Of a DNA stretch of 64,000 nt, positions 1 to 64,000 are shown piece after piece. The position numbers were made by a program, and so were the translations under genes. The stretch covers positions 1 to 64,000 of the forward strand of contig CALSPM010000005.1 in NCBI GenBank assembly GCA_943788235.1, read 5' to 3'. Below the pieces are notes generated by a model, which was not told where the DNA came from, ran no database searches, and saw nothing but the letters and a program-made list of their open reading frames with translations. Each line of letters opens with the position of its first letter. The first letter of the stretch is position 1. The DNA is from an uncultured Cyclobacteriaceae bacterium. GTDB taxonomy: Bacteria; Bacteroidota; Bacteroidia; Cytophagales; Cyclobacteriaceae.

Positions 1-115
1 ATTCCCAACCCATTCATTTATCAAGGAAACATCTTCCCCTTAACTTTTACTAGTTAACATGAAAACAATGAGCCTTAATTTCAATTGAATTTTTAACCCA
101 TAAAATAAATCAATC

Positions 116-844
116 ATGAAAAAACTAATCTATCTCGTGCGCTTGGTAATTACCCATACTTTACTTGCTCAAATTGTAGTCCTGCATCCTGTAAAAGTAC
201 CGGCCGCGCAGATCAATCATTTTGAAAACATAGAACTCAACTATTCAAAAAAAATAGCTCAACATGCCGTCAACAATGGAAATTTAGAGTTTTGGGCCTT
301 GATGAAAGCTTTTAATCCAGGAGTTGAAGACTACAACTATCTATGGGTCAATGTCTACAAAGACATTGAAAATGCAGTAGGTCAAGCCCCCTGGTGGGAC
401 CATGCCCAAGCGGTGATAGGTGTCGAAACGAGCATCTTGTACGAGGGCTTTTCTGATTTGAAAACGGATCGGCGTTATTATTATGCCATGAATCAAGAGA
501 TCGCAGCCATTGCTCCGGCCCAATACGTCATCTTTAATTTCGCTTCTCCCGAAAATTTGAACTTAATTTTAGAACAAACCAAAAATATCATAATCCCCCA
601 TTTTAAAAAGAACATGGCCGCCTCAGGCATGGTGGGATGGGGATTGGGATTGAAAGTAACTCCCCAAGGCACAGATTATGCCAGCATGATGACTTATGAT
701 GCCTACGACAACTTGGAAAACGTAATGAAACATCTCTCAGGGGGCGCCGCCCTAAGCGGTTTACCACAAAACAAATTAGAACCCATTCAATGGTCCATGC
801 GACCTGTGATGCAAGTGATGGGAGCGACCACTCCTAAACCCTAA
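116..844 (+). CDS. Hypothetical protein, possibly secreted
   Basis: I do not recognise this 242-residue protein. The N-terminus (MKKL, then a hydrophobic stretch to about residue 30) could be a weak signal peptide or anchor, but no clear cleavage site or lipobox is visible. The rest is soluble and rich in aromatic residues (for example FWALMKAFNP and NYLWVNVYKD). A good stem-loop terminator follows the stop, so it looks monocistronic. In length and style (short secreted protein ending in a dimeric alpha/beta-like segment) it loosely resembles the secreted protein at 41926-42612, but I cannot show homology. The ATG is preceded by an A/T-rich leader without a strong Shine-Dalgarno sequence, which is usual for Bacteroidota. 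Confidence 0.6.
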   Translation: MKKLIYLVRLVITHTLLAQIVVLHPVKVPAAQINHFENIELNYSKKIAQHAVNNGNLEFWALMKAFNPGVEDYNYLWVNVYKDIENAVGQAPWWDHAQAVIGVETSILYEGFSDLKTDRRYYYAMNQEIAAIAPAQYVIFNFASPENLNLILEQTKNIIIPHFKKNMAASGMVGWGLGLKVTPQGTDYASMMTYDAYDNLENVMKHLSGGAALSGLPQNKLEPIQWSMRPVMQVMGATTPKP

Positions 845-860
845 ATATAAATTTTCAAAC

Positions 861-887
861 CCTCTGGGCAGCACCAGAGGCTTTTAA
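861..887 (+). terminator. Rho-independent terminator
   Basis: A perfect 7-bp stem CCTCTGG/CCAGAGG with a 6-base loop is followed by CTTTT. It lies 17 bases after the stop of the preceding gene. Confidence 0.75.
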
Positions 888-927
888 TTCCTTTACTCAT
901 CAAAATGAAGCTTCATTTTGAAACTTT

Positions 928-1815
928 ATGAAAAACAAACCACCCACACATGGGTACGTCAAGCTTTTTACCCTGGGAAAAACATTTACTTGGGGTGATT
1001 TATTTGATCGAATTAAGAAATACTTTATGGAGTTTCTAGGTATTTTCATCGTCATTACCTTTTCTTTCTATGTAGAAAGCAAAGGGGAAGAATATGAGAC
1101 CCGCATGACCTATGCCGACTTGTTGAAAGACATCGTCCAAGAACTCCATGCCGTACAGCAATATACCGACCAATACCTCATTCATAATGAGCAAATCAAA
1201 CAAATTTATCGTCAGCAATTGCGTCGTTGGGATGTGGACCAAGACCCCCTATTTATTTTAGCCCCCGAGGATTCACTCTATGACCCTAAACACGCCATCC
1301 CCATGGCTACTTACGCTGAAATTACTGCTTTTGACGAACCTCAACTGCTTTTTACTCTTTTTGAACAGGGGGATTTAGATTTCAAATTGGTCTCTGAAGC
1401 CACGCAAATTATAGAGGAGTTAGATCAGGGTCGTTTGATCGATCAATTGCTTCTCCTCAATCAGCAGGAAAGATTATTGGTGGCGGATTTCAAACAACGC
1501 ATCAAAAACCAATGGACCCAAGATTTGGGTATCCTTACTTTAAAGGATTCCGCTTTTTGGATTAAAAATAGAAAATACATTCAAAACGATCATTATTTAC
1601 GACACAATCTCAGTGAGCGGGTCGCCCTATGGGACACATTCGGTTCCCTCCTTGAGGCCTATCAAAATGAGCTTACCCTCGATATTGCCCGCTTGGACCG
1701 CATTAATCATGGGTTTATGAAAGAGCGGTATTTTATTTATTGGCGGTACAGAGTAATCGCGCTTGAGCTGCGCGCTGCTGCATCAGAAGCCATTATGCGG
1801 CTGGCCCTTATGTGA
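928..1815 (+). CDS. Hypothetical membrane-anchored protein (DUF6090-like)
   Basis: A 295-residue protein with one clear transmembrane segment at about residues 32-50 (FLGIFIVITFSFYVES), then a long helical, charged, probably periplasmic region. This topology, a short cytoplasmic N-terminus with one helix and then about 230 helical residues, resembles DUF6090-type proteins common in Bacteroidota. I assign no function. It sits between a terminator and the polysaccharide exporter on the same strand, with an 81-bp gap to the latter. Confidence 0.55.
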   Translation: MKNKPPTHGYVKLFTLGKTFTWGDLFDRIKKYFMEFLGIFIVITFSFYVESKGEEYETRMTYADLLKDIVQELHAVQQYTDQYLIHNEQIKQIYRQQLRRWDVDQDPLFILAPEDSLYDPKHAIPMATYAEITAFDEPQLLFTLFEQGDLDFKLVSEATQIIEELDQGRLIDQLLLLNQQERLLVADFKQRIKNQWTQDLGILTLKDSAFWIKNRKYIQNDHYLRHNLSERVALWDTFGSLLEAYQNELTLDIARLDRINHGFMKERYFIYWRYRVIALELRAAASEAIMRLALM

Positions 1816-1896
1816 GGTTGGCCTAAGAAAAAATCATGAAACCTTCGAATTTCATGCCAAAGCCTTTAAATTTGACGATTTAATAATGAATACTCC

Positions 1897-2262
1897 ATGA
1901 ACATTAAACTAAAAAGGATCTTTCTCATCCTCTCCCTTGGCATCCTTGTCATTTACTTCCCTGCCGTCAGTCAAGAGATCCCAGATCTTGATAAATTATC
2001 GGATGATCAACTCAAATCCTTCATTCAAAAAGCAGAGGAAGGCGGTTATACTGAAGATCAACTGCTCTTGGGCGCCAAGGCCCGTGGTATGTCTGATGCC
2101 CAAATCAGTAAGTTCAGAGCGCGCATCAACAAAATAAAAGCAGGTGGCGCTGATAAAAAAGGACAAAACACTGAAGGTGGCGTCGACTCTAGAATGCGCC
2201 AAAATTATGAACAAGAAGATAGAGAGGATAAAAAGATTTGTTTGATCCTTTCGGTGAGCTGA
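1897..2262 (+). pseudogene. N-terminal part of the SLBB polysaccharide exporter, cut off by a stop
   Basis: The ORF has a signal peptide (hydrophobic residues about 6-22, ending near VSQEIPD) and then the helical segment found at the start of Bacteroidota SLBB exporters (LSDDQLKSFIQKAEEGG, ARGMSDAQISKFRARI). The following ORF at 2302 is in the same frame, but a TGA at 2260-2262 separates them. Between about 2232 and 2276 the +2 frame encodes the expected linker (DLFDPFGELMGEKD). Two compensating one-base indels, a lost A near 2230-2234 and a gained base near 2277, would therefore restore one protein. These residues belong with the next entry rather than to a separate gene. Confidence 0.75.
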
Positions 2263-2301
2263 TGGGAGAAAAAGACTGATACCCTCCCAAAAATTTTTGG
2301 T

Positions 2302-4349
2302 ATGGATTATTTCAAAAACAACCAACTGAGTTTTGAGCCCAACGTCAACATCCCTACCCCCATCAATTACCGGTTAGGACCGGGTGATGAAATCATTATT
2401 GATCTCTGGGGAGACTCTGAACAAACATATCAGGAGCAAATCTCACCCGATGGCTACATCCGTATCGAACGCTTAGGCCCCATTTATCTCAATGGTCTAG
2501 AAATAGGGGTAGCCAAGAAAAAAATCAATGCCAAACTCAAGACCCTCTATGGAACGTTGGGGTCCTCGACCTATTCACAAATAAGCCTCGGTCAAATACG
2601 TAGCATTCGTATCAATGTGATTGGCGAAGTGATGGTACCGGGTACCTATACGATGTCCTCCTTAGGCAGTGCCTTCAATGCCCTCTACTTGGCGGGCGGT
2701 CCCCAAGAAACGGGCAGTCTGCGAAAAATTGAAGTTTACCGAAATGGGAAATTTCATGGGCGATTAGATGCCTATCAGTTGCTCATCTTTGGCGAAGGTC
2801 AAGACATCAGTCTGAGTGATGGGGATGTGGTGATCGTCAAGCCCTATGATACCCGCGTCTTTATTGATGGCGAGATCAAGCGGCCCGCTTTTTATGATAT
2901 GATGGCAGGTGAATCGCTGGCTCAGCTCTTTGAATACGCTGGGGGTCCCACAGACATGGGCTATACGGATCGCGTGACGGTCAGAAGAAAAACAGGCAAC
3001 TTCCGCGCAATCAAAAGTTTATCTCTCAATGACAGTAGCTCATTGATGAATGGGGATGAAATCAAAATACCACCCATCAGCCATCGTTTTCTCAATCGGA
3101 TTCAAATAGAGGGCGCCGTAAACTTTCCAGGGGCCTTTGAGTATACAGAAGGCCTCATGCTGTCTTCCTTAATTGAGCAGTCCGGGGGGCTTGCTGGGGA
3201 TGCTTTTCTTGGGCGCGGAATCATCATCCGACTGGACCCCGACCTGAACTTGACCAATGAACCCTTCAACGTGGGAGAAGTCGTGAACGGAACCTCAGAT
3301 ATCGCCCTGAAAAATGAAGATTTCATCAAAATTCAATCCATCCAAGATCTCAAAGAGGAAGAGACCGTGCGGATCGAAGGAGAAATTCAAAAAGGAGGTA
3401 ATTATCCTTACATCGCCAATATGACGGTAGAAGATCTCATTCTGCTCGCCGATGGCTTTAAAACCTCTGCTGCCCGAGCCAATGTGGAAGTTGCCCGAAG
3501 AGGAGCACTCGATAATGAAAATGCAGTTGCTGAAATTTTCAATTTTAAGATCGATGAAAACCTAACATTGAGTCCTGAAGCATCTAAAATGAAGTTGCTG
3601 CCCTTCGACTTGATCACCATCCGCCGGGCGCCAGGATATGGTTTACAAGAATTGGTCGAAATAGAAGGAGAGGTCAAGTATCCAGGCAAATATGGGTTGA
3701 AATCAACATCGGAAACGATCTATGACCTTCTTGTTCGCGCAGGAGGTCTTCGTGATGAGGCCTACACAGCAGGGGCCATGCTCATAAGAAGGTCAGATTA
3801 TGCCGCATCCACCAACGACATTACCAATTATAGAGCGGACATCAAACGCAATAAAGTCCTTTCTATTTTAGAAAATGATACGGCTGCCTATGAGCAAGCC
3901 CTCAAAAAACTTGATTTGGACGAGTCTATCGGTATCGATTTGGCAGCAATTATTTTAAATCCAAATAGTGATGCCAACATGACCCTTCAAGAAGGAGACA
4001 TTATCAGCATCCCCAAGGCATTCAATACCGTACAAGTCCGGGGTGAAGTGCTCAATCCCAGTAAGGTCAAATACTCCTCTGGCTTATCGTTAGGTCAATA
4101 CATAGGACGTGCTGGTGGATTTTCAAGTGCTGCCAAAAAATCTAAATCTTATGTCATTTACGCCAATGGATCCTCGCAAAGAACAACTGCTTTTTTAGGT
4201 TTCCGGTTTTATCCCAAAGTATTACCCGGAACTGAAATCATTATTCCTAGAAAGGCAGAAACTACTAAAACCAGTGTAGCAGAAATAGTTGGGTTGGCCT
4301 CAGCGCCTTGGCTTCACTGACTTTGATTATTAATTCGTTGACGCAGTAG
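2302..4349 (+). CDS. Polysaccharide export protein, Poly_export plus multiple SLBB domains (Wza family)
   Basis: This is the main part of an outer-membrane polysaccharide exporter. A Poly_export domain comes first (about residues 11-80; NYRLGPGDEIIIDLWGD). About six SLBB-type segments follow, recognisable by repeated G-E-x-x-x-P-G-x-Y motifs (INVIGEVMVPGTYTM, VFIDGEIKRPAFYDM, IQIEGAVNFPGAFEY, VRIEGEIQKGGNYPY, VEIEGEVKYPGKYGL, VQVRGEVLNPSKVKY), each followed by AGG or a close variant. The uninterrupted frame ends with TGA at 4318-4320. However, another frame continues from about 4303 to a TAG at 4347-4349 and encodes the expected hydrophobic C-terminus (ALASLTLIINSLTQ), so a further frameshift near 4300 is likely. 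The protein would act with the Wzz-like protein at 37018-38159. It is far from the 3' end of the biosynthesis operon, with mobile debris between. Confidence 0.85.
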
Positions 4350-4442
4350 AATTATATATTATTTCATAAAAATATAGTAAATTATTTATAGTTTTGTTAT
4401 ATTCAATTTTATAACAGAAATAATCACCATATAATTTTTGAA

Positions 4443-4823
4443 ATGAAAAATAAGCGACTCAAAGAACAAGAAAGAAAAAATATTCGATCTTTATTACTGG
4501 AGGGCAAAACTAGTAAGCAAGTTGCAGAAATAATGGCTGTTTCGGTGGCTACCATTAATAACCTTAGGGCCTTGTTTAAGAAAGATGGAGATACCTTTAC
4601 TAAAAAGAAATTAACCTCTCAAGCTTCAATATCTACAAGGTCAAAAGTAAAATTGACATCAAAAAATGAAATCGGCACAAAATTAAAAAAGAAAAAAACT
4701 AACATAAATACACCACAAAACTCTGAATATATTTATAACATAAACGGCACAAGTATTAGTTTTATAGATAAGCCAAAAAGTATTCAAATAGGCAAAAATA
4801 AAATTATTGTAGATTATAACTAG
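4443..4823 (+). CDS. Small helix-turn-helix protein
   Basis: A 126-residue, lysine-rich protein. Residues 1-45 form a resolvase or transposase-like HTH (ERKNIRSLLLEGKTSKQVA, then VSVATINNLRALF). The remainder is a basic low-complexity linker and a short beta-rich C-terminus. It could be a DNA-binding regulator of the adjoining exporter or a remnant of a mobile element, and nothing visible decides between these. It lies between the exporter and a decayed IS element. Confidence 0.5.
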   Translation: MKNKRLKEQERKNIRSLLLEGKTSKQVAEIMAVSVATINNLRALFKKDGDTFTKKKLTSQASISTRSKVKLTSKNEIGTKLKKKKTNINTPQNSEYIYNINGTSISFIDKPKSIQIGKNKIIVDYN

Positions 4824-4903
4824 TTATTATTATACAAAAGAAAACCATTAATATTAGATGTAAGTCTTCAAACTAATGTTTACCAAAGATAATCAAAGTT
4901 AAG

Positions 4904-5878
4904 TCATAAATTTAATCGTTGCAACAGGTGTTGCTTTCTTCTTTTTTTCATTGTTTTTAGTTTAATTAAATGCCGTTGTTTTAAGATCTCAAGTCCGCGT
5001 CCAAAGTACACATCCGCCGGTGTTAGATTTTCAGTGATTCGTGATATCGTACGTTGTTGTAATACTCAACAAACTCTTCAAGTCTGTTTATTAAATCCCC
5101 AGGTAAATAATAATTTTCAAGTTTTACAATGTTTTTCATTGATCTGTGCCAACGTTCTATTTTTCCTTGCGTCTGCGGGTGCACAGGTCTTCCTCTAACA
5201 TGACTCATTCCCTTATCCTTAATGTACTCAGCAAGTTCTGAACTGATGTAGTAAGAACCATTATCACTGAGCAGTCTGGGGCTGTTGTTCTTATCTAGGC
5301 TAGCTTTTTCTAAAGCACTATCAATCGTTCTCCTGACCTCATCAGCATTCATATTAGAGCATAGCTCCCAGTGTACAATATAACGGCTGTAATCATCTAA
5401 AAAAGTAGATAGGTAATACCAACCCCATCCAATTATTTTAAAGTTTGTAAAATCAGTTTGCCACATTTGATGCACTCGGGTTGTTTTATCCTTGAACTAT
5501 CACAAGCTCTCATCACATATATGCTGGAGAAGTAATCAGTCCTCTTGATTTGAGTATCCGATATACACTACTTTCAGATATGAAGTAACCATTTTGATCA
5601 ATCATGCGGTAAGCAAGCTCTCTTGGAGACAGTTCGGGAACTTCCAAAGCAAGTTCAACCACTTCATTTCGAACTTGGTCAGGTATTCTATTCCACTGGC
5701 TGTTATTGGTACGTCTTTTAGGTGAAAGACCATCATAACCATGCTTAGTATACTTTCCATACCAGTTGTAAAACGTCCTTTTTGAAATGTCCAGCTCACC
5801 AAGTGTTCTGTTCACGCCAAGTTCTGAGTCTTCAACCAATCGGATGATCTCGTATTTTTCATCTTGAGTAAAGCGCAT
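4904..5878 (-). pseudogene. IS3-family transposase OrfB (integrase core), frameshifted
   Basis: Open frames at 5513-5878 and 5023-5475, plus a tail at 4904-5022, together make an OrfB. It has an N-terminal HTH (RFTQDEKYEIIRLVEDSE), then the DDE integrase core with WQTDFTNFK, LDDYSRYIVHWEL, LLSDNGSYY and the HPQTQGKIERWHRSMKN segment that carries the catalytic Glu. Indels lie near 5475-5513 and near 5023. The last frame continues as NLTPADVYFGRG to a TGA at 4904. No single intact product is possible. Confidence 0.8.
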
Positions 5879-5892
5879 ATACTTTCTGAACT

Positions 5893-6256
5893 TTATGCTA
5901 GACCACGCAAGCTTTTTTTGAGTACTCTGATTTCAAGAGCTTGCTCTGCAGCAACCAGTTTAAGGTTCTGCGATTCATCCTTGAGATCTTTAACTTCTCC
6001 GGGATTAACATCACGCTCTGTATCGTCATTTAAACGCTTTTTACCTGCTTCAATAAAGTCCTTGCTCCAACGATAGTAGAGCGCTGGTGCTATTCCCTTC
6101 TTTACGACAAATTTCTGAAATTGATTCTTCTCCTTTTAATCCTTCAAGAACGATTCTGATTTTTTCTTCAGAACCAAACTTTCTTCTGGTTTGTCTTCTG
6201 ATATCTCTTACAACTGCCTCAGCAGTTCTTTTTATTGGTCTTCCTACTTTTCCCAT
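5893..6256 (-). pseudogene. IS3-family transposase OrfA (HTH), frameshifted
   Basis: The start MGKVGRPIKRTAEAVV and the segment FGSEEKIRIVLEGLKGEES match the OrfA of the intact copy. After CRKEG an extra G shifts the frame. The expected continuation (LYYRWSKDFIEAGKKRL) is in another frame, running to a TAA at 5893. An A7 run near 5911-5918 sits where a -1 slip would join OrfA to OrfB, as in the intact relative. Confidence 0.7.
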
Positions 6257-6464
6257 TATTTACTTTTTTAAGATTTGATAAAGTCTTGGAAGATGTCTTT
6301 CAAGATAATAAACTGTTACTTATCTTTATTTCTTAAGTGGTAAACATTAGGCTGACGTTTTACAAGAGGGACCTCTGGAGAAGTCCATTTTACCTTAACT
6401 TAAGGTGGGATAAAGGAGGGGATTTCAAATTAATTACATAATAAAAACAAATTTAACTGAATTA

Positions 6465-6683
6465 CTATTTTGATAAAATATCAAATAATTCGTGATTAAT
6501 GTAGTAATTCGTAACACCTAATTTCTTTTTTGTTAATATTCCATCATCTGACAACGTGTTCAAGTAATTAGCAGCAGTAATTCTTGACACCTTTAAATCT
6601 TTCTCTACAAATTCGATTTTAGTATACGGATGTTTAAATTTATTTTTTATTATCTGTTTATTGAAAGTAATAATTACATTCAT
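6465..6683 (-). pseudogene. Fic-protein C-terminal winged-helix fragment
   Basis: The 72 residues align by eye with the C-terminal end of the Fic protein encoded divergently next door: HPYTKIEFVEKDLKVSRITA against LPYTKRQFLIDAKLGTPKTV, then a shared NYL, then the wing and the terminal NHELFDIL against NHKLMAIL. The Fic catalytic part is absent. It is probably the remnant of a second Fic gene, but could be translated as a small wHTH protein, in which case it might regulate its neighbour. Confidence 0.55.
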
Positions 6684-6758
6684 AAGTAGAATAAAGGTAA
6701 ATTTTCAGTATATTTACCCTCGTTAAGATTACGTGAGTAATATGTACCCTTATTTAAA

Positions 6759-7844
6759 ATGACAAAATTTAATAGAAAAATACCTTACAATAGTTTACCA
6801 ATATTACCCCCTAGAACAAATTTAGAAACTACTAAAGTGTTACGCAAGACTATTGATGCTAGTAGAGCGCTAGCAAAACTTAATGGTATGCTTACCAATT
6901 TACCAAATCCAACGTTGTTTTTGGATACTATTCATTTACAAGAGGCTAAAGCAAGTTCAGAAATAGAGAATATCATCACAACAAATGATGATTTATATAG
7001 ATCTTTAGTAGCAGACAAAAAGTTTGATAATCCAGCTACAAAAGAAGTCATAAGCTACAAAGAAGCACTTTGGAATGGTTTACAACAAATAGAAACTCGA
7101 CCTTTTATAAGTACAAACTTATGTGTTGAAATTGTACAAAGCATTAAAAAAAATACTGCAGGTATTAGAACAACGCCAGGAACTGCTTTGAAAAATACGA
7201 ATGATGAAACCATTTACACACCACCTTCAGGGGAAGCTATTATAAGAGAAAAGTTACATAATCTCGAAACTTTTATAAATGGTGACGATGCTATTGATCC
7301 ATTAATTAAAATGGCTTTAATGCATTATCAATTTGAAGCGATACACCCTTTTAGTGATGGTAATGGTAGAACAGGACGAATATTGTTATTATTATATCTA
7401 AAACTCGAAAAACTGTTGGATACACCTGCTATTTATTTAAGTGAATATATCATTAAAAATAAGACTGACTATTATACGAAACTGAGAAAGGTAACTGAAA
7501 ATAATGATTGGGAAGGGTGGATACTTTACATGCTTGAAATGGTTGAATATACAGCTAATAAAGGACTAGAACGCTTAAAAGATGTTACTTCATTAATGGA
7601 TCAAATGGCAACAGAGATTAAGGAAACATTACCTAAAGTATATACTAAAGAATTGGTTGAAATACTATTTAGATTGCCTTATACTAAACGACAGTTTTTA
7701 ATTGATGCTAAATTAGGGACACCAAAAACCGTAGGTAATTATTTAATGGAATTAGAAAAATCTGGTTTTTTAATTTCTGAAAAAGTGGGTAAAGAAAAAT
7801 TATATCTTAACCATAAATTAATGGCTATATTGGAAATCCCTTAA
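6759..7844 (+). CDS. Fic family protein (AMP transferase) with N-terminal autoinhibitory motif
   Basis: A 361-residue Fic protein. The catalytic motif HPFSDGNGRTGR is at residues 196-207, with the catalytic His at 196. Family knowledge: Fic enzymes usually transfer AMP from ATP to target hydroxyls. SSEIEN at residues 66-71 fits the inhibitory helix motif [S/T]xxxE[G/N], so this is a class II, self-inhibited Fic protein. The C-terminal ~75 residues form a winged helix (LPYTKRQFLID to the end), common in bacterial Fic regulators. It sits among mobile debris rather than beside an obvious antitoxin. The start ATG is well placed after an AT-rich leader. Confidence 0.9.
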   Translation: MTKFNRKIPYNSLPILPPRTNLETTKVLRKTIDASRALAKLNGMLTNLPNPTLFLDTIHLQEAKASSEIENIITTNDDLYRSLVADKKFDNPATKEVISYKEALWNGLQQIETRPFISTNLCVEIVQSIKKNTAGIRTTPGTALKNTNDETIYTPPSGEAIIREKLHNLETFINGDDAIDPLIKMALMHYQFEAIHPFSDGNGRTGRILLLLYLKLEKLLDTPAIYLSEYIIKNKTDYYTKLRKVTENNDWEGWILYMLEMVEYTANKGLERLKDVTSLMDQMATEIKETLPKVYTKELVEILFRLPYTKRQFLIDAKLGTPKTVGNYLMELEKSGFLISEKVGKEKLYLNHKLMAILEIP

Positions 7845-8436
7845 TTTTCTTAGGTTGCAAATTTTTGAAAAAAAGAGTTGAATTAAGGAGTATTTAATTA
7901 TTTTCTTGTACTGTTCTACTATTAACAAACCTTATGAAGATCTTTTAGAACCTTTAGTAAATATGTGAAATTTAACGGAATCACTATTATGTATAAAAAA
8001 ATCAATTTTCTTTACAAAAGGAAGGTTATATGATAAGATAATTCAAAAAGTTTAACAAAGGAAGTAAAAACCATTGAAGATTGTGTTATGATAAATCAAT
8101 TAATAAAATCACACACTATGAGAGGGTCTTTTACGTTACGCAATAAGCTTGTAAATTTTAAAATCTCATGGCCATTTAGTATTGAGAATTACAGGTGTTA
8201 TTAAATAAAATACTATACATAATATTAATTAATTAAAAATTATTTAGACTACAGTCCGTAGTCTTTTCAAAAATAAATCACATAACTTACTTAAAATAAG
8301 CATTTTAACTATTTTATTTTAAATAAATAACGTATATTTAAATAATAAATCTTGTTAAATTTTAGTAATTATTTTGTTATATACTAAATAATTACAAACT
8401 ATATTCATGTTAAATAATTAAAATAACATACGTTAA
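7845..8436. other. Gene-free AT-rich stretch
   Basis: About 590 bases without a supportable gene. Short readable patches occur (for example about 8100-8200 on the plus strand), but stops break every frame, so at most this is a decayed gene I cannot identify. A hairpin at 8246-8267 is the only clear structure. Confidence 0.5.
8246..8267 (+). terminator. Hairpin followed by T-run, possible terminator
   Basis: Perfect 7-bp stem AGACTAC/GTAGTCT with a 5-base loop, followed by TTT. It lies 400 bp after the Fic gene, so it may end a longer transcript or belong to decayed DNA. Confidence 0.45.
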
Positions 8437-9452
8437 ATGCAAGTTAATTTTTACAAAAAACCACAAACAAAGGCTTCAAACACCTTCTCAAAAATAGAAA
8501 ATTCCGTTTTATTTTTAGATTATTTGGAGCATTTTATTTCCAATTCAGCCACAAAAAGAGTTCAAGGGTATGGAACGGTGGGCTTGGCACACAATACCGT
8601 TCGGACCTATAAATCTCTTTTCGAATCGTAAAAGTCTATGAATTTGAGAAATCTGAAAGACTCTATTTGAATTCCATCGATAAATATACCGCAGAATCTT
8701 TTACCCGTTTTCTAAAAATTGAGACAGCAGTATAGTGATAATTACTGCGGTCAGCTCTTAAAATTATTGAAGATTATTCTGCGTGATGCTGAGAAAAGCG
8801 GCTTGGAAGTGCACCCTTATTCTAATTATATAGAGTCTTTTAAACAGAAAGAGTTCCGATCGAATTCTTCATATTTTAAATCCATCAGAGATAAAGCATT
8901 AAAGGAATTACAGCATATCCCTGAAGTATATACAAGATAGCTATAAGTGGCTATTAATCGGATTATGTATCGGTCAGCGGGTATCAGATTTATTAAAGTT
9001 AACTCCGAATAATCTTAGAAAAGCACCTACTGGCTTGTATATAGATATTTCCAACAGAAAACAAAGAAGGCTGTAACCGTTGGTGTGGCAGATCCATTGG
9101 TGATTCAACTATTAGAGAATAAATTCCCGAAAAGAGTTTCACAAGTGGTTTTTAATAAACAGATAAAAAGTCTTTGTAAAATGGCCGGAATAGATGGGTT
9201 GGTGAGTGGGTTTAAAAACAACCCAAAGACTCGAAGAAAAGAAGTTGTATCTGCGCCGAAGTATGAGTTTATAACCTCACACATTATGAGGCGTTCGTTT
9301 GCTTCTAATTATTATGGAAAATAGAAACACCGCTACTTATGAATATTACCGGACATTCTAAAGAGAGTACTTTTCTGACTTATATTGGGACGCATCAAAA
9401 TAAAGATGCACTAGCAGATTTGTTTATGCAACAGGCGGGTGTTATTTGGTAG
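8437..9452 (+). pseudogene. Tyrosine recombinase (phage-type integrase), decayed
   Basis: Open pieces at 8437-8631, 8719-8940 and 9085-9324, with frame changes between them, add up to a Bacteroidota tyrosine recombinase. Present are an N-terminal SAM-like core-binding part (HNTVRTYKSLF, TAESFTRFLK), the first catalytic Arg region (GLCIGQRVSDLLKL, near 8960), the HxxR box (HIMRRSFASNYYGK, near 9281) and the final box GHSKESTFLTYI with the tyrosine near 9384. The reading frame runs to a TAG at 9450-9452. The gene is inactive as read. Together with the adjoining minus-strand small ORF it marks the left edge of the acquired region. Confidence 0.8.
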
Positions 9453-9738
9453 GATCTGGATCTCTATCCATAATTCCTTGCTTATCTATTTCTTTTAATT
9501 GTTCTATTGTAAATTGATCTCGAACAGATTTTGTTTTTGGAAAGATATAATTAGAAAGGGTTACAAAGAGTTTTACCCGTTCTGTTTTGGTTAGTTTTTC
9601 TTGGTTTACTAGCAGATCATCCAACACTTTTTCATAGAGTATTTCCATCTTTTCCTTAACGGAAGGTCCTTCTTTTTTTGCAGGTCCTCTTTTAGATTTT
9701 TTTCCTGCTTTCTTTGCTGAATTTGGATCGAATGGCAT
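9442..9738 (-). CDS. Small conserved hypothetical protein found near integrases
   Basis: A 98-residue protein with a Lys/Gly-rich N-terminus (SAKKAGKKSKRGPAKKEG) and a helical body (LTKTERVKLFVTLSNYIFPK). The layout, a basic N-terminus followed by KxxRxxLxxxLxxYxxPK, is shared with the two broken small ORFs at 47103-47351 and 57333-57696, so these appear to be one loose family of accessory ORFs. Its function is unknown to me. It overlaps the integrase remnant by 11 bp and is convergent with it. Confidence 0.5.
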   Translation of the reverse strand: MPFDPNSAKKAGKKSKRGPAKKEGPSVKEKMEILYEKVLDDLLVNQEKLTKTERVKLFVTLSNYIFPKTKSVRDQFTIEQLKEIDKQGIMDRDPDPTK

Positions 9739-9781
9739 GTATATTAAAATTAGATTCTCATTTAAATTTAGTTAAAAAAGT

Positions 9782-10207
9782 TTACTTTTTTAGCAACCAA
9801 CTACTTGAATGTATTTTATCTCCAAGGCCGTCAACTAGGGTAATTCCCTTTTGATCACAAATGGATCTTTCTGGAATGGTGTTGTTATTTTGGTCTCCAC
9901 CATTGGCGAAACTCAGGTCATATTCTTCACCAAAGTCTAAGGCAATATTTTCAATAGTTTTACAAACGGTTCTGTCTTGGTCTATAGACAATACACAATG
10001 ATCTACAGACTTTATGTTAGAGACAATAAAAATACGTTCTTGTTCTTGCTGAAATTCTTTGGTTCCTTTTAATCCCCTTTGATAATCGTTATTTACAATT
10101 ACAAACAATTCATCAACCAATGCTTTTGCATTATTAAAATACTCAACATGTCCTTTATGCAAGGGATTAAAATACCCAGATACTATTATTCCTTTTTTCT
10201 TACTCAT
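9782..10207 (-). CDS. Cytidylyltransferase-like nucleotidyltransferase (TagD/RfaE C-domain type)
   Basis: A 141-residue single-domain protein of the HxGH nucleotidylyltransferase superfamily. The nucleotide-binding motif is GYFNPLHKGHVEYF. The family transfers CMP or AMP to a phosphorylated alcohol or sugar, such as glycerol-3-phosphate or heptose-1-phosphate. The C-terminal SSSWLL replaces the usual SSSxLR. It is the last gene of the leftward operon and follows a phosphosugar-type cupin, so a role in making a CDP-activated precursor is likely. The substrate cannot be decided from sequence. Confidence 0.75.
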   Translation of the reverse strand: MSKKKGIIVSGYFNPLHKGHVEYFNNAKALVDELFVIVNNDYQRGLKGTKEFQQEQERIFIVSNIKSVDHCVLSIDQDRTVCKTIENIALDFGEEYDLSFANGGDQNNNTIPERSICDQKGITLVDGLGDKIHSSSWLLKK

Positions 10208-10218
10208 GTTACTCTTTT

Positions 10219-10690
10219 TTATCTTACAAAATCATCTTGCACTCGTATAATACCGTCTTCATCTGAAGGATGGTTAGCATCGGTATGTTCCCAAATTTCT
10301 GCTATAACTGAAGCTTCGTCTAAACCAATTAAACGGTGACGCTCGCCTTGTTTTAAATGATTTGATTTCCTTCATTATAGATTTTCATCTCATTTTCTTC
10401 ATCAGAATCACTTCTAATAATCCCAGCAGTACCTTTGTATACTTCCCAAATTTCTGCATGTCTATTATGGTATTGCCAAGACAAGCGAGCGTTAGGTTTT
10501 ACTATCAATATTTTTGGACTTAGCTTACCTCCAATTTTTAAGGTATTTACATCTAAACCTTTAAAAAATTATTTAAAAAATCTTGTGCTTGATTTTCATC
10601 TATTATTAAAAAACCAACCCAGGGTCTTGTGGAGCCTTTTGAAACTATTATAAAATCAGAATACCTTATAGTTTCTTCAATAATTTGAAA
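10219..10690 (-). pseudogene. Cupin, phosphosugar isomerase-like, frameshifted
   Basis: Three minus-strand frames join to a cupin protein: IIDENQAQDFLNNFLK, then LSPKILIVKPNARLSWQYHN and AEIWEVYKGTAGIIRSD, then LKQGERHRLIGLDEAS and EHTDANHPSDEDGIIR, ending with TAA at 10219. The breaks fit a lost A near 10566 and a lost T near 10365. This type of cupin, often labelled phosphoheptose or mannose-6-phosphate isomerase, commonly sits next to an RfaE-like cytidylyltransferase, as here. The start is unclear because the frame runs into the upstream gene's stop. Confidence 0.65.
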
Positions 10691-10704
10691 ATAATTATGA
10701 ATAG

Positions 10705-11709
10705 CTATTCTGAATAAAATAAAACTTCATCTTCTTTGGTGTTTATAAACTCATGCTCTAAAGTTTTATCTAATCCTTCTTTAAGAGAAAAAGGGGCTTT
10801 AAATGAACTATGAACTTTATCTGAGTTAAATTGAGTTGTTGCACAAAATTTCTGAATCCGAACTGATGAAATAGAAAACTTTTTTCCTGACAATACTGAT
10901 ATAAAATCAAAACCGTATCCACACATCATTCCTAATAAATAGGGTATTTTAATACTAGGTAATTTAATTTTCATTTTTTCTTCTATAGTTTGTGTAAGTT
11001 CAACCATAGAAAAATCAGGCTTATCTGTATAATTAAAAACATGATAGCCTAATTCCTTTTTCTCTAATCTATCTTTTATTAGGGCAACAATATTACCGAC
11101 ATAAGCCATAGATTTTTTGTTTTGACCTTTTCCAATCATCATGAATTTCCCTGATGAGATTTGCTTTAATAAATTATAAACATTACCTCTATTTCTTTCT
11201 CCAAATATTACTGTTGGGCGAAGTATTGTGACTGATTTATTAATAGGATCATTTTCGTACCACTCTTTTATTGCTAATTCCGCTTCCCATTTAGATTTTC
11301 CATAATGATTAAATGGGTCTTGAGGATGGTTTTCATTAGGGTTGTTTTTATTTAATCCATAAATAGCTACAGAACTAGTAAAAATCAAATTTTTAATACC
11401 TGCCTTATCCATCGCAGATAATACGTTTTTAGTACCAGTAACATTTACATCATAATACAAAGTAGTCGGAGAAACATCATCACGATGTTCTGCAGCTAAA
11501 AGAACAACTGAATTAGTATTTGAATCAAATTGTATATCATCTTTATTCAGTATGTTACCAATTGAAGATATGTCATTAAAAAATGGACTTTTATTTTTAT
11601 CCAAGTTTCTTGCTTGGTGATCATTGAGTAACTCTTTAATTAAAAAAGAACCTACAAATCCAGATCCTCCTATGATCAATGGGTTATTTAAATATTTTTT
11701 TTTTGGCAT
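10705..11709 (-). CDS. NAD-dependent epimerase/dehydratase (extended SDR)
   Basis: A 334-residue extended short-chain dehydrogenase. It has the NAD-binding motif IIGGSGFVGSFL near residue 12, a TSSVAIYG segment for the catalytic Ser, and HYGKSKWEAE with the YxxxK pair. The C-terminal substrate domain is like UDP-HexNAc dehydrogenases or epimerases (WbpV/FnlB-like), but the exact reaction cannot be told. It overlaps the upstream glycosyltransferase by 26 bp, indicating translational coupling in the operon. Confidence 0.75.
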   Translation of the reverse strand: MPKKKYLNNPLIIGGSGFVGSFLIKELLNDHQARNLDKNKSPFFNDISSIGNILNKDDIQFDSNTNSVVLLAAEHRDDVSPTTLYYDVNVTGTKNVLSAMDKAGIKNLIFTSSVAIYGLNKNNPNENHPQDPFNHYGKSKWEAELAIKEWYENDPINKSVTILRPTVIFGERNRGNVYNLLKQISSGKFMMIGKGQNKKSMAYVGNIVALIKDRLEKKELGYHVFNYTDKPDFSMVELTQTIEEKMKIKLPSIKIPYLLGMMCGYGFDFISVLSGKKFSISSVRIQKFCATTQFNSDKVHSSFKAPFSLKEGLDKTLEHEFINTKEDEVLFYSE

Positions 11710-12436
11710 AATAGTGTAAAAAATTTATTAATAATAGCACTGATTTAACTTTATTGTATCCAAGTTCTTTATTGTAAACGATCCAATTGTACTTAAGCAA
11801 ATCAAATTTATTATTTGAGATTGAATCTGATCTATCTCTATAGACTGCTAATGGCTCAACTATTCCACTAGTTTGATTTATTATCTTAAATATTTTTAAC
11901 CAAAGAGTCCAATCTTGTCTTTTTCTAATTTTAGACATATATATTTTCCCTAGCTTCTCTTGATCATATATAGCTGTTAAACAACCAACATAATTGTTAC
12001 AAAGCATTTGTTTGTGATTTAATTTTTCTGTGACATAAATTGTTTTTAATTTACTGTTTTTTTCATCAATGACTTCATATGAAGAGTACGTGAAATACAA
12101 ATCATTACTTATCATAAAATCAATTTGTTTCTCAATTTTTTTTTCTTTCCACAAATCATCTGAATCGCAAAAAGCTATATACTTCCCTTTCGAGAATTTG
12201 ATTGAATTATTTCTAGCTACACCAGCACCTGAATTTTTATTTAAAATAAAAAGTTTTATTCTAGAGTCAGCTTCTTGAAATTTTTTAATTATTTCAACGG
12301 TTTTATCATTTGAATTATCGTCGGTTATTAAGAGTTCGAAATTAGAATAAGACTGATTAATTATCGAATCGATAGATTCAGCAATAAATTTCTCAGAGTT
12401 ATAAGTTGGCATTATTACAGAAACTAAGTTTTTCAT
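11684..12436 (-). CDS. Glycosyltransferase family 2
   Basis: A 250-residue GT-A glycosyltransferase with VSVIMPTYNSEKFI at the nucleotide-binding N-terminus, ELLITDDNSNDKT, and FCDSDDLW supplying the DxD-like metal site. A C-terminal acceptor-side helix region has RQDWTLWLKIF. It closely resembles the truncated GT2 at 22815-23161, for example through the shared NKNSGAGVARNNSIKFSKG-type segment, so the two are paralogues. Its start overlaps the end of the upstream SDR. Confidence 0.85.
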   Translation of the reverse strand: MKNLVSVIMPTYNSEKFIAESIDSIINQSYSNFELLITDDNSNDKTVEIIKKFQEADSRIKLFILNKNSGAGVARNNSIKFSKGKYIAFCDSDDLWKEKKIEKQIDFMISNDLYFTYSSYEVIDEKNSKLKTIYVTEKLNHKQMLCNNYVGCLTAIYDQEKLGKIYMSKIRKRQDWTLWLKIFKIINQTSGIVEPLAVYRDRSDSISNNKFDLLKYNWIVYNKELGYNKVKSVLLLINFLHYYAKKKIFK

Positions 12437-13375
12437 TTAATATGGTAATTTTGATTTGTAATATAAAATAGTTTCACTTATACCTTTATCAAAATCTATA
12501 AAACTAAAATCTGGAAATTCCTTTTCAAAATATCCTTTACTCATAACTTTCTTGAATGCACCATCTGGTTAACTCAAGTCAAAAGACAACTCAAATTTAT
12601 TATTAAAATTTTTATTAATTATTTCTGCTAATTTTTTTATAGTTAAGCCATCTTCCTGAGCTATGTTAATAGGGTTTTTAATTATGCTTTTTTCGTCATC
12701 TATTATCTGTAGTAAAAGTTTTGCAAAGTCTTTAGCATAAAGCCATTCTCTGATAACATTTCCAGAGCCCCAAATAGATACCTTTTTATCATTATTATAT
12801 TCTGCTTTTACAAATTTAGAAACAAGCGCATTTAAAGCATGAGCCTTGTTAGGGTCAGTCGAATCATTTGGGCCATACATATTTGGCACCAATAGGTTAT
12901 ATGAATTGATCTTATGTTGAGCTTTAAAAGCTTTTGAATAAGCTAAAAGGAGTCTTCTTGTAGAACCATAAGCAAATACTGATTCATGAATTTCTCCGTT
13001 ATAAAAATCATCTTCTTCGTATAATTCTTTAACTGCTCCTGGATATGCACAATTTGCAATAGGGTTTATTATGACTATATTTTTGTTAATTTTAGAAACC
13101 ACGTTATAAATATTGTTAATCATTTCTGTATTATCAGAAATCACAGCAGCAGCATTTTCTGTTACATAGTTTAAACTTCCTACATGAGCAGAACAATTTA
13201 TTATTATATCAGGATTTATTCTTTTAGTGAAAGAATAAAATGAGTTAAAATCTTTAATATCTACTCCTTTTGTCAAGCTAGCTTCAAATACATTATATCT
13301 AAGTTTTAGCTCACTTACTACGTTAGACCCTACAAATCCAGTACTACCCAGTACTAAAATATTTTTTTTTACCAT
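12437..13375 (-). pseudogene. GDP-fucose synthase-like SDR with in-frame nonsense codon
   Basis: The open part (12569-13375, 268 residues) starts VKKNILVLGSTGFVGSNVV and resembles GDP-L-fucose synthase or WcaG-type epimerase-reductases (NPIANCAYPGAV, a degenerate YGSTRR region, VPNMYGPND, GNVIREWLYAKDFA). A TAA at 12569-12571 stops it, but the same frame then stays open for 43 more codons (PDGAFKKVMS to KSKLPY) and ends exactly at the start of the downstream GT2. One substitution (AAA to TAA) would explain it. The remaining product lacks the last ~45 residues. Confidence 0.75.
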
Positions 13376-13647
13376 CCTTCTTTAATTGCGTTTATTATAT
13401 ATTGTATTTGGTCATCTTCTAATTTATCATGAATTGGGATATGAATCTGATTATTGTCAAAAAAAACTTGATTAGGCAAATCATTACGTTTAAAATCCTT
13501 GAAAAGTGAATATCTATCAATTCTATGATGAACTACTGAAACTGGGATATTTTTACTTTTCATATGTCTAATAAATCTTTCTCTATTCTCTACAATGAAT
13601 CCATAAAGCCAATATGAATTTTTATAATCATAATTTTCAGAAAACAA
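13369..13647 (-). pseudogene. C-terminal fragment of a DegT/DnrJ/EryC1 sugar aminotransferase
   Basis: About 90 residues (SYWLYGFIVENRERFIRHMK, SVVHHRIDRYSLF, DDQIQYIINAI) match the C-terminal end of PLP-dependent nucleotide-sugar aminotransferases (PglE/ArnB/PseC type). The PLP lysine and the whole N-terminal two thirds are missing. The upstream edge joins directly to the start of a PglC-type gene, so an internal deletion produced this fragment. It overlaps the downstream SDR by 7 bp, as the intact gene would. Confidence 0.75.
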
Positions 13648-13702
13648 TTAGTGCTGTTAAACTAACTACAATATCTAATAAGCGTTTAAAAAAAATGTAC
13701 AT
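13637..13702 (-). pseudogene. N-terminal fragment of a PglC/WcaJ-type initiating sugar transferase
   Basis: The 21 codons MYIFFKRLLDIVVSLTALIV are the hallmark start (FFKRLxDIxxS plus membrane helix) of bacterial sugar transferases that load the first sugar-1-phosphate onto undecaprenyl phosphate. The frame then hits TGA at 13637-13639, where the sequence has become the aminotransferase fragment. The catalytic domain is absent. Confidence 0.6.
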
Positions 13703-13827
13703 AAAATTAATTTTGGATTGTTTTATAATGTTATTTTTATTTGATGATAACTTAGGGAGCTTGATATAAATATAATATAATGTTGTAATTGATTGTCAAT
13801 TATTATGATTAACAAATTTTCAAATAA

Positions 13828-14832
13828 TTACCAATATTCAAACACACGTTCAATTATTGAAGTTTTCATGTTTTCATTTTCATTTTCATAAGTGTATAAA
13901 AATATTTTATCATTATCAAATATTAATGCAGGGTATCCAGCATCAATATTATTTCCTGAGTAAATAGTTTTCGTATTATAAGCATTGCAGCTTATTAAAT
14001 CAGTATATGTTTTATAAAATTTAATTTGGGTTACTGTCTCTTCATAGTTTACAATTTTTAATTTATAAATATTTAAAAAATAATCAACTTTTCTTTCACT
14101 ATAGGTCAAAATAATTTCGCCATTATGTACATATAACTTTGGTGAGACTATAGCTACATCCTTCTTTTTGTAGCACCAATCTTTAACAATATAATTTACT
14201 GTGTCTTTTGAAAAAATCAATAATGGTAAACCAGCTTTTTTATGATTTCTTCCGACCCCTACTAATTTATTATTAATTTCAATAAATGAAACTTCTTCGT
14301 CATCTAAAAATAATGAGTTCTTTTTTTCTGGAAAAACCAACCAATGATCTTCTTTTTTTATTGACCAAGCTCCAAGTTTATTGCTATAAGGATGGTAAGC
14401 TTGATGGAAGTCTTCATTACCTATAAATTTATATGTCAATATATTTTGTTTAAGTATGATTTCATACTTATTAAGTGTTTTAAATTTTTCGGAAGCGTGA
14501 TTATAAACTGAACAATAAAAAAACAGAACATCGTCTTCTAAAAGAAAATATCCATTACGTAAATCATACAATTCATCTTTAATTTCAATAGATTTTTGAG
14601 TTTTTAAATTAATTATTTTGATAGTGCCTTTGTCACTAGCATGAGTAAATCCAGCTCTATATGAAACTAATTTTTCACCTCTAAACAATACTGCATCTGG
14701 AAAAGCACTATGTAAATCGTCAGACAGGACTCTTTTACTCAAAAAATCACTAAATATAGGATCCTGTAGAGTATTACTGGTATGACACGAAAAAATAAAA
14801 AATAATAAAAAATAAATTGGAAAAATTTTCAT
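13828..14832 (-). CDS. Putative lipoprotein, sialidase/beta-propeller-like
   Basis: A 334-residue protein with a lipoprotein signal: hydrophobic MKIFPIYFLLFFIFSC, with the lipobox cysteine at residue 16. The mature part is beta-rich, with segments such as SAFPDAVLFRGEKLVSYRAG and GAWSIKKEDHWLVF that recall sialidase-like beta-propellers, but I see no full Asp-box set. It is oriented with the polysaccharide operon yet separated by ~125 bp of AT-rich DNA. It could trim or bind a surface glycan; that is inference. Confidence 0.55.
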   Translation of the reverse strand: MKIFPIYFLLFFIFSCHTSNTLQDPIFSDFLSKRVLSDDLHSAFPDAVLFRGEKLVSYRAGFTHASDKGTIKIINLKTQKSIEIKDELYDLRNGYFLLEDDVLFFYCSVYNHASEKFKTLNKYEIILKQNILTYKFIGNEDFHQAYHPYSNKLGAWSIKKEDHWLVFPEKKNSLFLDDEEVSFIEINNKLVGVGRNHKKAGLPLLIFSKDTVNYIVKDWCYKKKDVAIVSPKLYVHNGEIILTYSERKVDYFLNIYKLKIVNYEETVTQIKFYKTYTDLISCNAYNTKTIYSGNNIDAGYPALIFDNDKIFLYTYENENENMKTSIIERVFEYW

Positions 14833-14979
14833 TTGAAAAAATATTTATTTGAATTATTAACCTTAAGTTTAATTATTTAGCTACATCAATTATAATCAAT
14901 GTGAAGTAATTTTTATCCATAAGATAAAATTGTTCGCTAGTGCGAACCTAAAGCACTACAATTAAAAGTAACTGTTAAT

Positions 14980-15245
14980 CTAATTGTTCTGTCTTTTTAT
15001 TTGAATGCTAATGTGATCGTAATTCCCAGTAAAGAGTTTAAGTGTTGCATAGTTAAATAAACAAATACTAATCATTTCAAAGGTTTCTTCAAGGCTAGAT
15101 AATCCAAACAACCCGAATTGGGTGCATTTGGTTTCAAATATAGAATCACAGTTATTGGATATATGTTCTAAGCCAATAGCACCGGTTAAAAAAATCACTC
15201 CGGAGGCTCCCATATATACTTTTGTGTAAAAATCAAGACGCATTA
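14980..15245 (-). pseudogene. C-terminal fragment of a multi-spanning membrane protein
   Basis: The 87 residues contain two hydrophobic helices (VYMGASGVIFLTGAIGLEHI and SICLFNYATLKLF) and a central SLEETFEMI segment. This pattern (G-A-x-G-x-E, then a loop, then EE-x-x-E-M) recalls the end of a family of small integral membrane proteins. The upstream edge at 15245 abuts a partial insertion sequence, so the 5' part was lost in the rearrangement. Confidence 0.5.
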
Positions 15246-15797
15246 ACCATATTGGATGATTACAGTCGTTTTATTGTCAACTGGAAGTTATGTGCCACTA
15301 TGAAGGCAGAGGATGTAAAACAGACCTTGGATGAGGCTTTATTAGTCGCACAAACCCATGCTCCTCTAAAGTTACTATCTGATAATGGATCGTGTTACCT
15401 ATCTATTGAATTAGCAGAATATTTAAATGATCGAAACATGAAACATGTACGAGGTCGACCGCTTCATCCACAAACTCAGGGTAAAATTGAACGATATCAC
15501 AGATCAATGAAAAATGTAGTGAAACTGGATAATTATTACAGCCCAGGGCAGCTAGAGTCTAAAATGAAGCAATTTGTTCAGTATTACAACTATGAAAGAT
15601 ACCATGAGTCCATCAATAACCTTACTCCTTCTGAGGTCTATTATGGAACTGGAGAACGAAAACTTAGGCATAGGGAAAAAATCAAACAACAAACTTTAAT
15701 TGAACGAAAAAAGCAGAATTAAATTAATTATTTAAATTAGTATCAACACTCGCTTAATTTATATCTGAAAAAGTCCACTTTTATTTGACGACATACA
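15246..15797 (+). mobile_element. Partial IS3-family element (IS-B), right-hand 552 bp
   Basis: From the AACCATATTGG at 15246 to the terminal ACA at 15797 the sequence matches the 3' part of the intact element at 21341-22814, in the opposite orientation. It includes the last ~160 codons of OrfB (LDDYSRFIVNWKL, LLSDNGSCYLS, HPQTQGKIERYHRSM) and the terminal inverted repeat. One base change (C to T) creates an early TAA after KKQN. The left 60% of the element is missing. Confidence 0.85.
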
Positions 15798-15938
15798 CTT
15801 AGATTTTTTTAATCTAGAAACCATGAATTCTAACATTGAAACCCCATTTATGGCTTCCATGAGAACTTTTCCTGGCAAACGACTAGATGTCATTCTTGCT
15901 TCAATAGATGCTACTATTTTTCTCTTTTTCGTCACCAT
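15759..15938 (-). pseudogene. N-terminal fragment of an SpsF-like cytidylyltransferase, cut by IS-B
   Basis: ATG at 15938 begins MVTKKRKIVASIEARMTSSR, then LPGKVLMEAINGVSMLE: the CTP-binding start (x-x-x-x-ARMxSxRLPGK) of SpsF/NeuA-like nucleotidyltransferases. About 46 codons remain. At 15797 the frame enters the IS inverted repeat and stops at 15759. A second, nearly complete SpsF-like gene lies at 19718-20462. Confidence 0.7.
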
Positions 15939-15944
15939 AGTTTT

Positions 15945-16469
15945 TTATTTATTCAATAATGATAATATTAATGAGTCAAAATAACGTCCATCTTCAAAAC
16001 AATTATCTCTTAATAAACCGTCTTGTTTAAATTTAAATTTAGTAGTAAAGAAATTTATTTTTTCTGAATCGAATTCATAAAGTTCCATCCAGATCTTATT
16101 TAAATTTAAATTATTAAATCCGTAATCAATCAATAATTCAGCTGCTTCTTTCGCTATTCCATCACTCCCAATATATTTATTTTCATCTCCAATATAAAAT
16201 GAAAAATCTGCAGATCGAATAATCCAATTGATATACAGTAAACCTCCAGCTCCTATAGGTTTTTGAGAATCTAAATCTACAATAGTAAACATATAATTAA
16301 TATGTTTGGAGTTTTGTAGACTATTAAACCAAGCTTCTTGATCTGTTAAAGATAATTCCCTAACTTCTCGAAAATTTTTTCTAAAATCCGGTATATTTCT
16401 CCAATCTCTTAGAAATGGTAAATCTTCTTTTTCAACAGCTCTTAAGCCTACTTTTTTTCCCTTAATCAT
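15945..16469 (-). CDS. GNAT-family N-acetyltransferase
   Basis: A 174-residue RimJ/RimL-type acetyltransferase. It starts GKKVGLRAVEKEDLPFLRDW, and the acetyl-CoA region around IGDENKYIGSDGIAKEAAEL is followed by NLNKIWMELYEFD. It overlaps the upstream NeuB-like gene by 4 bp (ATGA). In nonulosonate pathways (PseH, LegH) a GNAT enzyme acetylates an amino sugar intermediate, so it probably acts on the same sugar as its neighbours. Confidence 0.85.
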   Translation of the reverse strand: MIKGKKVGLRAVEKEDLPFLRDWRNIPDFRKNFREVRELSLTDQEAWFNSLQNSKHINYMFTIVDLDSQKPIGAGGLLYINWIIRSADFSFYIGDENKYIGSDGIAKEAAELLIDYGFNNLNLNKIWMELYEFDSEKINFFTTKFKFKQDGLLRDNCFEDGRYFDSLILSLLNK

Positions 16470-17533
16470 AACTTGACTATTTTTTTTGTTAAATGTTCAC
16501 CTGCATCTATATCTATCAATAATTCTTTGCCGATAAGATTTACTTTATCATAAGGTTCAAAACCTCCTTCAGAGATTGGTCTTAATGCAATAAAATCACT
16601 ATCAGCCAGCACATGGCCTTTTTTAAGATTAGTAGACGCTCTTAAACACCTTCTTTGAACTAACTTTGATTGCTCTTCATTTTTTTCTACAATCTTAACT
16701 CCATCTCCTAAAGAAACTAATAATTCATATGATCTATCAACCATATCCCTCCATGTTTGGGGGTTCATTGCAAAACCATGATCAGGCCCTTCTTGGTTAT
16801 TGTCATCTGTAAAATGCTTCTCTATGACTCTTGCTCCTAAAGCTATAGCCCCTAGAGTTGTAGCATGACCAGCAGTATGATCCGATAAGCCTAAAACAGT
16901 ATTTGGGTAATCTATAGAAAATTGTTTTAACACATTCAAGTTACAATAATTATAATTCTCTTTTGAACCAGTATAGTTTGTATTGCATTGCATTAAAACT
17001 AAATTATTAGTCTTTTTCATTGCCATAGCCATGACCCTGCTTACGTCATCATTTGAAGACGCACCTGTTGCTATTAAAATAGGTTTGTTTTTATCTAATA
17101 TGTAATCTATGATCTCTAACCACGTTATGTCTCCCGAACCTATTTTATATAAATCTACATAAGGGTCAACTAAATCTACAGATTCAAAGTCGTAAGCGCT
17201 TGTGAAATAGTCGATTCCTACTTTGTCACATTCTTCCTTGAGAATCCTTGTCCAATCCTTAGAAATACTAGCATCCTCATACACTTCAAATACTGATTTT
17301 TTCCATTTAGATTGATGTGAAAGTTTTCCTTTCATATTATCAAAACCAGTTTTGCTTACAATTTTGTCTGCTTGAAAATTTTGGAACTTTGCCGCATCAG
17401 CACCCGCTTGTTTAGCTAGATGTATTAATTTGATAGCTTTTTCAAGCGAACCATTATGATTAGCTCCAATATCAGCTATAAAATATAAAGAATTATCATC
17501 TATTATTTTATTACCTAATTTAATTGTATTCAT
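16466..17533 (-). CDS. N-acetylneuraminate synthase-like protein (NeuB/SpsE family)
   Basis: A 355-residue synthase that condenses phosphoenolpyruvate with an acylated amino sugar to form a nonulosonate (sialic, legionaminic, pseudaminic or related acid). A TIM barrel covers residues 1 to ~280 (YFIADIGANHNGSLEKA, DAAKFQNF, IGSGDITWLEIID, LIATGASS, LGLSDHTAGH, IEKHFTDD). A C-terminal SAF/antifreeze-like domain follows from ~295 (CLRASTNLKKGHVLADSDF, LIGKELLIDIDAGEHL). All expected segments are present. It overlaps both neighbours, so it is translationally coupled inside the IS-bounded block. Confidence 0.92.
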   Translation of the reverse strand: MNTIKLGNKIIDDNSLYFIADIGANHNGSLEKAIKLIHLAKQAGADAAKFQNFQADKIVSKTGFDNMKGKLSHQSKWKKSVFEVYEDASISKDWTRILKEECDKVGIDYFTSAYDFESVDLVDPYVDLYKIGSGDITWLEIIDYILDKNKPILIATGASSNDDVSRVMAMAMKKTNNLVLMQCNTNYTGSKENYNYCNLNVLKQFSIDYPNTVLGLSDHTAGHATTLGAIALGARVIEKHFTDDNNQEGPDHGFAMNPQTWRDMVDRSYELLVSLGDGVKIVEKNEEQSKLVQRRCLRASTNLKKGHVLADSDFIALRPISEGGFEPYDKVNLIGKELLIDIDAGEHLTKKIVKL

Positions 17534-18408
17534 AATGTTCTTTTAATTTTAAAATAGTTTGATCTAAGCTTACTAGTTCTCTTTGATATTTTTCAATGTA
17601 GTAACTAGAATCAAGAGACTGATCATTTGACCTTTTCGCCCTACCTTTAAAGGAGGATATTAAGGATTTAGAGAGTGTTTTAGTCGAAATATTAAGTTTA
17701 TCTAATAATTTATTCCCAAAATCAAACTTAGTACATAATTCACCTGCTATATGAAGAGATTCTGAGTTAATATTATCAGTTTTTATTAAAAACTCAATCT
17801 CATTTGCTAAATCCCATATTGAGATTGGAGTAAATAGTACATCAGTAAATAATCCTAATTCTTTGCGTTCTTTTGCAGTATTAATTATCCATTCTGCAAA
17901 CCCTGTTTTATTAGTATTTAAATTTAAACCGAATATAGTAGTTCTTATAATTGTGTAGCTTCGGTCAATTGATGTTTTTAGAAAAAACTCACCTAATTCT
18001 TTTGACTTTCCATAAACGTTTTCAGGAGAAACACAGTCTAATTCTTTTGCTAAATGCAGAGATGAGGGAAAAACAGCATCTGTTGAAATATAAATTATCT
18101 TAACATCGTTATTTGTTGCTTTAAGAAACTTCTGAACAGAAACACCATTAATTTTAAATGCATCATTAGGATTTTCTTCACAAAAATTCACCATTAGTTA
18201 AAGCACCACTGTGAATAATAATATCAGGATTAGCCCATTCTATTAATTCTAGATAACAATGAGATTTAAGATCAAATTTCATATACTGAGTGTGTTGTTC
18301 CTTGAAAAAGGAATTACCAGCCGCATAAACATTAAATTGATCCTTTAAATCATTAACTAATGAGGCTCCCAACATCCCTGATGCTCCTGTAATTAATATG
18401 TTTTTCAT
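17520..18408 (-). pseudogene. RmlD-like dTDP-4-dehydrorhamnose reductase family SDR, frameshifted
   Basis: The N-terminal frame (18178-18408) has ILITGASGMLGASLVNDL and PDIIIHSGALTNGEF. The rest (17520-18194) continues FCEENPNDAFKINGVSVQ, then VYGKSKELGEFFL with the YxxxK pair and YTIIRTTIFGLN. An extra T in TTTTT near 18183-18187 explains the break. The family reduces 4-keto sugars. It overlaps the NeuB-like gene by 14 bp and abuts the aminotransferase. If the indel is a sequence error the enzyme is complete at ~295 residues. Confidence 0.8.
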
Positions 18409-19715
18409 CAGTTTAACCTTTTAAACCCTGAATGACAAACTGGTCCCTCTAAAAGACTGTTTATATCTAATATCTCAGATTCACACTTTCCAATAGTTTT
18501 ATAAATTTCATCGAGTTCATTGAAGTAATTACTTAAATGTTCATCTGTATGTTCTGTACAGGCATAAAAAATTGTGCTTGCTAAAAAACCCTTTTTTAAC
18601 ATTTCTTGGGTAATTAAAGTCTTGTATTCTAAAGCATTCCTACTATTAAAACTATAAGATGTCATAGCGGGTATTCCTGATACTGTTATATCTAAATCAT
18701 TTTTTTTTGCCAGTGATAACCAACCTTTCTGCATCTTTTTACCGGTATCAGTAATTTTATTCCATGATTGCTCTCTCTCCATAACCTTTAAAGTAGCTAA
18801 AGCAGCGGTAGGACCAATACGTTCAGTCCAAAAAGTACTACTTATAAATGTAGACTGTGCAGCTTCCATTACTGATTTTCTTCCAACAACTGCTGTTAGT
18901 GCATATCCATTTCCAATCGTTTTACCAAACATTACCATATCTGGTTCAACATTATATTTTTGAAAAATACCACCAAAAGTTTCTCTAAAACCAGATGAAC
19001 ACTCATCAAAAATCAAAACAATATTTTTCTTTGTAGCTAAATCCCGAACTCTTTTTAGAAAACCATCTTTGGGTTCAAAATTCCTTATGACTTCCATTTT
19101 TATTACACCAATATCATTTTTTTCAACTATATCAAAAAGTTCTTCATAATTATTATAATTAAAAGGAAAAACAGAATTTTTTAAATTTTTAGGAACACCT
19201 TTGGGGCTTAGACCCGCAATTAAATGACCAGATAAGTCATCTCCTCCGTTATGATTTGCTGATAAATACCAGTCGTGCCATCCATGATAGCCACAAATAG
19301 CAACATTATCTTTTCCTGAAGCAGCTCTTGCAATTCTAATCGCTATTGAATTAGCTTCCCCGCCAGTTCTTGCAAATCGGACCATGTCAGCCCAAGGATT
19401 CATCTCAATTAATTTTTCAGCTAAATAAACCTCTTCGGGACAATTTAAAGAACTCATATTTCCCTTTCTAACAGCTTTAATAACAGCGGAGTCAACTTCA
19501 TCATTACCATATCCTAAGCTATTTGTGCCAATACCCATAATTGACATATCAATTAGCTCAGTACCATCTAAATCCCAAACTTTACATCCCTTTGCCTCAG
19601 AGAAATATGATGGCCAATTTTCTGGCAAAAACATTTCTGGTCTTTTAGATAAAAGCATAGTGCCTCCTGGAATTATACTTTTTGCTTTTTTATATAAATC
19701 TTGACCTTTTCTCAT
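18408..19715 (-). CDS. Class III aminotransferase, glutamate-1-semialdehyde aminomutase-like
   Basis: A 435-residue PLP-dependent fold-type I enzyme. Key segments are GGTMLLSKRPEMFLPENWP, MGIGTNSLGYG, RTGGEANSIAIRIAR, IFDECSSGFRE with the PLP-binding Asp, and MVMFGKTIGNGYALTA with the Schiff-base Lys. It resembles HemL, but the surroundings (NeuB-like, SpsF-like, aldo/keto reductase) argue for an amino transfer in sugar biosynthesis, as in spore-coat or glycan clusters, rather than tetrapyrrole synthesis. It ends one base into the start of the downstream RmlD-like gene and lies 2 bp from the upstream cytidylyltransferase. Confidence 0.85.
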   Translation of the reverse strand: MRKGQDLYKKAKSIIPGGTMLLSKRPEMFLPENWPSYFSEAKGCKVWDLDGTELIDMSIMGIGTNSLGYGNDEVDSAVIKAVRKGNMSSLNCPEEVYLAEKLIEMNPWADMVRFARTGGEANSIAIRIARAASGKDNVAICGYHGWHDWYLSANHNGGDDLSGHLIAGLSPKGVPKNLKNSVFPFNYNNYEELFDIVEKNDIGVIKMEVIRNFEPKDGFLKRVRDLATKKNIVLIFDECSSGFRETFGGIFQKYNVEPDMVMFGKTIGNGYALTAVVGRKSVMEAAQSTFISSTFWTERIGPTAALATLKVMEREQSWNKITDTGKKMQKGWLSLAKKNDLDITVSGIPAMTSYSFNSRNALEYKTLITQEMLKKGFLASTIFYACTEHTDEHLSNYFNELDEIYKTIGKCESEILDINSLLEGPVCHSGFKRLN

Positions 19716-19717
19716 AA

Positions 19718-20462
19718 TTAATTAAGTAGATCATTTTTAATAGATTTTATGTAACCTTCATTTCTTGTTATAGAATCATTAGTATTACTAATGGTTTTAT
19801 CATTCAAATATAAATTTGTATAATTTTCCCATTTTTCATTTAATCCTAACTTGTCAACCAACCTTTTTATTACAACAAAATCGTTGGGTTCATCAACAGT
19901 CATTCTAACTTTATTGAATTTCATGTTATTTGAATGTATATTCAATACTTTAAAATTTTTTTTCATGTAAGGTGTAACGTGTTCTCTATCGGATAATAAA
20001 ACTGACTCCTCCCATGCTTTTTTTAGTGAATTAAAACTAAAAACTTCAACGTCTTGACCATCAGGGTAGGATTCAATTAACGTATTTGAGCAGTAATCAA
20101 CATTTGAATTTACAGTAGCTTCAATAATCATATCAATAAGTAAAGAGATCAATTAGTGGACAATCAGATGTTAATCTCACTACAAAATCAGGATTATAAG
20201 GCTTAGCTGCTTGGTAGAACCTATCTAAAACATCTTCCTCATCACCACGATAACAGGATACATTTAGGTTATTAGATTCAAGCTCGATAATATCATCGTT
20301 TTTTTTGTTGGTGGTTGCAATAATTATTGAATTTATTTTTTTTGATTTTTTTATTCTGTTAATATGAATACTTAAAAGAGTTTCATCCTCAATTTTATTC
20401 ATAATTTTGTTAGGAAATCGCGTAGATCCAGTTCTTGCCTGAGTTATAGCTATAATTTTCAT
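19718..20462 (-). pseudogene. SpsF/NeuA-like cytidylyltransferase, frameshifted
   Basis: The N-terminal frame (20133-20462) has MKIIAITQARTGSTRFPNKI (CTP-binding), IIIATTNKKNDDII, and DVLDRFYQAA with VVRLTSDCPLID. The C-terminal frame (19718-20152) continues LLIDMIIEATVNS and YPDGQDVEVFSFNSL. A small indel near 20140 separates them. The family activates the nonulosonate as a CMP-sugar. If repaired the protein has ~245 residues, normal for SpsF. It lies 1 bp after the aldo/keto reductase. Confidence 0.8.
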
Positions 20463-20463
20463 T

Positions 20464-21336
20464 TTACCAATTAGCAGGGTTTAACATTTTAGTTTTAAGG
20501 ATATTAATATTATCAATATGATTTTCTATTTTGTTTGGCAAAACTTTATTAATTGAAGAAATATTGTTTTTTAATTGTTCAACACTATCAACTCCAATCA
20601 AAACATTATCAATGTATGGCTTATTCACGACATATTGCAAAGCTAACGCGTTTATATTTCTATCTTTTGTTACTAATTTATTAATTTCAATTATCCCTCC
20701 TTTTAATGATGAGAAATCCCCTAACAAATCTTTAATATCTTTAAAAAACAAGCCTTGCAAAAATACTGATCTGGTATGTACTTCTACGCCTTTGTGTTTA
20801 GCATGTTTTAAAATATCTCTGCGCTTATTACTGTTATCCAATATATTGAATGGTAATTGAATAAGATCTATATTATTATCACTAAGAACTTCCGTAATTT
20901 CTTCATTAGAGTGCAGGGATACTCCAATTTTATTAATCTTTTTACTTTTTTGTAATTTTATTAGATCATTTTTATAATATGAGAAATATTTTTTATAATC
21001 TTTGAAAGAATGAAACATATAAGAATACAAAGAAGCAACTCTAAGAGTGGTTAAATTGCTATTAACTCTATCAATTATATTTTTTGGCAAATTTTTTCTT
21101 GTTGGAGAAAACTTAGTAATAACACTAAATTTATTGGAACTAACTTCGTGGTATCTTCCTATTCTATTTTGAGAATTTCCATAAGCTTCAGCAGAATCTA
21201 ATAATTTAATTCCTTTTAAATAAGCAAAGTCCAAAATATCTTTTACCCTCTCAAAAGTAGGTTTTCCGTATTTATTATTTATTCCATAACTCAAACCCAA
21301 TTGAACTGTACCTAAAATCAATTTATTATTTTTCAT
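20464..21336 (-). CDS. Aldo/keto reductase
   Basis: A 290-residue AKR with LILGTVQLGLSYGINNKYG at the N-terminus and the catalytic tetrad visible as D and Y in LLDSAEAYGNSQ, K in SVITKFSP and H in YMFHSFKD. It belongs to the subgroup that occurs with SpsF/SpsE-like genes in glycan clusters. The IS element ends only 4 bp upstream of its ATG, so its original upstream gene and promoter context were replaced and its expression may depend on readthrough from the IS. Confidence 0.85.
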   Translation of the reverse strand: MKNNKLILGTVQLGLSYGINNKYGKPTFERVKDILDFAYLKGIKLLDSAEAYGNSQNRIGRYHEVSSNKFSVITKFSPTRKNLPKNIIDRVNSNLTTLRVASLYSYMFHSFKDYKKYFSYYKNDLIKLQKSKKINKIGVSLHSNEEITEVLSDNNIDLIQLPFNILDNSNKRRDILKHAKHKGVEVHTRSVFLQGLFFKDIKDLLGDFSSLKGGIIEINKLVTKDRNINALALQYVVNKPYIDNVLIGVDSVEQLKNNISSINKVLPNKIENHIDNINILKTKMLNPANW

Positions 21337-21397
21337 TAATTGTATGTCGTCAAATAAAAGTGGACTTTTTCAGATATAAATTAAGCGAGTGTTGATA

Positions 21398-22366
21398 CTA
21401 ATTTAAATAATTAATTTGATTCTGCTTTTTTCGTTCAATTAAAGTTTGTTGTTTGATTTTTTCCCTATGCCTAAGTTTTCGTTCTCCAGTTCCATAATAG
21501 ACCTCAGAAGGAGTAAGGTTATTGATGGACTCATGGTATCTTTCATAGTTGTAATACTGAACAAATTGCTTCATTTTAGACTCTAGCTGCCCTGGGCTGT
21601 AATAATTATCCAGTTTCACTACATTTTTCATTGATCTGTGATATCGTTCAATTTTACCCTGAGTTTGTGGATGAAGCGGTCGACCTCGTACATGTTTCAT
21701 GTTTCGATCATTTAAATATTCTGCTAATTCAATAGATAGGTAACACGATCCATTATCAGATAGTAACTTTAGAGGAGCATGGGTTTGTGCGACTAATAAA
21801 GCCTCATCCAAGGTCTGTTTTACATCCTCTGCCTTCATAGTGGCACATAACTTCCAGTTGACAATAAAACGACTGTAATCATCCAATATGGTTGATAAGT
21901 AATACCATCCCCATCCAACTATTTTAAAATAGGTGAAGTCTGTTTGCCACATCTGATTTACTGAAGTGGTTTTATCTTGAAAACTATCAGAGGCACTCAT
22001 AATCCTGAATGAAGGAGTTGTGATAAGACCATTGAGCTTTAATATCCTATACACACTCGACTCACTGATATAATAACTGTATTTATCTATGATATGCCAT
22101 GCCAGCTCTCTAGATGATAACTCAGGGCGTTCTAAAGCAATCTCAACCACTTTATCTCTGTCAGCTAAGTTGATCTTATTCCAAACTTCTTTCCTATTAC
22201 CAGACCTTCGAGCCAATCCATCATATCCATGCTGTTGGTAGCCATTATACCATTTGTAAAAGGTAGTTTTATTCACTTTTAGTTGCCTAAGCGTCCTGAT
22301 AACACCAAGATCACTTTGCTCTACAAGACGGATGATCTCCATCTTTTCGTTTTGACTGTAATGCAT
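21398..22366 (-). CDS. IS3-family transposase OrfB
   Basis: A 322-residue DDE transposase. It has an N-terminal HTH (MHYSQNEKMEIIRLVEQSD, then YKWYNGYQQHGYDGLAR), an HTH_21-like linker (ERPELSSRELAWHIID) and the integrase core with WQTDFTYFK (first Asp), LLSDNGSCYLS (second Asp) and HPQTQGKIERYHRS (Glu). It can be made alone (AGAGGAAG precedes its ATG) or fused to OrfA: an A8 run in OrfA (22400-22407, T8 on the plus strand) precedes a -1 frame that is open through KKHWLTRVKRKKYMHYSQ into this gene. Confidence 0.92.
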   Translation of the reverse strand: MHYSQNEKMEIIRLVEQSDLGVIRTLRQLKVNKTTFYKWYNGYQQHGYDGLARRSGNRKEVWNKINLADRDKVVEIALERPELSSRELAWHIIDKYSYYISESSVYRILKLNGLITTPSFRIMSASDSFQDKTTSVNQMWQTDFTYFKIVGWGWYYLSTILDDYSRFIVNWKLCATMKAEDVKQTLDEALLVAQTHAPLKLLSDNGSCYLSIELAEYLNDRNMKHVRGRPLHPQTQGKIERYHRSMKNVVKLDNYYSPGQLESKMKQFVQYYNYERYHESINNLTPSEVYYGTGERKLRHREKIKQQTLIERKKQNQINYLN

Positions 22367-22380
22367 GTACTTCTTCCTCT

Positions 22381-22728
22381 TTACTCGGGTGAGCCAATGT
22401 TTTTTTTCAAGTCTCTCACTTCTAGTGAAAGATCTGCCACCAGTTCCTTTAAAGAGGCGTTCTCACCTTTTAATTCTTGAACCTCTGAGGTATTGGCTTC
22501 TCGCATGGTATCACCATTTAACCTGTGCTTGCCAGCTTCCATGAAATCCTTACTCCACTTGTAATAGTTTGCTTGATGAATGCCTTCCCTACGACAGAGT
22601 TCAGCAATACTCAACTCACCTCGAATACCCTCAATTACAATTCTGATCTTTTCTTCTGAATTATATGCCTTGCGTGTCTTCCTTTTTAGTTCACTAATTA
22701 ATGAACTTGCATTTCTCTTCTTTCCCAT
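22381..22728 (-). CDS. IS3-family transposase OrfA
   Basis: A 115-residue protein with a HTH_Tnp_1 domain (YNSEEKIRIVIEGIRGELSI, CRREGIHQANYYKWSKDF) and a C-terminal leucine-zipper-like coiled coil (VQELKGENASLKELVADLSL). It binds the IS ends and regulates transposition in this family. The A8 slippery run lies near its 3' end. Confidence 0.9.
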   Translation of the reverse strand: MGKKRNASSLISELKRKTRKAYNSEEKIRIVIEGIRGELSIAELCRREGIHQANYYKWSKDFMEAGKHRLNGDTMREANTSEVQELKGENASLKELVADLSLEVRDLKKNIGSPE

Positions 22729-22814
22729 TGTAGTTAAATTTAAGTGTTTACTCTGTTTAAAACACTCTCTTATAATTTAACCCTTATTAGTTCACTTTTT
22801 GCTGACGGTATACA

Positions 22815-23161
22815 TGGCTTAAATGTGCATTATGTTTATCCATAAAAGATATTTGTTTAAATAACTTTTCAGGTTTCCATTGATCGTCACTATCACAAAA
22901 GGCTATATAATCACCTTTAGAATACTTAATAGAATTATTTCTTGCTACCCCAGCTCCGGAGTTTACTAATAAATTAAATAAAAATATCCTCTTGTCTAAC
23001 TTCATTATATCTATTATGATATTAACCGAATTATCTGATGAGAAATCATCAGTAATTAAAAGTTCCCAGTTTTTATAAGTTTGAGAAACTATGGACATTA
23101 TACTCTCTTTTAAAAAAGGAGAGGAATTATAAGTGGTCATTATAATTGAAACTAATTTCAT
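22815..23161 (-). pseudogene. Glycosyltransferase family 2, 3' end removed by IS-C
   Basis: The frame begins VSIIMTTYNSSPFLKESIMS and includes ELLITDDFSSDNS and FCDSDDQW, the GT-A donor-binding half. At 22814 it runs into the IS right end and stops at 22787 after a few foreign residues. The acceptor-binding half is absent and I do not find it elsewhere in the window. It is a close paralogue of the GT2 at 11684-12436. Confidence 0.85.
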
Positions 23162-23196
23162 AATCTATAAAGTATTAATAAATCTAACTATTTGAT

Positions 23197-24396
23197 TTAA
23201 TAAGTATACTTTTTCTTAAAATCTCCTGGAAAAAATGAAACTTTACCATATAAATAGGACTCAGTAGATCTTTTGTCTAAATCATTAACGTATGTACTAG
23301 GTAAACCCAATGCTAAATCAAAATCATTAAAAGAATTATCGTCAAAACTAAACGAATAATTGCTTAAAATTGAATTAAATAATTTGATAGAATCTCCAGG
23401 GTGTGGTCGAATTGTTATTTTAATATGTTTAGCATTTCTTGTTATTTTCATAACCTTATGAATTAATTCAAAAATTGTATCCGGTTGTAAAATTGGAATT
23501 CCTGGCTCATAACTTGTTGAAAAAATTAAAATATTTTTTTTGTTTCTTAATAGTTCTGACAAATTAATGGTCTTAATATTCTTTAAAATTGGATGAAAAG
23601 GAAGTAATTCTGATTTTTTATTGACGAAAAAATTAAAATAATTTGTATCAAAGTTTGGTTTTCTTGTATACTTTGAATCTTTATGAATTAATTCAAAAGA
23701 TTGATTAATAGCAATGGGATCAAAAATAATTCCATGAACAAATAGAGAAACTTTAATTTTGTTTTTTAACAAAATATTTGCAAAATATTTTTGAAACGGT
23801 TCGACTGATCCAATTATGTGCAAGTTTAAACAATTTTCATAAAGATTATTCGATAATCTAATAGTACATAAAATTCTTATAAAAAATCCTAAATAAAAAA
23901 AAAGAGAAAGTTTAATTTTATTTTTTTTAAAAAATAAATAAATCTCGGTTAGGGAAAAGAAAACTTTTTTGAAATCATTCCAAAAAAAACGAAAAGATTT
24001 TTTTGAGAATCTTGGAAAATTAATATTTTTTGTAATAAAAAATAAAAAAAGTGATTTAAGTGTTCCCGGAAAAAAATACTTGCTTTTTACAAAAAAATTA
24101 AACCTGGAAAATTCAACATAATTAACCTTCATTTTTTTTGAAGGAAGGAAAAGTAATAATGAATAAAATATTAAAAGAAATAATGATGATTGTAATATTT
24201 TACCATTTCCTGTATATAGAAAATTTCTAATATAATTAAGTGAAAAAAAATTATAGGGATATGGTTTTTTTACAATTGCTCGTCTAAAGTTTGACAAATC
24301 TGTAAGACAAAATAACTTAGAATTATTTGAAAGAAAATTATCTTTTATAATTAAATTTTGAAACTCTTCAATAAAATAATCTTGATTAAATTTCAT
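23197..24396 (-). CDS. Putative GT-B-like glycosyltransferase of a polysaccharide locus
   Basis: A 399-residue, very Phe/Lys/Asn-rich protein. The C-terminal half has ILIFSTSYEPGIPIL and IKITIRPHPGDSIKLF, segments typical of GT-B enzymes related to capsule sialyltransferases and CDP-glycerol transferases, where RPHP with a downstream acidic/serine loop binds the nucleotide. The N-terminal half contains hydrophobic patches (LLIFYSLLLFLP) that may lie at the membrane. It follows the polymerase with a 10-bp overlap. Specific donor and acceptor are unknown. Confidence 0.55.
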   Translation of the reverse strand: MKFNQDYFIEEFQNLIIKDNFLSNNSKLFCLTDLSNFRRAIVKKPYPYNFFSLNYIRNFLYTGNGKILQSSLFLLIFYSLLLFLPSKKMKVNYVEFSRFNFFVKSKYFFPGTLKSLFLFFITKNINFPRFSKKSFRFFWNDFKKVFFSLTEIYLFFKKNKIKLSLFFYLGFFIRILCTIRLSNNLYENCLNLHIIGSVEPFQKYFANILLKNKIKVSLFVHGIIFDPIAINQSFELIHKDSKYTRKPNFDTNYFNFFVNKKSELLPFHPILKNIKTINLSELLRNKKNILIFSTSYEPGIPILQPDTIFELIHKVMKITRNAKHIKITIRPHPGDSIKLFNSILSNYSFSFDDNSFNDFDLALGLPSTYVNDLDKRSTESYLYGKVSFFPGDFKKKYTY

Positions 24397-25558
24397 CTTT
24401 TTCTTTCATTAACAATTGAAAAAATAAAATATTTGATATAAACATAAAATTACCTAAGATGTCCTGAAACATTACAAATATCAAAATAACTATTCCTAAT
24501 TGTTTTCCGAGATTATTGAATATCTTCTTAAATAAAATAAAAAAGAAAATTAAACCAAATATCCCATAATTAAAGAAGAAAACAATTAGTGAATTATCTA
24601 AAGATGAGTTGAGTCTACCAATCAATAAGTTTCTCCATGATTCTGATCCAAAACCAAAAAAGTAATTAAAAAAACCCATTTCATTAAAAATAATTTTGAT
24701 ATTATCAATTCTAACTAAAAATGATGAGTCATTTAAAACAAAGTAAATTAATTCTGAAAAATCAATTTTAAATAATTCTATAAATAAAGTAGCTTGTTTT
24801 TGACCGACTATTGCTCTATCAATTAAAATATCTTCAAGGGGATAAATATTAAAACCAATAAAAATTAAAGTTAGTATGCCTACAAATACAAATTTATTTT
24901 TTTTTAATCTCTTTATTAAAAAATAAAATGCCAATAAAAGTAAAATCATCAATGCTGTACGACTTCCACTAAATAATATATTTAAACTTGAAAGTGAGGT
25001 CAATAAAAAAAGTCCCCATTTATTAAATATGTTTTTATTAATATTTACAAAGACAAGCATCATAACAAAAAAAAATCCTTTGTCGATAGAATCAAAAAAA
25101 GGAGCAGTATTTATCGCCGCATAAGCATTTTCATCAAAAAGACTTACGTTGAAAAATGCAATAAGATTTATAAAAAGAAAAAAGAAAAAAATTAAAACCC
25201 TATTATAATTTATTTTATAAAAATTATAATTATTAAAAAGAATCGATATAACAATTATGTTCTGAATTATTGACTTAAGCAATGAGAACGAATCATATTT
25301 ATAATCATAAATAATTAGACCTTGTAATAAAATAAATAAACAAATTATGAGTAAAATATGATTTATAAAAGGTTTTATAAAAAAAAATATATTTAAACAA
25401 AAAAATAATAATACAAAAACATCTGAATGAGTAATTTTATCAGAACCTGAGATGTATGTATGTGTAATTACCGGAGAAGCTAACAAAATTAAAATAATAA
25501 TTAAAATATTTTTAATTCTGATATTGAAAATTGAACTTCTGTTGTTAATTTCTATCAA
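24386..25558 (-). CDS. O-antigen/capsule polymerase-like membrane protein (Wzy)
   Basis: A 390-residue protein made almost entirely of transmembrane helices, roughly 10 to 12. A longer extracytoplasmic loop lies before FFGFGSESWRNLLIGRL, the position of the O-antigen ligase/polymerase signature. LFSGSRTALMILLLLAFYF is typical of the Wzy/O-antigen ligase family. Its place between a glycosyltransferase and AsnB in a flippase-containing operon supports polymerase. Sequence identity among Wzy proteins is low, so the call rests on topology and context. Confidence 0.7.
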   Translation of the reverse strand: MIEINNRSSIFNIRIKNILIIILILLASPVITHTYISGSDKITHSDVFVLLFFCLNIFFFIKPFINHILLIICLFILLQGLIIYDYKYDSFSLLKSIIQNIIVISILFNNYNFYKINYNRVLIFFFFLFINLIAFFNVSLFDENAYAAINTAPFFDSIDKGFFFVMMLVFVNINKNIFNKWGLFLLTSLSSLNILFSGSRTALMILLLLAFYFLIKRLKKNKFVFVGILTLIFIGFNIYPLEDILIDRAIVGQKQATLFIELFKIDFSELIYFVLNDSSFLVRIDNIKIIFNEMGFFNYFFGFGSESWRNLLIGRLNSSLDNSLIVFFFNYGIFGLIFFFILFKKIFNNLGKQLGIVILIFVMFQDILGNFMFISNILFFQLLMKEKDEI

Positions 25559-27382
25559 TTATTCATTGTTAATTATTCTCCATTTAGAAAGATAATATAA
25601 AGAATAAATATTGTTTATATTATCACTTCCATTATAAAAGTTGTTAAGATTACAAATTAAATATTCTTTATTGATAATGTCAAATAATTCCGTTTTTTTA
25701 AATATAGTCAACATATCTTTTTTATTAATAGATTTCAAATAAGGTTCAACCGACATAGTGAACCCTTTTTTTCTTTGTTTCTTATATTTCCCACTTGAGT
25801 AATCATAAAGCCAATCAAATAAAGCCTGTTTATTCCCAGGCTTCCCCATTCTTAGAGAAGAACTCATAGAGAAAGAATTATTATAAAGATTTTTATTTAA
25901 AAAAGGTGATCTTAGTTCAAAAGAATGACTCATTGAAAATTTATCAGATAAAAATAATAAATCATTTAACATATAATTATCTATATCAAATTTCATTAAA
26001 TCGTTATAAGGATCGTTTAGGTCTAATTTGTTATTAAATTTTCTAATACTTCTATCAGATTTATATGAGATTATATTATCATAGAAAAAAGTCTCATTAT
26101 CATTATAAGAATCTAATAGTTTTAATAATGATCTATTTAAATTTCCAACAGGGCTATTTCTAGATTTACTAATTTTGTTCAAGAAAAAAGATAAATATTT
26201 TTTAACATATTTTAATTTTTTTAAATTATTATGAAAAGAAAAAGCCTTATATCTATTATAGCCTCCAAAAAATTCGTCACCTCCTAGTCCATTCAAAATA
26301 ACCTTGGCACTATATGAACTGGTTTTTTCACATAATAGTTCATGTAAAATAGCAGATGGATTAGCAATTAAATTCTCTTGTTTTGTAATAACATTTTCAA
26401 TAAGATCATTATCTATTTGATAATCAATATCTAAATAAGTGATGGGATGATTAAATATTTTAGCTACATTTTGCGCAATTTTATATTCATTATTATAGCT
26501 TAGTTCTTTTGGAAACTTTACGGTAAATGTATTTAACTTAATATTAAATTCTTTACTGGCTATAGCTGCGATTAATGAAGAATCTATCCCTCCGCTAAGC
26601 CATAAACCAATATCGACATCAGCTTCTAATTGATCACCAATTGAATTAATCAAATTTTCTTTTAATGTATTTATATTAACATTTTGAAAATTTTCTTTTT
26701 TCTTTATGTATGACTTATATTCTTCTAGTTTAATGGTATCAAGATTAATTTTTATATAATGGCCTTTCTTTAAAGAATAAATATTTTCATAGGGAGATCT
26801 ATCACTTGGTAAATACAAATACTTTAAATAATGTGGAATTATTTTTTTATCTAATTTAGTGCTGCTAAAAGATTTAACTACATCTCTAACAGAATTAATT
26901 TCTGAGCTAAAGACTAAGTCACTTCCTTCTTTATAGTTATAATAAAGAGGTTTTTCTCCAAAAAAATCTCTTACTAAATATAAATAATTAGATTTAACAT
27001 CTAATAAACATACAGCAAACATTCCTTCAAACTTTTCAAAACAATCTACTCCCCAACAATCAAAAGATAAAATAACAACTTCTGTATCTGAACTGGTTTT
27101 AAAAACATAACCTAAATTAATAAGTTCAGTACGAATTTTTTTATAATTATATATTTCACCATTAAATACTAAACGAAGTTTACTAAATTTGAAAGGCTGA
27201 TTTGCACTTGATGATAAATCTATGATGCTCAATCTATTGTGACCTAGACATGTATTATTATTTAAATAAGCATTTGAATTATCTGGTCCTCGGTAGGAGG
27301 TCTGAAGATTCATCCTTTTAACGGTATTAATCAATAAATCTTGACTAACACTTTTTTTTACTAATCCATTAATTCCACACAT
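25559..27382 (-). CDS. asnB: Asparagine synthetase (glutamine-hydrolysing) family, AsnB/WbpS-like
   Basis: A 607-residue class II amidotransferase. Cys2 (MCGINGLVKK) is the glutaminase nucleophile, with SYRGPDNS, GHNRLSIIDL and FNGEIYNY in the N-terminal domain. The synthetase domain has the ATP pyrophosphatase loop LWLSGGIDSSLIAAIAS, LNGLGGDEFFGGYNRY and SHSFELRSPFLN. In glycan loci these enzymes often amidate sugar carboxylates (WbpS-type uronamides) instead of aspartate. UDP-uronate-forming enzymes in this window (44360-46625 and the broken Ugd) make that plausible here. It abuts the next gene upstream with a 1-bp overlap. Confidence 0.92.
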   Translation of the reverse strand: MCGINGLVKKSVSQDLLINTVKRMNLQTSYRGPDNSNAYLNNNTCLGHNRLSIIDLSSSANQPFKFSKLRLVFNGEIYNYKKIRTELINLGYVFKTSSDTEVVILSFDCWGVDCFEKFEGMFAVCLLDVKSNYLYLVRDFFGEKPLYYNYKEGSDLVFSSEINSVRDVVKSFSSTKLDKKIIPHYLKYLYLPSDRSPYENIYSLKKGHYIKINLDTIKLEEYKSYIKKKENFQNVNINTLKENLINSIGDQLEADVDIGLWLSGGIDSSLIAAIASKEFNIKLNTFTVKFPKELSYNNEYKIAQNVAKIFNHPITYLDIDYQIDNDLIENVITKQENLIANPSAILHELLCEKTSSYSAKVILNGLGGDEFFGGYNRYKAFSFHNNLKKLKYVKKYLSFFLNKISKSRNSPVGNLNRSLLKLLDSYNDNETFFYDNIISYKSDRSIRKFNNKLDLNDPYNDLMKFDIDNYMLNDLLFLSDKFSMSHSFELRSPFLNKNLYNNSFSMSSSLRMGKPGNKQALFDWLYDYSSGKYKKQRKKGFTMSVEPYLKSINKKDMLTIFKKTELFDIINKEYLICNLNNFYNGSDNINNIYSLYYLSKWRIINNE

Positions 27383-28497
27383 TAAGTTTCAAAATTATTA
27401 TTGTAAGCGTCGAAACAATTTAAAAGTGTATGATGAACCCCCTTTAGCCAACCCTTTGATTTAATATTAGCAATAATAACTCCTTTTGGCGGAGACATTT
27501 TACTTTCCCCTATTTGATGATTTCCAAATACACTATATCCAGTTAGAGAAGTTAGTTGATTTGATCTCAAAGACTTAAATCCAGACAATTTTTTCATAAT
27601 GTCCTCATTACTTAATTTTCTTTCAATTGAAATATCTTTTAGTTTAATTCTTTCCTGAAGAAAAACACTATAATATTTTGATCTAAAAAAAAGCCCATAT
27701 CTTGTAGAAAAAGCATGAATTAATTTGCTGAAAGATAATGATAAAATAATTTCTTTTATTATTTCAATTTTACTTTTTCCGAAATTTTGAAATTTTTTTA
27801 ATCCAAAAGTTTTAATATTTGAATGAAAAGGTCTTAACATTAAAATTTTATCGTTAAAACTTTCGTAACCGATATAATAGCCTTCTCTAGATAAAATTGG
27901 TTTTATTAACTTATTGTTTAAAATTTGATCTCTTTTCACAAAACCTAAATGAGTTTGAATATGGTCATAAACTACATAATCTGGAATATTTAAATTCTTA
28001 AATATAATTGACTGTAAGTCAAGTATATTTGTTCCAATAAAAATATTATCAACCTCGATTTTTGATGAATCATTGAATAAGATTTCAAATTTATTTTTCT
28101 TTTTTGAAATTTGATTAGCTCTACTGTTAATTATTTTATAATTTAAAGAGTTTACGTTAATATTAAAAGCTCTTTCCAAAGAAAAATTTTTTCTTGGTAC
28201 AAATAACATTTCAGAATTTTCTAAATTCATGTTAGAATTAACATTATTTATGTTGTAAAAATTTTTAAAAAAATTAAAATACCCCTTGGGACCATTGGTA
28301 GGTGATACTGAATGCCAATAATTTGAAGTGCCAAAATTTCCTAAAAATCTATTGATTTGTGAGGAGTTTTTAAATTTTATTAGTTTTTTTCTGTCATCAA
28401 TTGAAAGAAAAATATTATAAAAATTAGATTTTTTTAAATTTTTTAAAAAAGAGTAACTAACGAAACCTGTTCCAATAATTAATATGTTTTTTTTCAT
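27382..28497 (-). CDS. FAD/NAD-binding oxidoreductase-like protein of unknown function
   Basis: A 371-residue protein starting KKNILIIGTGFVSYSFLKNL, a dinucleotide-binding Rossmann start in which GxGxxS replaces the usual GxGxxG. A C-terminal SKGWLKGVHHTLLNCFDA could be the second FAD contact. In several O-antigen loci such proteins accompany SDRs and AsnB-like enzymes. The reaction is unknown. It overlaps neighbours on both sides by 1 bp. Confidence 0.5.
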   Translation of the reverse strand: MKKNILIIGTGFVSYSFLKNLKKSNFYNIFLSIDDRKKLIKFKNSSQINRFLGNFGTSNYWHSVSPTNGPKGYFNFFKNFYNINNVNSNMNLENSEMLFVPRKNFSLERAFNINVNSLNYKIINSRANQISKKKNKFEILFNDSSKIEVDNIFIGTNILDLQSIIFKNLNIPDYVVYDHIQTHLGFVKRDQILNNKLIKPILSREGYYIGYESFNDKILMLRPFHSNIKTFGLKKFQNFGKSKIEIIKEIILSLSFSKLIHAFSTRYGLFFRSKYYSVFLQERIKLKDISIERKLSNEDIMKKLSGFKSLRSNQLTSLTGYSVFGNHQIGESKMSPPKGVIIANIKSKGWLKGVHHTLLNCFDAYNNNFET

Positions 28498-29147
28498 TAT
28501 TTTAACTTTTTTTTTAATTCGATAAAGGAAATCAAAGCATATCCATAATTATAATTAGAAAAAAATTTAATAAACAAATCGAATATTCTCATTAATTTGA
28601 AACCTATTTTTTTAATTAAAAACATGTAAAAATAAATAAATTTAATGTTAAATTGATCAGAGGTCTCATCAACTAAAGTCAAGGTAGTATTATTAGTTAT
28701 AGATGCATTTTGAATAATACTATTAACTAATGTTTTATTATAAAACCTAGCATAAGGAATTCGATTTGAAGATTTATTGTCTATAAATGTAGACAACCTT
28801 AAAATTACATATTTTTTAAATTTTTCTTTAACATAATCTTCTTGTGATTTCTTAATCATCGGATATTTATATTTATAAAAACTTGTGGTCAAAACAGAAA
28901 CTGAAGAAATTAAAATTAACTTTGTGACTTTTGAATTAATTAAATTGTCTATTAAAGTTAAATTATTATTTAAATTAATTTTATCAACAGAGAATAATAC
29001 TGCAGTTGAAGAAATTTTATCTAAATTATCTTTATGAGATTTTTCTATAATTTCAAAATGCAGACGCAACTCATGGGCAATACTTTTATATATTCTAGAA
29101 TTACTCCCTAATATTGTTAAAGGTCTTTTCATTTCATAATAAATCAT
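28497..29147 (-). CDS. SDR-like (NAD-dependent epimerase/dehydratase related) protein
   Basis: A 216-residue protein. KRPLTILGSNSRIYKSIAHE recalls the Rossmann start, LILISSVSVLTTS the catalytic Ser strand, and KYKYPMIKKSQEDYV a degenerate YxxxK region. It is shorter than typical extended SDRs (~300), with no clear substrate domain. The start may be the ATG at 29132 (MKRPLT) rather than 29147; both overlap the end of the upstream methyltransferase. Confidence 0.5.
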   Translation of the reverse strand: MIYYEMKRPLTILGSNSRIYKSIAHELRLHFEIIEKSHKDNLDKISSTAVLFSVDKINLNNNLTLIDNLINSKVTKLILISSVSVLTTSFYKYKYPMIKKSQEDYVKEKFKKYVILRLSTFIDNKSSNRIPYARFYNKTLVNSIIQNASITNNTTLTLVDETSDQFNIKFIYFYMFLIKKIGFKLMRIFDLFIKFFSNYNYGYALISFIELKKKLK

Positions 29148-30030
29148 TCATCAAATGTGCATCTGTTTTCGGTATGCAAAAAACTAAAGAATAAAAATCT
29201 CTATTTAAACTTGAGGGTGTTAATTCAAAAATATTTAAAGTATCTCTTCCACTCAAAAAGACTTTTAAAACACTACCCAAAGAAGAATAATTTTTATCAT
29301 TATTTCCCTGATAGTTAAATCTCAAGGAAAATAGGCTGTGATTTTTTAAAATTTTATTTACTCTTACAATTTCTTTTCTTTTTAAACATTCAAAAGCATA
29401 AATAAAATTACTTGATTTATTTAAGGAATTAAATTCATTAATTAAATCCACTTCACCACCCTCAATATCAATTTTTATTAGTGTTTTTTTAAAACAAATA
29501 TTTTTGGATAAGTTCTTAACTAAATTAGAAACAGAAATAGTAGAGATTTCTTGATTAAAATTATTTTTAGATTTTGATAAATATGAAGCTCCTGAATTTC
29601 CAGGCACATCAACTAAAAAATAATTACCGTTTTTACAAACAACACCTGAATTAAATATCGAAGAGTTTGTATTTGATTTTTTAATATAATGTATTAATTT
29701 TTTATTAGGCTCAAAAATAAATTTAGATGTTGATGGAAGATTGATTGAGGATGAAAATTGACCATAATTACCGCCAATATCAACTAGGTAATTAATGTAA
29801 TTTTTTTTTATTAAAGAGTTAATAAAAATTATATTTTCGATTTCTCTTTCAACATTTAATTTATAAAAAACTCCCTCAACATCCATCATATTACTAAAAA
29901 ACCTGTTTAAAAAGACATTTAAAAAAGGTAGTTTATTTAGAAAAGAAATTATATATACAATTAGTCTTGCAATTATTCTTTTTAAAATATAGAGTTTTCC
30001 TAAAAATAAAACTTTCGAATTAACTATCAT
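29134..30030 (-). CDS. FkbM-family SAM-dependent methyltransferase
   Basis: A 298-residue protein with the SAM site NYLVDIGGNYGQFSSS and, further on, LIKIDIEGGEVDLINEF, the signature of Methyltransf_21/FkbM enzymes. A hydrophobic N-terminus (ILKRIIARLIVYIISFL) suggests membrane association. In polysaccharide clusters these O-methylate sugar hydroxyls. It overlaps the flippase gene by 4 bp. Confidence 0.85.
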   Translation of the reverse strand: MIVNSKVLFLGKLYILKRIIARLIVYIISFLNKLPFLNVFLNRFFSNMMDVEGVFYKLNVEREIENIIFINSLIKKNYINYLVDIGGNYGQFSSSINLPSTSKFIFEPNKKLIHYIKKSNTNSSIFNSGVVCKNGNYFLVDVPGNSGASYLSKSKNNFNQEISTISVSNLVKNLSKNICFKKTLIKIDIEGGEVDLINEFNSLNKSSNFIYAFECLKRKEIVRVNKILKNHSLFSLRFNYQGNNDKNYSSLGSVLKVFLSGRDTLNIFELTPSSLNRDFYSLVFCIPKTDAHLMNDLL

Positions 30031-31241
30031 ATTAGTGATTTATAAAATTTAGAGTTAAGATTTCTTATCATAAAAAATTTGAAAAATAATATTAATTGCA
30101 ATGATACAACTATAAAATTAATTGACTCTAATAATAGAGCAAAAAATATTATTAAAATAAAAGAAGATAAACTTAAATATTGAAATCTGTTGTAGAAATT
30201 AATTGAAATACTATAATTCTGAAAGTAAACTTCTAGCATAAGATAAACAGCTAATAGGCAAAGAAAATAAAACTGCAAAGGACTAATTATTTGAATGTTA
30301 AAAGAACCAGGAAGTTCATCTAAAAAAAATAAATAATCATTTAAAAGATAAAAAGAAAAAGTTAAAATTATCGGAATTGAAAGAAAAAACATGAAAAACT
30401 TATCAAACTTATATTTATTAAATTTTTTTCTAGTCAATAGAATAGAGTAGTTGTACTGCCAATATAAAATGTCAATAAGGATATCAAACAAAAGTAAAAA
30501 GAAAAAAAACTTTAATGAAACTACAGTCAATATAGTTTCAGTATTAAATAAATAAACAATCCAAAATCTAGAAATTATTAATTGACTTTTCCCACATACT
30601 GTAGAAAAAATAAATCGAAAATTCTTTTTAAAATTATTAATAAACCATTGAAAATTCCTTTTAAAATTTTGTTTTAATATATCAGATATATTATAAATAA
30701 TCAAAAATAAATAAATAGATAAACCATAAAATAATGAAAAAATAAAAAAATCATAATTTGAAAAACCTTGAAATAAATAAAATAATAAAATGGTCAAAGG
30801 AATAACTAAAACCTTTAAAGAAACTACTATGGTGTAAAGCCTTGTATTTCCGTTAGCATAATAAACCTTGACACATTCGTTTAAATAAAGTTCAATTAAC
30901 GTAAATAATACAATAAAAAATATAACGGTTAGTTGATCAAAAAACAAATAAGGTAATATTAAAAAAACCGAACTAATCAAAAAAAACTCAAATGCAATTA
31001 TTGAAAAGAAATTTGCTCTAAACGGAATAATTCCAAAAAATGAATTTTTATTTAAAATTTTCTTATAGTCAGAAATCTGATGTTCTGATCCTATTAAAAT
31101 AGATAAAAAAGGAATGACTTGAGAAATTAATGTTAAAGTAACAAAGTTTTCATTTCCAATTAAAAAATCAGCACTTAAAAAAACAACAGCCCTGAAGGAT
31201 ACTGCTAATAACCTTAATAAATTATAATTTAATAACTTCAA
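30027..31241 (-). CDS. Polysaccharide flippase-like membrane protein (Wzx)
   Basis: A 404-residue protein with about 11 to 12 hydrophobic helices, organised like MATE/Wzx flippases. It starts LLNYNLLRLLAVSFRAVVFL. Charged loops are short and Lys-rich. It would move the undecaprenyl-linked repeat unit across the inner membrane for the polymerase two genes downstream. It overlaps the heparinase-like gene by 20 bp. Confidence 0.75.
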   Translation of the reverse strand: MKLLNYNLLRLLAVSFRAVVFLSADFLIGNENFVTLTLISQVIPFLSILIGSEHQISDYKKILNKNSFFGIIPFRANFFSIIAFEFFLISSVFLILPYLFFDQLTVIFFIVLFTLIELYLNECVKVYYANGNTRLYTIVVSLKVLVIPLTILLFYLFQGFSNYDFFIFSLFYGLSIYLFLIIYNISDILKQNFKRNFQWFINNFKKNFRFIFSTVCGKSQLIISRFWIVYLFNTETILTVVSLKFFFFLLLFDILIDILYWQYNYSILLTRKKFNKYKFDKFFMFFLSIPIILTFSFYLLNDYLFFLDELPGSFNIQIISPLQFYFLCLLAVYLMLEVYFQNYSISINFYNRFQYLSLSSFILIIFFALLLESINFIVVSLQLILFFKFFMIRNLNSKFYKSLI

Positions 31242-32706
31242 TTTCTATTTTATTTTTAATCTCTAATAAAACCTCAAATCCATTACTCTTATCATTAACT
31301 CCGTTGTAAATTAAACATTTTTTTATTGTAGGCTTTTTTTCTAAACCCTTAATACACACATTTTTATATGTTAAAGTTTCTTTTTGAAAGATCCAATCTT
31401 TTGTTTCAGAGAAAAAATTAAAAAAAGATTTGTTTGGAAAGAAACCTATTAATCTAAATGAAATTTTATTTTCTTTATAAATAAACTTCGCCTTAAAATG
31501 CTTACTGATGTAATTATATACAATATCATTATTTTCCAAATGGAAAGAGATTTTATTAATATAACTTGTTAAAACTCTAAAGTTTCCTATAAAAATCTTG
31601 GATTTTAGGTGGCTAAAAAAGACTCCTCCTGAACTTCTGGATCTTGATTTATCTCTAATTTTAGAATTAGAGTAAGATGGTGTTCCAAAATTTGTTATTA
31701 TTTTTTTTGAATTATAAACTAATTGTATACTGGGTGAAATATCGTGGTCATGCCCATTAAATCCTACTTCACTATTTTCATCTAATAGTAAAAAAAACCA
31801 GGAATATTTATCTATTTGATTGTGTAAAAATTTATCATTAAAAATAACTTTTGAAATCCTTTTTTTTTCTTTTTTAAATATATTTTGTTTAAAATAAGTA
31901 TCATTATAATAGGGAATTGTTGTTTCTCTTATAAAAGGAAAAGTTTTTGAAATTTGAATTTTCAATTTATTAATTTCATTATTATTTCCTAAGATGCTTT
32001 CTAACGCATCAATTTTATTGATAATTAATCTACAATATGAGGGATTGTTTTCTTTAAATTGATCTTTTCCAATCAATTTATCTAATTTTATGCTAAAAAA
32101 ATCTTCAACTAATTTATTATTAAAGTATTTTGATAAATATATAAGTGAAATATAATTATCAATTAAATGATTTCCAAAAATATTTTCTTCTGTTGTTATA
32201 ATTAATTTTTTGTAACAATTTCCCAAATATTTATTATATTCCTTTAAAGATATATAAGAATTTAACAGATTTTTTCTTAATAAAATATTAATTATTCTAT
32301 TAGACAGAGGGTGTGGAGAGTTGGAAAGAGAATTGTTGGTGTCTAATAGAGATCTTAATGTTTTTTTGTTAAGCTTTGTGTCATTGTGTAACCAATTAAA
32401 ATACCAGAACAAATAAGGAAATAGATAATCGTCTTTATTTATTTTATATTGAGATAAATTAATTTTCTTTGATTTATCTCCGATTCTATATTGAATTTTT
32501 GAATTAAAACTTACTTCTTCATTTTTATAATCAATTAAAATATCTTGATAGTTTTTATTTATCGACTGATACTTCAAAGATTTTATAAGATGATTTCTAC
32601 AAATCCTTAAGTATAATTTTTTTATTTTTAAAAGGAATAGTAACCTATTAAAGACTAACTTTTTTGGGAGTTTAAAAATATAGATGATTGTATTTAATAA
32701 AATCAA
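31222..32706 (-). CDS. Heparinase II/III-like protein
   Basis: A 494-residue protein. The N-terminal half is an all-helical toroid-like region (LFPYLFWYFNWLHN, LRSLLDTNNS, LSNSPHPLSNRIINIL). The C-terminal half is a beta domain with the conserved block NGHDHDISPSIQLVYNSKK followed by TNFGTPSYS and SRSRSSGG, matching the GH-H-x-D-x-x-S/G-T-x-x-Y pattern of the family. Heparinase II/III proteins are uronate-directed lyases. In biosynthetic loci their homologues probably trim or process the acidic polymer. No signal peptide is obvious, only a hydrophobic start (LLNTIIYIFKLPKKLVF). Confidence 0.75.
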   Translation of the reverse strand: MILLNTIIYIFKLPKKLVFNRLLFLLKIKKLYLRICRNHLIKSLKYQSINKNYQDILIDYKNEEVSFNSKIQYRIGDKSKKINLSQYKINKDDYLFPYLFWYFNWLHNDTKLNKKTLRSLLDTNNSLSNSPHPLSNRIINILLRKNLLNSYISLKEYNKYLGNCYKKLIITTEENIFGNHLIDNYISLIYLSKYFNNKLVEDFFSIKLDKLIGKDQFKENNPSYCRLIINKIDALESILGNNNEINKLKIQISKTFPFIRETTIPYYNDTYFKQNIFKKEKKRISKVIFNDKFLHNQIDKYSWFFLLLDENSEVGFNGHDHDISPSIQLVYNSKKIITNFGTPSYSNSKIRDKSRSRSSGGVFFSHLKSKIFIGNFRVLTSYINKISFHLENNDIVYNYISKHFKAKFIYKENKISFRLIGFFPNKSFFNFFSETKDWIFQKETLTYKNVCIKGLEKKPTIKKCLIYNGVNDKSNGFEVLLEIKNKIEIEVIKL

Positions 32707-32712
32707 AATAAA

Positions 32713-33724
32713 TTAAAGATCAGGATTGACGTGAATTTTTACTAATTCTCTTAAAGATTCTATCGTTTCCCACTCTTCATTATCACCAGAGTTATAAGAA
32801 AAATTAGGATCAACTAGCTTTGCATTAAAATGTTTGATAAACACCTCTCTTTCAAAAATTGTTTTTTGTGGTAAAATTACGTAATATTTACCAATGTCAT
32901 ACGTATTCAGTGCATCTGATACAGTTATCATTTCTTCGTGTAATTTCTCACCGGGTCTAATCCCAACCTCTTCTTGAATACAATCTGGTCCTATAGCTGA
33001 AGCAACATCTACTATTTTATATGACGGTATTTTAGGCACAAATAATTCACCTCCCCAAGATTTTTCAATAGCATCAAATACCATCTGACAACCATCCTGA
33101 AGTGAAATATTAAATCTTGTCATTTTTTTATCTGTTATTGGTAGTACTCCATCTTTTCTTTTCTTTAAAAAGAAAGGCATTACTGAACCATTAGACCCCA
33201 TTACATTTCCATATCGTACTACTGAAAACTTTATATTCCTTGAACCTTTAATATTATTAGCTGCTATAAATAATTTATCAGAAGTAAGCTTCGTTGCACC
33301 ATATAAATTAATAGGAGCACAAGCTTTATCAGTTGATAACGCTACAACATCTTTTACACCACACTTTATAGCAGCAGCAATAACATTTTCTGCTCCATTA
33401 ATATTTGTCTTTATACATTCAGAAGGATTATATTCAGCTAAATGCACATGTTTCATTGCTGCTGCATGAATTACAATATCGATCCCTTCGAAAGCTCTTT
33501 CTAAACGTTCTTTATCTCGTACATCCCCAATAAAATATCTCATTGCAGGATATTTAGATTCAGGAAAATTCCATAGCCATGTTAAAATGTTTTTGTTCAT
33601 CTCTGGAGAGAATAACTAAGCGTTTTACATCTGGATTTCTTTCTAAAATTAGTTTAGTAAACATTTTACCAAAAGAACCTGTTCCTCCAGTTATTAAAAT
33701 TGACTTTCCGTTTAAATCTAACAT
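32713..33724 (-). pseudogene. UDP-GlcNAc 4,6-dehydratase (inverting; PseB/CapE/FlaA1-like), frameshifted
   Basis: The start MLDLNGKSILITGGTGSFGK lies at 33724 in one frame and reaches SRDEQKHFNMAME. The remaining ~285 residues (FPESKYPAMRYFIGDVRDKE, HAAAMKHVHLAEYNPSE, LYGATKLTSDKLF with YxxxK, and a PGEKLHEEMITVSDA tail) are in the next frame from 33600. An extra T in a TTTT run near 33590 explains the break. The family makes 4-keto-6-deoxy-HexNAc, the entry point to several amino-deoxy sugars. Confidence 0.85.
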
Positions 33725-33743
33725 TTTTTAATATTTATTATTT

Positions 33744-35068
33744 CTATTTTCCAATTCTATAATACTCTAATCCTTTATTTTCCAGATCATAAGCAATATA
33801 TTGATTTCGTCCATCAAAAATAATTGGGGTTTTAATTCTGATTTTATCTTATCAAAATCAGGCGAACGAAATTCTTTCCATTCTGTAAGTAACACCAACG
33901 CATCTGAATCTTTTAAAACATCATACTTTAGATTCAACATAAGTTATATTTTGAACTCCTTTTAGGTAATACTCTTTTGCTTCATTAACAGCCTTTGGAT
34001 CATAAGCTTTTATTTTAGCACCTCTACTTACCAATTCTTTGATTACATAAATAGCTGGTGCTTCTCGCATATCATCAGTTCCTGGTTTAAAGGCCAAGCC
34101 CCAAATACCAAAAGTAAATCCGGTTAAATCCTCTCCAAAACGAGTTACAATTTTTTGAGCGATTACTAATTTCTGTGCATCATTTACTTCTTCTACTGCG
34201 GTTATCAATTGCGCAGTATAGCCATTTTCTTTAGCTATTTTTGTTAGCGCCTTTACATCTTTTGGAAAACATGACCCTCCATAACCAGCTCCTGGATAAA
34301 TAAAACTATATCCTATGCGTTGATCTGAACCAATTCCGATTCGAACTTGATTGGCATCTGCTCCTACCTTTTCACAGATATTAGCAATTTCATTCATAAA
34401 AGATATTTTGGTTGCTAGCATTGCATTGGCAGCATACTTCGTCATTTCAGCAGAACGAATATCCATAGTGATAAAACGATCATGAGATATAAAAAAAGGA
34501 GAGTATAATTCCTTCATTTTTTTAAAGGCAATCTCAGAATCTGCTCCTATCACTACTCGATCTGGCTTCATAAAATCAATGATGGCAGCTCCTTCTTTTA
34601 AAAACTCAGGATTCGAGACTACATCAAACTCAATAGTAACTCCTCTAGCATCTAATTCTTTTTGAATAACGGCTTTTACTTTATCTGCAGTTCCAATAGG
34701 TACTGTGGATTTATCAACGACAACCAGTCTTTTCTGCATGGTTTGACCAATAGACTTTGCAACAGCCAATACATATTGTAAATCCGCAGAGCCATCATCT
34801 CCCATCGGAGTTCCAACGGCTATAAAAGCAATTTCAGAATTCTGTAGAGCTACCTTTAAGTTCTGTTGTAAAAAATAAATTTTTATTTTTTACATTTTTT
34901 AAAACCATAGTTTCTAAACCAGGCTTCAAAAATAGGAATGATCTCCTTATTTAATTTTTCAATCTTGACTGGGTCTATGTCTACGCAAGTAACGCTGTTT
35001 CCCATCTCTGCAAAACATGTTCCTGAGACTAGCCCAACATATCCGGATCCTATAACTGTAATATTCAT
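33744..35068 (-). pseudogene. ugd: UDP-glucose 6-dehydrogenase, frameshifted three times
   Basis: Frames at 34883-35068 ([20 protein letters not shown]) and 33921-34805 (central NAD/substrate domains with [15 protein letters not shown] and the catalytic Cys in [11 protein letters not shown]) belong to one gene. A C-terminal tail in two further frames ends at 33744 (DSDALVLLTEWKEF, then FDGRNQYIAYDLENKG). Breaks lie near 34905 (an extra base before CCTGGTTTAG), near 33925 and near 33830. Repaired, the protein would be a normal ~440-residue Ugd supplying UDP-glucuronate. It overlaps the TagD-like gene by 4 bp. Confidence 0.85.
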
Positions 35069-35490
35069 TTCTTATTTTTATCTTCTACTGTTTTCACTTG
35101 CTTTCTGAGTCCACTCGAAGAAAATCTATGATCTCTTGAATTGTAGTAAATCTCAATTCCTTTTTCTTCGCAATAAGTCCTTCCTGTAAAGTTTTTTTCT
35201 TTGTACTCATCTCCAATGATTCGAACATCAATTTTAAAAGAACGTAAAATATCTTCTAAATCTTGCTCCGATACGTAAGGAACAATCTCATCTACATGCT
35301 TGGATCCTTTAAGCTGAATATAACGCTCTATTATAGACTGTGAAGGCCCATTTTTCTCAGGGCGATCAATCGAAGGGTCTAACTGCAAGCCAACAATTAA
35401 ATAATCACACTGACGTTTTGCTTCTTCCAGCATCTTTACATGCCCGGCATGAAAAAGATCAAAGGTTGAAAAGGTGATTCCTACTTTCAT
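35065..35490 (-). CDS. Glycerol-3-phosphate cytidylyltransferase-like (TagD family)
   Basis: A 141-residue HxGH nucleotidylyltransferase. [18 protein letters not shown] carries the CTP site, [14 protein letters not shown] the substrate loop and [11 protein letters not shown] the terminal SSSxLR motif. All TagD landmarks are present. The product would be CDP-glycerol or a related CDP-polyol for glycan decoration. It is the same length as the cytidylyltransferase at the other end of the operon, but that protein lacks the intact SSSxLR motif. Confidence 0.85.
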
Positions 35491-35685
35491 AATCTATATT
35501 TTTCTTCGACTACCACCGGTAGTCATAATCACTATTATAACCCTATTGATGGCCTCTCTAGGGCTGAATCTTCATCGTTAAATATCTCGAGATATCAAAC
35601 TTATTAACTCCTTTCCCTATACGGCTTCGCCATCGTCCCTCCCATATGGAATAGAACCAGGCATCACTAAATCACCATTCAACTG

Positions 35686-36159
35686 CTATCCCCCCGTTAA
35701 TTTAATGAGGTAATTCAGCCCTTTTAATTCCACCCAATAGTGATTACCAGATATTTTGGTAATCACCCCTCGTTGGGTGCCTAGTAGCTCCACTTCAGCT
35801 CCAACACCTTGTTTAATCACTTCGTGTGCCACTATATTTTTATTTTCGGTCACCTCTTTTAAGGTCAACACTTCATCCGCACTCACTTTGGCTGGCTCCC
35901 CAAGCCAATACAGGTAACGCACCACTCCTTGCACGTCAAATACTTTATTTTTTTCTCGCTCCTCGATATTGACCAAGACCATTGAAGGCAGCAGCGGCGC
36001 CCAAATCTTTTTCTTCCGATCGCTGCGTTGACGCATCTCCATCCTCGCCGGACAATACGCCTCCACACCTATTTTTTCAAGCCGCTGCGCGACTTTCATT
36101 TCAGTGCGAGGATTCGTATAGAGTACCCGCCAATAGGTCTGTTCAATCCGCTGATTCAT
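35686..36159 (-). CDS. UpxY/NusG-family transcription antiterminator
   Basis: A 157-residue NusG-like protein. The NGN domain covers residues 1 to ~100 (YWRVLYTNPRTEMKVAQRL, WAPLLPSMVLVNI), then a KOW domain (GVGAEVELLGTQRGVITKI). Bacteroides UpxY proteins open their own capsule operons by promoting elongation through the leader. This one is the first biosynthetic-side gene of the ~26-kb leftward operon, which fits that role. The wHTH-NTase gene overlaps it upstream by 17 bp. Confidence 0.88.
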   Translation of the reverse strand: MNQRIEQTYWRVLYTNPRTEMKVAQRLEKIGVEAYCPARMEMRQRSDRKKKIWAPLLPSMVLVNIEEREKNKVFDVQGVVRYLYWLGEPAKVSADEVLTLKEVTENKNIVAHEVIKQGVGAEVELLGTQRGVITKISGNHYWVELKGLNYLIKLTGG

Positions 36160-36767
36160 TGATATACAATATGATTCCTACTTTAGGTGTCTCCTTGGTC
36201 ACCGTTATATTGAGACGGCGATCTATTTGATTCTCAATTTTTTTGCTCAATCCCACTAAATAATCATGATTGAGTTGATGGCCGCAGATTACCAGTTCAA
36301 TGATGCCCAGTGTCCCTGCCTTGGGCGTAATCCCCCACAAGTGAAATAGTATCTACAGCCCCCATCCGCTCAATGACTTGTTCGGCGATCAATTCCAATC
36401 CCAAATGCTGGTGCACTATTTTTTGTAGGGATGAAAAGAGGGGGTGCGTCGTATTGGCCAGGTATTGGATTTTGTTGGCTTCTTTATTTTTGGTAAGGTA
36501 GCCAGCAGCAGCCAGGTGGTTGAGCTCTTTGCGAATGGCATTGGTCGATTCTCCAAATTCTTGGGCCAGCCCATTCAAATATCCCTTGTTGGTCGCCGCA
36601 ACAAAAAATTTGATCAATAACTTTAAGCGTGTCTTAGAAGTAATTAATGTTTCTAGCAATGGCTTAGCTATTTTGATTTTTAAGTAACAAAAGTACTTGA
36701 TTAATTTCATATTCCAAATACCTAATAAAAATAAATCCTTTCCAGAGTCGTAATTATGAATAAACAA
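36143..36767 (-). pseudogene. Winged-helix regulator with minimal nucleotidyltransferase-like domain, frameshifted
   Basis: The N-terminal frame has LLETLITSKTRLKLLIKFF, the recognition-helix region GLAQEFGESTNAIRKELNHL and YLANTTHPLFSSLQKIV, then the NTase-like VIERMGAVDTISLVGDYAQG. After RDTG an extra C near 36315 shifts the frame; the continuation is GIIELVICGHQLNHDYLVGL and DRRLNITVTKE, ending at 36143. This two-domain regulator is frequent upstream of UpxY in Bacteroidota glycan loci. The true start may be the TTG before LLETLITS rather than 36767, since the first ~35 residues look non-native. Confidence 0.75.
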
Positions 36768-37017
36768 TGATTTGAAAAAAAATAAAACCCCTAACGGTTA
36801 ATAAGGTCTCTGGCAAAAAGATAAAGTATACTTTTAATACAAATGAACCGACAACGTGTGCCCTTATAGGATTTTCAAAGGGTTTTAGAGCAAATTATCG
36901 CACTAAATGCCCCCGAGATTCCGCTTTGTCACCATTTTTAAATAGTTTTGCCATGATTTTGCCTATTATTAGTCCTGCTATCTCAACGTATCACTTAAGT
37001 GCCTTATTAAATCCTAT
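36768..37017. promoter_or_regulatory. Divergent intergenic region between the leftward glycan operon and wzz
   Basis: This 250-bp gap must hold promoters for both directions. On the minus strand TTTG (36840-36843) and TATCTTTTTG (36814-36823) are spaced 16 bases apart, close to the Bacteroidota -33 TTTG and -7 TAnnTTTG pattern but slightly tight. It is a candidate only. I see no strong terminator hairpin or riboswitch fold in it. Confidence 0.35.
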
Positions 37018-38159
37018 GGAACAACCGCATCAAGTACCCGAATCAGATGAAATTGACTTAGTGGCATTGCTTCAAAAAGTATGGCATGGTCGTAAAATAG
37101 CCCTGATAACGAGTGGGGTATTTGCACTAATGGGCATTGTTTTTGCCTTGGGTAGTGCCAATGTCTATACCGCCACGACTACCTTTATCCCAAAAGGGAA
37201 AAGTAGCGGATCGGTAGGCGGAAGCCTGAGTGGGCTGGCTTCCCTGGCCGGTATTAGCCTCGGGGGCATGAGTGGGGGCGATTCTGAAATTCCACCCACC
37301 ATGTATCCCATGGTCTTGAAAAGCATACCTTTTCTTGAAAAGACGTTGTCACTTGGAAGTGCCATTAAATGGACAGAATATCGTGATGAAAGAATACCTC
37401 TTGACCCAAATGTATTTTAAGGAATCCAATTCCTTTGATTTTTTAAACCTTGTGAAAAAATACACCCTCGGCCTTCCCGCACTTCTTAAAGGCACCCTTT
37501 TTGCAAAAATGAATGCTCTGCCGAGCGCTGCAGAGAATTCAACCCTAAAAAGACTCACTTATGAGGATGAACAATTGTTTAATTACCTTAAAGAGTTGGT
37601 TACCATTAGCGTTGATAAAAAGGAGGGCTTTATTACGCTATCCGTTCAAGACAAAGATCCACAAGTAGCGGCCATCGTTGCCCAAAATACGCAGCATCTC
37701 TTGCAACAAGAGGTCATTGATTTTAAAATCAAAAATGCCCAAGAACTACTGACTTTCACAGAAACCCTTTACACGGAAAAAAAAGTAGCTTTTGAGGCCT
37801 TGCAAGATGAATTGGCCAGTTTTCGCGACCAACACCAAAACATCAGCTCAGGGCTCTTTGAAAATAAACTGAGTCGTCTGGAATCCGAATTGGCCATAGC
37901 CAGTTCCGTCAATGAAGAATTGGCCAAGCAGGTGGAGCAAGCAAGGATTCAGGTCAGCAAGGACACCCCGATTTTCACCATTATCGATCCTGTAGTCATT
38001 CCCAATCAAAGAACGAGTCCCAAAAGAACATTGATCGTGGTCATTTGGTCCTTTTTGGGACTCATCATGGGCATCGCTTACATTTTATTAAAAAAACCTA
38101 TCAGCCATTTGGCCAAAGAGATCACTGGCCCTGATGCCGCCAAGGAAATGAATCCTTAA
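37018..38159 (+). pseudogene. Wzz/chain-length determinant protein (polysaccharide co-polymerase), frameshifted
   Basis: Start chosen at the ATG of MEQPHQVPESDEIDLVALL, because the upstream extension to 36926 looks non-coding. The first helix is at about residues 31-50 (KIALITSGVFALMGIVFALG), followed by YTATTTFIPKGKSSG and the Gly/Ser-rich loop. After WTEYRDE an extra A near 37390 shifts the frame. The second frame continues EYLLTQMYFKESN, a coiled-coil region (LLTFTETLYTEKKVAFEALQ) and VVIPNQRTSPKRTLI before the second helix VVIWSFLGLIMGIAYILL. It partners the SLBB exporter. There is no kinase domain. Confidence 0.8.
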
Positions 38160-38985
38160 TCACAATCAATGATTTAGCGGTAAGTTATTAAATAGCTCCT
38201 TTAAATTATTTTATCCTTCTCCTGTAAAGGGCTATTCCGAATAACCTTAATAGGATATAGATGACCTATGAACAGATCTGATCTCATGAAAGACCAAAAA
38301 TTAACCAGCCAATAATGCCCTATCGAAAACATCATACATAGTACAATAATCAATGACCCCTTACAATACTTGAGATAGGGCAATAAAGAGATGGTGTAGG
38401 TGATTAGTATAAGGCGAAAATGATGCTCTTTTTAGCACTCGCTTCAATAAGAAAATATTTATAATGAAAAAGATAAATGAATAGAGCTGCCATCATGCAT
38501 ATGATTCAAAACAATTTGGATCCAGCAAAGAGCAGCGAGAAAATCCTTTCTTTTTCAATGGTAACTATAAGCCTATGAATGAATTCTAATTATAGTGAAT
38601 TCAGAGAAAAATAAAAAATCCCAAAAGCATGGAGCCCGTATCTTTGATAAAGACTTTTCGTTGTTCAGAAAAATAAATCTCAAGAAAGCTGCGATGGCAC
38701 CACAAAGAATAAGTCCTCAAATACCTCTCGTTGTAACATTTATGATTTTTTGAGGGCGCCAATGAACATAAATTATTCCCTAATCAAAGAACCACTAAAG
38801 GAGAGTCAAAATGAAATCCTGATACCAGGGTTTTAAAAAAATTGGCATTGAGACTATCCTTCATGAAATTCCAATTTGATCTTCTTTCCATTCTAGGTAA
38901 ATAATGTTGATTTTGTCTTAAATTAATTGCGGCAGTCAGAGCATTAGAATTCTTTATAAAAAGAACAATAGTTCTTCCTTCTCAT
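38160..38985 (-). pseudogene. Decayed multi-spanning membrane protein, possibly a polymerase (EpsG/Wzy-like)
   Basis: About 826 bases without an intact gene. On the minus strand 38201-38410 reads as hydrophobic sequence ending in a plausible polymerase tail (RLILITYTISLLPYLKYC, then RSDLFIGHLYPIKVI), and around 38650-38760 a patch reads GLILCGAIAAFLRFIFLNN. Many stops and shifts separate them. This fits the remnant of a polysaccharide polymerase next to the WecA-like gene, but the identification is weak. Confidence 0.3.
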
Positions 38986-40038
38986 TTAGTTAACCTCTCT
39001 ATTACTTTTTCTTAATACGTAAATGCAAATGAATGAAATAAATATGTACACTGGAATAACATAATTATAACTGAGAGGAAAAAAATAAACAACTCCTACA
39101 TTAATGACCACTCCACTCAGAGAATAACCCAGGACAATTAAAGATGCCTTACGATGACTTTCAAATCTGTTAAGCAATAAATGGTGAATATGCCCATTAT
39201 CCGGACTAAAAGGATTTTTCCCTTTTTTCAAGCGAGAAATAAAAATACTTCCAGAATCTAAAACTGGATGAAGAAAAATCAAAATCCCAAACCAAATTGA
39301 CATGTCTTTTTGAACGAAAAAATCAATATTGTTAAGGTAATTATGGTTAATCAATTGTAATAAAAAGAAAAACATAAAAAACCCTAGAATTAAAGAACCC
39401 GTATCGCCCATAAATACCTTTCTATTTTCCGAAAGGTTAAATCTCAAATATCCAGCCGTAGTACCTATCAAAATGGCAATCAAGTAAACCAGGAATAAAT
39501 CATTTAAAAGATAAAAAAACAATCCAAAACAAGTCAGCATAAATATGCTCATCATCCCCGCCAAGCCATCAATCCCATCAATTAAGTTAAAACTATTGAT
39601 CATGAAAATTCCAATGAACAAAGTCAAGGGATAGGCCACAAAATCATTTAACTCATTTATCCCCAAAAACCCATGTAAATCAATCAAAACTAGGTCTCTA
39701 GGTATTAAAATAATCATAATGGCAACGCCCTGTAACATGATTTTCCCCCAGGGAGACATATTGTATATATCGTCTCTCACACCAACATATAAAATAATAG
39801 ACAACGCAGTGATCAAATAGAGCATTTGATCGCCCTTTTGGAATTTAAATAAATATACTGAGGCCAAAATAATTCCAAAATAAAACACGAGCCCCATCAA
39901 TTTTGGGATTTTCTCCTTGTGCAAGTCTCTGGAAGTCGGAGGATTATAAATATCAAACTTCTCCACTATTTTCACTAAGACAGGAATAGTGGATAGTGAC
40001 AATAGTGTCCCGTAAATAAATAATATTGCAATGATCAA
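38986..40038 (-). CDS. Undecaprenyl-phosphate sugar-1-phosphate transferase, MraY/WecA family
   Basis: A 350-residue polytopic enzyme with ~10 helices. Family landmarks: PKLMGLVFYFG, the Mg-binding DD in VRDDIYNMSPWGK, NSFNLIDGIDGLAGM, FMGDTGSLILGF, and the HIHH motif in PDNGHIHHLLLNRF. These define the WecA/TagO/WbpL group, which transfers HexNAc-1-phosphate from UDP to undecaprenyl phosphate and starts repeat-unit synthesis. With PglC reduced to a fragment at 13637-13702, this is the only intact initiating transferase in the window. Confidence 0.9.
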   Translation of the reverse strand: MIIAILFIYGTLLSLSTIPVLVKIVEKFDIYNPPTSRDLHKEKIPKLMGLVFYFGIILASVYLFKFQKGDQMLYLITALSIILYVGVRDDIYNMSPWGKIMLQGVAIMIILIPRDLVLIDLHGFLGINELNDFVAYPLTLFIGIFMINSFNLIDGIDGLAGMMSIFMLTCFGLFFYLLNDLFLVYLIAILIGTTAGYLRFNLSENRKVFMGDTGSLILGFFMFFFLLQLINHNYLNNIDFFVQKDMSIWFGILIFLHPVLDSGSIFISRLKKGKNPFSPDNGHIHHLLLNRFESHRKASLIVLGYSLSGVVINVGVVYFFPLSYNYVIPVYIFISFICIYVLRKSNREVN

Positions 40039-40159
40039 CTTACCTTTATTTTCTATTAAAACAAATATAGATAATATTAAAATCTATTTTCTAAAACGAC
40101 AACACTTATTGACTTCCAAAAAAATATGATCATTGATTTTTATCAAAAAAACATCCGTT

Positions 40160-41748
40160 TCAATCCCTCACCACCCTTTTCATATAATTCCTCCCCGTCA
40201 TCGCACTTGCCGTGATCAATCCAGAAAAAAGTGCCCCACCCACACCTGCCGTCACAATGTCTTGGCCGGTAAGATATAGTCCCTTAATGGGAGTTCGTGG
40301 TTGTAAAAACTTCTGGCGATAACGACTGGGCGAATGATCGATCCCGTAGAGTTCTCCTTTTTGATAATTAGCAAAGTTTTTAGTTGTTAAGGGCGTCGAC
40401 AATTCATAATGATCGATATGGTCTTTCAAATGCGGTAATTGCTCAAAAAGATGTACTAGCAACCGCTGCGCAATTTGTTCTTTCAAAGCCTCATATTCGG
40501 CTCCTCGATGCATCCATTGCGTTCCCTCCCATTGGGCAAAAGTTTCATAGGGAAGTAGGGTGATGACATCAATAGTACTGCGGTCTGGGTAGCGCGCATT
40601 CCAACTGGGGTCCTTAGCGGCAGGAAAAGAAATATAGACCACGGGAAAAGGCCGATCTTGATCCTCAAGGTAATCTGCCACGGCCTGATCATGATCTACT
40701 CCTTCGGGATAAATCCATAAATTATTTTTTGGCAATTTTAAGGATTCAGGAGATCCTTTGAGCCCTATGTACAAACAGCCATGGCCCACCGAAGGTTGAA
40801 TCTTTTGTAGTTGAGCCTCAAACTTATATTTGGCCCTTAGAGTCTCTGGTATCAGCTGCTCATAGGTATTGAAAATTCCAACGCCACTCACCACCTGATC
40901 GGCAGCTATATCTTTGCCATCACGCATTCGGACCCCAAGTACTTTGCCCTGCTCAATCCGTATTTCAGCCACCTCGGCATTGGTCATAATTTGTGCACCA
41001 TGGGCCTCCAAAACCTCATTGACCGTTGAGACAATGGCACCTGAACCTCCTACGGGAAAGCTGCCCCCTCCGAAATAATGCTTGACTACTGAGGCGTGCA
41101 TGGCAAAACTACTTTGGCGTGGGGGCAATCCGTAATCCCCATATTGGGCGGTCAATACCTTGATCAATGCTTCATTTTTGGTCAACGATGACAAAACTTC
41201 ATAGGTGGTTTGATCCGTAAATTTTAAATATTTTTTAGTCAAGAAAGTCCCAAAAAACGGCTCACCCATTGGGGTAATGTCTTATTTATGTAGAACTTAC
41301 CCATGGCTTTATTCGCCTGAAAAACTAAATCTACATAGCGATCAATGGCTGGACCCTCTTCGGGGAAATAGGCCTTAATTTGGGCTTTGAAATTTGTAAC
41401 GCCTTTGACAAAATCATAGGTCTTGTCTCCAATAATCACCCGATCATAGACTTCACCCATGTCTGCCCATTGCAGTTTTTTATCTGTGATGTAGTCAAAT
41501 AATTTTTTTATGGCACTATTGGGACGCTGTACTTCCCCGATGTAATGAATGCCTACATCCCACTCATAATTCTTACGCTTAAAAATGTGGGTAAAGCCAC
41601 CCGCCGTATAATGCCGCTCTAAAATCAACACTTTTTTCCCTGACTTGGCCAGTAACGTCGCGGCCGTCAAGCTCCCAATACCTGACCCAATCACAATGAC
41701 ATCATACTTATTGGATAAATGGGGCTGTTTCTTATACGATTGAATCAT
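40160..41748 (-). pseudogene. Phytoene desaturase/RetSat-like FAD oxidoreductase, frameshifted
   Basis: The N-terminal frame (41239-41748) has YDVIVIGSGIGSLTAATLL, ILERHYTAGGFTHIFKR and WDVGIHYIGEV, all typical of CrtI/CrtISO/retinol-saturase flavoproteins. The C-terminal frame (40160-41269) continues FFGTFLTKKYLKF, SFPVGGSGAIVSTVNEVLE and the FAD-closing LYLTGQDIVTAGVGGALFSG. A lost T in a TTTTTT run near 41255 explains the break. The repaired length (~520) is normal. It is unrelated to the glycan genes and probably part of the chromosomal backbone. Confidence 0.85.
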
Positions 41749-41872
41749 CTGGATGAACCTATTTATAAGGAATTTAAAAAATCTGAATTTAAAAAGCCGT
41801 GCTCTGGTTTAATTTAATGTGAATACTCTCATTTTTTGCTCTTTTTATACCTAATCACCTACCTATTGAAAA

Positions 41873-41906
41873 CAAAAAAGCCCTGCCAAATAATGACAAG
41901 GCTTTT
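41873..41906 (-). terminator. Rho-independent terminator
   Basis: On the minus strand AAAGCCTTGTC pairs with GGCAGGGCTTT (one G-T pair) around a 9-base loop, followed by TTTTTTG. It ends the gene at 41926-42612, 20 bases after its stop. Confidence 0.75.
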
Positions 41907-41925
41907 ACTTAAATAACTTCTTGGA

Positions 41926-42612
41926 TTAATTCCAAGTTTTTACTGTATAATGGGTAGTGCTTCTTAAATAATCAGAAACGGTTCCTATAGTTTTAAGAAA
42001 TTTGGAAAAGGCTGCGCCCTCAGTCTCTGAAGTTGGGCCAAAATCAAGGGCATCTTGGTAGGTGTCATATACTGTATAAATGTAATGCGACTCGCCATTT
42101 TCATTGCCATGAAGCGTCTGCCCCAATGAGACGTAGCCCTTTGGAGAAAATGATTCGTTTAAAGTCACGAATGCCTTGGCAAACTTATCCGCATCCTTTA
42201 CTGAAAACGTCCAAAGCTGACTGATTTTACCGTCTCCCTTATCCGTATTGTATCGAATCAATCCCTTACCTGATTGTGCCGAAACGATTTCACATAAAGT
42301 AGCCAACTTGGCTGAATACAAATCATATTCGGTACCCCCTCGAAGATTTCTCATAGCAGCCAAACCTTCAGAAGTTCCTGAATATTGTAAATGATGGGTC
42401 GCTTTTTGGTTTTCTCCACTGAAGGAAACGGCACTTAACTCAAGACTGACACCTTCTGGGAAATCAATGCTGGAGTAAAATCCATCAACTAACGCCACTA
42501 CAGCATCGGCATTTCCTGCAGGCACTTTAATCCCCGATTGTTCCCATGTAAGGGTTTGCGCATGAGCAACAGCCATTAGGGTCACTAAAATAAAAGTAAA
42601 TAATTGTTTCAT
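41926..42612 (-). CDS. Secreted hypothetical protein
   Basis: Start chosen at the ATG at 42612, because MKQLFTFILVTLMAVAHAQ is a clear signal peptide with an AHA-Q cleavage site; the in-frame extension to 42657 would bury it. The mature ~210 residues appear to be two alpha/beta halves with antibiotic-monooxygenase-like features (ISQLWTFSVKDADKFAKAF, ESHYIYTVYDTYQDALDF). I do not recognise a specific function. It is monocistronic with its own terminator. Confidence 0.7.
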   Translation of the reverse strand: MKQLFTFILVTLMAVAHAQTLTWEQSGIKVPAGNADAVVALVDGFYSSIDFPEGVSLELSAVSFSGENQKATHHLQYSGTSEGLAAMRNLRGGTEYDLYSAKLATLCEIVSAQSGKGLIRYNTDKGDGKISQLWTFSVKDADKFAKAFVTLNESFSPKGYVSLGQTLHGNENGESHYIYTVYDTYQDALDFGPTSETEGAAFSKFLKTIGTVSDYLRSTTHYTVKTWN

Positions 42613-42849
42613 AGTATTATGATTAGTTAAAAATTTAAATGAATAATCAAGATACAAATTATTGTTTTGAATACAAGGTTTATCAAAACATCTTAACCAC
42701 CCACCTAATAACGATTACGCTGGCTCCGCCTACACAAGTCTGAATAATCTGTTTTCTCTCTTGGAAACGCTAAAGGAGCGCAAAACAACCCTCTGAAATT
42801 GTTTTTTATTTATGCCCGTTTTCAAACAGTTCAATCACCATTCACAAGT

Positions 42850-43480
42850 TCAAAAATACTCTGGATGCGCGATCTTACTCCGCTGCTTATCCACTTGCTC
42901 ATAACTATCATCATAATCTTGACGAACCGTTCCCAACCAGCGATCCCAGATCAAAAAATACAAGCCATAATTGCCTTCAAAATGCTTGTGATGTAAATTG
43001 TGATTGACCGAAGTATTGATCCATCTTCCTATGAAATGCTTGTGAAACCTTTTGGGGTACAACTCATAGCCCAAATGCCCATATACGTTGTAGGTAATCA
43101 TAAAAGTCAAAAAAGCGAGCAAGGCAGTTCGGTGATAAGGAATCAACCAAACAATGAGAAAGATAATGGAAGCTTCAATCACCGCTTCCAAAGGATGAAA
43201 AGCATAAGCTGCCCAAGGGGGAAGGGTTGGTGGATTTGTGATGTACTAAATGAAAATAATTAAATAATTTGGGATGATGCATGAGATGATGCATCCAATA
43301 AAAATACGTATCATGCAAAAAAATCATGAGCACGATGCTCAAGCCCCAATAGCCCCATTCATAGGTAACTATTTCATCATAGACCAAATTAAATTGATGC
43401 AAGGGCGCTGCAATGACCAAAACCCCGACCATACTGAAAATAGCTAAAATGATCATGGGGAAGCCCATTTTGTCTTCCAA
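42850..43480 (-). pseudogene. Sterol desaturase/fatty acid hydroxylase family protein, truncated and frameshifted
   Basis: Eight-histidine di-iron motifs are visible: HDTYFYWMHHLMHH and HLVHHKS in the frame 43175-43480, then NHNLHHKHFEGNYG in the frame 42850-43191, which also has AFLTFMITYNVYGHLGYEL. The frames join around NPSP near 43190-43200. The 5' end is lost at about 43480, where plus-strand sequence of a surface protein begins, so the first one or two membrane helices are missing. It would be an O2-dependent lipid hydroxylase if complete. Confidence 0.8.
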
Positions 43481-44128
43481 GATGCCGACGAAGGCGGTGT
43501 TGGCAACAGTATAGATACATGCTCAGATACAGAAAAGGGAGTGACTGTAGATGAAGAAGGATGTTTACTTCCCCTTTATTCAGATGATCTCTTCTTGGAT
43601 ACAAATGGGGTTACCCTCAAAGCAAAAGAAAATACCATCTTGGGAGCCAATTATAGCTTTAATTCAGAGATTTGTAGGGTAGTAGATGATGCTCTTTTCA
43701 GAGCGCTAGTCGCTGATGACCAAGATCTTTCAAAGCTGGTAACCACCCGAGTCACTGATTTGAATAATTTATTTACTGCCACAACTGTGAATTTTGATAT
43801 CACTTCTTGGGATGTCAGTAAGGTCATCAATATGAAATGTCTGTTTTATCAAGCGAGCTCGTTTAACCAAGACCTCAGTTCCTGGGAAGTAAGTAAGGTA
43901 ACTGCCATGGCAGAAATGTTTTATGGAAGTGTCGCCTTTAATCATGACCTGAACGCCTGGAGGGTAAATGAAGTTACAGACATAACCCGAATGTTTTTTC
44001 TCTCCATGTCATTCAATCAAGATTTAACTATTTGGCAGGTAGACCAGATAACCAAATGCACGGATTTCAGTTTTAATGCTGCTGCATGGACGGCCTCTCA
44101 GCCCAACTCCACGAGCTGCATAAAGTAA
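43481..44128 (+). pseudogene. BspA-family (DUF285) surface protein fragment with thrombospondin-3 segment
   Basis: No proper start exists, since the only in-frame candidate is a GTG at 43541. From 43481 the frame reads DADEGGVGNSIDTC and GVTVDEEGC, a calcium-binding thrombospondin type-3 repeat. It is followed by DUF285/BspA repeats built on FNQDLSSWEVSKVTAMAEMF-type units, about four copies. The C-terminus ends TSCIK without a sorting domain. The 5' part was lost at the junction with the sterol desaturase gene. Confidence 0.75.
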
Positions 44129-44224
44129 AATGCCTCTTCTGCGATATCCCTTAATCTTAAAGTTTTTTTGACTCCTGAGTAAAGAATCATTGGTGTTTGT
44201 AGCGTAATGAATAAGCCAAAATAT

Positions 44225-44292
44225 GTGCCCTTTACTTTTCCATTCTCAAACTCTTTAAGCACAAGCTTAATTAATCTTAATAAACTTAAAAA
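44225..44292 (+). repeat. Truncated copy (a) of the direct repeat DR1
   Basis: About 68 bases beginning GTGCCCTTTACTTTTCCATT match the first part of the longer repeats at 46883 and 57114 (GTACCCTTTACGGTTCCATT, continuing through the AATTAATCTT core). After about AAACTTAAAAA the similarity ends. Confidence 0.75.
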
Positions 44293-44359
44293 GTTAGATT
44301 TAACATGTGGGTATCGAAATATTTTTTATTTAAAAAGTCTTTAGTCCAATTTTTCAAGG

Positions 44360-45637
44360 TCAAAGTCCCCCATCAGTTATTTCGGAATCTAAAAATCCCT
44401 TAACATCATAAATAACCTTATTTTTGGTCATGTTATTACTATTAAAATTTATCTTTCTGAAGCATGAATGTCCAACTGCCAGAATTGCTGCATCAAACTT
44501 AATTTTCTTTGGAATATCTTTAAAAATATTTATGCCATACTCATCAAAAACTTTCTTTTTATCAACCCAAGGATCAACAGTGGTAATGTTCAAACCATAT
44601 GAAAAAAGCTCCTGAATAATATCAATAACTTTGGTATTTCTGAAATCAGGACATTCTTCTTTAAAAGTAAATCCTAAAATCAGGATATTTGAATTCCTTA
44701 GCTGCACTTGCTTTTTAAGCATTAATTTTACTGTCTCAGATGCAACATATTTCCCCATACTATCATTAACTCTTCTTCCTGAAAGAATAATTTCAGGATG
44801 ATGATCGACCTCCTGAGCTTTCTGAGCTAAATAGTAAGGATCGACCCCAATACAATGTCCACCAACTAAACCAGGTTTAAAGTTTAGAAAATTCCATTTC
44901 GTAGCTGCTGCTTCTAAAACTTGATTTGTATTAAGTCCAAGTAAATTGAAGATTTTAGCTAATTCATTTACAAATGCAATATTTATATCTCGCTGTGAAT
45001 TTTCAATCACTTTTGCTGCTTCTGCTACTTTTATTGAAGCTGCTTTATATGTTCCTGCAACAATTATTGATTTGTATAATTTGTCAATAACTTCGGCCAC
45101 TTTTTTGTTAGACCCTGACGTTACCTTTAAAATTTTAGTAAGAGTGTGCTCTTTGTCGCCTGGGTTTATTCTTTCTGGACTGTAACCAACAAAAAAATCT
45201 AAATTATAAATAAGACAACTAACTTTTTCAAGCACCGGTACACATTCATCTTCAGTAACTCCAGGATAAACTGTACTTTCATATATTACAATATCTCCTT
45301 TCTTTAACATCGATCCAACAAGTTCACTTACCGCTAATAAAGGAGATAATACAGGCCTATTATGCTTATCAATTGGTGTCGGTACAGTAATAATAAAAAT
45401 ATTACAGCTCTTTATATCCTGCTTCCTAGAGGTAACCTTAAAAAATTTGTTTTTTAAGGTTTTTGTTAAATATTCAGAGTCTATCTCCAAAGTATCATCA
45501 AACCCTTTCTGTAGGGTTTGAATTCGTTTTTTATTTAAATCATAACCAACTGTTTTATATTTTTGACCAAATTCTACTGCAAGTGGAAGACCTACATAGC
45601 CCAAGCCAATAATTGCTATTTTTTTTTCTGGAATCAT
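44360..45637 (-). CDS. UDP-N-acetyl-D-hexosamine 6-dehydrogenase (WbpO/TviB family)
   Basis: A 425-residue nucleotide-sugar dehydrogenase. [19 protein letters not shown] is the NAD site, [18 protein letters not shown] the central domain, and [19 protein letters not shown] carries the catalytic Cys. The [10 protein letters not shown] form with REINPGD-type segments is typical of the WbpO/VipA/TviB group acting on UDP-GalNAc or UDP-GlcNAc, distinct from the Ugd at 33744-35068. It lies 4 bp after the WbpP-like gene, so the pair forms an operon yielding UDP-GalNAcA. Confidence 0.88.
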
Positions 45638-45641
45638 TTTA

Positions 45642-46625
45642 TTAATTATTTAAATGCCATTTGATCGTTTTCTTTATCCCTTCATCAAATTGAACTAATG
45701 GTTCATATTTTAATAATTTTCGCGCTTTCTCTATAGATGCTAGGGAATGAGGGATGTCTCCACTTCTAGATTGCCCAAAAACAGGTCTTGTTCTTCCACA
45801 GCTAACACCTAAATCTATTGCGCTTTTTTTAATAATATTAAAAAGTTGATTCAAGCTTTTTCTTTTACCACAAGCCACGTTGTAAATTTGATTATTTGAT
45901 TCTTCTTTTGCCGAAATCGCTAAAATGTTTGCCTGAACAACATTATCAATAAATGTGAAATCTCTTGAATTTTCTCCATCACCATTAATCGTCGGTCTAG
46001 AGTCCGCTAAAATACTTTTAATGAAAAGGGGAATAACAGCAGCATAAGCTCCATTCGCATCTTGTCTTGGTCCAAAAACATTAAAGTATCTCAATCCAAT
46101 TGTGTCAAGGTTATAAATTTTCTTGAATATAGATGCATAAAGCTCATTTACATATTTAGTAATACCATATGGAGATAATGGATTGCCAATATTATTTTCA
46201 GTTTTAGGCAAATCCTTTGAATCTCCGTAGGTGGAGCTACTTGCTGCATAGACAACTTTTTTCACATTATTATCTCTTGCCGCAACTAAAATATTCAAGA
46301 ATCCATTAATATTTACCTCATTAGAGGTTATTGGATCCTCTACAGATCTAGGAACTGAACCTAATGCTGCTTGATGAAGAATATAATCCGCATTCACCGC
46401 AGCCGCATCGCAAGCTTTCAGATTTCTAATATCCTCCTCAATTAAAGTAAATTTTTTATTTTGAAGTAAGTGGTTAATATTTTGCTTATTCCCAGTTGAA
46501 AAATTATCAAAACACCTTACTTTGGCCTCACAAGATATGAGGTAATCACAAATGTTACTACCAATAAATCCCGCTCCACCTGTAACTAAAATTATAACTC
46601 CTTTTAAACTCTTATCAACCCTCAT
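45642..46625 (-). CDS. UDP-N-acetylglucosamine 4-epimerase (WbpP/TviC family)
   Basis: A 327-residue extended [22 protein letters not shown] with [49 protein letters not shown] for the catalytic Ser, and [12 protein letters not shown] with YxxxK. The [12 protein letters not shown] segment and overall length match WbpP/TviC epimerases that interconvert UDP-GlcNAc and UDP-GalNAc. It is the first gene of a two-gene operon with the WbpO-like dehydrogenase. Confidence 0.88.
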
Positions 46626-46882
46626 AATTATTTACATGTTCATCTTTCACAATTCGCGATCCTCTTATCCATTTTTTCTGCTACTATTTTAGAATATTGA
46701 AAGAATTAAATATCTTTTCTCAGCCTATTAAAGCACTTTCCCAAAATTTATCCTTTCAGAATCAAGTATAAATTAATATATTGTTTTTCAAAATGATCAA
46801 CAAATCCACTGGCTTCTCGAAGTAACTAAATTAAGAAGAATTCACAAAAAAGAGAGATAACTCTTACTTTGTCTCCAGTATA
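46626..46882. other. Intergenic region upstream of the WbpP-like gene
   Basis: About 257 bases of AT-rich DNA with no gene. It presumably holds the promoter of the leftward wbpP/wbpO-like pair, but I cannot single out a box with confidence. Confidence 0.4.
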
Positions 46883-47342
46883 GTACCCTTTACGGTTCCA
46901 TTATCGAACTCCTTAACCGCAAGTTTAATTAATCTTTACGAACTAAAAAAAGTCCTACATCTAGCAGGTTTAACTAGTTATAACGGGATCCCCATCGATA
47001 ATCCTAATAATAATAATCCTTTTCAATTACCTCAAGGGGATTGAACTAGATAAACCAATGGTACTACTTAAATTGAGTTAAACTATAATAGTATTAAATA
47101 GTATGGCAAATACAACGGGAAAGAAATACGGAGGAAGAGAGAAGGGAACACCCAACAGATTGACTAAAGAGTTAAGATCTGTACTAAAAGGGATAGTATA
47201 TCAATAATTAGAAAAAATAGAAGAAAATTTAAACGAATTAGAACCAAAAGAAAGATTAGAACTTGTTCTTAAGTTAATGCCTTATACTCTACCTAAGGAA
47301 AATAGCATATCTCACACTACTAATGAGCCTTTGGATTGGGAG
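46883..47342 (+). repeat. Direct repeat DR1 copy (b), ~460 bp
   Basis: From GTACCCTTTACGGTTCCATT to the GATTGGGA near 47335-47342 this matches 57114-57571 with substitutions and few indels. The copies contain a conserved ~54-codon open stretch ending LPQGD, then a small basic-protein ORF. Both are in the plus orientation and lie 10,231 bp apart. Confidence 0.85.
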
Positions 47343-47351
47343 ATGCATTAA
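47103..47351 (+). pseudogene. Small basic accessory protein (DR1-borne), nonsense at codon 35
   Basis: Starts MANTTGKKYGGREKGTPNRL, then a helical body with LNELEPKERLELVLKLMPY. The first 34 residues end at a TAA (47205-47207) where the sister copy at 57333 has GAA, so this is a point nonsense. The frame otherwise stays open to 47351. It resembles small K-G-G-R-K-G-TPN proteins found near Bacteroidota mobile genes; function unknown. Confidence 0.65.
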
Positions 47352-47380
47352 TAAATTACTCAATAAAACGATGTACAATG

Positions 47381-47886
47381 TTATTTACAAGTCTCTGTTA
47401 CCGTATAGCCAAAATGGGCAATCTTCCAATCTTCCTCTTTTACTAGATAAAACAAATCAACGCCACAATGTGAAAATTCACCATTAATATAAAAATCATA
47501 TGGCGTCCAAACCGAGGCTATATTACCCTCCGTCAAAACCACTGCATCCCAGTAGCGCTCCCTGTAAACTGTAGAATCATTACCCATTACTACCCTTGAT
47601 ATCTTTTCATCATTATCAAATAAAGAGGTTTTAACCTGTCCTTTTTTTCAATAGTTGTTACAATTTTTTTATGCCTTTAAAAAAAATCATCAAAAACAAT
47701 TTTATCTCGAGTGTTTACGCCAATCATAAAACGGTCAATAGTTTTCAATATTTTTGTTTTTTCCATCCCAACTGCAAACACTCCAAATGGTTCTGAAGAA
47801 TAATCCATCGGAGATTCCGTTGATATTGACTGAGCAAAAGATAAATTAGTTAATACCAAAAGGCCTATTGATATTAGATTTTTCAT
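47381..47886 (-). pseudogene. Secreted SnoaL/NTF2-like protein, frameshifted
   Basis: The N-terminal frame (47677-47886) has a signal peptide (KNLISIGLLVLTNLSFAQ) and TIDRFMIGVNTRDKIVFDDF. The C-terminal frame (47381-47587) has RERYWDAVVLTEGNIASVW and YDFYINGEFSHCGVDLFYLV, with a terminal YTVTETCK, typical of DUF4440/SnoaL-like cone-shaped folds. The breaks fall in a T8 and an A7 run (plus-strand A8/T7 near 47677-47690 and 47645-47652). The linking residues VKTSLFDNDEKISRVV are in the second frame. Confidence 0.65.
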
Positions 47887-48183
47887 ATAATTTAAATTCT
47901 CAAGTAAAGGTAATAATTCCGCGAGGACAACTCAACTTTTCAAAAAAACACTTTGACACCCACCAAGGCTCTTGGAAAGACTTCTTTAATTTTAGGATAA
48001 TGATTAGATTCTCTGTGGTTTTATACTTCAATTTTTTACCTCATTGAATTCATATTTATAAAAATTGCCTATCCCCTTATGATTAAAACTGATTTCTGTA
48101 TTGTACAATTAATCTCGACTGTTTATAAAGAATACTATTCATAACGCGTACCTTTATAAAAGTTCGTAATTATTAAAATTCTT
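47887..48183. other. Divergent intergenic region before the giant repeat gene
   Basis: About 297 AT-rich bases with no gene. It must contain the promoter of the DUF4157 gene. I see no clear Shine-Dalgarno sequence before the TTG start and no strong hairpin. Confidence 0.4.
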
Positions 48184-51100
48184 TTGACTCCAAATACAGA
48201 TCATTTTAACCAATCTAAGTCTGTCAAGACTAACAAATTATTAAAAGAGGCTTCTGTTAATAATGAAAAAGCAGAAGCCTCATTTAATGACCAAAGAACT
48301 TCCGTAGCTCAAGTAAAAAGCCTACAAAACATCATACAAAATAGTTCTAGAGCGGCGCCGATACGGCAATTACAAGCAATCATTAATTCTGCGCCGACGT
48401 CACCTGTGAGACAATTATCTTCTCTTATGTCTCAGGATGGTCAAGAGACGGAGGTAGAAGAGCAGCGGGAAACGGTTGCTTCCCCTGCAGTGCAATTTGA
48501 TACTGGAGGAGATGACGCAGAAGTCAATCCTCCGCCCCCTTCAGGAACAAATAATACCAGCGACGGATTACCAAATGGTCTAAAATCAGGTGTGGAAAGT
48601 TTATCCGGTCATTCGATGGATGACGTGAAGGTGCATAGTAGCTCATCAGAGCCAGCACAATTGAATGCGCATGCCTTTGCGCAAGGTTCCGACATTCATT
48701 TAGCACCGGGACAAGAAAAATATTTACCCCATGAAGCTTGGCACGTAGCCCAACAAAAACAAGGTAAAGTCGAGCCTACGACACAATTAAAGGGAAAGAT
48801 CCCTGTCAATGACGATGAGCGTTTGGAGAATGAAGCAGACGTTATGGGTGCAAAAGCAGTATCTGTAGGTGCCCAAAGTATCAATTCTCAATCAGATGTA
48901 GGTTTTAGTAGGGAAAAAGAGGAAGAAAATATTCAATTTAAGTTAACGTCAAATGAGGTTACACAAAAAGCAGAAGTTACAGAAGAAAATAAATTTTTAA
49001 TTAATGATGGTGTAAAATCTTTTAACCTATTTGGACAGGAAGTAATTGTAACTGTGTCTGGTGGACAAGCAAAATTAAAACTCAACTTAACTAATCCTAT
49101 TACTGGTGAAGACAACATAACCGCAAGCGGCACAATAGTTAACCCTTCTGTGGACGAAGCTGGCTTCAAATTTGTTAGCGCACACTTAGCAACCTCAGAT
49201 ATAGTCTTACCAGGTGGTTTGAAATTTACAGCCCTTGAAGTTAATGCGACCCCCGAAACCTATGATGGCAAAGGAACATTTGCTGCGGCAGGTGACAAAA
49301 TAAAGAGTGCAAAAGGAGACGTTGGGATCACAAATGATGGTAACAAGACTAATTATACTCTATCAAATGGTGAGTTGGGTATCGAACTCTTCGGGCAAAC
49401 AATTGAAGTTAAAGGTGTCACTTACAAGGATGGGAAAATTGAAGCGGATGCAGCAAAATTAAAACTCAACTTAACTAATCCTATTACTGGTGAAGACAAC
49501 ATAACCGCAAGCGGCACAATAGTTAACCCTTCTGTGGACGAAGCTGGCTTCAAATTTGTTAGCGCACACTTAGCAACCTCAGATATAGTCTTACCAGGTG
49601 GTTTGAAATTTACAGCCCTTGAAGTTAATGCGACCCCCGAAACCTATGATGGCAAAGGAACATTTGCTGCGGCAGGTGACAAAATAAAGAGTGCAAAAGG
49701 AGACGTTGGGATCACAAATGATGGTAACAAGACTAATTATACTCTATCAAATGGTGAGTTGGGTATCGAACTCTTCGGGCAAACAATTGAAGTTAAAGGT
49801 GTCACTTACAAGGATGGGAAAATTGAAGCGGATGCAGCAAAATTAAAACTCAACTTAACTAATCCTATTACTGGTGAAGACAACATAACCGCAAGCGGCA
49901 CAATAGTTAACCCTTCTGTGGACGAAGCTGGCTTCAAATTTGTTAGCGCACACTTAGCAACCTCAGATATAGTCTTACCAGGTGGTTTGAAATTTACAGC
50001 CCTTGAAGTTAATGCGACCCCCGAAACCTATGATGGCAAAGGAACATTTGCTGCGGCAGGTGACAAAATAAAGAGTGCAAAAGGAGACGTTGGGATCACA
50101 AATGATGGTAACAAGACTAATTATACTCTATCAAATGGTGAGTTGGGTATCGAACTCTTCGGGCAAACAATTGAAGTTAAAGGTGTCACTTACAAGGATG
50201 GGAAAATTGAAGCGGATGCAGCAAAATTAAAACTCAACTTAACTAATCCTATTACTGGTGAAGACAACATAACCGCAAGCGGCACAATAGTTAACCCTTC
50301 TGTGGACGAAGCTGGCTTCAAATTTGTTAGCGCACACTTAGCAACCTCAGATATAGTCTTACCAGGTGGTTTGAAATTTACAGCCCTTGAAGTTAATGCG
50401 ACCCCCGAAACCTATGATGGCAAAGGAACATTTGCTGCGGCAGGTGACAAAATAAAGAGTGCAAAAGGAGACGTTGGGATCACAAATGATGGTAACAAGA
50501 CTAATTATACTCTATCAAATGGTGAGTTGGGTATCGAACTCTTCGGGCAAACAATTGAAGTTAAAGGTGTCACTTACAAGGATGGGAAAATTGAAGCGGA
50601 TGCAGCAAAATTAAAACTCAACTTAACTAATCCTATTACTGGTGAAGACAACATAACCGCAAGCGGCACAATAGTTAACCCTTCTGTGGACGAAGCTGGC
50701 TTCAAATTTGTTAGCGCACACTTAGCAACCTCAGATATAGTCTTACCAGGTGGTTTGAAATTTACAGCCCTTGAAGTTAATGCGACCCCCGAAACCTATG
50801 ATGGCAAAGGAACATTTGCTGCGGCAGGTGACAAAATAAAGAGTGCAAAAGGAGACGTTGGGATCACAAATGATGGTAACAAGACTAATTATACTCTATC
50901 AAATGGTGAGTTGGGTATCGAACTCTTCGGGCAAACAATTGAAGTTAAAGGTGTCACTTACAAGGATGGGAAAATTGAAGCGGATGCAGCAAAATTAAAA
51001 CTCAACTTAACTAATCCTATTACTGGTGAAGACAACATAACCGCAAGCGGCACAATAGTTAACCCTTCTGTGGACGAAGCTGGCTTCAAATTTGTTAGCG

Positions 51101-54100
51101 CACACTTAGCAACCTCAGATATAGTCTTACCAGGTGGTTTGAAATTTACAGCCCTTGAAGTTAATGCGACCCCCGAAACCTATGATGGCAAAGGAACATT
51201 TGCTGCGGCAGGTGACAAAATAAAGAGTGCAAAAGGAGACGTTGGGATCACAAATGATGGTAACAAGACTAATTATACTCTATCAAATGGTGAGTTGGGT
51301 ATCGAACTCTTCGGGCAAACAATTGAAGTTAAAGGTGTCACTTACAAGGATGGGAAAATTGAAGCGGATGCAGCAAAATTAAAACTCAACTTAACTAATC
51401 CTATTACTGGTGAAGACAACATAACCGCAAGCGGCACAATAGTTAACCCTTCTGTGGACGAAGCTGGCTTCAAATTTGTTAGCGCACACTTAGCAACCTC
51501 AGATATAGTCTTACCAGGTGGTTTGAAATTTACAGCCCTTGAAGTTAATGCGACCCCCGAAACCTATGATGGCAAAGGAACATTTGCTGCGGCAGGTGAC
51601 AAAATAAAGAGTGCAAAAGGAGACGTTGGGATCACAAATGATGGTAACAAGACTAATTATACTCTATCAAATGGTGAGTTGGGTATCGAACTCTTCGGGC
51701 AAACAATTGAAGTTAAAGGTGTCACTTACAAGGATGGGAAAATTGAAGCGGATGCAGCAAAATTAAAACTCAACTTAACTAATCCTATTACTGGTGAAGA
51801 CAACATAACCGCAAGCGGCACAATAGTTAACCCTTCTGTGGACGAAGCTGGCTTCAAATTTGTTAGCGCACACTTAGCAACCTCAGATATAGTCTTACCA
51901 GGTGGTTTGAAATTTACAGCCCTTGAAGTTAATGCGACCCCCGAAACCTATGATGGCAAAGGAACATTTGCTGCGGCAGGTGACAAAATAAAGAGTGCAA
52001 AAGGAGACGTTGGGATCACAAATGATGGTAACAAGACTAATTATACTCTATCAAATGGTGAGTTGGGTATCGAACTCTTCGGGCAAACAATTGAAGTTAA
52101 AGGTGTCACTTACAAGGATGGGAAAATTGAAGCGGATGCAGCAAAATTAAAACTCAACTTAACTAATCCTATTACTGGTGAAGACAACATAACCGCAAGC
52201 GGCACAATAGTTAACCCTTCTGTGGACGAAGCTGGCTTCAAATTTGTTAGCGCACACTTAGCAACCTCAGATATAGTCTTACCAGGTGGTTTGAAATTTA
52301 CAGCCCTTGAAGTTAATGCGACCCCCGAAACCTATGATGGCAAAGGAACATTTGCTGCGGCAGGTGACAAAATAAAGAGTGCAAAAGGAGACGTTGGGAT
52401 CACAAATGATGGTAACAAGACTAATTATACTCTATCAAATGGTGAGTTGGGTATCGAACTCTTCGGGCAAACAATTGAAGTTAAAGGTGTCACTTACAAG
52501 GATGGGAAAATTGAAGCGGATGCAGCAAAATTAAAACTCAACTTAACTAATCCTATTACTGGTGAAGACAACATAACCGCAAGCGGCACAATAGTTAACC
52601 CTTCTGTGGACGAAGCTGGCTTCAAATTTGTTAGCGCACACTTAGCAACCTCAGATATAGTCTTACCAGGTGGTTTGAAATTTACAGCCCTTGAAGTTAA
52701 TGCGACCCCCGAAACCTATGATGGCAAAGGAACATTTGCTGCGGCAGGTGACAAAATAAAGAGTGCAAAAGGAGACGTTGGGATCACAAATGATGGTAAC
52801 AAGACTAATTATACTCTATCAAATGGTGAGTTGGGTATCGAACTCTTCGGGCAAACAATTGAAGTTAAAGGTGTCACTTACAAGGATGGGAAAATTGAAG
52901 CGGATGCAGCAAAATTAAAACTCAACTTAACTAATCCTATTACTGGTGAAGACAACATAACCGCAAGCGGCACAATAGTTAACCCTTCTGTGGACGAAGC
53001 TGGCTTCAAATTTGTTAGCGCACACTTAGCAACCTCAGATATAGTCTTACCAGGTGGTTTGAAATTTACAGCCCTTGAAGTTAATGCGACCCCCGAAACC
53101 TATGATGGCAAAGGAACATTTGCTGCGGCAGGTGACAAAATAAAGAGTGCAAAAGGAGACGTTGGGATCACAAATGATGGTAACAAGACTAATTATACTC
53201 TATCAAATGGTGAGTTGGGTATCGAACTCTTCGGGCAAACAATTGAAGTTAAAGGTGTCACTTACAAGGATGGGAAAATTGAAGCGGATGCAGCAAAATT
53301 AAAACTCAACTTAACTAATCCTATTACTGGTGAAGACAACATAACCGCAAGCGGCACAATAGTTAACCCTTCTGTGGACGAAGCTGGCTTCAAATTTGTT
53401 AGCGCACACTTAGCAACCTCAGATATAGTCTTACCAGGTGGTTTGAAATTTACAGCCCTTGAAGTTAATGCGACCCCCGAAACCTATGATGGCAAAGGAA
53501 CATTTGCTGCGGCAGGTGACAAAATAAAGAGTGCAAAAGGAGACGTTGGGATCACAAATGATGGTAACAAGACTAATTATACTCTATCAAATGGTGAGTT
53601 GGGTATCGAACTCTTCGGGCAAACAATTGAAGTTAAAGGTGTCACTTACAAGGATGGGAAAATTGAAGCGGATGCAGCAAAATTAAAACTCAACTTAACT
53701 AATCCTATTACTGGTGAAGACAACATAACCGCAAGCGGCACAATAGTTAACCCTTCTGTGGACGAAGCTGGCTTCAAATTTGTTAGCGCACACTTAGCAA
53801 CCTCAGATATAGTCTTACCAGGTGGTTTGAAATTTACAGCCCTTGAAGTTAATGCGACCCCCGAAACCTATGATGGCAAAGGAACATTTGCTGCGGCAGG
53901 TGACAAAATAAAGAGTGCAAAAGGAGACGTTGGGATCACAAATGATGGTAACAAGACTAATTATACTCTATCAAATGGTGAGTTGGGTATCGAACTCTTC
54001 GGGCAAACAATTGAAGTTAAAGGTGTCACGTTTGATAGTAAATCTTTGATTGTAGGAGATGCCAATGTTCAAATTTCAGTTCCGATTCCGGGAATGGAGT

Positions 54101-55308
54101 CGCTACCAAAAGTATCAGTTCAGGGGTTAAAAATAGACAAAAACAATAATTGGGATTTCGAGAGTATCAGCATTAAAAAGGGTATAGATTTAGATTTCCT
54201 TGGATTTCTTAAGGTAGGAGTACAAGAAATGACAGTTAAAAAGGATGCCCAAGGCATGCAATTATCGGCAATGGGGGGAATTAGTGGCAATTTGAACGTT
54301 TTTGGAAAAGAAATAGGTTCATTTGGCGGTTCAGGGACTTTAATGCATGATTTCGAAACAGAAAAAACTAATAAAACATTAGAGGGAGTATCCGCAACTT
54401 TACCTAAGACATCATTTCCCAAAGATCTTATTGGAATCGATGGGATTGGAGGAAATGCGACTATTCCTGTTTTCCCGGGCGTGAGTATAGTAGCAGGAGC
54501 ATCATTAAGTGGAGGAGTAAATATTCCTCCGTTACAATTAAATTTTTCACAGCTCTCCGAAGATAACTATAAAATTTCATTTGGAACTATTGAAACCCCA
54601 GCCGCAGGTTTCATACAAGCAAGTCTTTTTGTCGGAGCACAATTAGGTTACTCTGCGCTTTTATCTTCAGATGTTACTCTCAATGCAGACGGGAAAATTG
54701 CCGCTTTGTTGGCATTCGATGCATCAAAAGAAATATCGATGGGAGAAAAGGCGACAAAACTTGAATTAGGGAATGATGAATCAATGAGGTTTAACTATGA
54801 ATTATCTGGAGAGGCTAAATTGGCAGCTATTTTAAAAATTAGGGCCAAGGTACTTTATTTCTTCACAAAAGAATATAATAAAACACTGGCAGAGAAGAGT
54901 TTGGGGAAATTCAAATATTTAAACGGGAATATAGAATGGGAAAAAAATACAGAACCTTTAGAAAACATAGAGATAGAAAAATCTATTGGAAATGAGATGG
55001 GGGATTCAAGGGCTCTTGAAAATGAAGTCCCCACTAAAGAGGAGTTCATAGAAAAATCTACAACCTATGGTTACTTCGGTGGTGAAAATGAAAGGAAAAC
55101 TATTAGCCCTGTTGACGAAGCTCTAGGGGAATATGATTTAATTAGAGGAGAGGATAAGTCCGCTGAGAAAAAAGAGGCCGCTCTAATTAGTTTGTCAAGT
55201 AAAATTAAGACATATTTAGAAGCAGATAAAGGGAGCAGACTTGAAGTAACTAAACGTTTACTTGCAGAAATTAATAACGCCATCTCTCTACTAAAAAAAA
55301 TGAAATAG
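48184..55308 (+). CDS. Giant DUF4157 (eCIS-core-like) protein with 13 identical 128-residue repeats
   Basis: A 2374-residue protein, start TTG at 48184 as no in-frame ATG fits better. Residues 1-100 carry RQLQAI-type segments usual in this family. Residues ~130-225 are a DUF4157 domain: LSGHSMDDVKVH, HEAWHVAQQ with HEAWH at 183-187 (zinc-metallopeptidase-like HExxH), and ERLENEADVMG with the likely third ligand. Residues ~296-1949 are 13 tandem 128-residue units (the last incomplete), beta-strand rich, with 12 Lys and no Arg, Cys, Met or Trp per unit. A unique C-terminus (~1950-2374) is beta-rich, then charged and helical, ending AINNAISLLKKMK. No signal peptide or sorting domain is seen. Family knowledge: DUF4157 domains are common on cargo linked to contractile injection systems. 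No such machinery is in this window. Confidence 0.85.
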   Translation: MTPNTDHFNQSKSVKTNKLLKEASVNNEKAEASFNDQRTSVAQVKSLQNIIQNSSRAAPIRQLQAIINSAPTSPVRQLSSLMSQDGQETEVEEQRETVASPAVQFDTGGDDAEVNPPPPSGTNNTSDGLPNGLKSGVESLSGHSMDDVKVHSSSSEPAQLNAHAFAQGSDIHLAPGQEKYLPHEAWHVAQQKQGKVEPTTQLKGKIPVNDDERLENEADVMGAKAVSVGAQSINSQSDVGFSREKEEENIQFKLTSNEVTQKAEVTEENKFLINDGVKSFNLFGQEVIVTVSGGQAKLKLNLTNPITGEDNITASGTIVNPSVDEAGFKFVSAHLATSDIVLPGGLKFTALEVNATPETYDGKGTFAAAGDKIKSAKGDVGITNDGNKTNYTLSNGELGIELFGQTIEVKGVTYKDGKIEADAAKLKLNLTNPITGEDNITASGTIVNPSVDEAGFKFVSAHLATSDIVLPGGLKFTALEVNATPETYDGKGTFAAAGDKIKSAKGDVGITNDGNKTNYTLSNGELGIELFGQTIEVKGVTYKDGKIEADAAKLKLNLTNPITGEDNITASGTIVNPSVDEAGFKFVSAHLATSDIVLPGGLKFTALEVNATPETYDGKGTFAAAGDKIKSAKGDVGITNDGNKTNYTLSNGELGIELFGQTIEVKGVTYKDGKIEADAAKLKLNLTNPITGEDNITASGTIVNPSVDEAGFKFVSAHLATSDIVLPGGLKFTALEVNATPETYDGKGTFAAAGDKIKSAKGDVGITNDGNKTNYTLSNGELGIELFGQTIEVKGVTYKDGKIEADAAKLKLNLTNPITGEDNITASGTIVNPSVDEAGFKFVSAHLATSDIVLPGGLKFTALEVNATPETYDGKGTFAAAGDKIKSAKGDVGITNDGNKTNYTLSNGELGIELFGQTIEVKGVTYKDGKIEADAAKLKLNLTNPITGEDNITASGTIVNPSVDEAGFKFVSAHLATSDIVLPGGLKFTALEVNATPETYDGKGTFAAAGDKIKSAKGDVGITNDGNKTNYTLSNGELGIELFGQTIEVKGVTYKDGKIEADAAKLKLNLTNPITGEDNITASGTIVNPSVDEAGFKFVSAHLATSDIVLPGGLKFTALEVNATPETYDGKGTFAAAGDKIKSAKGDVGITNDGNKTNYTLSNGELGIELFGQTIEVKGVTYKDGKIEADAAKLKLNLTNPITGEDNITASGTIVNPSVDEAGFKFVSAHLATSDIVLPGGLKFTALEVNATPETYDGKGTFAAAGDKIKSAKGDVGITNDGNKTNYTLSNGELGIELFGQTIEVKGVTYKDGKIEADAAKLKLNLTNPITGEDNITASGTIVNPSVDEAGFKFVSAHLATSDIVLPGGLKFTALEVNATPETYDGKGTFAAAGDKIKSAKGDVGITNDGNKTNYTLSNGELGIELFGQTIEVKGVTYKDGKIEADAAKLKLNLTNPITGEDNITASGTIVNPSVDEAGFKFVSAHLATSDIVLPGGLKFTALEVNATPETYDGKGTFAAAGDKIKSAKGDVGITNDGNKTNYTLSNGELGIELFGQTIEVKGVTYKDGKIEADAAKLKLNLTNPITGEDNITASGTIVNPSVDEAGFKFVSAHLATSDIVLPGGLKFTALEVNATPETYDGKGTFAAAGDKIKSAKGDVGITNDGNKTNYTLSNGELGIELFGQTIEVKGVTYKDGKIEADAAKLKLNLTNPITGEDNITASGTIVNPSVDEAGFKFVSAHLATSDIVLPGGLKFTALEVNATPETYDGKGTFAAAGDKIKSAKGDVGITNDGNKTNYTLSNGELGIELFGQTIEVKGVTYKDGKIEADAAKLKLNLTNPITGEDNITASGTIVNPSVDEAGFKFVSAHLATSDIVLPGGLKFTALEVNATPETYDGKGTFAAAGDKIKSAKGDVGITNDGNKTNYTLSNGELGIELFGQTIEVKGVTFDSKSLIVGDANVQISVPIPGMESLPKVSVQGLKIDKNNNWDFESISIKKGIDLDFLGFLKVGVQEMTVKKDAQGMQLSAMGGISGNLNVFGKEIGSFGGSGTLMHDFETEKTNKTLEGVSATLPKTSFPKDLIGIDGIGGNATIPVFPGVSIVAGASLSGGVNIPPLQLNFSQLSEDNYKISFGTIETPAAGFIQASLFVGAQLGYSALLSSDVTLNADGKIAALLAFDASKEISMGEKATKLELGNDESMRFNYELSGEAKLAAILKIRAKVLYFFTKEYNKTLAEKSLGKFKYLNGNIEWEKNTEPLENIEIEKSIGNEMGDSRALENEVPTKEEFIEKSTTYGYFGGENERKTISPVDEALGEYDLIRGEDKSAEKKEAALISLSSKIKTYLEADKGSRLEVTKRLLAEINNAISLLKKMK
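49069..54030 (+). repeat. Tandem array of 13 x 384-bp identical coding units
   Basis: Units start with GCAAAATTAAAACTCAAC at 49069, 49453, 49837 and every 384 bp to 53677. Twelve are complete and the thirteenth ends at about 54030, where GTCACTTACAAG is replaced by GTCACGTTTGAT. I found no base differences between units on reading through them, implying recent expansion or active homogenisation. Confidence 0.92.
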
Positions 55309-55474
55309 ATAAAAAATTTGCCCAGTGTTGAAGAAATTAATTTTTAGCAACAATGAAAAAACAATGTAATTTACATAACAATAAAACTTATTATTGTACA
55401 TAACATTTACGCATGAATGCCAAATACCGACCAACAAAAATATGATGATTTGTGATAAATAACTTAAAGAAGAT

Positions 55475-57067
55475 ATGATGGGAAAAAGGAATATTCCTGA
55501 TAATTTGGATGATATATCTGATGTAAAGGAGAGCTATAATGCATTGCCATATTCAAGTTATTCTTATTCGAAATCTAATCCAATGCATTTGAGTACGATT
55601 GCAAAATTAGTTGGTATGGAGCCCCCACCATTAAAAAATGCCAAAGTACTTGAATTGGGATGTGCCTCGGGAGGGAACATTATCCCTTTTGCAATGCAAT
55701 ATCCCGAGTCTAATATTATAGGTGTTGACTTATCGGATGTTCAAATAAATAAAGGTATTGATTTTACAAAGCATTTGAATATCCCCAATGTGGATTTATT
55801 GGCCTGTTCGATCGGTGATATAGATGAGTCATTTGGAAAATTTGATTACATTATCGCACATGGACTTTATTCTTGGGTGAATGAGCCATTAAAACAAAAA
55901 ATCTTATCTATATGTAATCATAATCTCAATGAGAATGGCATTGCCTATGTGAGCTATAATACGCTACCGGGCTGGAATAACTTGATGACAATTAGAGATA
56001 TGGCACTTTATCACAGTCAAAACTTTAAGGCTATCGATGAAAAGATCGATCAAACTAAATCTCTTTTGTCGTTTATAAGTGATGCCATTAAAGACAATGA
56101 TAGCTTTTACTCAAAACTCATCATGCAGTCAGTGAATTTATTGACTAACAAACCAAATGATTACATAGCACATGAATTTTTAGAATCCGAGAATACCCCA
56201 TGCTATTTTTCAGAATTCATAGAAAAAGTTAAGGCAAATAATTTGAGATATGTTTCAGATACTAATATAGCTTCTATGTTCCTTGATAATTATTCTGAAA
56301 AAATAAGTGCTAAATTGAAAGAAATTAACGAGGTAGAGCGTATAGAGCAGTACTTAGATTTTATTGTTAATAGGACTTTTAGATCTTCTATATTATGTCA
56401 CAAAAGCCAAAAATTAGACCGATCTCTTGATATTAAATTGGCTCCCCACTTTAGGTATAAAATGGATATCACTAAAAATGAAAATAAAGACGCAAACGAT
56501 CAAACATCATTTACTTTTTTAAATAATCCTGATGAAACAATTGCTTCAGACAACCCCATAATGATCTCTTTATTAAGCCAATTAGCAAAAAAATATACAT
56601 TCGTTTTATTCGATGATTTATTAAATATTTTGGCAGCTGACTATGATACTTTAAGTAGAGGAGAAATTAAAATACAAATAAGCCAAGCCCTAATAGGCTT
56701 TATTTTGAAAGGAAAAATTCATATTAGATATGAAGAGGATGGCTTTAATAGTCCCGAAATTAATAAGCCGAAGGCATGGGAATATGCAGTCCAACAATGT
56801 ATTGATTTAAACCAGAATATTGTTACTAACATATTTTTCGAAACGGTACAGTTAACCCTCTTTGAATTTTATTTGATTCGGTATATAAACGGAGAGAATA
56901 CCAGAGAGGATATTTTGAAAAGTATGGTCAAACATTTCAAAAATGGCGACTTAGAAACAAAGTATGGGGGGAAAAAAGTAACCTCAGAAGAAAAATTATT
57001 GAGCATAATTTCCTTGACTTATATAGATGCCATTGAAAGATTGGAAAGACAAGCGTTGTTGGTGTAG
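55475..57067 (+). CDS. SAM-dependent methyltransferase with regulatory domain (PKMT-like)
   Basis: A 530-residue protein. A class I SAM domain occupies residues ~35-200 (VLELGCASGGNIIPFA at 58-73; IIGVDLSD at 81-88; AHGLYSWV; AYVSYNTLPGW). The methyltransferase-regulatory segment follows (~220-300; FLESENTPCYFSEFIEK, NNLRYVSDTNIASMF), then a long C-terminal helical region (QISQALIGFILKGKIHI). This architecture matches the rickettsial enzymes that methylate lysines of outer-membrane proteins, and related proteins widespread in Gram-negatives. It lies 166 bp after the giant repeat gene on the same strand, inside the direct-repeat bracket, so that Lys-rich protein is an attractive substrate. This is inference. 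Confidence 0.85.
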   Translation: MMGKRNIPDNLDDISDVKESYNALPYSSYSYSKSNPMHLSTIAKLVGMEPPPLKNAKVLELGCASGGNIIPFAMQYPESNIIGVDLSDVQINKGIDFTKHLNIPNVDLLACSIGDIDESFGKFDYIIAHGLYSWVNEPLKQKILSICNHNLNENGIAYVSYNTLPGWNNLMTIRDMALYHSQNFKAIDEKIDQTKSLLSFISDAIKDNDSFYSKLIMQSVNLLTNKPNDYIAHEFLESENTPCYFSEFIEKVKANNLRYVSDTNIASMFLDNYSEKISAKLKEINEVERIEQYLDFIVNRTFRSSILCHKSQKLDRSLDIKLAPHFRYKMDITKNENKDANDQTSFTFLNNPDETIASDNPIMISLLSQLAKKYTFVLFDDLLNILAADYDTLSRGEIKIQISQALIGFILKGKIHIRYEEDGFNSPEINKPKAWEYAVQQCIDLNQNIVTNIFFETVQLTLFEFYLIRYINGENTREDILKSMVKHFKNGDLETKYGGKKVTSEEKLLSIISLTYIDAIERLERQALLV

Positions 57068-57113
57068 TCAAATCTTTTTAGATGTCCTTAAAAATCATTC
57101 AATATTAATGTTA

Positions 57114-57571
57114 GTACCCTTTACGGTTCCATTCTCGAACTCTTTAATTGCAAGTTTAATTAATCTTTACAAACTAAAAAAGGTTCTACATCTGGGAGGT
57201 TTAACTGATTACAACGGTATCCCCACTCATAATCTCAATAATAAGAATACTTTTCAATTACCTCAAGGGGATTGAACTAGATAAACCAATGGTAATACTT
57301 AATTAAGTTAAACTATAATAGTATCAAATAGTATGGCAAATACAACAGGAAAGAAATACGGAGGTAGAGAAAAGGGAACACCCAACAGATTGACTAAAGA
57401 ATTAAGATCTATACTAAAAGATATAGTATATCAGGAATTAGAAGACATAAAAAAGATTAGACAAATTAGAACCAAAGGAAACAACAGAATTTGTTATTAA
57501 TCTAATGTCTTACCCTCTGTCTAAAGCAAATAGCATATCTCACATGACCAATGAGGCTTTTGATTGGGGAT
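57114..57571 (+). repeat. Direct repeat DR1 copy (c), ~458 bp
   Basis: Matches copy (b) at 46883-47342 in the same orientation, from GTACCCTTTACGGTTCCATT through the small-protein ORF to GATTGGGG. In both copies a ~54-codon frame (NSLIASLINLYKLKKVLHL in this copy) ending FQLPQGD stays open without indels, whereas the small ORF is broken differently in each. Confidence 0.85.
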
Positions 57572-57696
57572 TGACTAAAATTGCTCAAAGAAAGATATTA
57601 CCAGAAACAGCTAATGTAAGAGACGCCATTGTTAAATCCTATGATCAGCCTATCAGATGTAAGGATATTTCTTACTATTTGAAGAAGTTATTTTAG
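57333..57696 (+). pseudogene. Small basic accessory protein (DR1-borne), frameshifted
   Basis: Starts MANTTGKKYGGREKGTPNRL like the copy at 47103 and has GAA where that copy has a stop. A shift near 57450-57465 moves it out of frame. The continuation (PKETTEFVINLMSYPLSKAN) runs on into a tail absent from the other copy (LTKIAQRKILPETANVRDAI, ISYYLKKLF), ending at 57696. The tail may belong to a different gene joined here. Confidence 0.6.
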
Positions 57697-57776
57697 TTTC
57701 TAGTAAAAAATCGATTAACTTCTTTTTTAAATAGCATTGATAAATTCAAATTATTAATCTTGTAAAAAATGTCTTT

Positions 57777-58544
57777 TTGAAAATAAATAACTCTCATAAT
57801 TATATGGATAATTGGATACTTCCTGAAAATTTAAAAAAAAGTGAATTGGAGCATAGAACAAGCAATTCTATAATCGATGTTAAAAACGATTTTAGTAGCT
57901 ATAGAAAATTATTAGAAGAGAATGATGTCAGTAAAAGTATGATTAAATCTCACAATGACATTAATCCAAAAAATAAACTGAGCCTTTTAAAAAAAATTAC
58001 TGACCGTTTTTTAAAAATTAAAAATACTAAATCTATTCTTAATGTTGGATGTGGTGTCGGCTTTGAAACTAAAGCATTATCCGAAATTTACAATTGTGAG
58101 ATTACTGGAATAGAGGCATCCTCTGATGGGATTGCTTATGCTGAAAAATATAATTCAAGTACTAAAACTAAATTTATTAATCAAGTAATTGATAGTGATT
58201 TTTTACTGGGAATAAAATTTGATATTTGCTTTGCAATCGAATTCTATCCCTTCACAAGAACTAAAGATTTAGATTTTCAAAAAAATATCATTTCGGCTAT
58301 TTTTAAAAATCTAAACAAAGGAGGTTCTCTTATTATTTCCCATTTAGATGATGATATTAATTCAATTAATTCTAATGTCAAAGAATTATCATCTTTGTTA
58401 AATAAAAATAGCACAGTTATCCATAATTACCATCCTAAAATATTTAGACTTGTTCCTAGCTTAATTTTAACACGATTAATATGTTTGATTGTCAGTAAAC
58501 TGTTCAATAAAACTTTTGGCAAAAAAATAATAATTTTTAATTAA
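57777..58544 (+). CDS. Class I SAM-dependent methyltransferase
   Basis: A 255-residue protein with SILNVGCGVGFETKALSEI (motif I), ITGIEASSDGIAYAEKY (acidic end of strand 2), FDICFAIEFYPF (motif II-like) and LNKGGSLIISHLDDD. These define a Methyltransf_11/25-like domain. The start is TTG at 57777 or more likely the ATG at 57804 (MDNWILPEN). Substrate unknown. The low G+C and Lys/Asn-rich composition resemble the AT-rich glycan cassette rather than the neighbouring housekeeping genes, suggesting acquisition. Confidence 0.75.
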   Translation: MKINNSHNYMDNWILPENLKKSELEHRTSNSIIDVKNDFSSYRKLLEENDVSKSMIKSHNDINPKNKLSLLKKITDRFLKIKNTKSILNVGCGVGFETKALSEIYNCEITGIEASSDGIAYAEKYNSSTKTKFINQVIDSDFLLGIKFDICFAIEFYPFTRTKDLDFQKNIISAIFKNLNKGGSLIISHLDDDINSINSNVKELSSLLNKNSTVIHNYHPKIFRLVPSLILTRLICLIVSKLFNKTFGKKIIIFN

Positions 58545-58585
58545 ACTTTGCAAATATAGTCCTCAGATGACTCAAGCTGTAAATG

Positions 58586-58669
58586 TACCCGGGATGGGAC
58601 TTGAACCCATACGATCTTGCGATCACAGGATTTTAAGTCCTGCGTGTCTACCAATTCCACCACCCGGGC
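58586..58669 (-). tRNA. tRNA-Leu (UAA)
   Basis: An 84-nt class II tRNA read on the minus strand. Acceptor GCCCGGG pairs with CCCGGGT (first pair G-U). Anticodon stem CAGGA/TCCTG with loop CTTAAAA gives anticodon UAA. There is a long variable arm and the T-loop GTTCAAGTC. The 3' CCA is not encoded. Confidence 0.95.
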
Positions 58670-58704
58670 AGGTATATTAAGTTGAAGCATACACTTCAAT
58701 AACA

Positions 58705-58728
58705 AAAAGCCGCTGATAGCGGCTCTTT
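58705..58728 (-). terminator. Rho-independent terminator between the two tRNA genes
   Basis: Stem AGCCGCT/AGCGGCT with a 3-base loop, flanked by A-rich and T-rich runs, lies between tRNA-Gly (upstream on the minus strand) and tRNA-Leu. Confidence 0.7.
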
Positions 58729-58733
58729 TATTG

Positions 58734-58806
58734 AGCGGGAGACGAGATTCGAACTCGCGACCCCAACCTTGGCAAGGTTGTGCTCTACCAGCTGAGCTAC
58801 TCTCGC
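58734..58806 (-). tRNA. tRNA-Gly (GCC)
   Basis: A 73-nt tRNA on the minus strand. D-arm AGCTCAGCTGGTAGAGC, anticodon stem CAACC/GGTTG with loop TTGCCAA (anticodon GCC), T-arm GCGAGTTCGAATCTCGT. The acceptor strands GCGAGAG and CTCCCGC leave an A4-C69 mismatch where most relatives would have a G-C pair. CCA is not encoded. Confidence 0.92.
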
Positions 58807-58910
58807 TTATCTTTTACTTGCTAAAAGAGTTGCAAATTTACCTTAACATTACAATTTTACAAGTAGCATATGTAATTTTATTGACAGAAACCTTAAACTC
58901 TTGACGCAAC

Positions 58911-59780
58911 ATGCTCAATTACAGTAAAACTGCCGTTTTCCTACTAGTCCTTTTAGCGATAAGTTGTACTCCTAAAAAAAAGGAAGTCAAAATTGAAAAA
59001 AACAAGTCGTTGTTTGAGAAAGGGCTTGTAGTGGCTACTATAAAAGGAAAAAAAATTGAGGAAGCCAGCGGTTTAGTCAACTCTGCCATAAACCCAGGGA
59101 TGTTTTGGACCCACAATGACAGCGGCGCAGATGCCAAGTTGTTCCTCATTGATCAAGAAGGAAACATTCATTTAAAAGTCTTCCTCTCAGGGGCGGAGTC
59201 CTTCGATTGGGAAGACATCGCAAGACATGGTGCTTACTTATACATTGCAGACATGGGTGATAATGATGCCAAAAGAGAGCATATCATCATCTATAAAATC
59301 AAAGAACCGCGATGGGATTCCTTACAAACTCAGCTTACCCTTGATTCCTTTGAACAAATGTCTCTTCAGTATGCTGAAGGGGCTAGAGATGCAGAATCTT
59401 TACTTTTTGATCACCGTACCCAAGAGCTGATCATTGTCACCAAAAGAGAGAAAAATTGTCACGTATATGCTTTTCCCTTTGAGCCGAATATAGACCCCAT
59501 CGCCATCGCTTCAAAAGGCACATTACCGGCTACCCTTTTTACCGCTGGAGATATTAACTCCTCCACAGGAGAAATATTATTAAAAAACTACAAGAAGATT
59601 TATTACTGGGAGGCTTCTGAAAATCCCGCAGTGCTACGTATCGCCGAGGGTCCTGATTATACCCTCCCCTATAAGGAAGAACCCCAAGGCGAAGCCATTG
59701 CTTGGACGGACGAAGGTTTTGTAACACTCAGTGAAAGAAAAGACAAAAAACAGAAGTTTTATTTCTATGAGCGTAAATGA
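58911..59780 (+). CDS. Putative lipoprotein with beta-propeller-like repeats
   Basis: A 289-residue protein with a lipoprotein signal (TAVFLLVLLAISC, cysteine at residue 19). The mature part has SGLVNSAINPGMFWTHNDSG, SFDWEDIARHGAYLYIADMG, GARDAESLLFDHRTQELIIV and LKNYKKIYYWEA. This pattern of strand-rich repeats with conserved WTHNDSG and DWED is typical of a conserved hypothetical lipoprotein family in Bacteroidota. It ends 1 bp before the convergent mutS stop. Function unknown. Confidence 0.7.
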   Translation: MLNYSKTAVFLLVLLAISCTPKKKEVKIEKNKSLFEKGLVVATIKGKKIEEASGLVNSAINPGMFWTHNDSGADAKLFLIDQEGNIHLKVFLSGAESFDWEDIARHGAYLYIADMGDNDAKREHIIIYKIKEPRWDSLQTQLTLDSFEQMSLQYAEGARDAESLLFDHRTQELIIVTKREKNCHVYAFPFEPNIDPIAIASKGTLPATLFTAGDINSSTGEILLKNYKKIYYWEASENPAVLRIAEGPDYTLPYKEEPQGEAIAWTDEGFVTLSERKDKKQKFYFYERK

Positions 59781-59781
59781 A

Positions 59782-62391
59782 TTACTTCTTCAACAGCTTC
59801 TTCAACTCATTGAGTTTGACCAAGGCATCTACGGGTGAAATATTATTGACATCCACGTCTCGCAATTGAGACATGAGTTGCTCTATACGTGGATCGGCTT
59901 CAAATAAATTAAGTTGAAAATTATGGGTGGGCAGGTTGGACAAAATTTCGGCTTCGGCCACGCCTCCTTTTTCTTTTTCCAGCAATTTCAGAATTTCATT
60001 GGAGCGTAAGATGACCTGATTGGGCATCCCCGCCATCTGCGCCACATGGATGCCAAAACTGTGCTCGGTGCCTCCTGAAACTAGCTTTCTTAAGAAAATA
60101 ACTTGATCTTTGAGCTCCTTGACTGCTATATGAAAATTTTGAACCCGAGTTAAGTCTCCCGCCAATTGATTGAGCTCATGATAGTGGGTCGCAAAAAGTG
60201 TTTTGGGCTTGGCTTTTTGATGATTGTGCAAATATTCAACTATGGACCATGCGATAGAAATGCCATCATACGTGCTGGTCCCCCTGCCAATTTCATCCAT
60301 GATGACCAAGGATTGATCACTCAAATTATTCAAAATACTGGCAGTTTCTGTCATTTCTACCATGAAAGTGGACTCGCCTCTGGACAAGTTGTCTGAAGCG
60401 CCCACCCGCGTAAATATTTTGTCAGTGATCCCTATTTTGGCATAGCCTGCAGGCACAAAACTCCCTATCTGTGCCATGATCACGATCAGGGCCGTTTGAC
60501 GCAGTAGAGCTGATTTTCCTGACATATTGGGGCCCGTGATCACTAAGATCTGTTGAGATTCGTTGTCCAGATATACATCATTGGGGATATAAGACTCCCC
60601 CGGTGCCATGAGTCGCTCGATGACGGGATGGCGGCCGGCCTTGATGTCTATGACCGAGGCCTCAGAAAGCGAAGGACATACATATTGGTGCGCTTTGGCA
60701 ATGGCCGCAAAATTACTGAGGCAATCCAAGGTGGCGATCAGCCGGGCATCTTCTTGAATGGGACCCATATGTCCCTTGGCATAAACCACCAGCTCTTGGT
60801 ACAATCTGCTTTCTATGACGCCCAATTGACTTTCGGCCTGTAATATTTTCTCCTCGTAAACCTTGAGCTCCTCGGTAATGTATCTTTCTGCATTGACCAA
60901 AGTCTGCTTTCTGATCCAACCGGTAGGCACTTTGTCTTTGTGGGTATTGGATACCTCCAGATAATAGCCAAAAACTTTGTTATAGGCTATTTTAAGAGAA
61001 GTGATCCCCGTACTTTCAGCTTCCCTTTTTTGGATTCCCAGTAAATAATCTTTCCCTGAGAAAGCCAAACTTCGGTATTCATCTAAATCGGCATCAACCC
61101 CCTCTCGAATCACATTTCCTTGATGTAACAACATGGGGGGTGCATCGGTCAAGGATTGGGTCACATGATGCATAAAATCCTCATGGTCATTCAATGATTT
61201 GGCCAATTGTTGTAAGCATTTCTCGGGACTGTCGGCCAGCAATGTCTTAATGGGACCAATCGGTTCCAAACTGTTTTTAAGTTGATGAAGCTCTCGGGGA
61301 TTGATCCTGCCCGTGGCCACTTTGGAGACCAAACGCTCCAAATCTCCCATTTTTTTCAATGATGCAATGATTGATTCAAGCCGCGTGGGATCTTCGAACA
61401 AAGCCGCTACCCGATTCAAGCGTGCCGTAATAGCCTTTTTTTCTTTGAGGGGCAATACCACCCATTTTCTCAGCATCCGGCTGCCCATCGGGGTCACCAC
61501 ATGATTGAGCACATCGATCAAGGGAATCCCATCCGGCTGATTGGGCGAGAGTAACTCCAAGTTTCTCACAGAAAAACGATCGAGCCACATGTATCGCTCT
61601 TCCTCAAGCCGGGTAATACTAGAAATATGGGCCAACTCCTTGTGCTCGGTCTCTTCTAAATAATAGAGGATGGCCCCGGCCGCGACAATGGCTTGGGCCA
61701 TCTCATGGATACCAAATCCTTTTAGCGTTTGGGTCCCAAACTGCTGAAGCAGTTTTTGATGGGCAAAATCATATTTATAAATCCAATCTTCGATGATAAA
61801 TGAAGGGTACTGGTCCTCAAAAAGGGATTGATAACGATCTTTAGCCGCTTTACTATAAATGACTTCTGCCGGTTGGAATCCCTGCAATAACTTGGCCGTA
61901 TAGGCATCATCCCCCTCGGTGGTAAAAAACTCCCCTGTGGAGAGGTCCAAAAAAGCCATCCCATTCCGCTCCTTTTGAAAATCAATCGAGGCCAGATAAT
62001 TATTTTTTCCTGTCGAGAGGACTTGATCATTTAAGGACAAACCCGGAGTGACCAGTTCGGTTACCCCTCTTTTGACGATTCCTTTGACGCCCTTGGGATC
62101 TTCTAGTTGGTCACAAATCGCTACCCGTTGTCCAGACCGCACCAATTTGGAAAGATAATTGTCCAAAGAATGATGAGGAAAACCAGCCAATTCTATGTGG
62201 GAAGCGGATCCATTGGCTCTTTTGGTCAACACAATGTCTAGAATTTTAGAGGCTTTGATGGCGTCCTCACCAAAAGTTTCATAAAAATCCCCTACCCTAA
62301 AAAGCAATAGAGCGCCCGGATATTTCCTCTTGATGGCATTGTATTGCTTCATCAAGGGAGTTTCTTTTGGCGCTTGGGTGGTTTTTGGCAT
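59782..62391 (-). CDS. mutS: DNA mismatch repair protein MutS
   Basis: An 869-residue full-length MutS. The mismatch-recognition Phe-X-Glu is F36-Y37-E38 in RVGDFYETFGEDA, with HSLDNYLSKLVRSGQRVAIC nearby. Connector, lever and clamp domains follow. The ATPase has Walker A GPNMSGKSALLRQTAL, the DNLSRGESTFMVEM signature, Walker B VIMDEIGRGTSTYDG and TLFATHYHEL. The C-terminal HTH tail ends VKLNELKKLLKK. No break is seen, so mismatch repair defects cannot be blamed on this gene for the indels elsewhere. Confidence 0.97.
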   Translation of the reverse strand: MPKTTQAPKETPLMKQYNAIKRKYPGALLLFRVGDFYETFGEDAIKASKILDIVLTKRANGSASHIELAGFPHHSLDNYLSKLVRSGQRVAICDQLEDPKGVKGIVKRGVTELVTPGLSLNDQVLSTGKNNYLASIDFQKERNGMAFLDLSTGEFFTTEGDDAYTAKLLQGFQPAEVIYSKAAKDRYQSLFEDQYPSFIIEDWIYKYDFAHQKLLQQFGTQTLKGFGIHEMAQAIVAAGAILYYLEETEHKELAHISSITRLEEERYMWLDRFSVRNLELLSPNQPDGIPLIDVLNHVVTPMGSRMLRKWVVLPLKEKKAITARLNRVAALFEDPTRLESIIASLKKMGDLERLVSKVATGRINPRELHQLKNSLEPIGPIKTLLADSPEKCLQQLAKSLNDHEDFMHHVTQSLTDAPPMLLHQGNVIREGVDADLDEYRSLAFSGKDYLLGIQKREAESTGITSLKIAYNKVFGYYLEVSNTHKDKVPTGWIRKQTLVNAERYITEELKVYEEKILQAESQLGVIESRLYQELVVYAKGHMGPIQEDARLIATLDCLSNFAAIAKAHQYVCPSLSEASVIDIKAGRHPVIERLMAPGESYIPNDVYLDNESQQILVITGPNMSGKSALLRQTALIVIMAQIGSFVPAGYAKIGITDKIFTRVGASDNLSRGESTFMVEMTETASILNNLSDQSLVIMDEIGRGTSTYDGISIAWSIVEYLHNHQKAKPKTLFATHYHELNQLAGDLTRVQNFHIAVKELKDQVIFLRKLVSGGTEHSFGIHVAQMAGMPNQVILRSNEILKLLEKEKGGVAEAEILSNLPTHNFQLNLFEADPRIEQLMSQLRDVDVNNISPVDALVKLNELKKLLKK

Positions 62392-62525
62392 GGGTTTACT
62401 AAGCTTAGAGCAATAATAATAAATGCAGAGATGGAAAGCAGAAAAGCCGTGTTGATAATTTAAGATTTAAAAAAGTTCGACCAGAAGCTACTTGTAAAGC
62501 ACTCGGAACCCTCCGATATTTGCAG

Positions 62526-63065
62526 ATGCGGAAACTTAAAAACGAAGAACTCCAGCGTATGGATCCCGAAGCTTTCAAGGTCTCAAAGAAAATGCCTTGG
62601 GTTATTGTTTTGGACAACATCAGGAGTATGCACAACGTAGGGGCGACCTTTCGTACCGCAGATGCCTTCAGAGTTGAAAAAATCATCTTGACCGGCATTA
62701 CCGCCCAACCGCCGCATCGAGAAATTCAAAAATCCGCTTTGGGTGCTACTGAATCTGTGACCTGGGAATATCTCTCAGAACCCATGCTGGCCCTACAAAA
62801 ATTACGGTCCGAAGGCTATCAAATTATTTGTGTTGAGCAAACCGATCAGAGTCTGGCTCTGGACACCTTCCAGCCTGATTCAGATAAAAAATATGGCTTT
62901 TTCTTTGGCAACGAAGTGTTTGGAGTCACCGAGGAGGTGGTCGCCCATGCTGATGATTGTCTAGAAATCCCCCAATTTGGAACCAAGCATTCCCTCAATA
63001 TTTCGGTCAGCGTCGGGGTGGTTATTTGGGATATGTTCCAAAAAATAGGCCGCCCTTTACTATAA
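62526..63065 (+). CDS. TrmH/SpoU-family RNA 2'-O-methyltransferase
   Basis: Start chosen at the ATG at 62526 (MRKLKNEELQRMDPEAFKV), two codons inside a longer TTG frame. The 179 residues form a minimal SPOUT methyltransferase with the three trefoil-knot motifs: NVGATFRTADAFRVEKI, YGFFFGNEVFGVTEEV and EIPQFGTKHSLNISVSVGV. It lacks an N-terminal RNA-binding extension, so tRNA Gm18-type or rRNA targets are both possible. It is divergent from mutS with a short shared upstream region. Confidence 0.88.
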   Translation: MRKLKNEELQRMDPEAFKVSKKMPWVIVLDNIRSMHNVGATFRTADAFRVEKIILTGITAQPPHREIQKSALGATESVTWEYLSEPMLALQKLRSEGYQIICVEQTDQSLALDTFQPDSDKKYGFFFGNEVFGVTEEVVAHADDCLEIPQFGTKHSLNISVSVGVVIWDMFQKIGRPLL

Positions 63066-63103
63066 CCCAATACATTCCCTTATGAGCGGTTCTGGTTAGA
63101 GCA

Positions 63104-63141
63104 AAAAAAAACGCAAGAATGATATTCCTGCGTTTTTTTTA
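63104..63141. terminator. Bidirectional rho-independent terminator
   Basis: AAAAAACGCAaGAAT pairs with ATTCcTGCGTTTTTT around a 3-base loop, with A-runs on the left and T-runs on the right. It serves both the TrmH-family gene and the convergent ferritin gene. Confidence 0.85.
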
Positions 63142-63154
63142 TAATGATGTCGAC

Positions 63155-63685
63155 TTAATTTGCCCCATCATAAGAAACACTTAATATTTTTTCTTCGATC
63201 ATGCCCAGTGCGATTTTATCTTCACCTAACACATCAAATAATTCCAATGCCCTTCTGGCTATGTATTCCTCCTCAATTTGTTCTTGAACAAACCACTTCA
63301 TGAATTCCTCTGTGGCGATATCAGTGTGTTTTCTACACACACCCACGATATCATGAATGGCGTCAGTCACGCTAATTTCTATGTCCAAAGCCGTCTCAAA
63401 GACATCTCTTAGATTTTCAAAATCATGCTGACAATCTCCAATTGCGGGAGAAATGGCTTGGGCCTCCATGTCTGTCAAATAATGAAAAAATTTAAGTTGA
63501 TGCTTCCGCTCTTCTTCTGATTGCTTGAAGAAAAAATCCGCACAATTGTCATACCCTTGTAGATCACACCAACCCGCCATCGCTAGATAGGCCGATGACG
63601 AATGTGCCTCCATCTTTATTTGTTTGTTAATGACATCGACGATCTCTAATTTGAGTACTTGATGTCTTCTTAGAATGTCCTTCAT
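63155..63685 (-). CDS. ftnA: Ferritin (non-haem, FtnA type)
   Basis: A 176-residue four-helix-bundle protein. Ferroxidase residues are visible in INKQIKMEAHSSSAYLAMA, FFKQSEEERKHQLKFFHYL and WFVQEQIEEEYIARRALELF. The C-terminal fifth helix is GEDKIALGMIEEKIL. The length matches bacterial ferritin rather than Dps or bacterioferritin, and no haem Met is expected. It stores iron in the cytoplasm. It shares a bidirectional terminator with the convergent RNA methyltransferase gene. Confidence 0.92.
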   Translation of the reverse strand: MKDILRRHQVLKLEIVDVINKQIKMEAHSSSAYLAMAGWCDLQGYDNCADFFFKQSEEERKHQLKFFHYLTDMEAQAISPAIGDCQHDFENLRDVFETALDIEISVTDAIHDIVGVCRKHTDIATEEFMKWFVQEQIEEEYIARRALELFDVLGEDKIALGMIEEKILSVSYDGAN

Positions 63686-63777
63686 ATCAAAATAATTATA
63701 TTTTACTTATACAAAGTAAGCAATAAAACTGCGATCCAAAGAATTTGAAAGATATTTATAATGAGTCTAAATACCGA

Positions 63778-64000
63778 TTATGAAAATTTTCGGTGAATGG
63801 ATTTATGGATCAAGCTATTAAGCTCGAGCATGGTGAAAGTGCCAGATAGCACTTCTCTCAATTCCAAAATTTCATAAATTGAAAGCACCAAGATCGGATG
63901 CTGATGAGATAGGTACAAGATCTCAATATCAGGTCCTTGACTGGAAACCAATGCGGTGAGGTCTATGTTTTCGATTTTGCGTTTCAATCCAATCAGCTCA
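63778..64000 (-). CDS. Hypothetical protein, 5' end beyond the window
   Basis: The frame is open to the window edge (ELIGLKRKIENIDLTALV), so the start lies outside. The TTG at 63987 is probably internal. About 74 residues remain, with PDIEILYLSHQHPILVLSI and ELREVLSGTFTMLELNSLIH. It is a small alpha/beta protein that I do not recognise, upstream of ferritin on the same strand with a ~90-bp gap. Confidence 0.5.
   Translation of the reverse strand, partial: ELIGLKRKIENIDLTALVSSQGPDIEILYLSHQHPILVLSIYEILELREVLSGTFTMLELNSLIHKSIHRKFS

What the first reader, a model, noticed from the sequence alone, without database searches (positions are those of the whole stretch)
48184..55308. Giant DUF4157 protein built on 13 essentially identical 128-residue repeats
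The sequence shows a HEAWH-containing DUF4157 domain followed by 13 tandem 384-bp units with no differences I can see, then a unique C-terminus. DUF4157 domains are known from cargo-type proteins of extracellular contractile injection systems, but carrying a ~1650-residue identical beta-rich array is not an architecture I know. Complete DNA identity implies very recent expansion or strong homogenisation, so copy number probably varies between strains and may tune length or reach of a surface or secreted fibre.
Basis: partly seen in the sequence, partly recalled or inferred. Interest (0 to 1): 0.85.

Follow-up and report, generated by a model that had tools for sequence, protein, structure and literature searches.

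The report
Giant repeat cargo with methyltransferase partner
A bacterium carries a very large protein, probably the load of a phage-tail-like syringe, built on about thirteen DNA-identical repeats and paired with an enzyme of the kind that methylates lysines on giant bacterial surface proteins, which suggests that the load is chemically modified before use.

Summary
ORF 48184-55308 (2374 aa) has a DUF4157/eCIS_core domain with HEAWH, then a 4962-bp array of 12.92 copies of a 384-bp unit without a single difference. The surface-fibre reading is not supported: no hydrophobic N-terminal stretch or sorting domain was seen. The evidence points to cargo of an extracellular contractile injection system (eCIS). 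The genome holds an eCIS locus on another contig. In a related genus (G050) a repeat-bearing homologue lies 180 bp from a gene run collinear with that locus (sheath 83% identical).

The repeat is a family trait: relatives carry 1 to 10 diverged units, so one unit was recently amplified here. The least expected part lies outside the finding. The next gene (55475-57067) is a near-full-length homologue of Rickettsia protein lysine methyltransferase 1 (E 3e-113). Among 390 family genomes (window genome included) close homologues occur in 3, each with the repeat protein; 3 of 4 genes lie directly downstream of it, and the fourth starts at a contig end. I infer that the enzyme methylates lysines of the repeat (12 lysines, no arginine per unit). 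Methylation, loading and target are untested, and copy number needs long reads.

The parts
48184..55308 (+). Giant DUF4157 repeat protein, 2374 aa, 249 kDa, predicted pI 4.8, no cysteine
48184..48567 (+). N-terminal region before the domain (aa 1-128); in the best cases homologous to the N-termini of other DUF4157 proteins of the genus from about aa 32
48568..48765 (+). DUF4157/eCIS_core domain (aa 129-194), HEAWH at 48730-48744
   Evidence: Pfam PF13699 E 9.9e-10
49068..54029 (+). Perfect tandem array, 12.92 copies of a 384-bp (128-aa) unit, zero differences; 153 lysines and no arginine over aa 295-1925
53968..54309 (+). 14th, diverged repeat unit (aa 1929-2042); its first part overlaps the end of the exact array
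   Evidence: repeat HMM E 1e-21
54310..55305 (+). C-terminal region (aa 2043-2374), conserved with G004 and, more weakly and in part, with other genera of the family
55475..57067 (+). Protein lysine methyltransferase of the rickettsial outer-membrane PKMT type, 530 aa, directly downstream (gap 166 bp)
   Evidence: PDB 5dnk E 3.3e-113, residues 19-530; Pfam MethyTransf_Reg and PKMT_2nd
46881..47363 (+). Left copy of a 483-bp direct repeat that brackets the gene pair
   Evidence: 86% identical to 57112-57588; the genome search found only these two copies plus a 68-bp piece
57112..57588 (+). Right copy of the bracketing direct repeat, 44 bp after the methyltransferase gene

Best explanation
The protein is a cargo of the eCIS encoded elsewhere in this genome. 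Its N-terminus and DUF4157 domain mark it for loading into the tube, by analogy with Cgo1 and Cgo2 of Algoriphagus. Its body is a family-specific beta repeat of about 128 residues, of which one unit was recently amplified to about 13 identical copies, probably by unequal recombination. The downstream gene encodes a rickettsial-type protein lysine methyltransferase that is dedicated to this cargo and methylates many of its lysines before loading. The repeat array is thus a length-variable, multi-lysine substrate; methylation most likely protects it (from aggregation or packing problems in the tube, or from ubiquitination and proteolysis in a target cell). Shown: domain, array, eCIS in the genome, linkage of homologues to eCIS loci in two other genera, conserved pairing with the methyltransferase. 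Inferred: loading, methylation, protection, target.
For: DUF4157/eCIS_core with HExxH. eCIS locus in the same genome: sheath, three gp19 tube proteins, CIS_tube, spike OB domain and a weak baseplate J match; the sheath matches PDB 9r9h (E 7e-159) and 7adz (E 1e-102; recalled to be AlgoCIS). In G050 the repeat-protein gene lies 180 bp from the first of a gene run collinear with this genome's eCIS locus, 7.6 kb from a sheath gene 83% identical to its sheath; in G209 it lies 12 kb after the last such counterpart and 36 kb from the sheath. CIS_tube in 6 of 7 genomes with the repeat protein. Published: DUF4157 proteins Cgo1/Cgo2 fill the AlgoCIS tube; after contraction Cgo1 was missing and Cgo2 reduced (passages of PMC8894135). 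Pairing: PKMT homologue in 3 of 390 family genomes, window genome included, each among the 6 of 390 with repeat plus C-terminus; chance about 2e-6 if genomes were independent. Of the 4 genes, 3 lie directly downstream of a repeat-protein gene on the same strand, with gaps of 166, 21 and 3 bp, across two genera. Enzymes of this kind methylate many lysines of giant bacterial proteins: OmpB, and over 130 lysines of AtaA (abstract and sections 6 and 8 of PMC11784438).
Against: The gene is not beside the eCIS locus in this genome (contig C5 versus C1). CIS_tube is common in the genus (6 of 10), so mere presence of an eCIS is weak evidence; it was not found in G379. The repeat proteins of G050, G209 and G191 have no PKMT homologue in the stretches read, and the 390-genome search lists none for those genomes or G379, so methylation cannot be required by the whole family. 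The OM PKMT substrates that I read of are surface proteins. Lysine content (9.1%) is ordinary among the 13 DUF4157 or repeat proteins compared (8.0-12.2%). The 166-bp gap in the window leaves co-transcription open. The three genomes are related, so the 2e-6 overstates independence. The fourth PKMT gene (G288 C128) starts at a contig end and cannot be judged. One eCIS gene of this genome appears as several ORFs where G050 has one, so the system may be decaying or the assembly may hold indels.
Confidence: 0.55

Rival explanations
1. It is eCIS cargo, but the methyltransferase is not its modifier: it is a second effector loaded in trans with the DUF4157 protein as adaptor, and methylates lysines in the target cell.
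For: Effectors often lie beside DUF4157 genes (21% of known effectors against 3% of other genes, passages of PMC11297309). The pairing is conserved.
Against: The enzyme is a homologue, over nearly its whole length, of methyltransferases reported to act on the producer's own outer-membrane proteins (PMC11784438). The order, repeat gene first and enzyme directly after, is the same in the 3 readable cases.
Confidence: 0.15
2. It is a surface or secreted fibre or adhesin, methylated like OmpB or AtaA, and the array sets its reach.
For: Known substrates of this enzyme class are surface fibres and outer-membrane proteins (PMC11784438). Repeat number varies between species.
Against: No hydrophobic N-terminal stretch; no type IX, autotransporter or anchor domain in Pfam; an eCIS_core domain, and homologues near eCIS loci in two other genera.
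Confidence: 0.1
3. The array is real in kind but wrong in number: assembly or polishing turned a shorter or slightly varied array into 13 identical copies.
For: Zero differences over 4962 bp; an eCIS gene of the same genome (C1:359907-363371) appears in several frames, as indels in an assembly could give. In more fragmented relatives such genes are cut by contig ends: L029, L032, L034, L054.
Against: The reading frame is open through all copies; flanking sequence is diverged and sharply bounded; a relative (L032, G288) has nine full and one partial, clearly different units in a row, so long arrays exist.
Confidence: 0.15

Closest known systems
Cgo1 and Cgo2, DUF4157 cargo of AlgoCIS (Algoriphagus machipongonensis; PMC8894135, passages read)
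   Same: N-terminal region, central DUF4157, then a variable C-terminal part; the sheath of this genome's eCIS is related to 7adz, recalled to be that of AlgoCIS
   Different: About 1650 residues of identical repeats; gene away from the eCIS locus; lysine methyltransferase partner. The search terms I used found no such pairing or array in the held library
eCIS-associated toxins with long linkers between DUF4157 and the C-terminal domain (PMC8213781, passages read)
   Same: That paper notes linkers that are occasionally over 1000 aa
   Different: Here the stretch is an exact tandem array, and Pfam and PHROGs name no domain in the C-terminal region
Rickettsial PKMT1/PKMT2 with OmpB, and KmtA with AtaA of Acinetobacter sp. 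Tol 5 (PMC11784438, abstract and sections 6 and 8 read)
   Same: Homologue of PKMT1 over residues 19-530 of 530; the partner is a giant protein with many lysines
   Different: The partner here carries an eCIS cargo domain, and no autotransporter or trimeric adhesin anchor was found; methylation not shown

Membership tests
eCIS DUF4157 cargo/effector | DUF4157/eCIS_core domain with HExxH | tested here: met
   Pfam E 9.9e-10; HEAWH aa 183-187
eCIS DUF4157 cargo/effector | eCIS structural genes in the same genome | tested here: met
   Phage_sheath_1, Phage_GPD and Baseplate_J matches are under Pfam's cut-offs, the others over them
eCIS DUF4157 cargo/effector | Gene within about ten genes of the eCIS operon (88% of known effectors, PMC11297309) | tested here: not met
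   Window on C5, eCIS on C1; the homologue in G050 is adjacent, that in G209 is 12 kb off
eCIS DUF4157 cargo/effector | Located in the tube lumen and released on contraction | not testable with these tools
   needs particles
OM PKMT, rickettsial type (gene 55475-57067) | Similarity to RpPKMT1 through the C-terminal domains | tested here: met
   Residues 19-530 to 37-554 of 5dnk, E 3.3e-113; PKMT_2nd E 1.9e-16
OM PKMT, rickettsial type (gene 55475-57067) | AdoMet-binding Asp102 and His146 of RpPKMT1 | tested here: met
   D85 and H129, mapped by counting along the alignment (the chain there reads one number higher than the paper); same in 4 of 4 genes, window included
OM PKMT, rickettsial type (gene 55475-57067) | Leu103 and Ile130, important for OmpB recognition | tested here: inconclusive
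   Both kept in the window (L86, I113); Ile in 4 of 4, Leu in 2 of 4 genes (F and I in the others)
OM PKMT, rickettsial type (gene 55475-57067) | Methylates lysines of its partner protein | not testable with these tools
   needs mass spectrometry
Surface adhesin (Sec/type IX, autotransporter or trimeric adhesin) | Signal peptide and an anchoring or sorting domain | tested here: not met
   Hydropathy of the first 60 residues (not a trained predictor); no such Pfam domain

The most novel reading that the evidence does not exclude
A dedicated lysine methyltransferase modifies an injected cargo before it is loaded: the array is an expandable, arginine-free, multi-lysine substrate whose methylation shields the cargo in the target cell (as OmpB methylation is reported to block ubiquitination of Rickettsia), and the pair moves or is lost as a cassette between its bracketing direct repeats.
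Probability: 0.3. Interest if true: 0.85.

Novelty: new variant of a known kind. Interest (0 to 1): 0.62.

Why it matters
DUF4157 proteins are the marker cargo of eCISs, yet what most of them do is unknown: 983 of 1130 predicted DUF4157 effectors had no other annotated domain (PMC11297309, passages). Here one subfamily gains a defined repeat, a conserved C-terminus and an enzyme partner with a testable chemistry. If the enzyme methylates the cargo, it would be the first link known to me between OM PKMTs and injection-system loads, and would answer in part what these enzymes do in genomes without trimeric adhesins, a question that PMC11784438 leaves open (section 8).

Tried and rejected
Pfam hits to Archease, DUF4688, DUF5666 and Ams1 on the full protein, an NCBIfam hit to a mutase and WD40 hits of the repeat profile in the PDB have no single stretch that passes on its own; I take them as weak matches summed over repeats and rejected them.

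Fold of the repeat: two AlphaFold2 runs, whose rows came from only two genomes (the window's and L050), gave mean pLDDT 53.5 and 54.4 and pTM 0.32 and 0.38. The strand pattern of the repeat agrees between the two, but the fold is not determined. The second model was not searched.

Viral origin: two scans of viral contigs found no relative; PHROGs none for the N-terminal or the last-repeat-plus-C-terminal part. Named relatives: one scan of genome contigs gave a single locus, L050, titled Flammeovirgaceae bacterium isolate bin.302; it is the reverse complement of the whole G004 contig.

An arginine-free array as proof of selection for methylation: rejected, since it is one unit of 12 lysines copied, and lysine is well over arginine in all 13 proteins compared.

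Wider pairing: 10 more distant PKMT homologues in 8 other genomes of the phylum had no DUF4157 or repeat protein in the flanks fetched (0 of 10; five of the ten stretches, L077, L078, L080, L081 and L086, reach a contig end).

Full report
Observation. The ORF at 48184-55308 is open for 2374 codons from a TTG. Homology to other DUF4157 proteins of the genus begins, in the best cases, at about residue 32, which fits this start. The array is exact: 49068-54029 is perfectly periodic at 384 bp over 4962 bases, 12.92 units, and the blocks on either side fall to about 28% identity. Tandem Repeats Finder agrees. A unit has 61 fourfold-degenerate sites, so the copies are recent or actively homogenised, or the assembly has made them alike; I had no reads.

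The domain. Pfam finds eCIS_core (DUF4157) at aa 129-194, E 9.9e-10, with HEAWH at aa 183-187. The genome (3.25 Mb, 14 contigs, 98.5% complete) has two such matches: this protein and an 823-aa ORF around C5:670.7 kb. A genus mate, G004, holds the contig titled Flammeovirgaceae bacterium isolate bin.302, a family of the Cytophagales; the window genome itself is unnamed.

The repeat family. An iterated profile started from one window unit finds 14 units in the window protein: 13 in or overlapping the exact array, and a diverged 14th. It finds nine full and one partial diverged units in L032 (G288, cut at a contig end), 3 each in L029 (G379), L030 (G209) and L034 (G004, cut, the first partial), 2 in L031 (G050), 1 in L033 (G191), and 4 in a second G288 protein, L054. 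DUF4157 is present in L030, L031 and L032 and in the ORF next to L033. L054 starts inside the domain: Pfam gives no match, a profile built here gives E 8e-25. L029 and L034 are cut before the place where it would lie. The repeat plus C-terminus is rare: 7 of 390 family genomes with a single sequence, 6 of 390 with a five-row profile, window genome included in both, and none of the 394 other genomes in a phylum sample of 395. These searches score only a few candidates per genome. No Pfam family matches a unit convincingly (best E 0.01, one of 22 units), no PDB chain matches with a passing stretch, and no PHROG family matches.

The injection system. A search for the sheath family finds one place, on contig C1, under the family's cut-off (20.7 of 31.4 bits). 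The same protein matches Phage_sheath_1C (E 3e-10), and the locus holds three gp19 tube proteins, CIS_tube, a protein with Phage_base_V, and a weak Baseplate_J match under its cut-off. The sheath matches PDB 9r9h (E 7e-159), 7adz (E 1e-102, recalled to be AlgoCIS) and All3325 (7b5h, E 2e-97). The window gene is on C5, not beside it; so is the other DUF4157 gene. In G050, however, the repeat-protein gene (C4:15788-19426, minus strand) lies 180 bp from the first of a gene run on the plus strand (from 19607) that is collinear with the window genome's eCIS locus, with a sheath 83% identical 7.6 kb away. In G209 the gene lies 12 kb after the last eCIS-locus counterpart and 36 kb from the sheath. 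CIS_tube is found in 6 of 7 genomes with the repeat protein; G379 is the miss. Since 6 of 10 genomes of the window's genus have CIS_tube, presence alone says little; the G050 adjacency says more. In Algoriphagus, two DUF4157 proteins were shown to fill the tube, and after contraction one was missing and the other reduced (PMC8894135, passages).

The partner enzyme. The next gene, 55475-57067, aligns over residues 19-530 with rickettsial protein lysine methyltransferase 1 (5dnk, E 3.3e-113) and over 18-519 with PKMT2 (5doo, E 1.6e-95). The AdoMet-binding Asp and His named in PMC11784438 are kept in 4 of 4 genes. In the genus, strong homologues occur in 2 of 10 genomes, the same two that have the repeat plus C-terminus; a third has only a weak partial match (E 6e-5 over 102 residues), and 4 of the 10 genomes are less than 90% complete. 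In the family sample they occur in 3 of 390 genomes, with four genes (E <= 1e-30). Three of the four lie directly downstream of a repeat-protein gene on the same strand: the window (166 bp), G004 (21 bp) and G288 contig C97 (3 bp). The fourth (G288 C128) begins at a contig end, so its upstream neighbour cannot be read. If genomes were independent, all three falling among the six repeat genomes would have a chance of about 2e-6; they are not independent, so I lean more on the conserved order across two genera. Against this: the repeat proteins of G050, G209 and G191 have no such enzyme in the stretches read, and one search lists none for those genomes or G379; ten more distant homologues elsewhere in the phylum have no DUF4157 in the flanks fetched.

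What such enzymes do. KmtA methylates over 130 lysines of the 3630-aa adhesin AtaA. PKMT1 and PKMT2 methylate OmpB, which, as that paper reports, prevents ubiquitination and autophagy of Rickettsia. The same paper notes species with OM PKMTs but no trimeric adhesin, where other proteins may be the substrates (PMC11784438: abstract, sections 6 and 8). The window protein is a candidate for such a substrate: each unit has 12 lysines and no arginine, 153 lysines over aa 295-1925. Lysine content is not unusual among the 13 proteins compared, so this is permissive rather than proof.

Mechanism. The cargo is made alongside its enzyme, methylated on repeat lysines, loaded through its N-terminus and DUF4157, and released on contraction. 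Amplification of one unit lengthens the cargo and multiplies the sites at once. All of this beyond the anatomy is inference.

The cassette. A 483-bp direct repeat brackets the gene pair, at 46881-47363 and 57112-57588, 86% identical. The genome search finds only these two copies apart from a 68-bp piece at 44225. Two tRNA genes lie at 58585-58806. Recombination between the direct repeats would remove the pair, which could help to explain why few genomes have it; this is untested.

Print. Searches for DUF4157 with methyltransferase, DUF4157 with tandem repeat, contractile injection system with lysine methyltransferase, lysine methylation with contractile injection and effector, and PKMT with Bacteroidetes, lysine methyltransferase and Rickettsia each returned no paper in the held library. 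That library lacks most subscription journals and holds no bioRxiv preprints.

Verdict. A real and unusual array (copy number pending reads) in a probable eCIS cargo protein, which is a known kind; the new part is the conserved pairing with a rickettsial-type lysine methyltransferase and the degree of repeat amplification.

Noticed in passing
window 46881-47363 and 57112-57588: 483-bp direct repeats, 86% identical, bracket the repeat-protein/methyltransferase pair; the genome search found no other copy except a 68-bp piece at 44225. Each holds a small broken ORF.
   Followed up: partly
L007, G000 C1:359907-363371: The counterpart of a 1142-aa ORF in the G050 eCIS locus (L091) appears as several shorter ORFs in the window genome: a broken gene or sequencing indels.
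   Followed up: no
L007:8362-11598 (G000 C1:363361-366594); L091; L030: A STAND NTPase with WD40 repeats lies after the eCIS genes here; homologues follow the eCIS genes in G050 and lie beside the repeat-protein gene in G209.
   Followed up: no
window 15242-15801 and 21337-21896: 560-bp inverted repeat, 99.5% identical.
   Followed up: no
window 5036-6173 and 21528-22660: About 1.1-kb stretches 65% identical on the same strand.
   Followed up: no
L007:14320-16260: One ORF joins a sulfate permease, a STAS domain and a C-terminal CHU_C type IX signal domain, an odd combination for a transporter.
   Followed up: no
window 43541-44128: Protein with a DUF285 domain, described by Pfam as a Mycoplasma family (E 6e-31).
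   Followed up: no
window 57777-58544 and 58585-58806: A second, generic methyltransferase and two tRNA genes (Leu, Gly) lie just after the right direct repeat.
   Followed up: no
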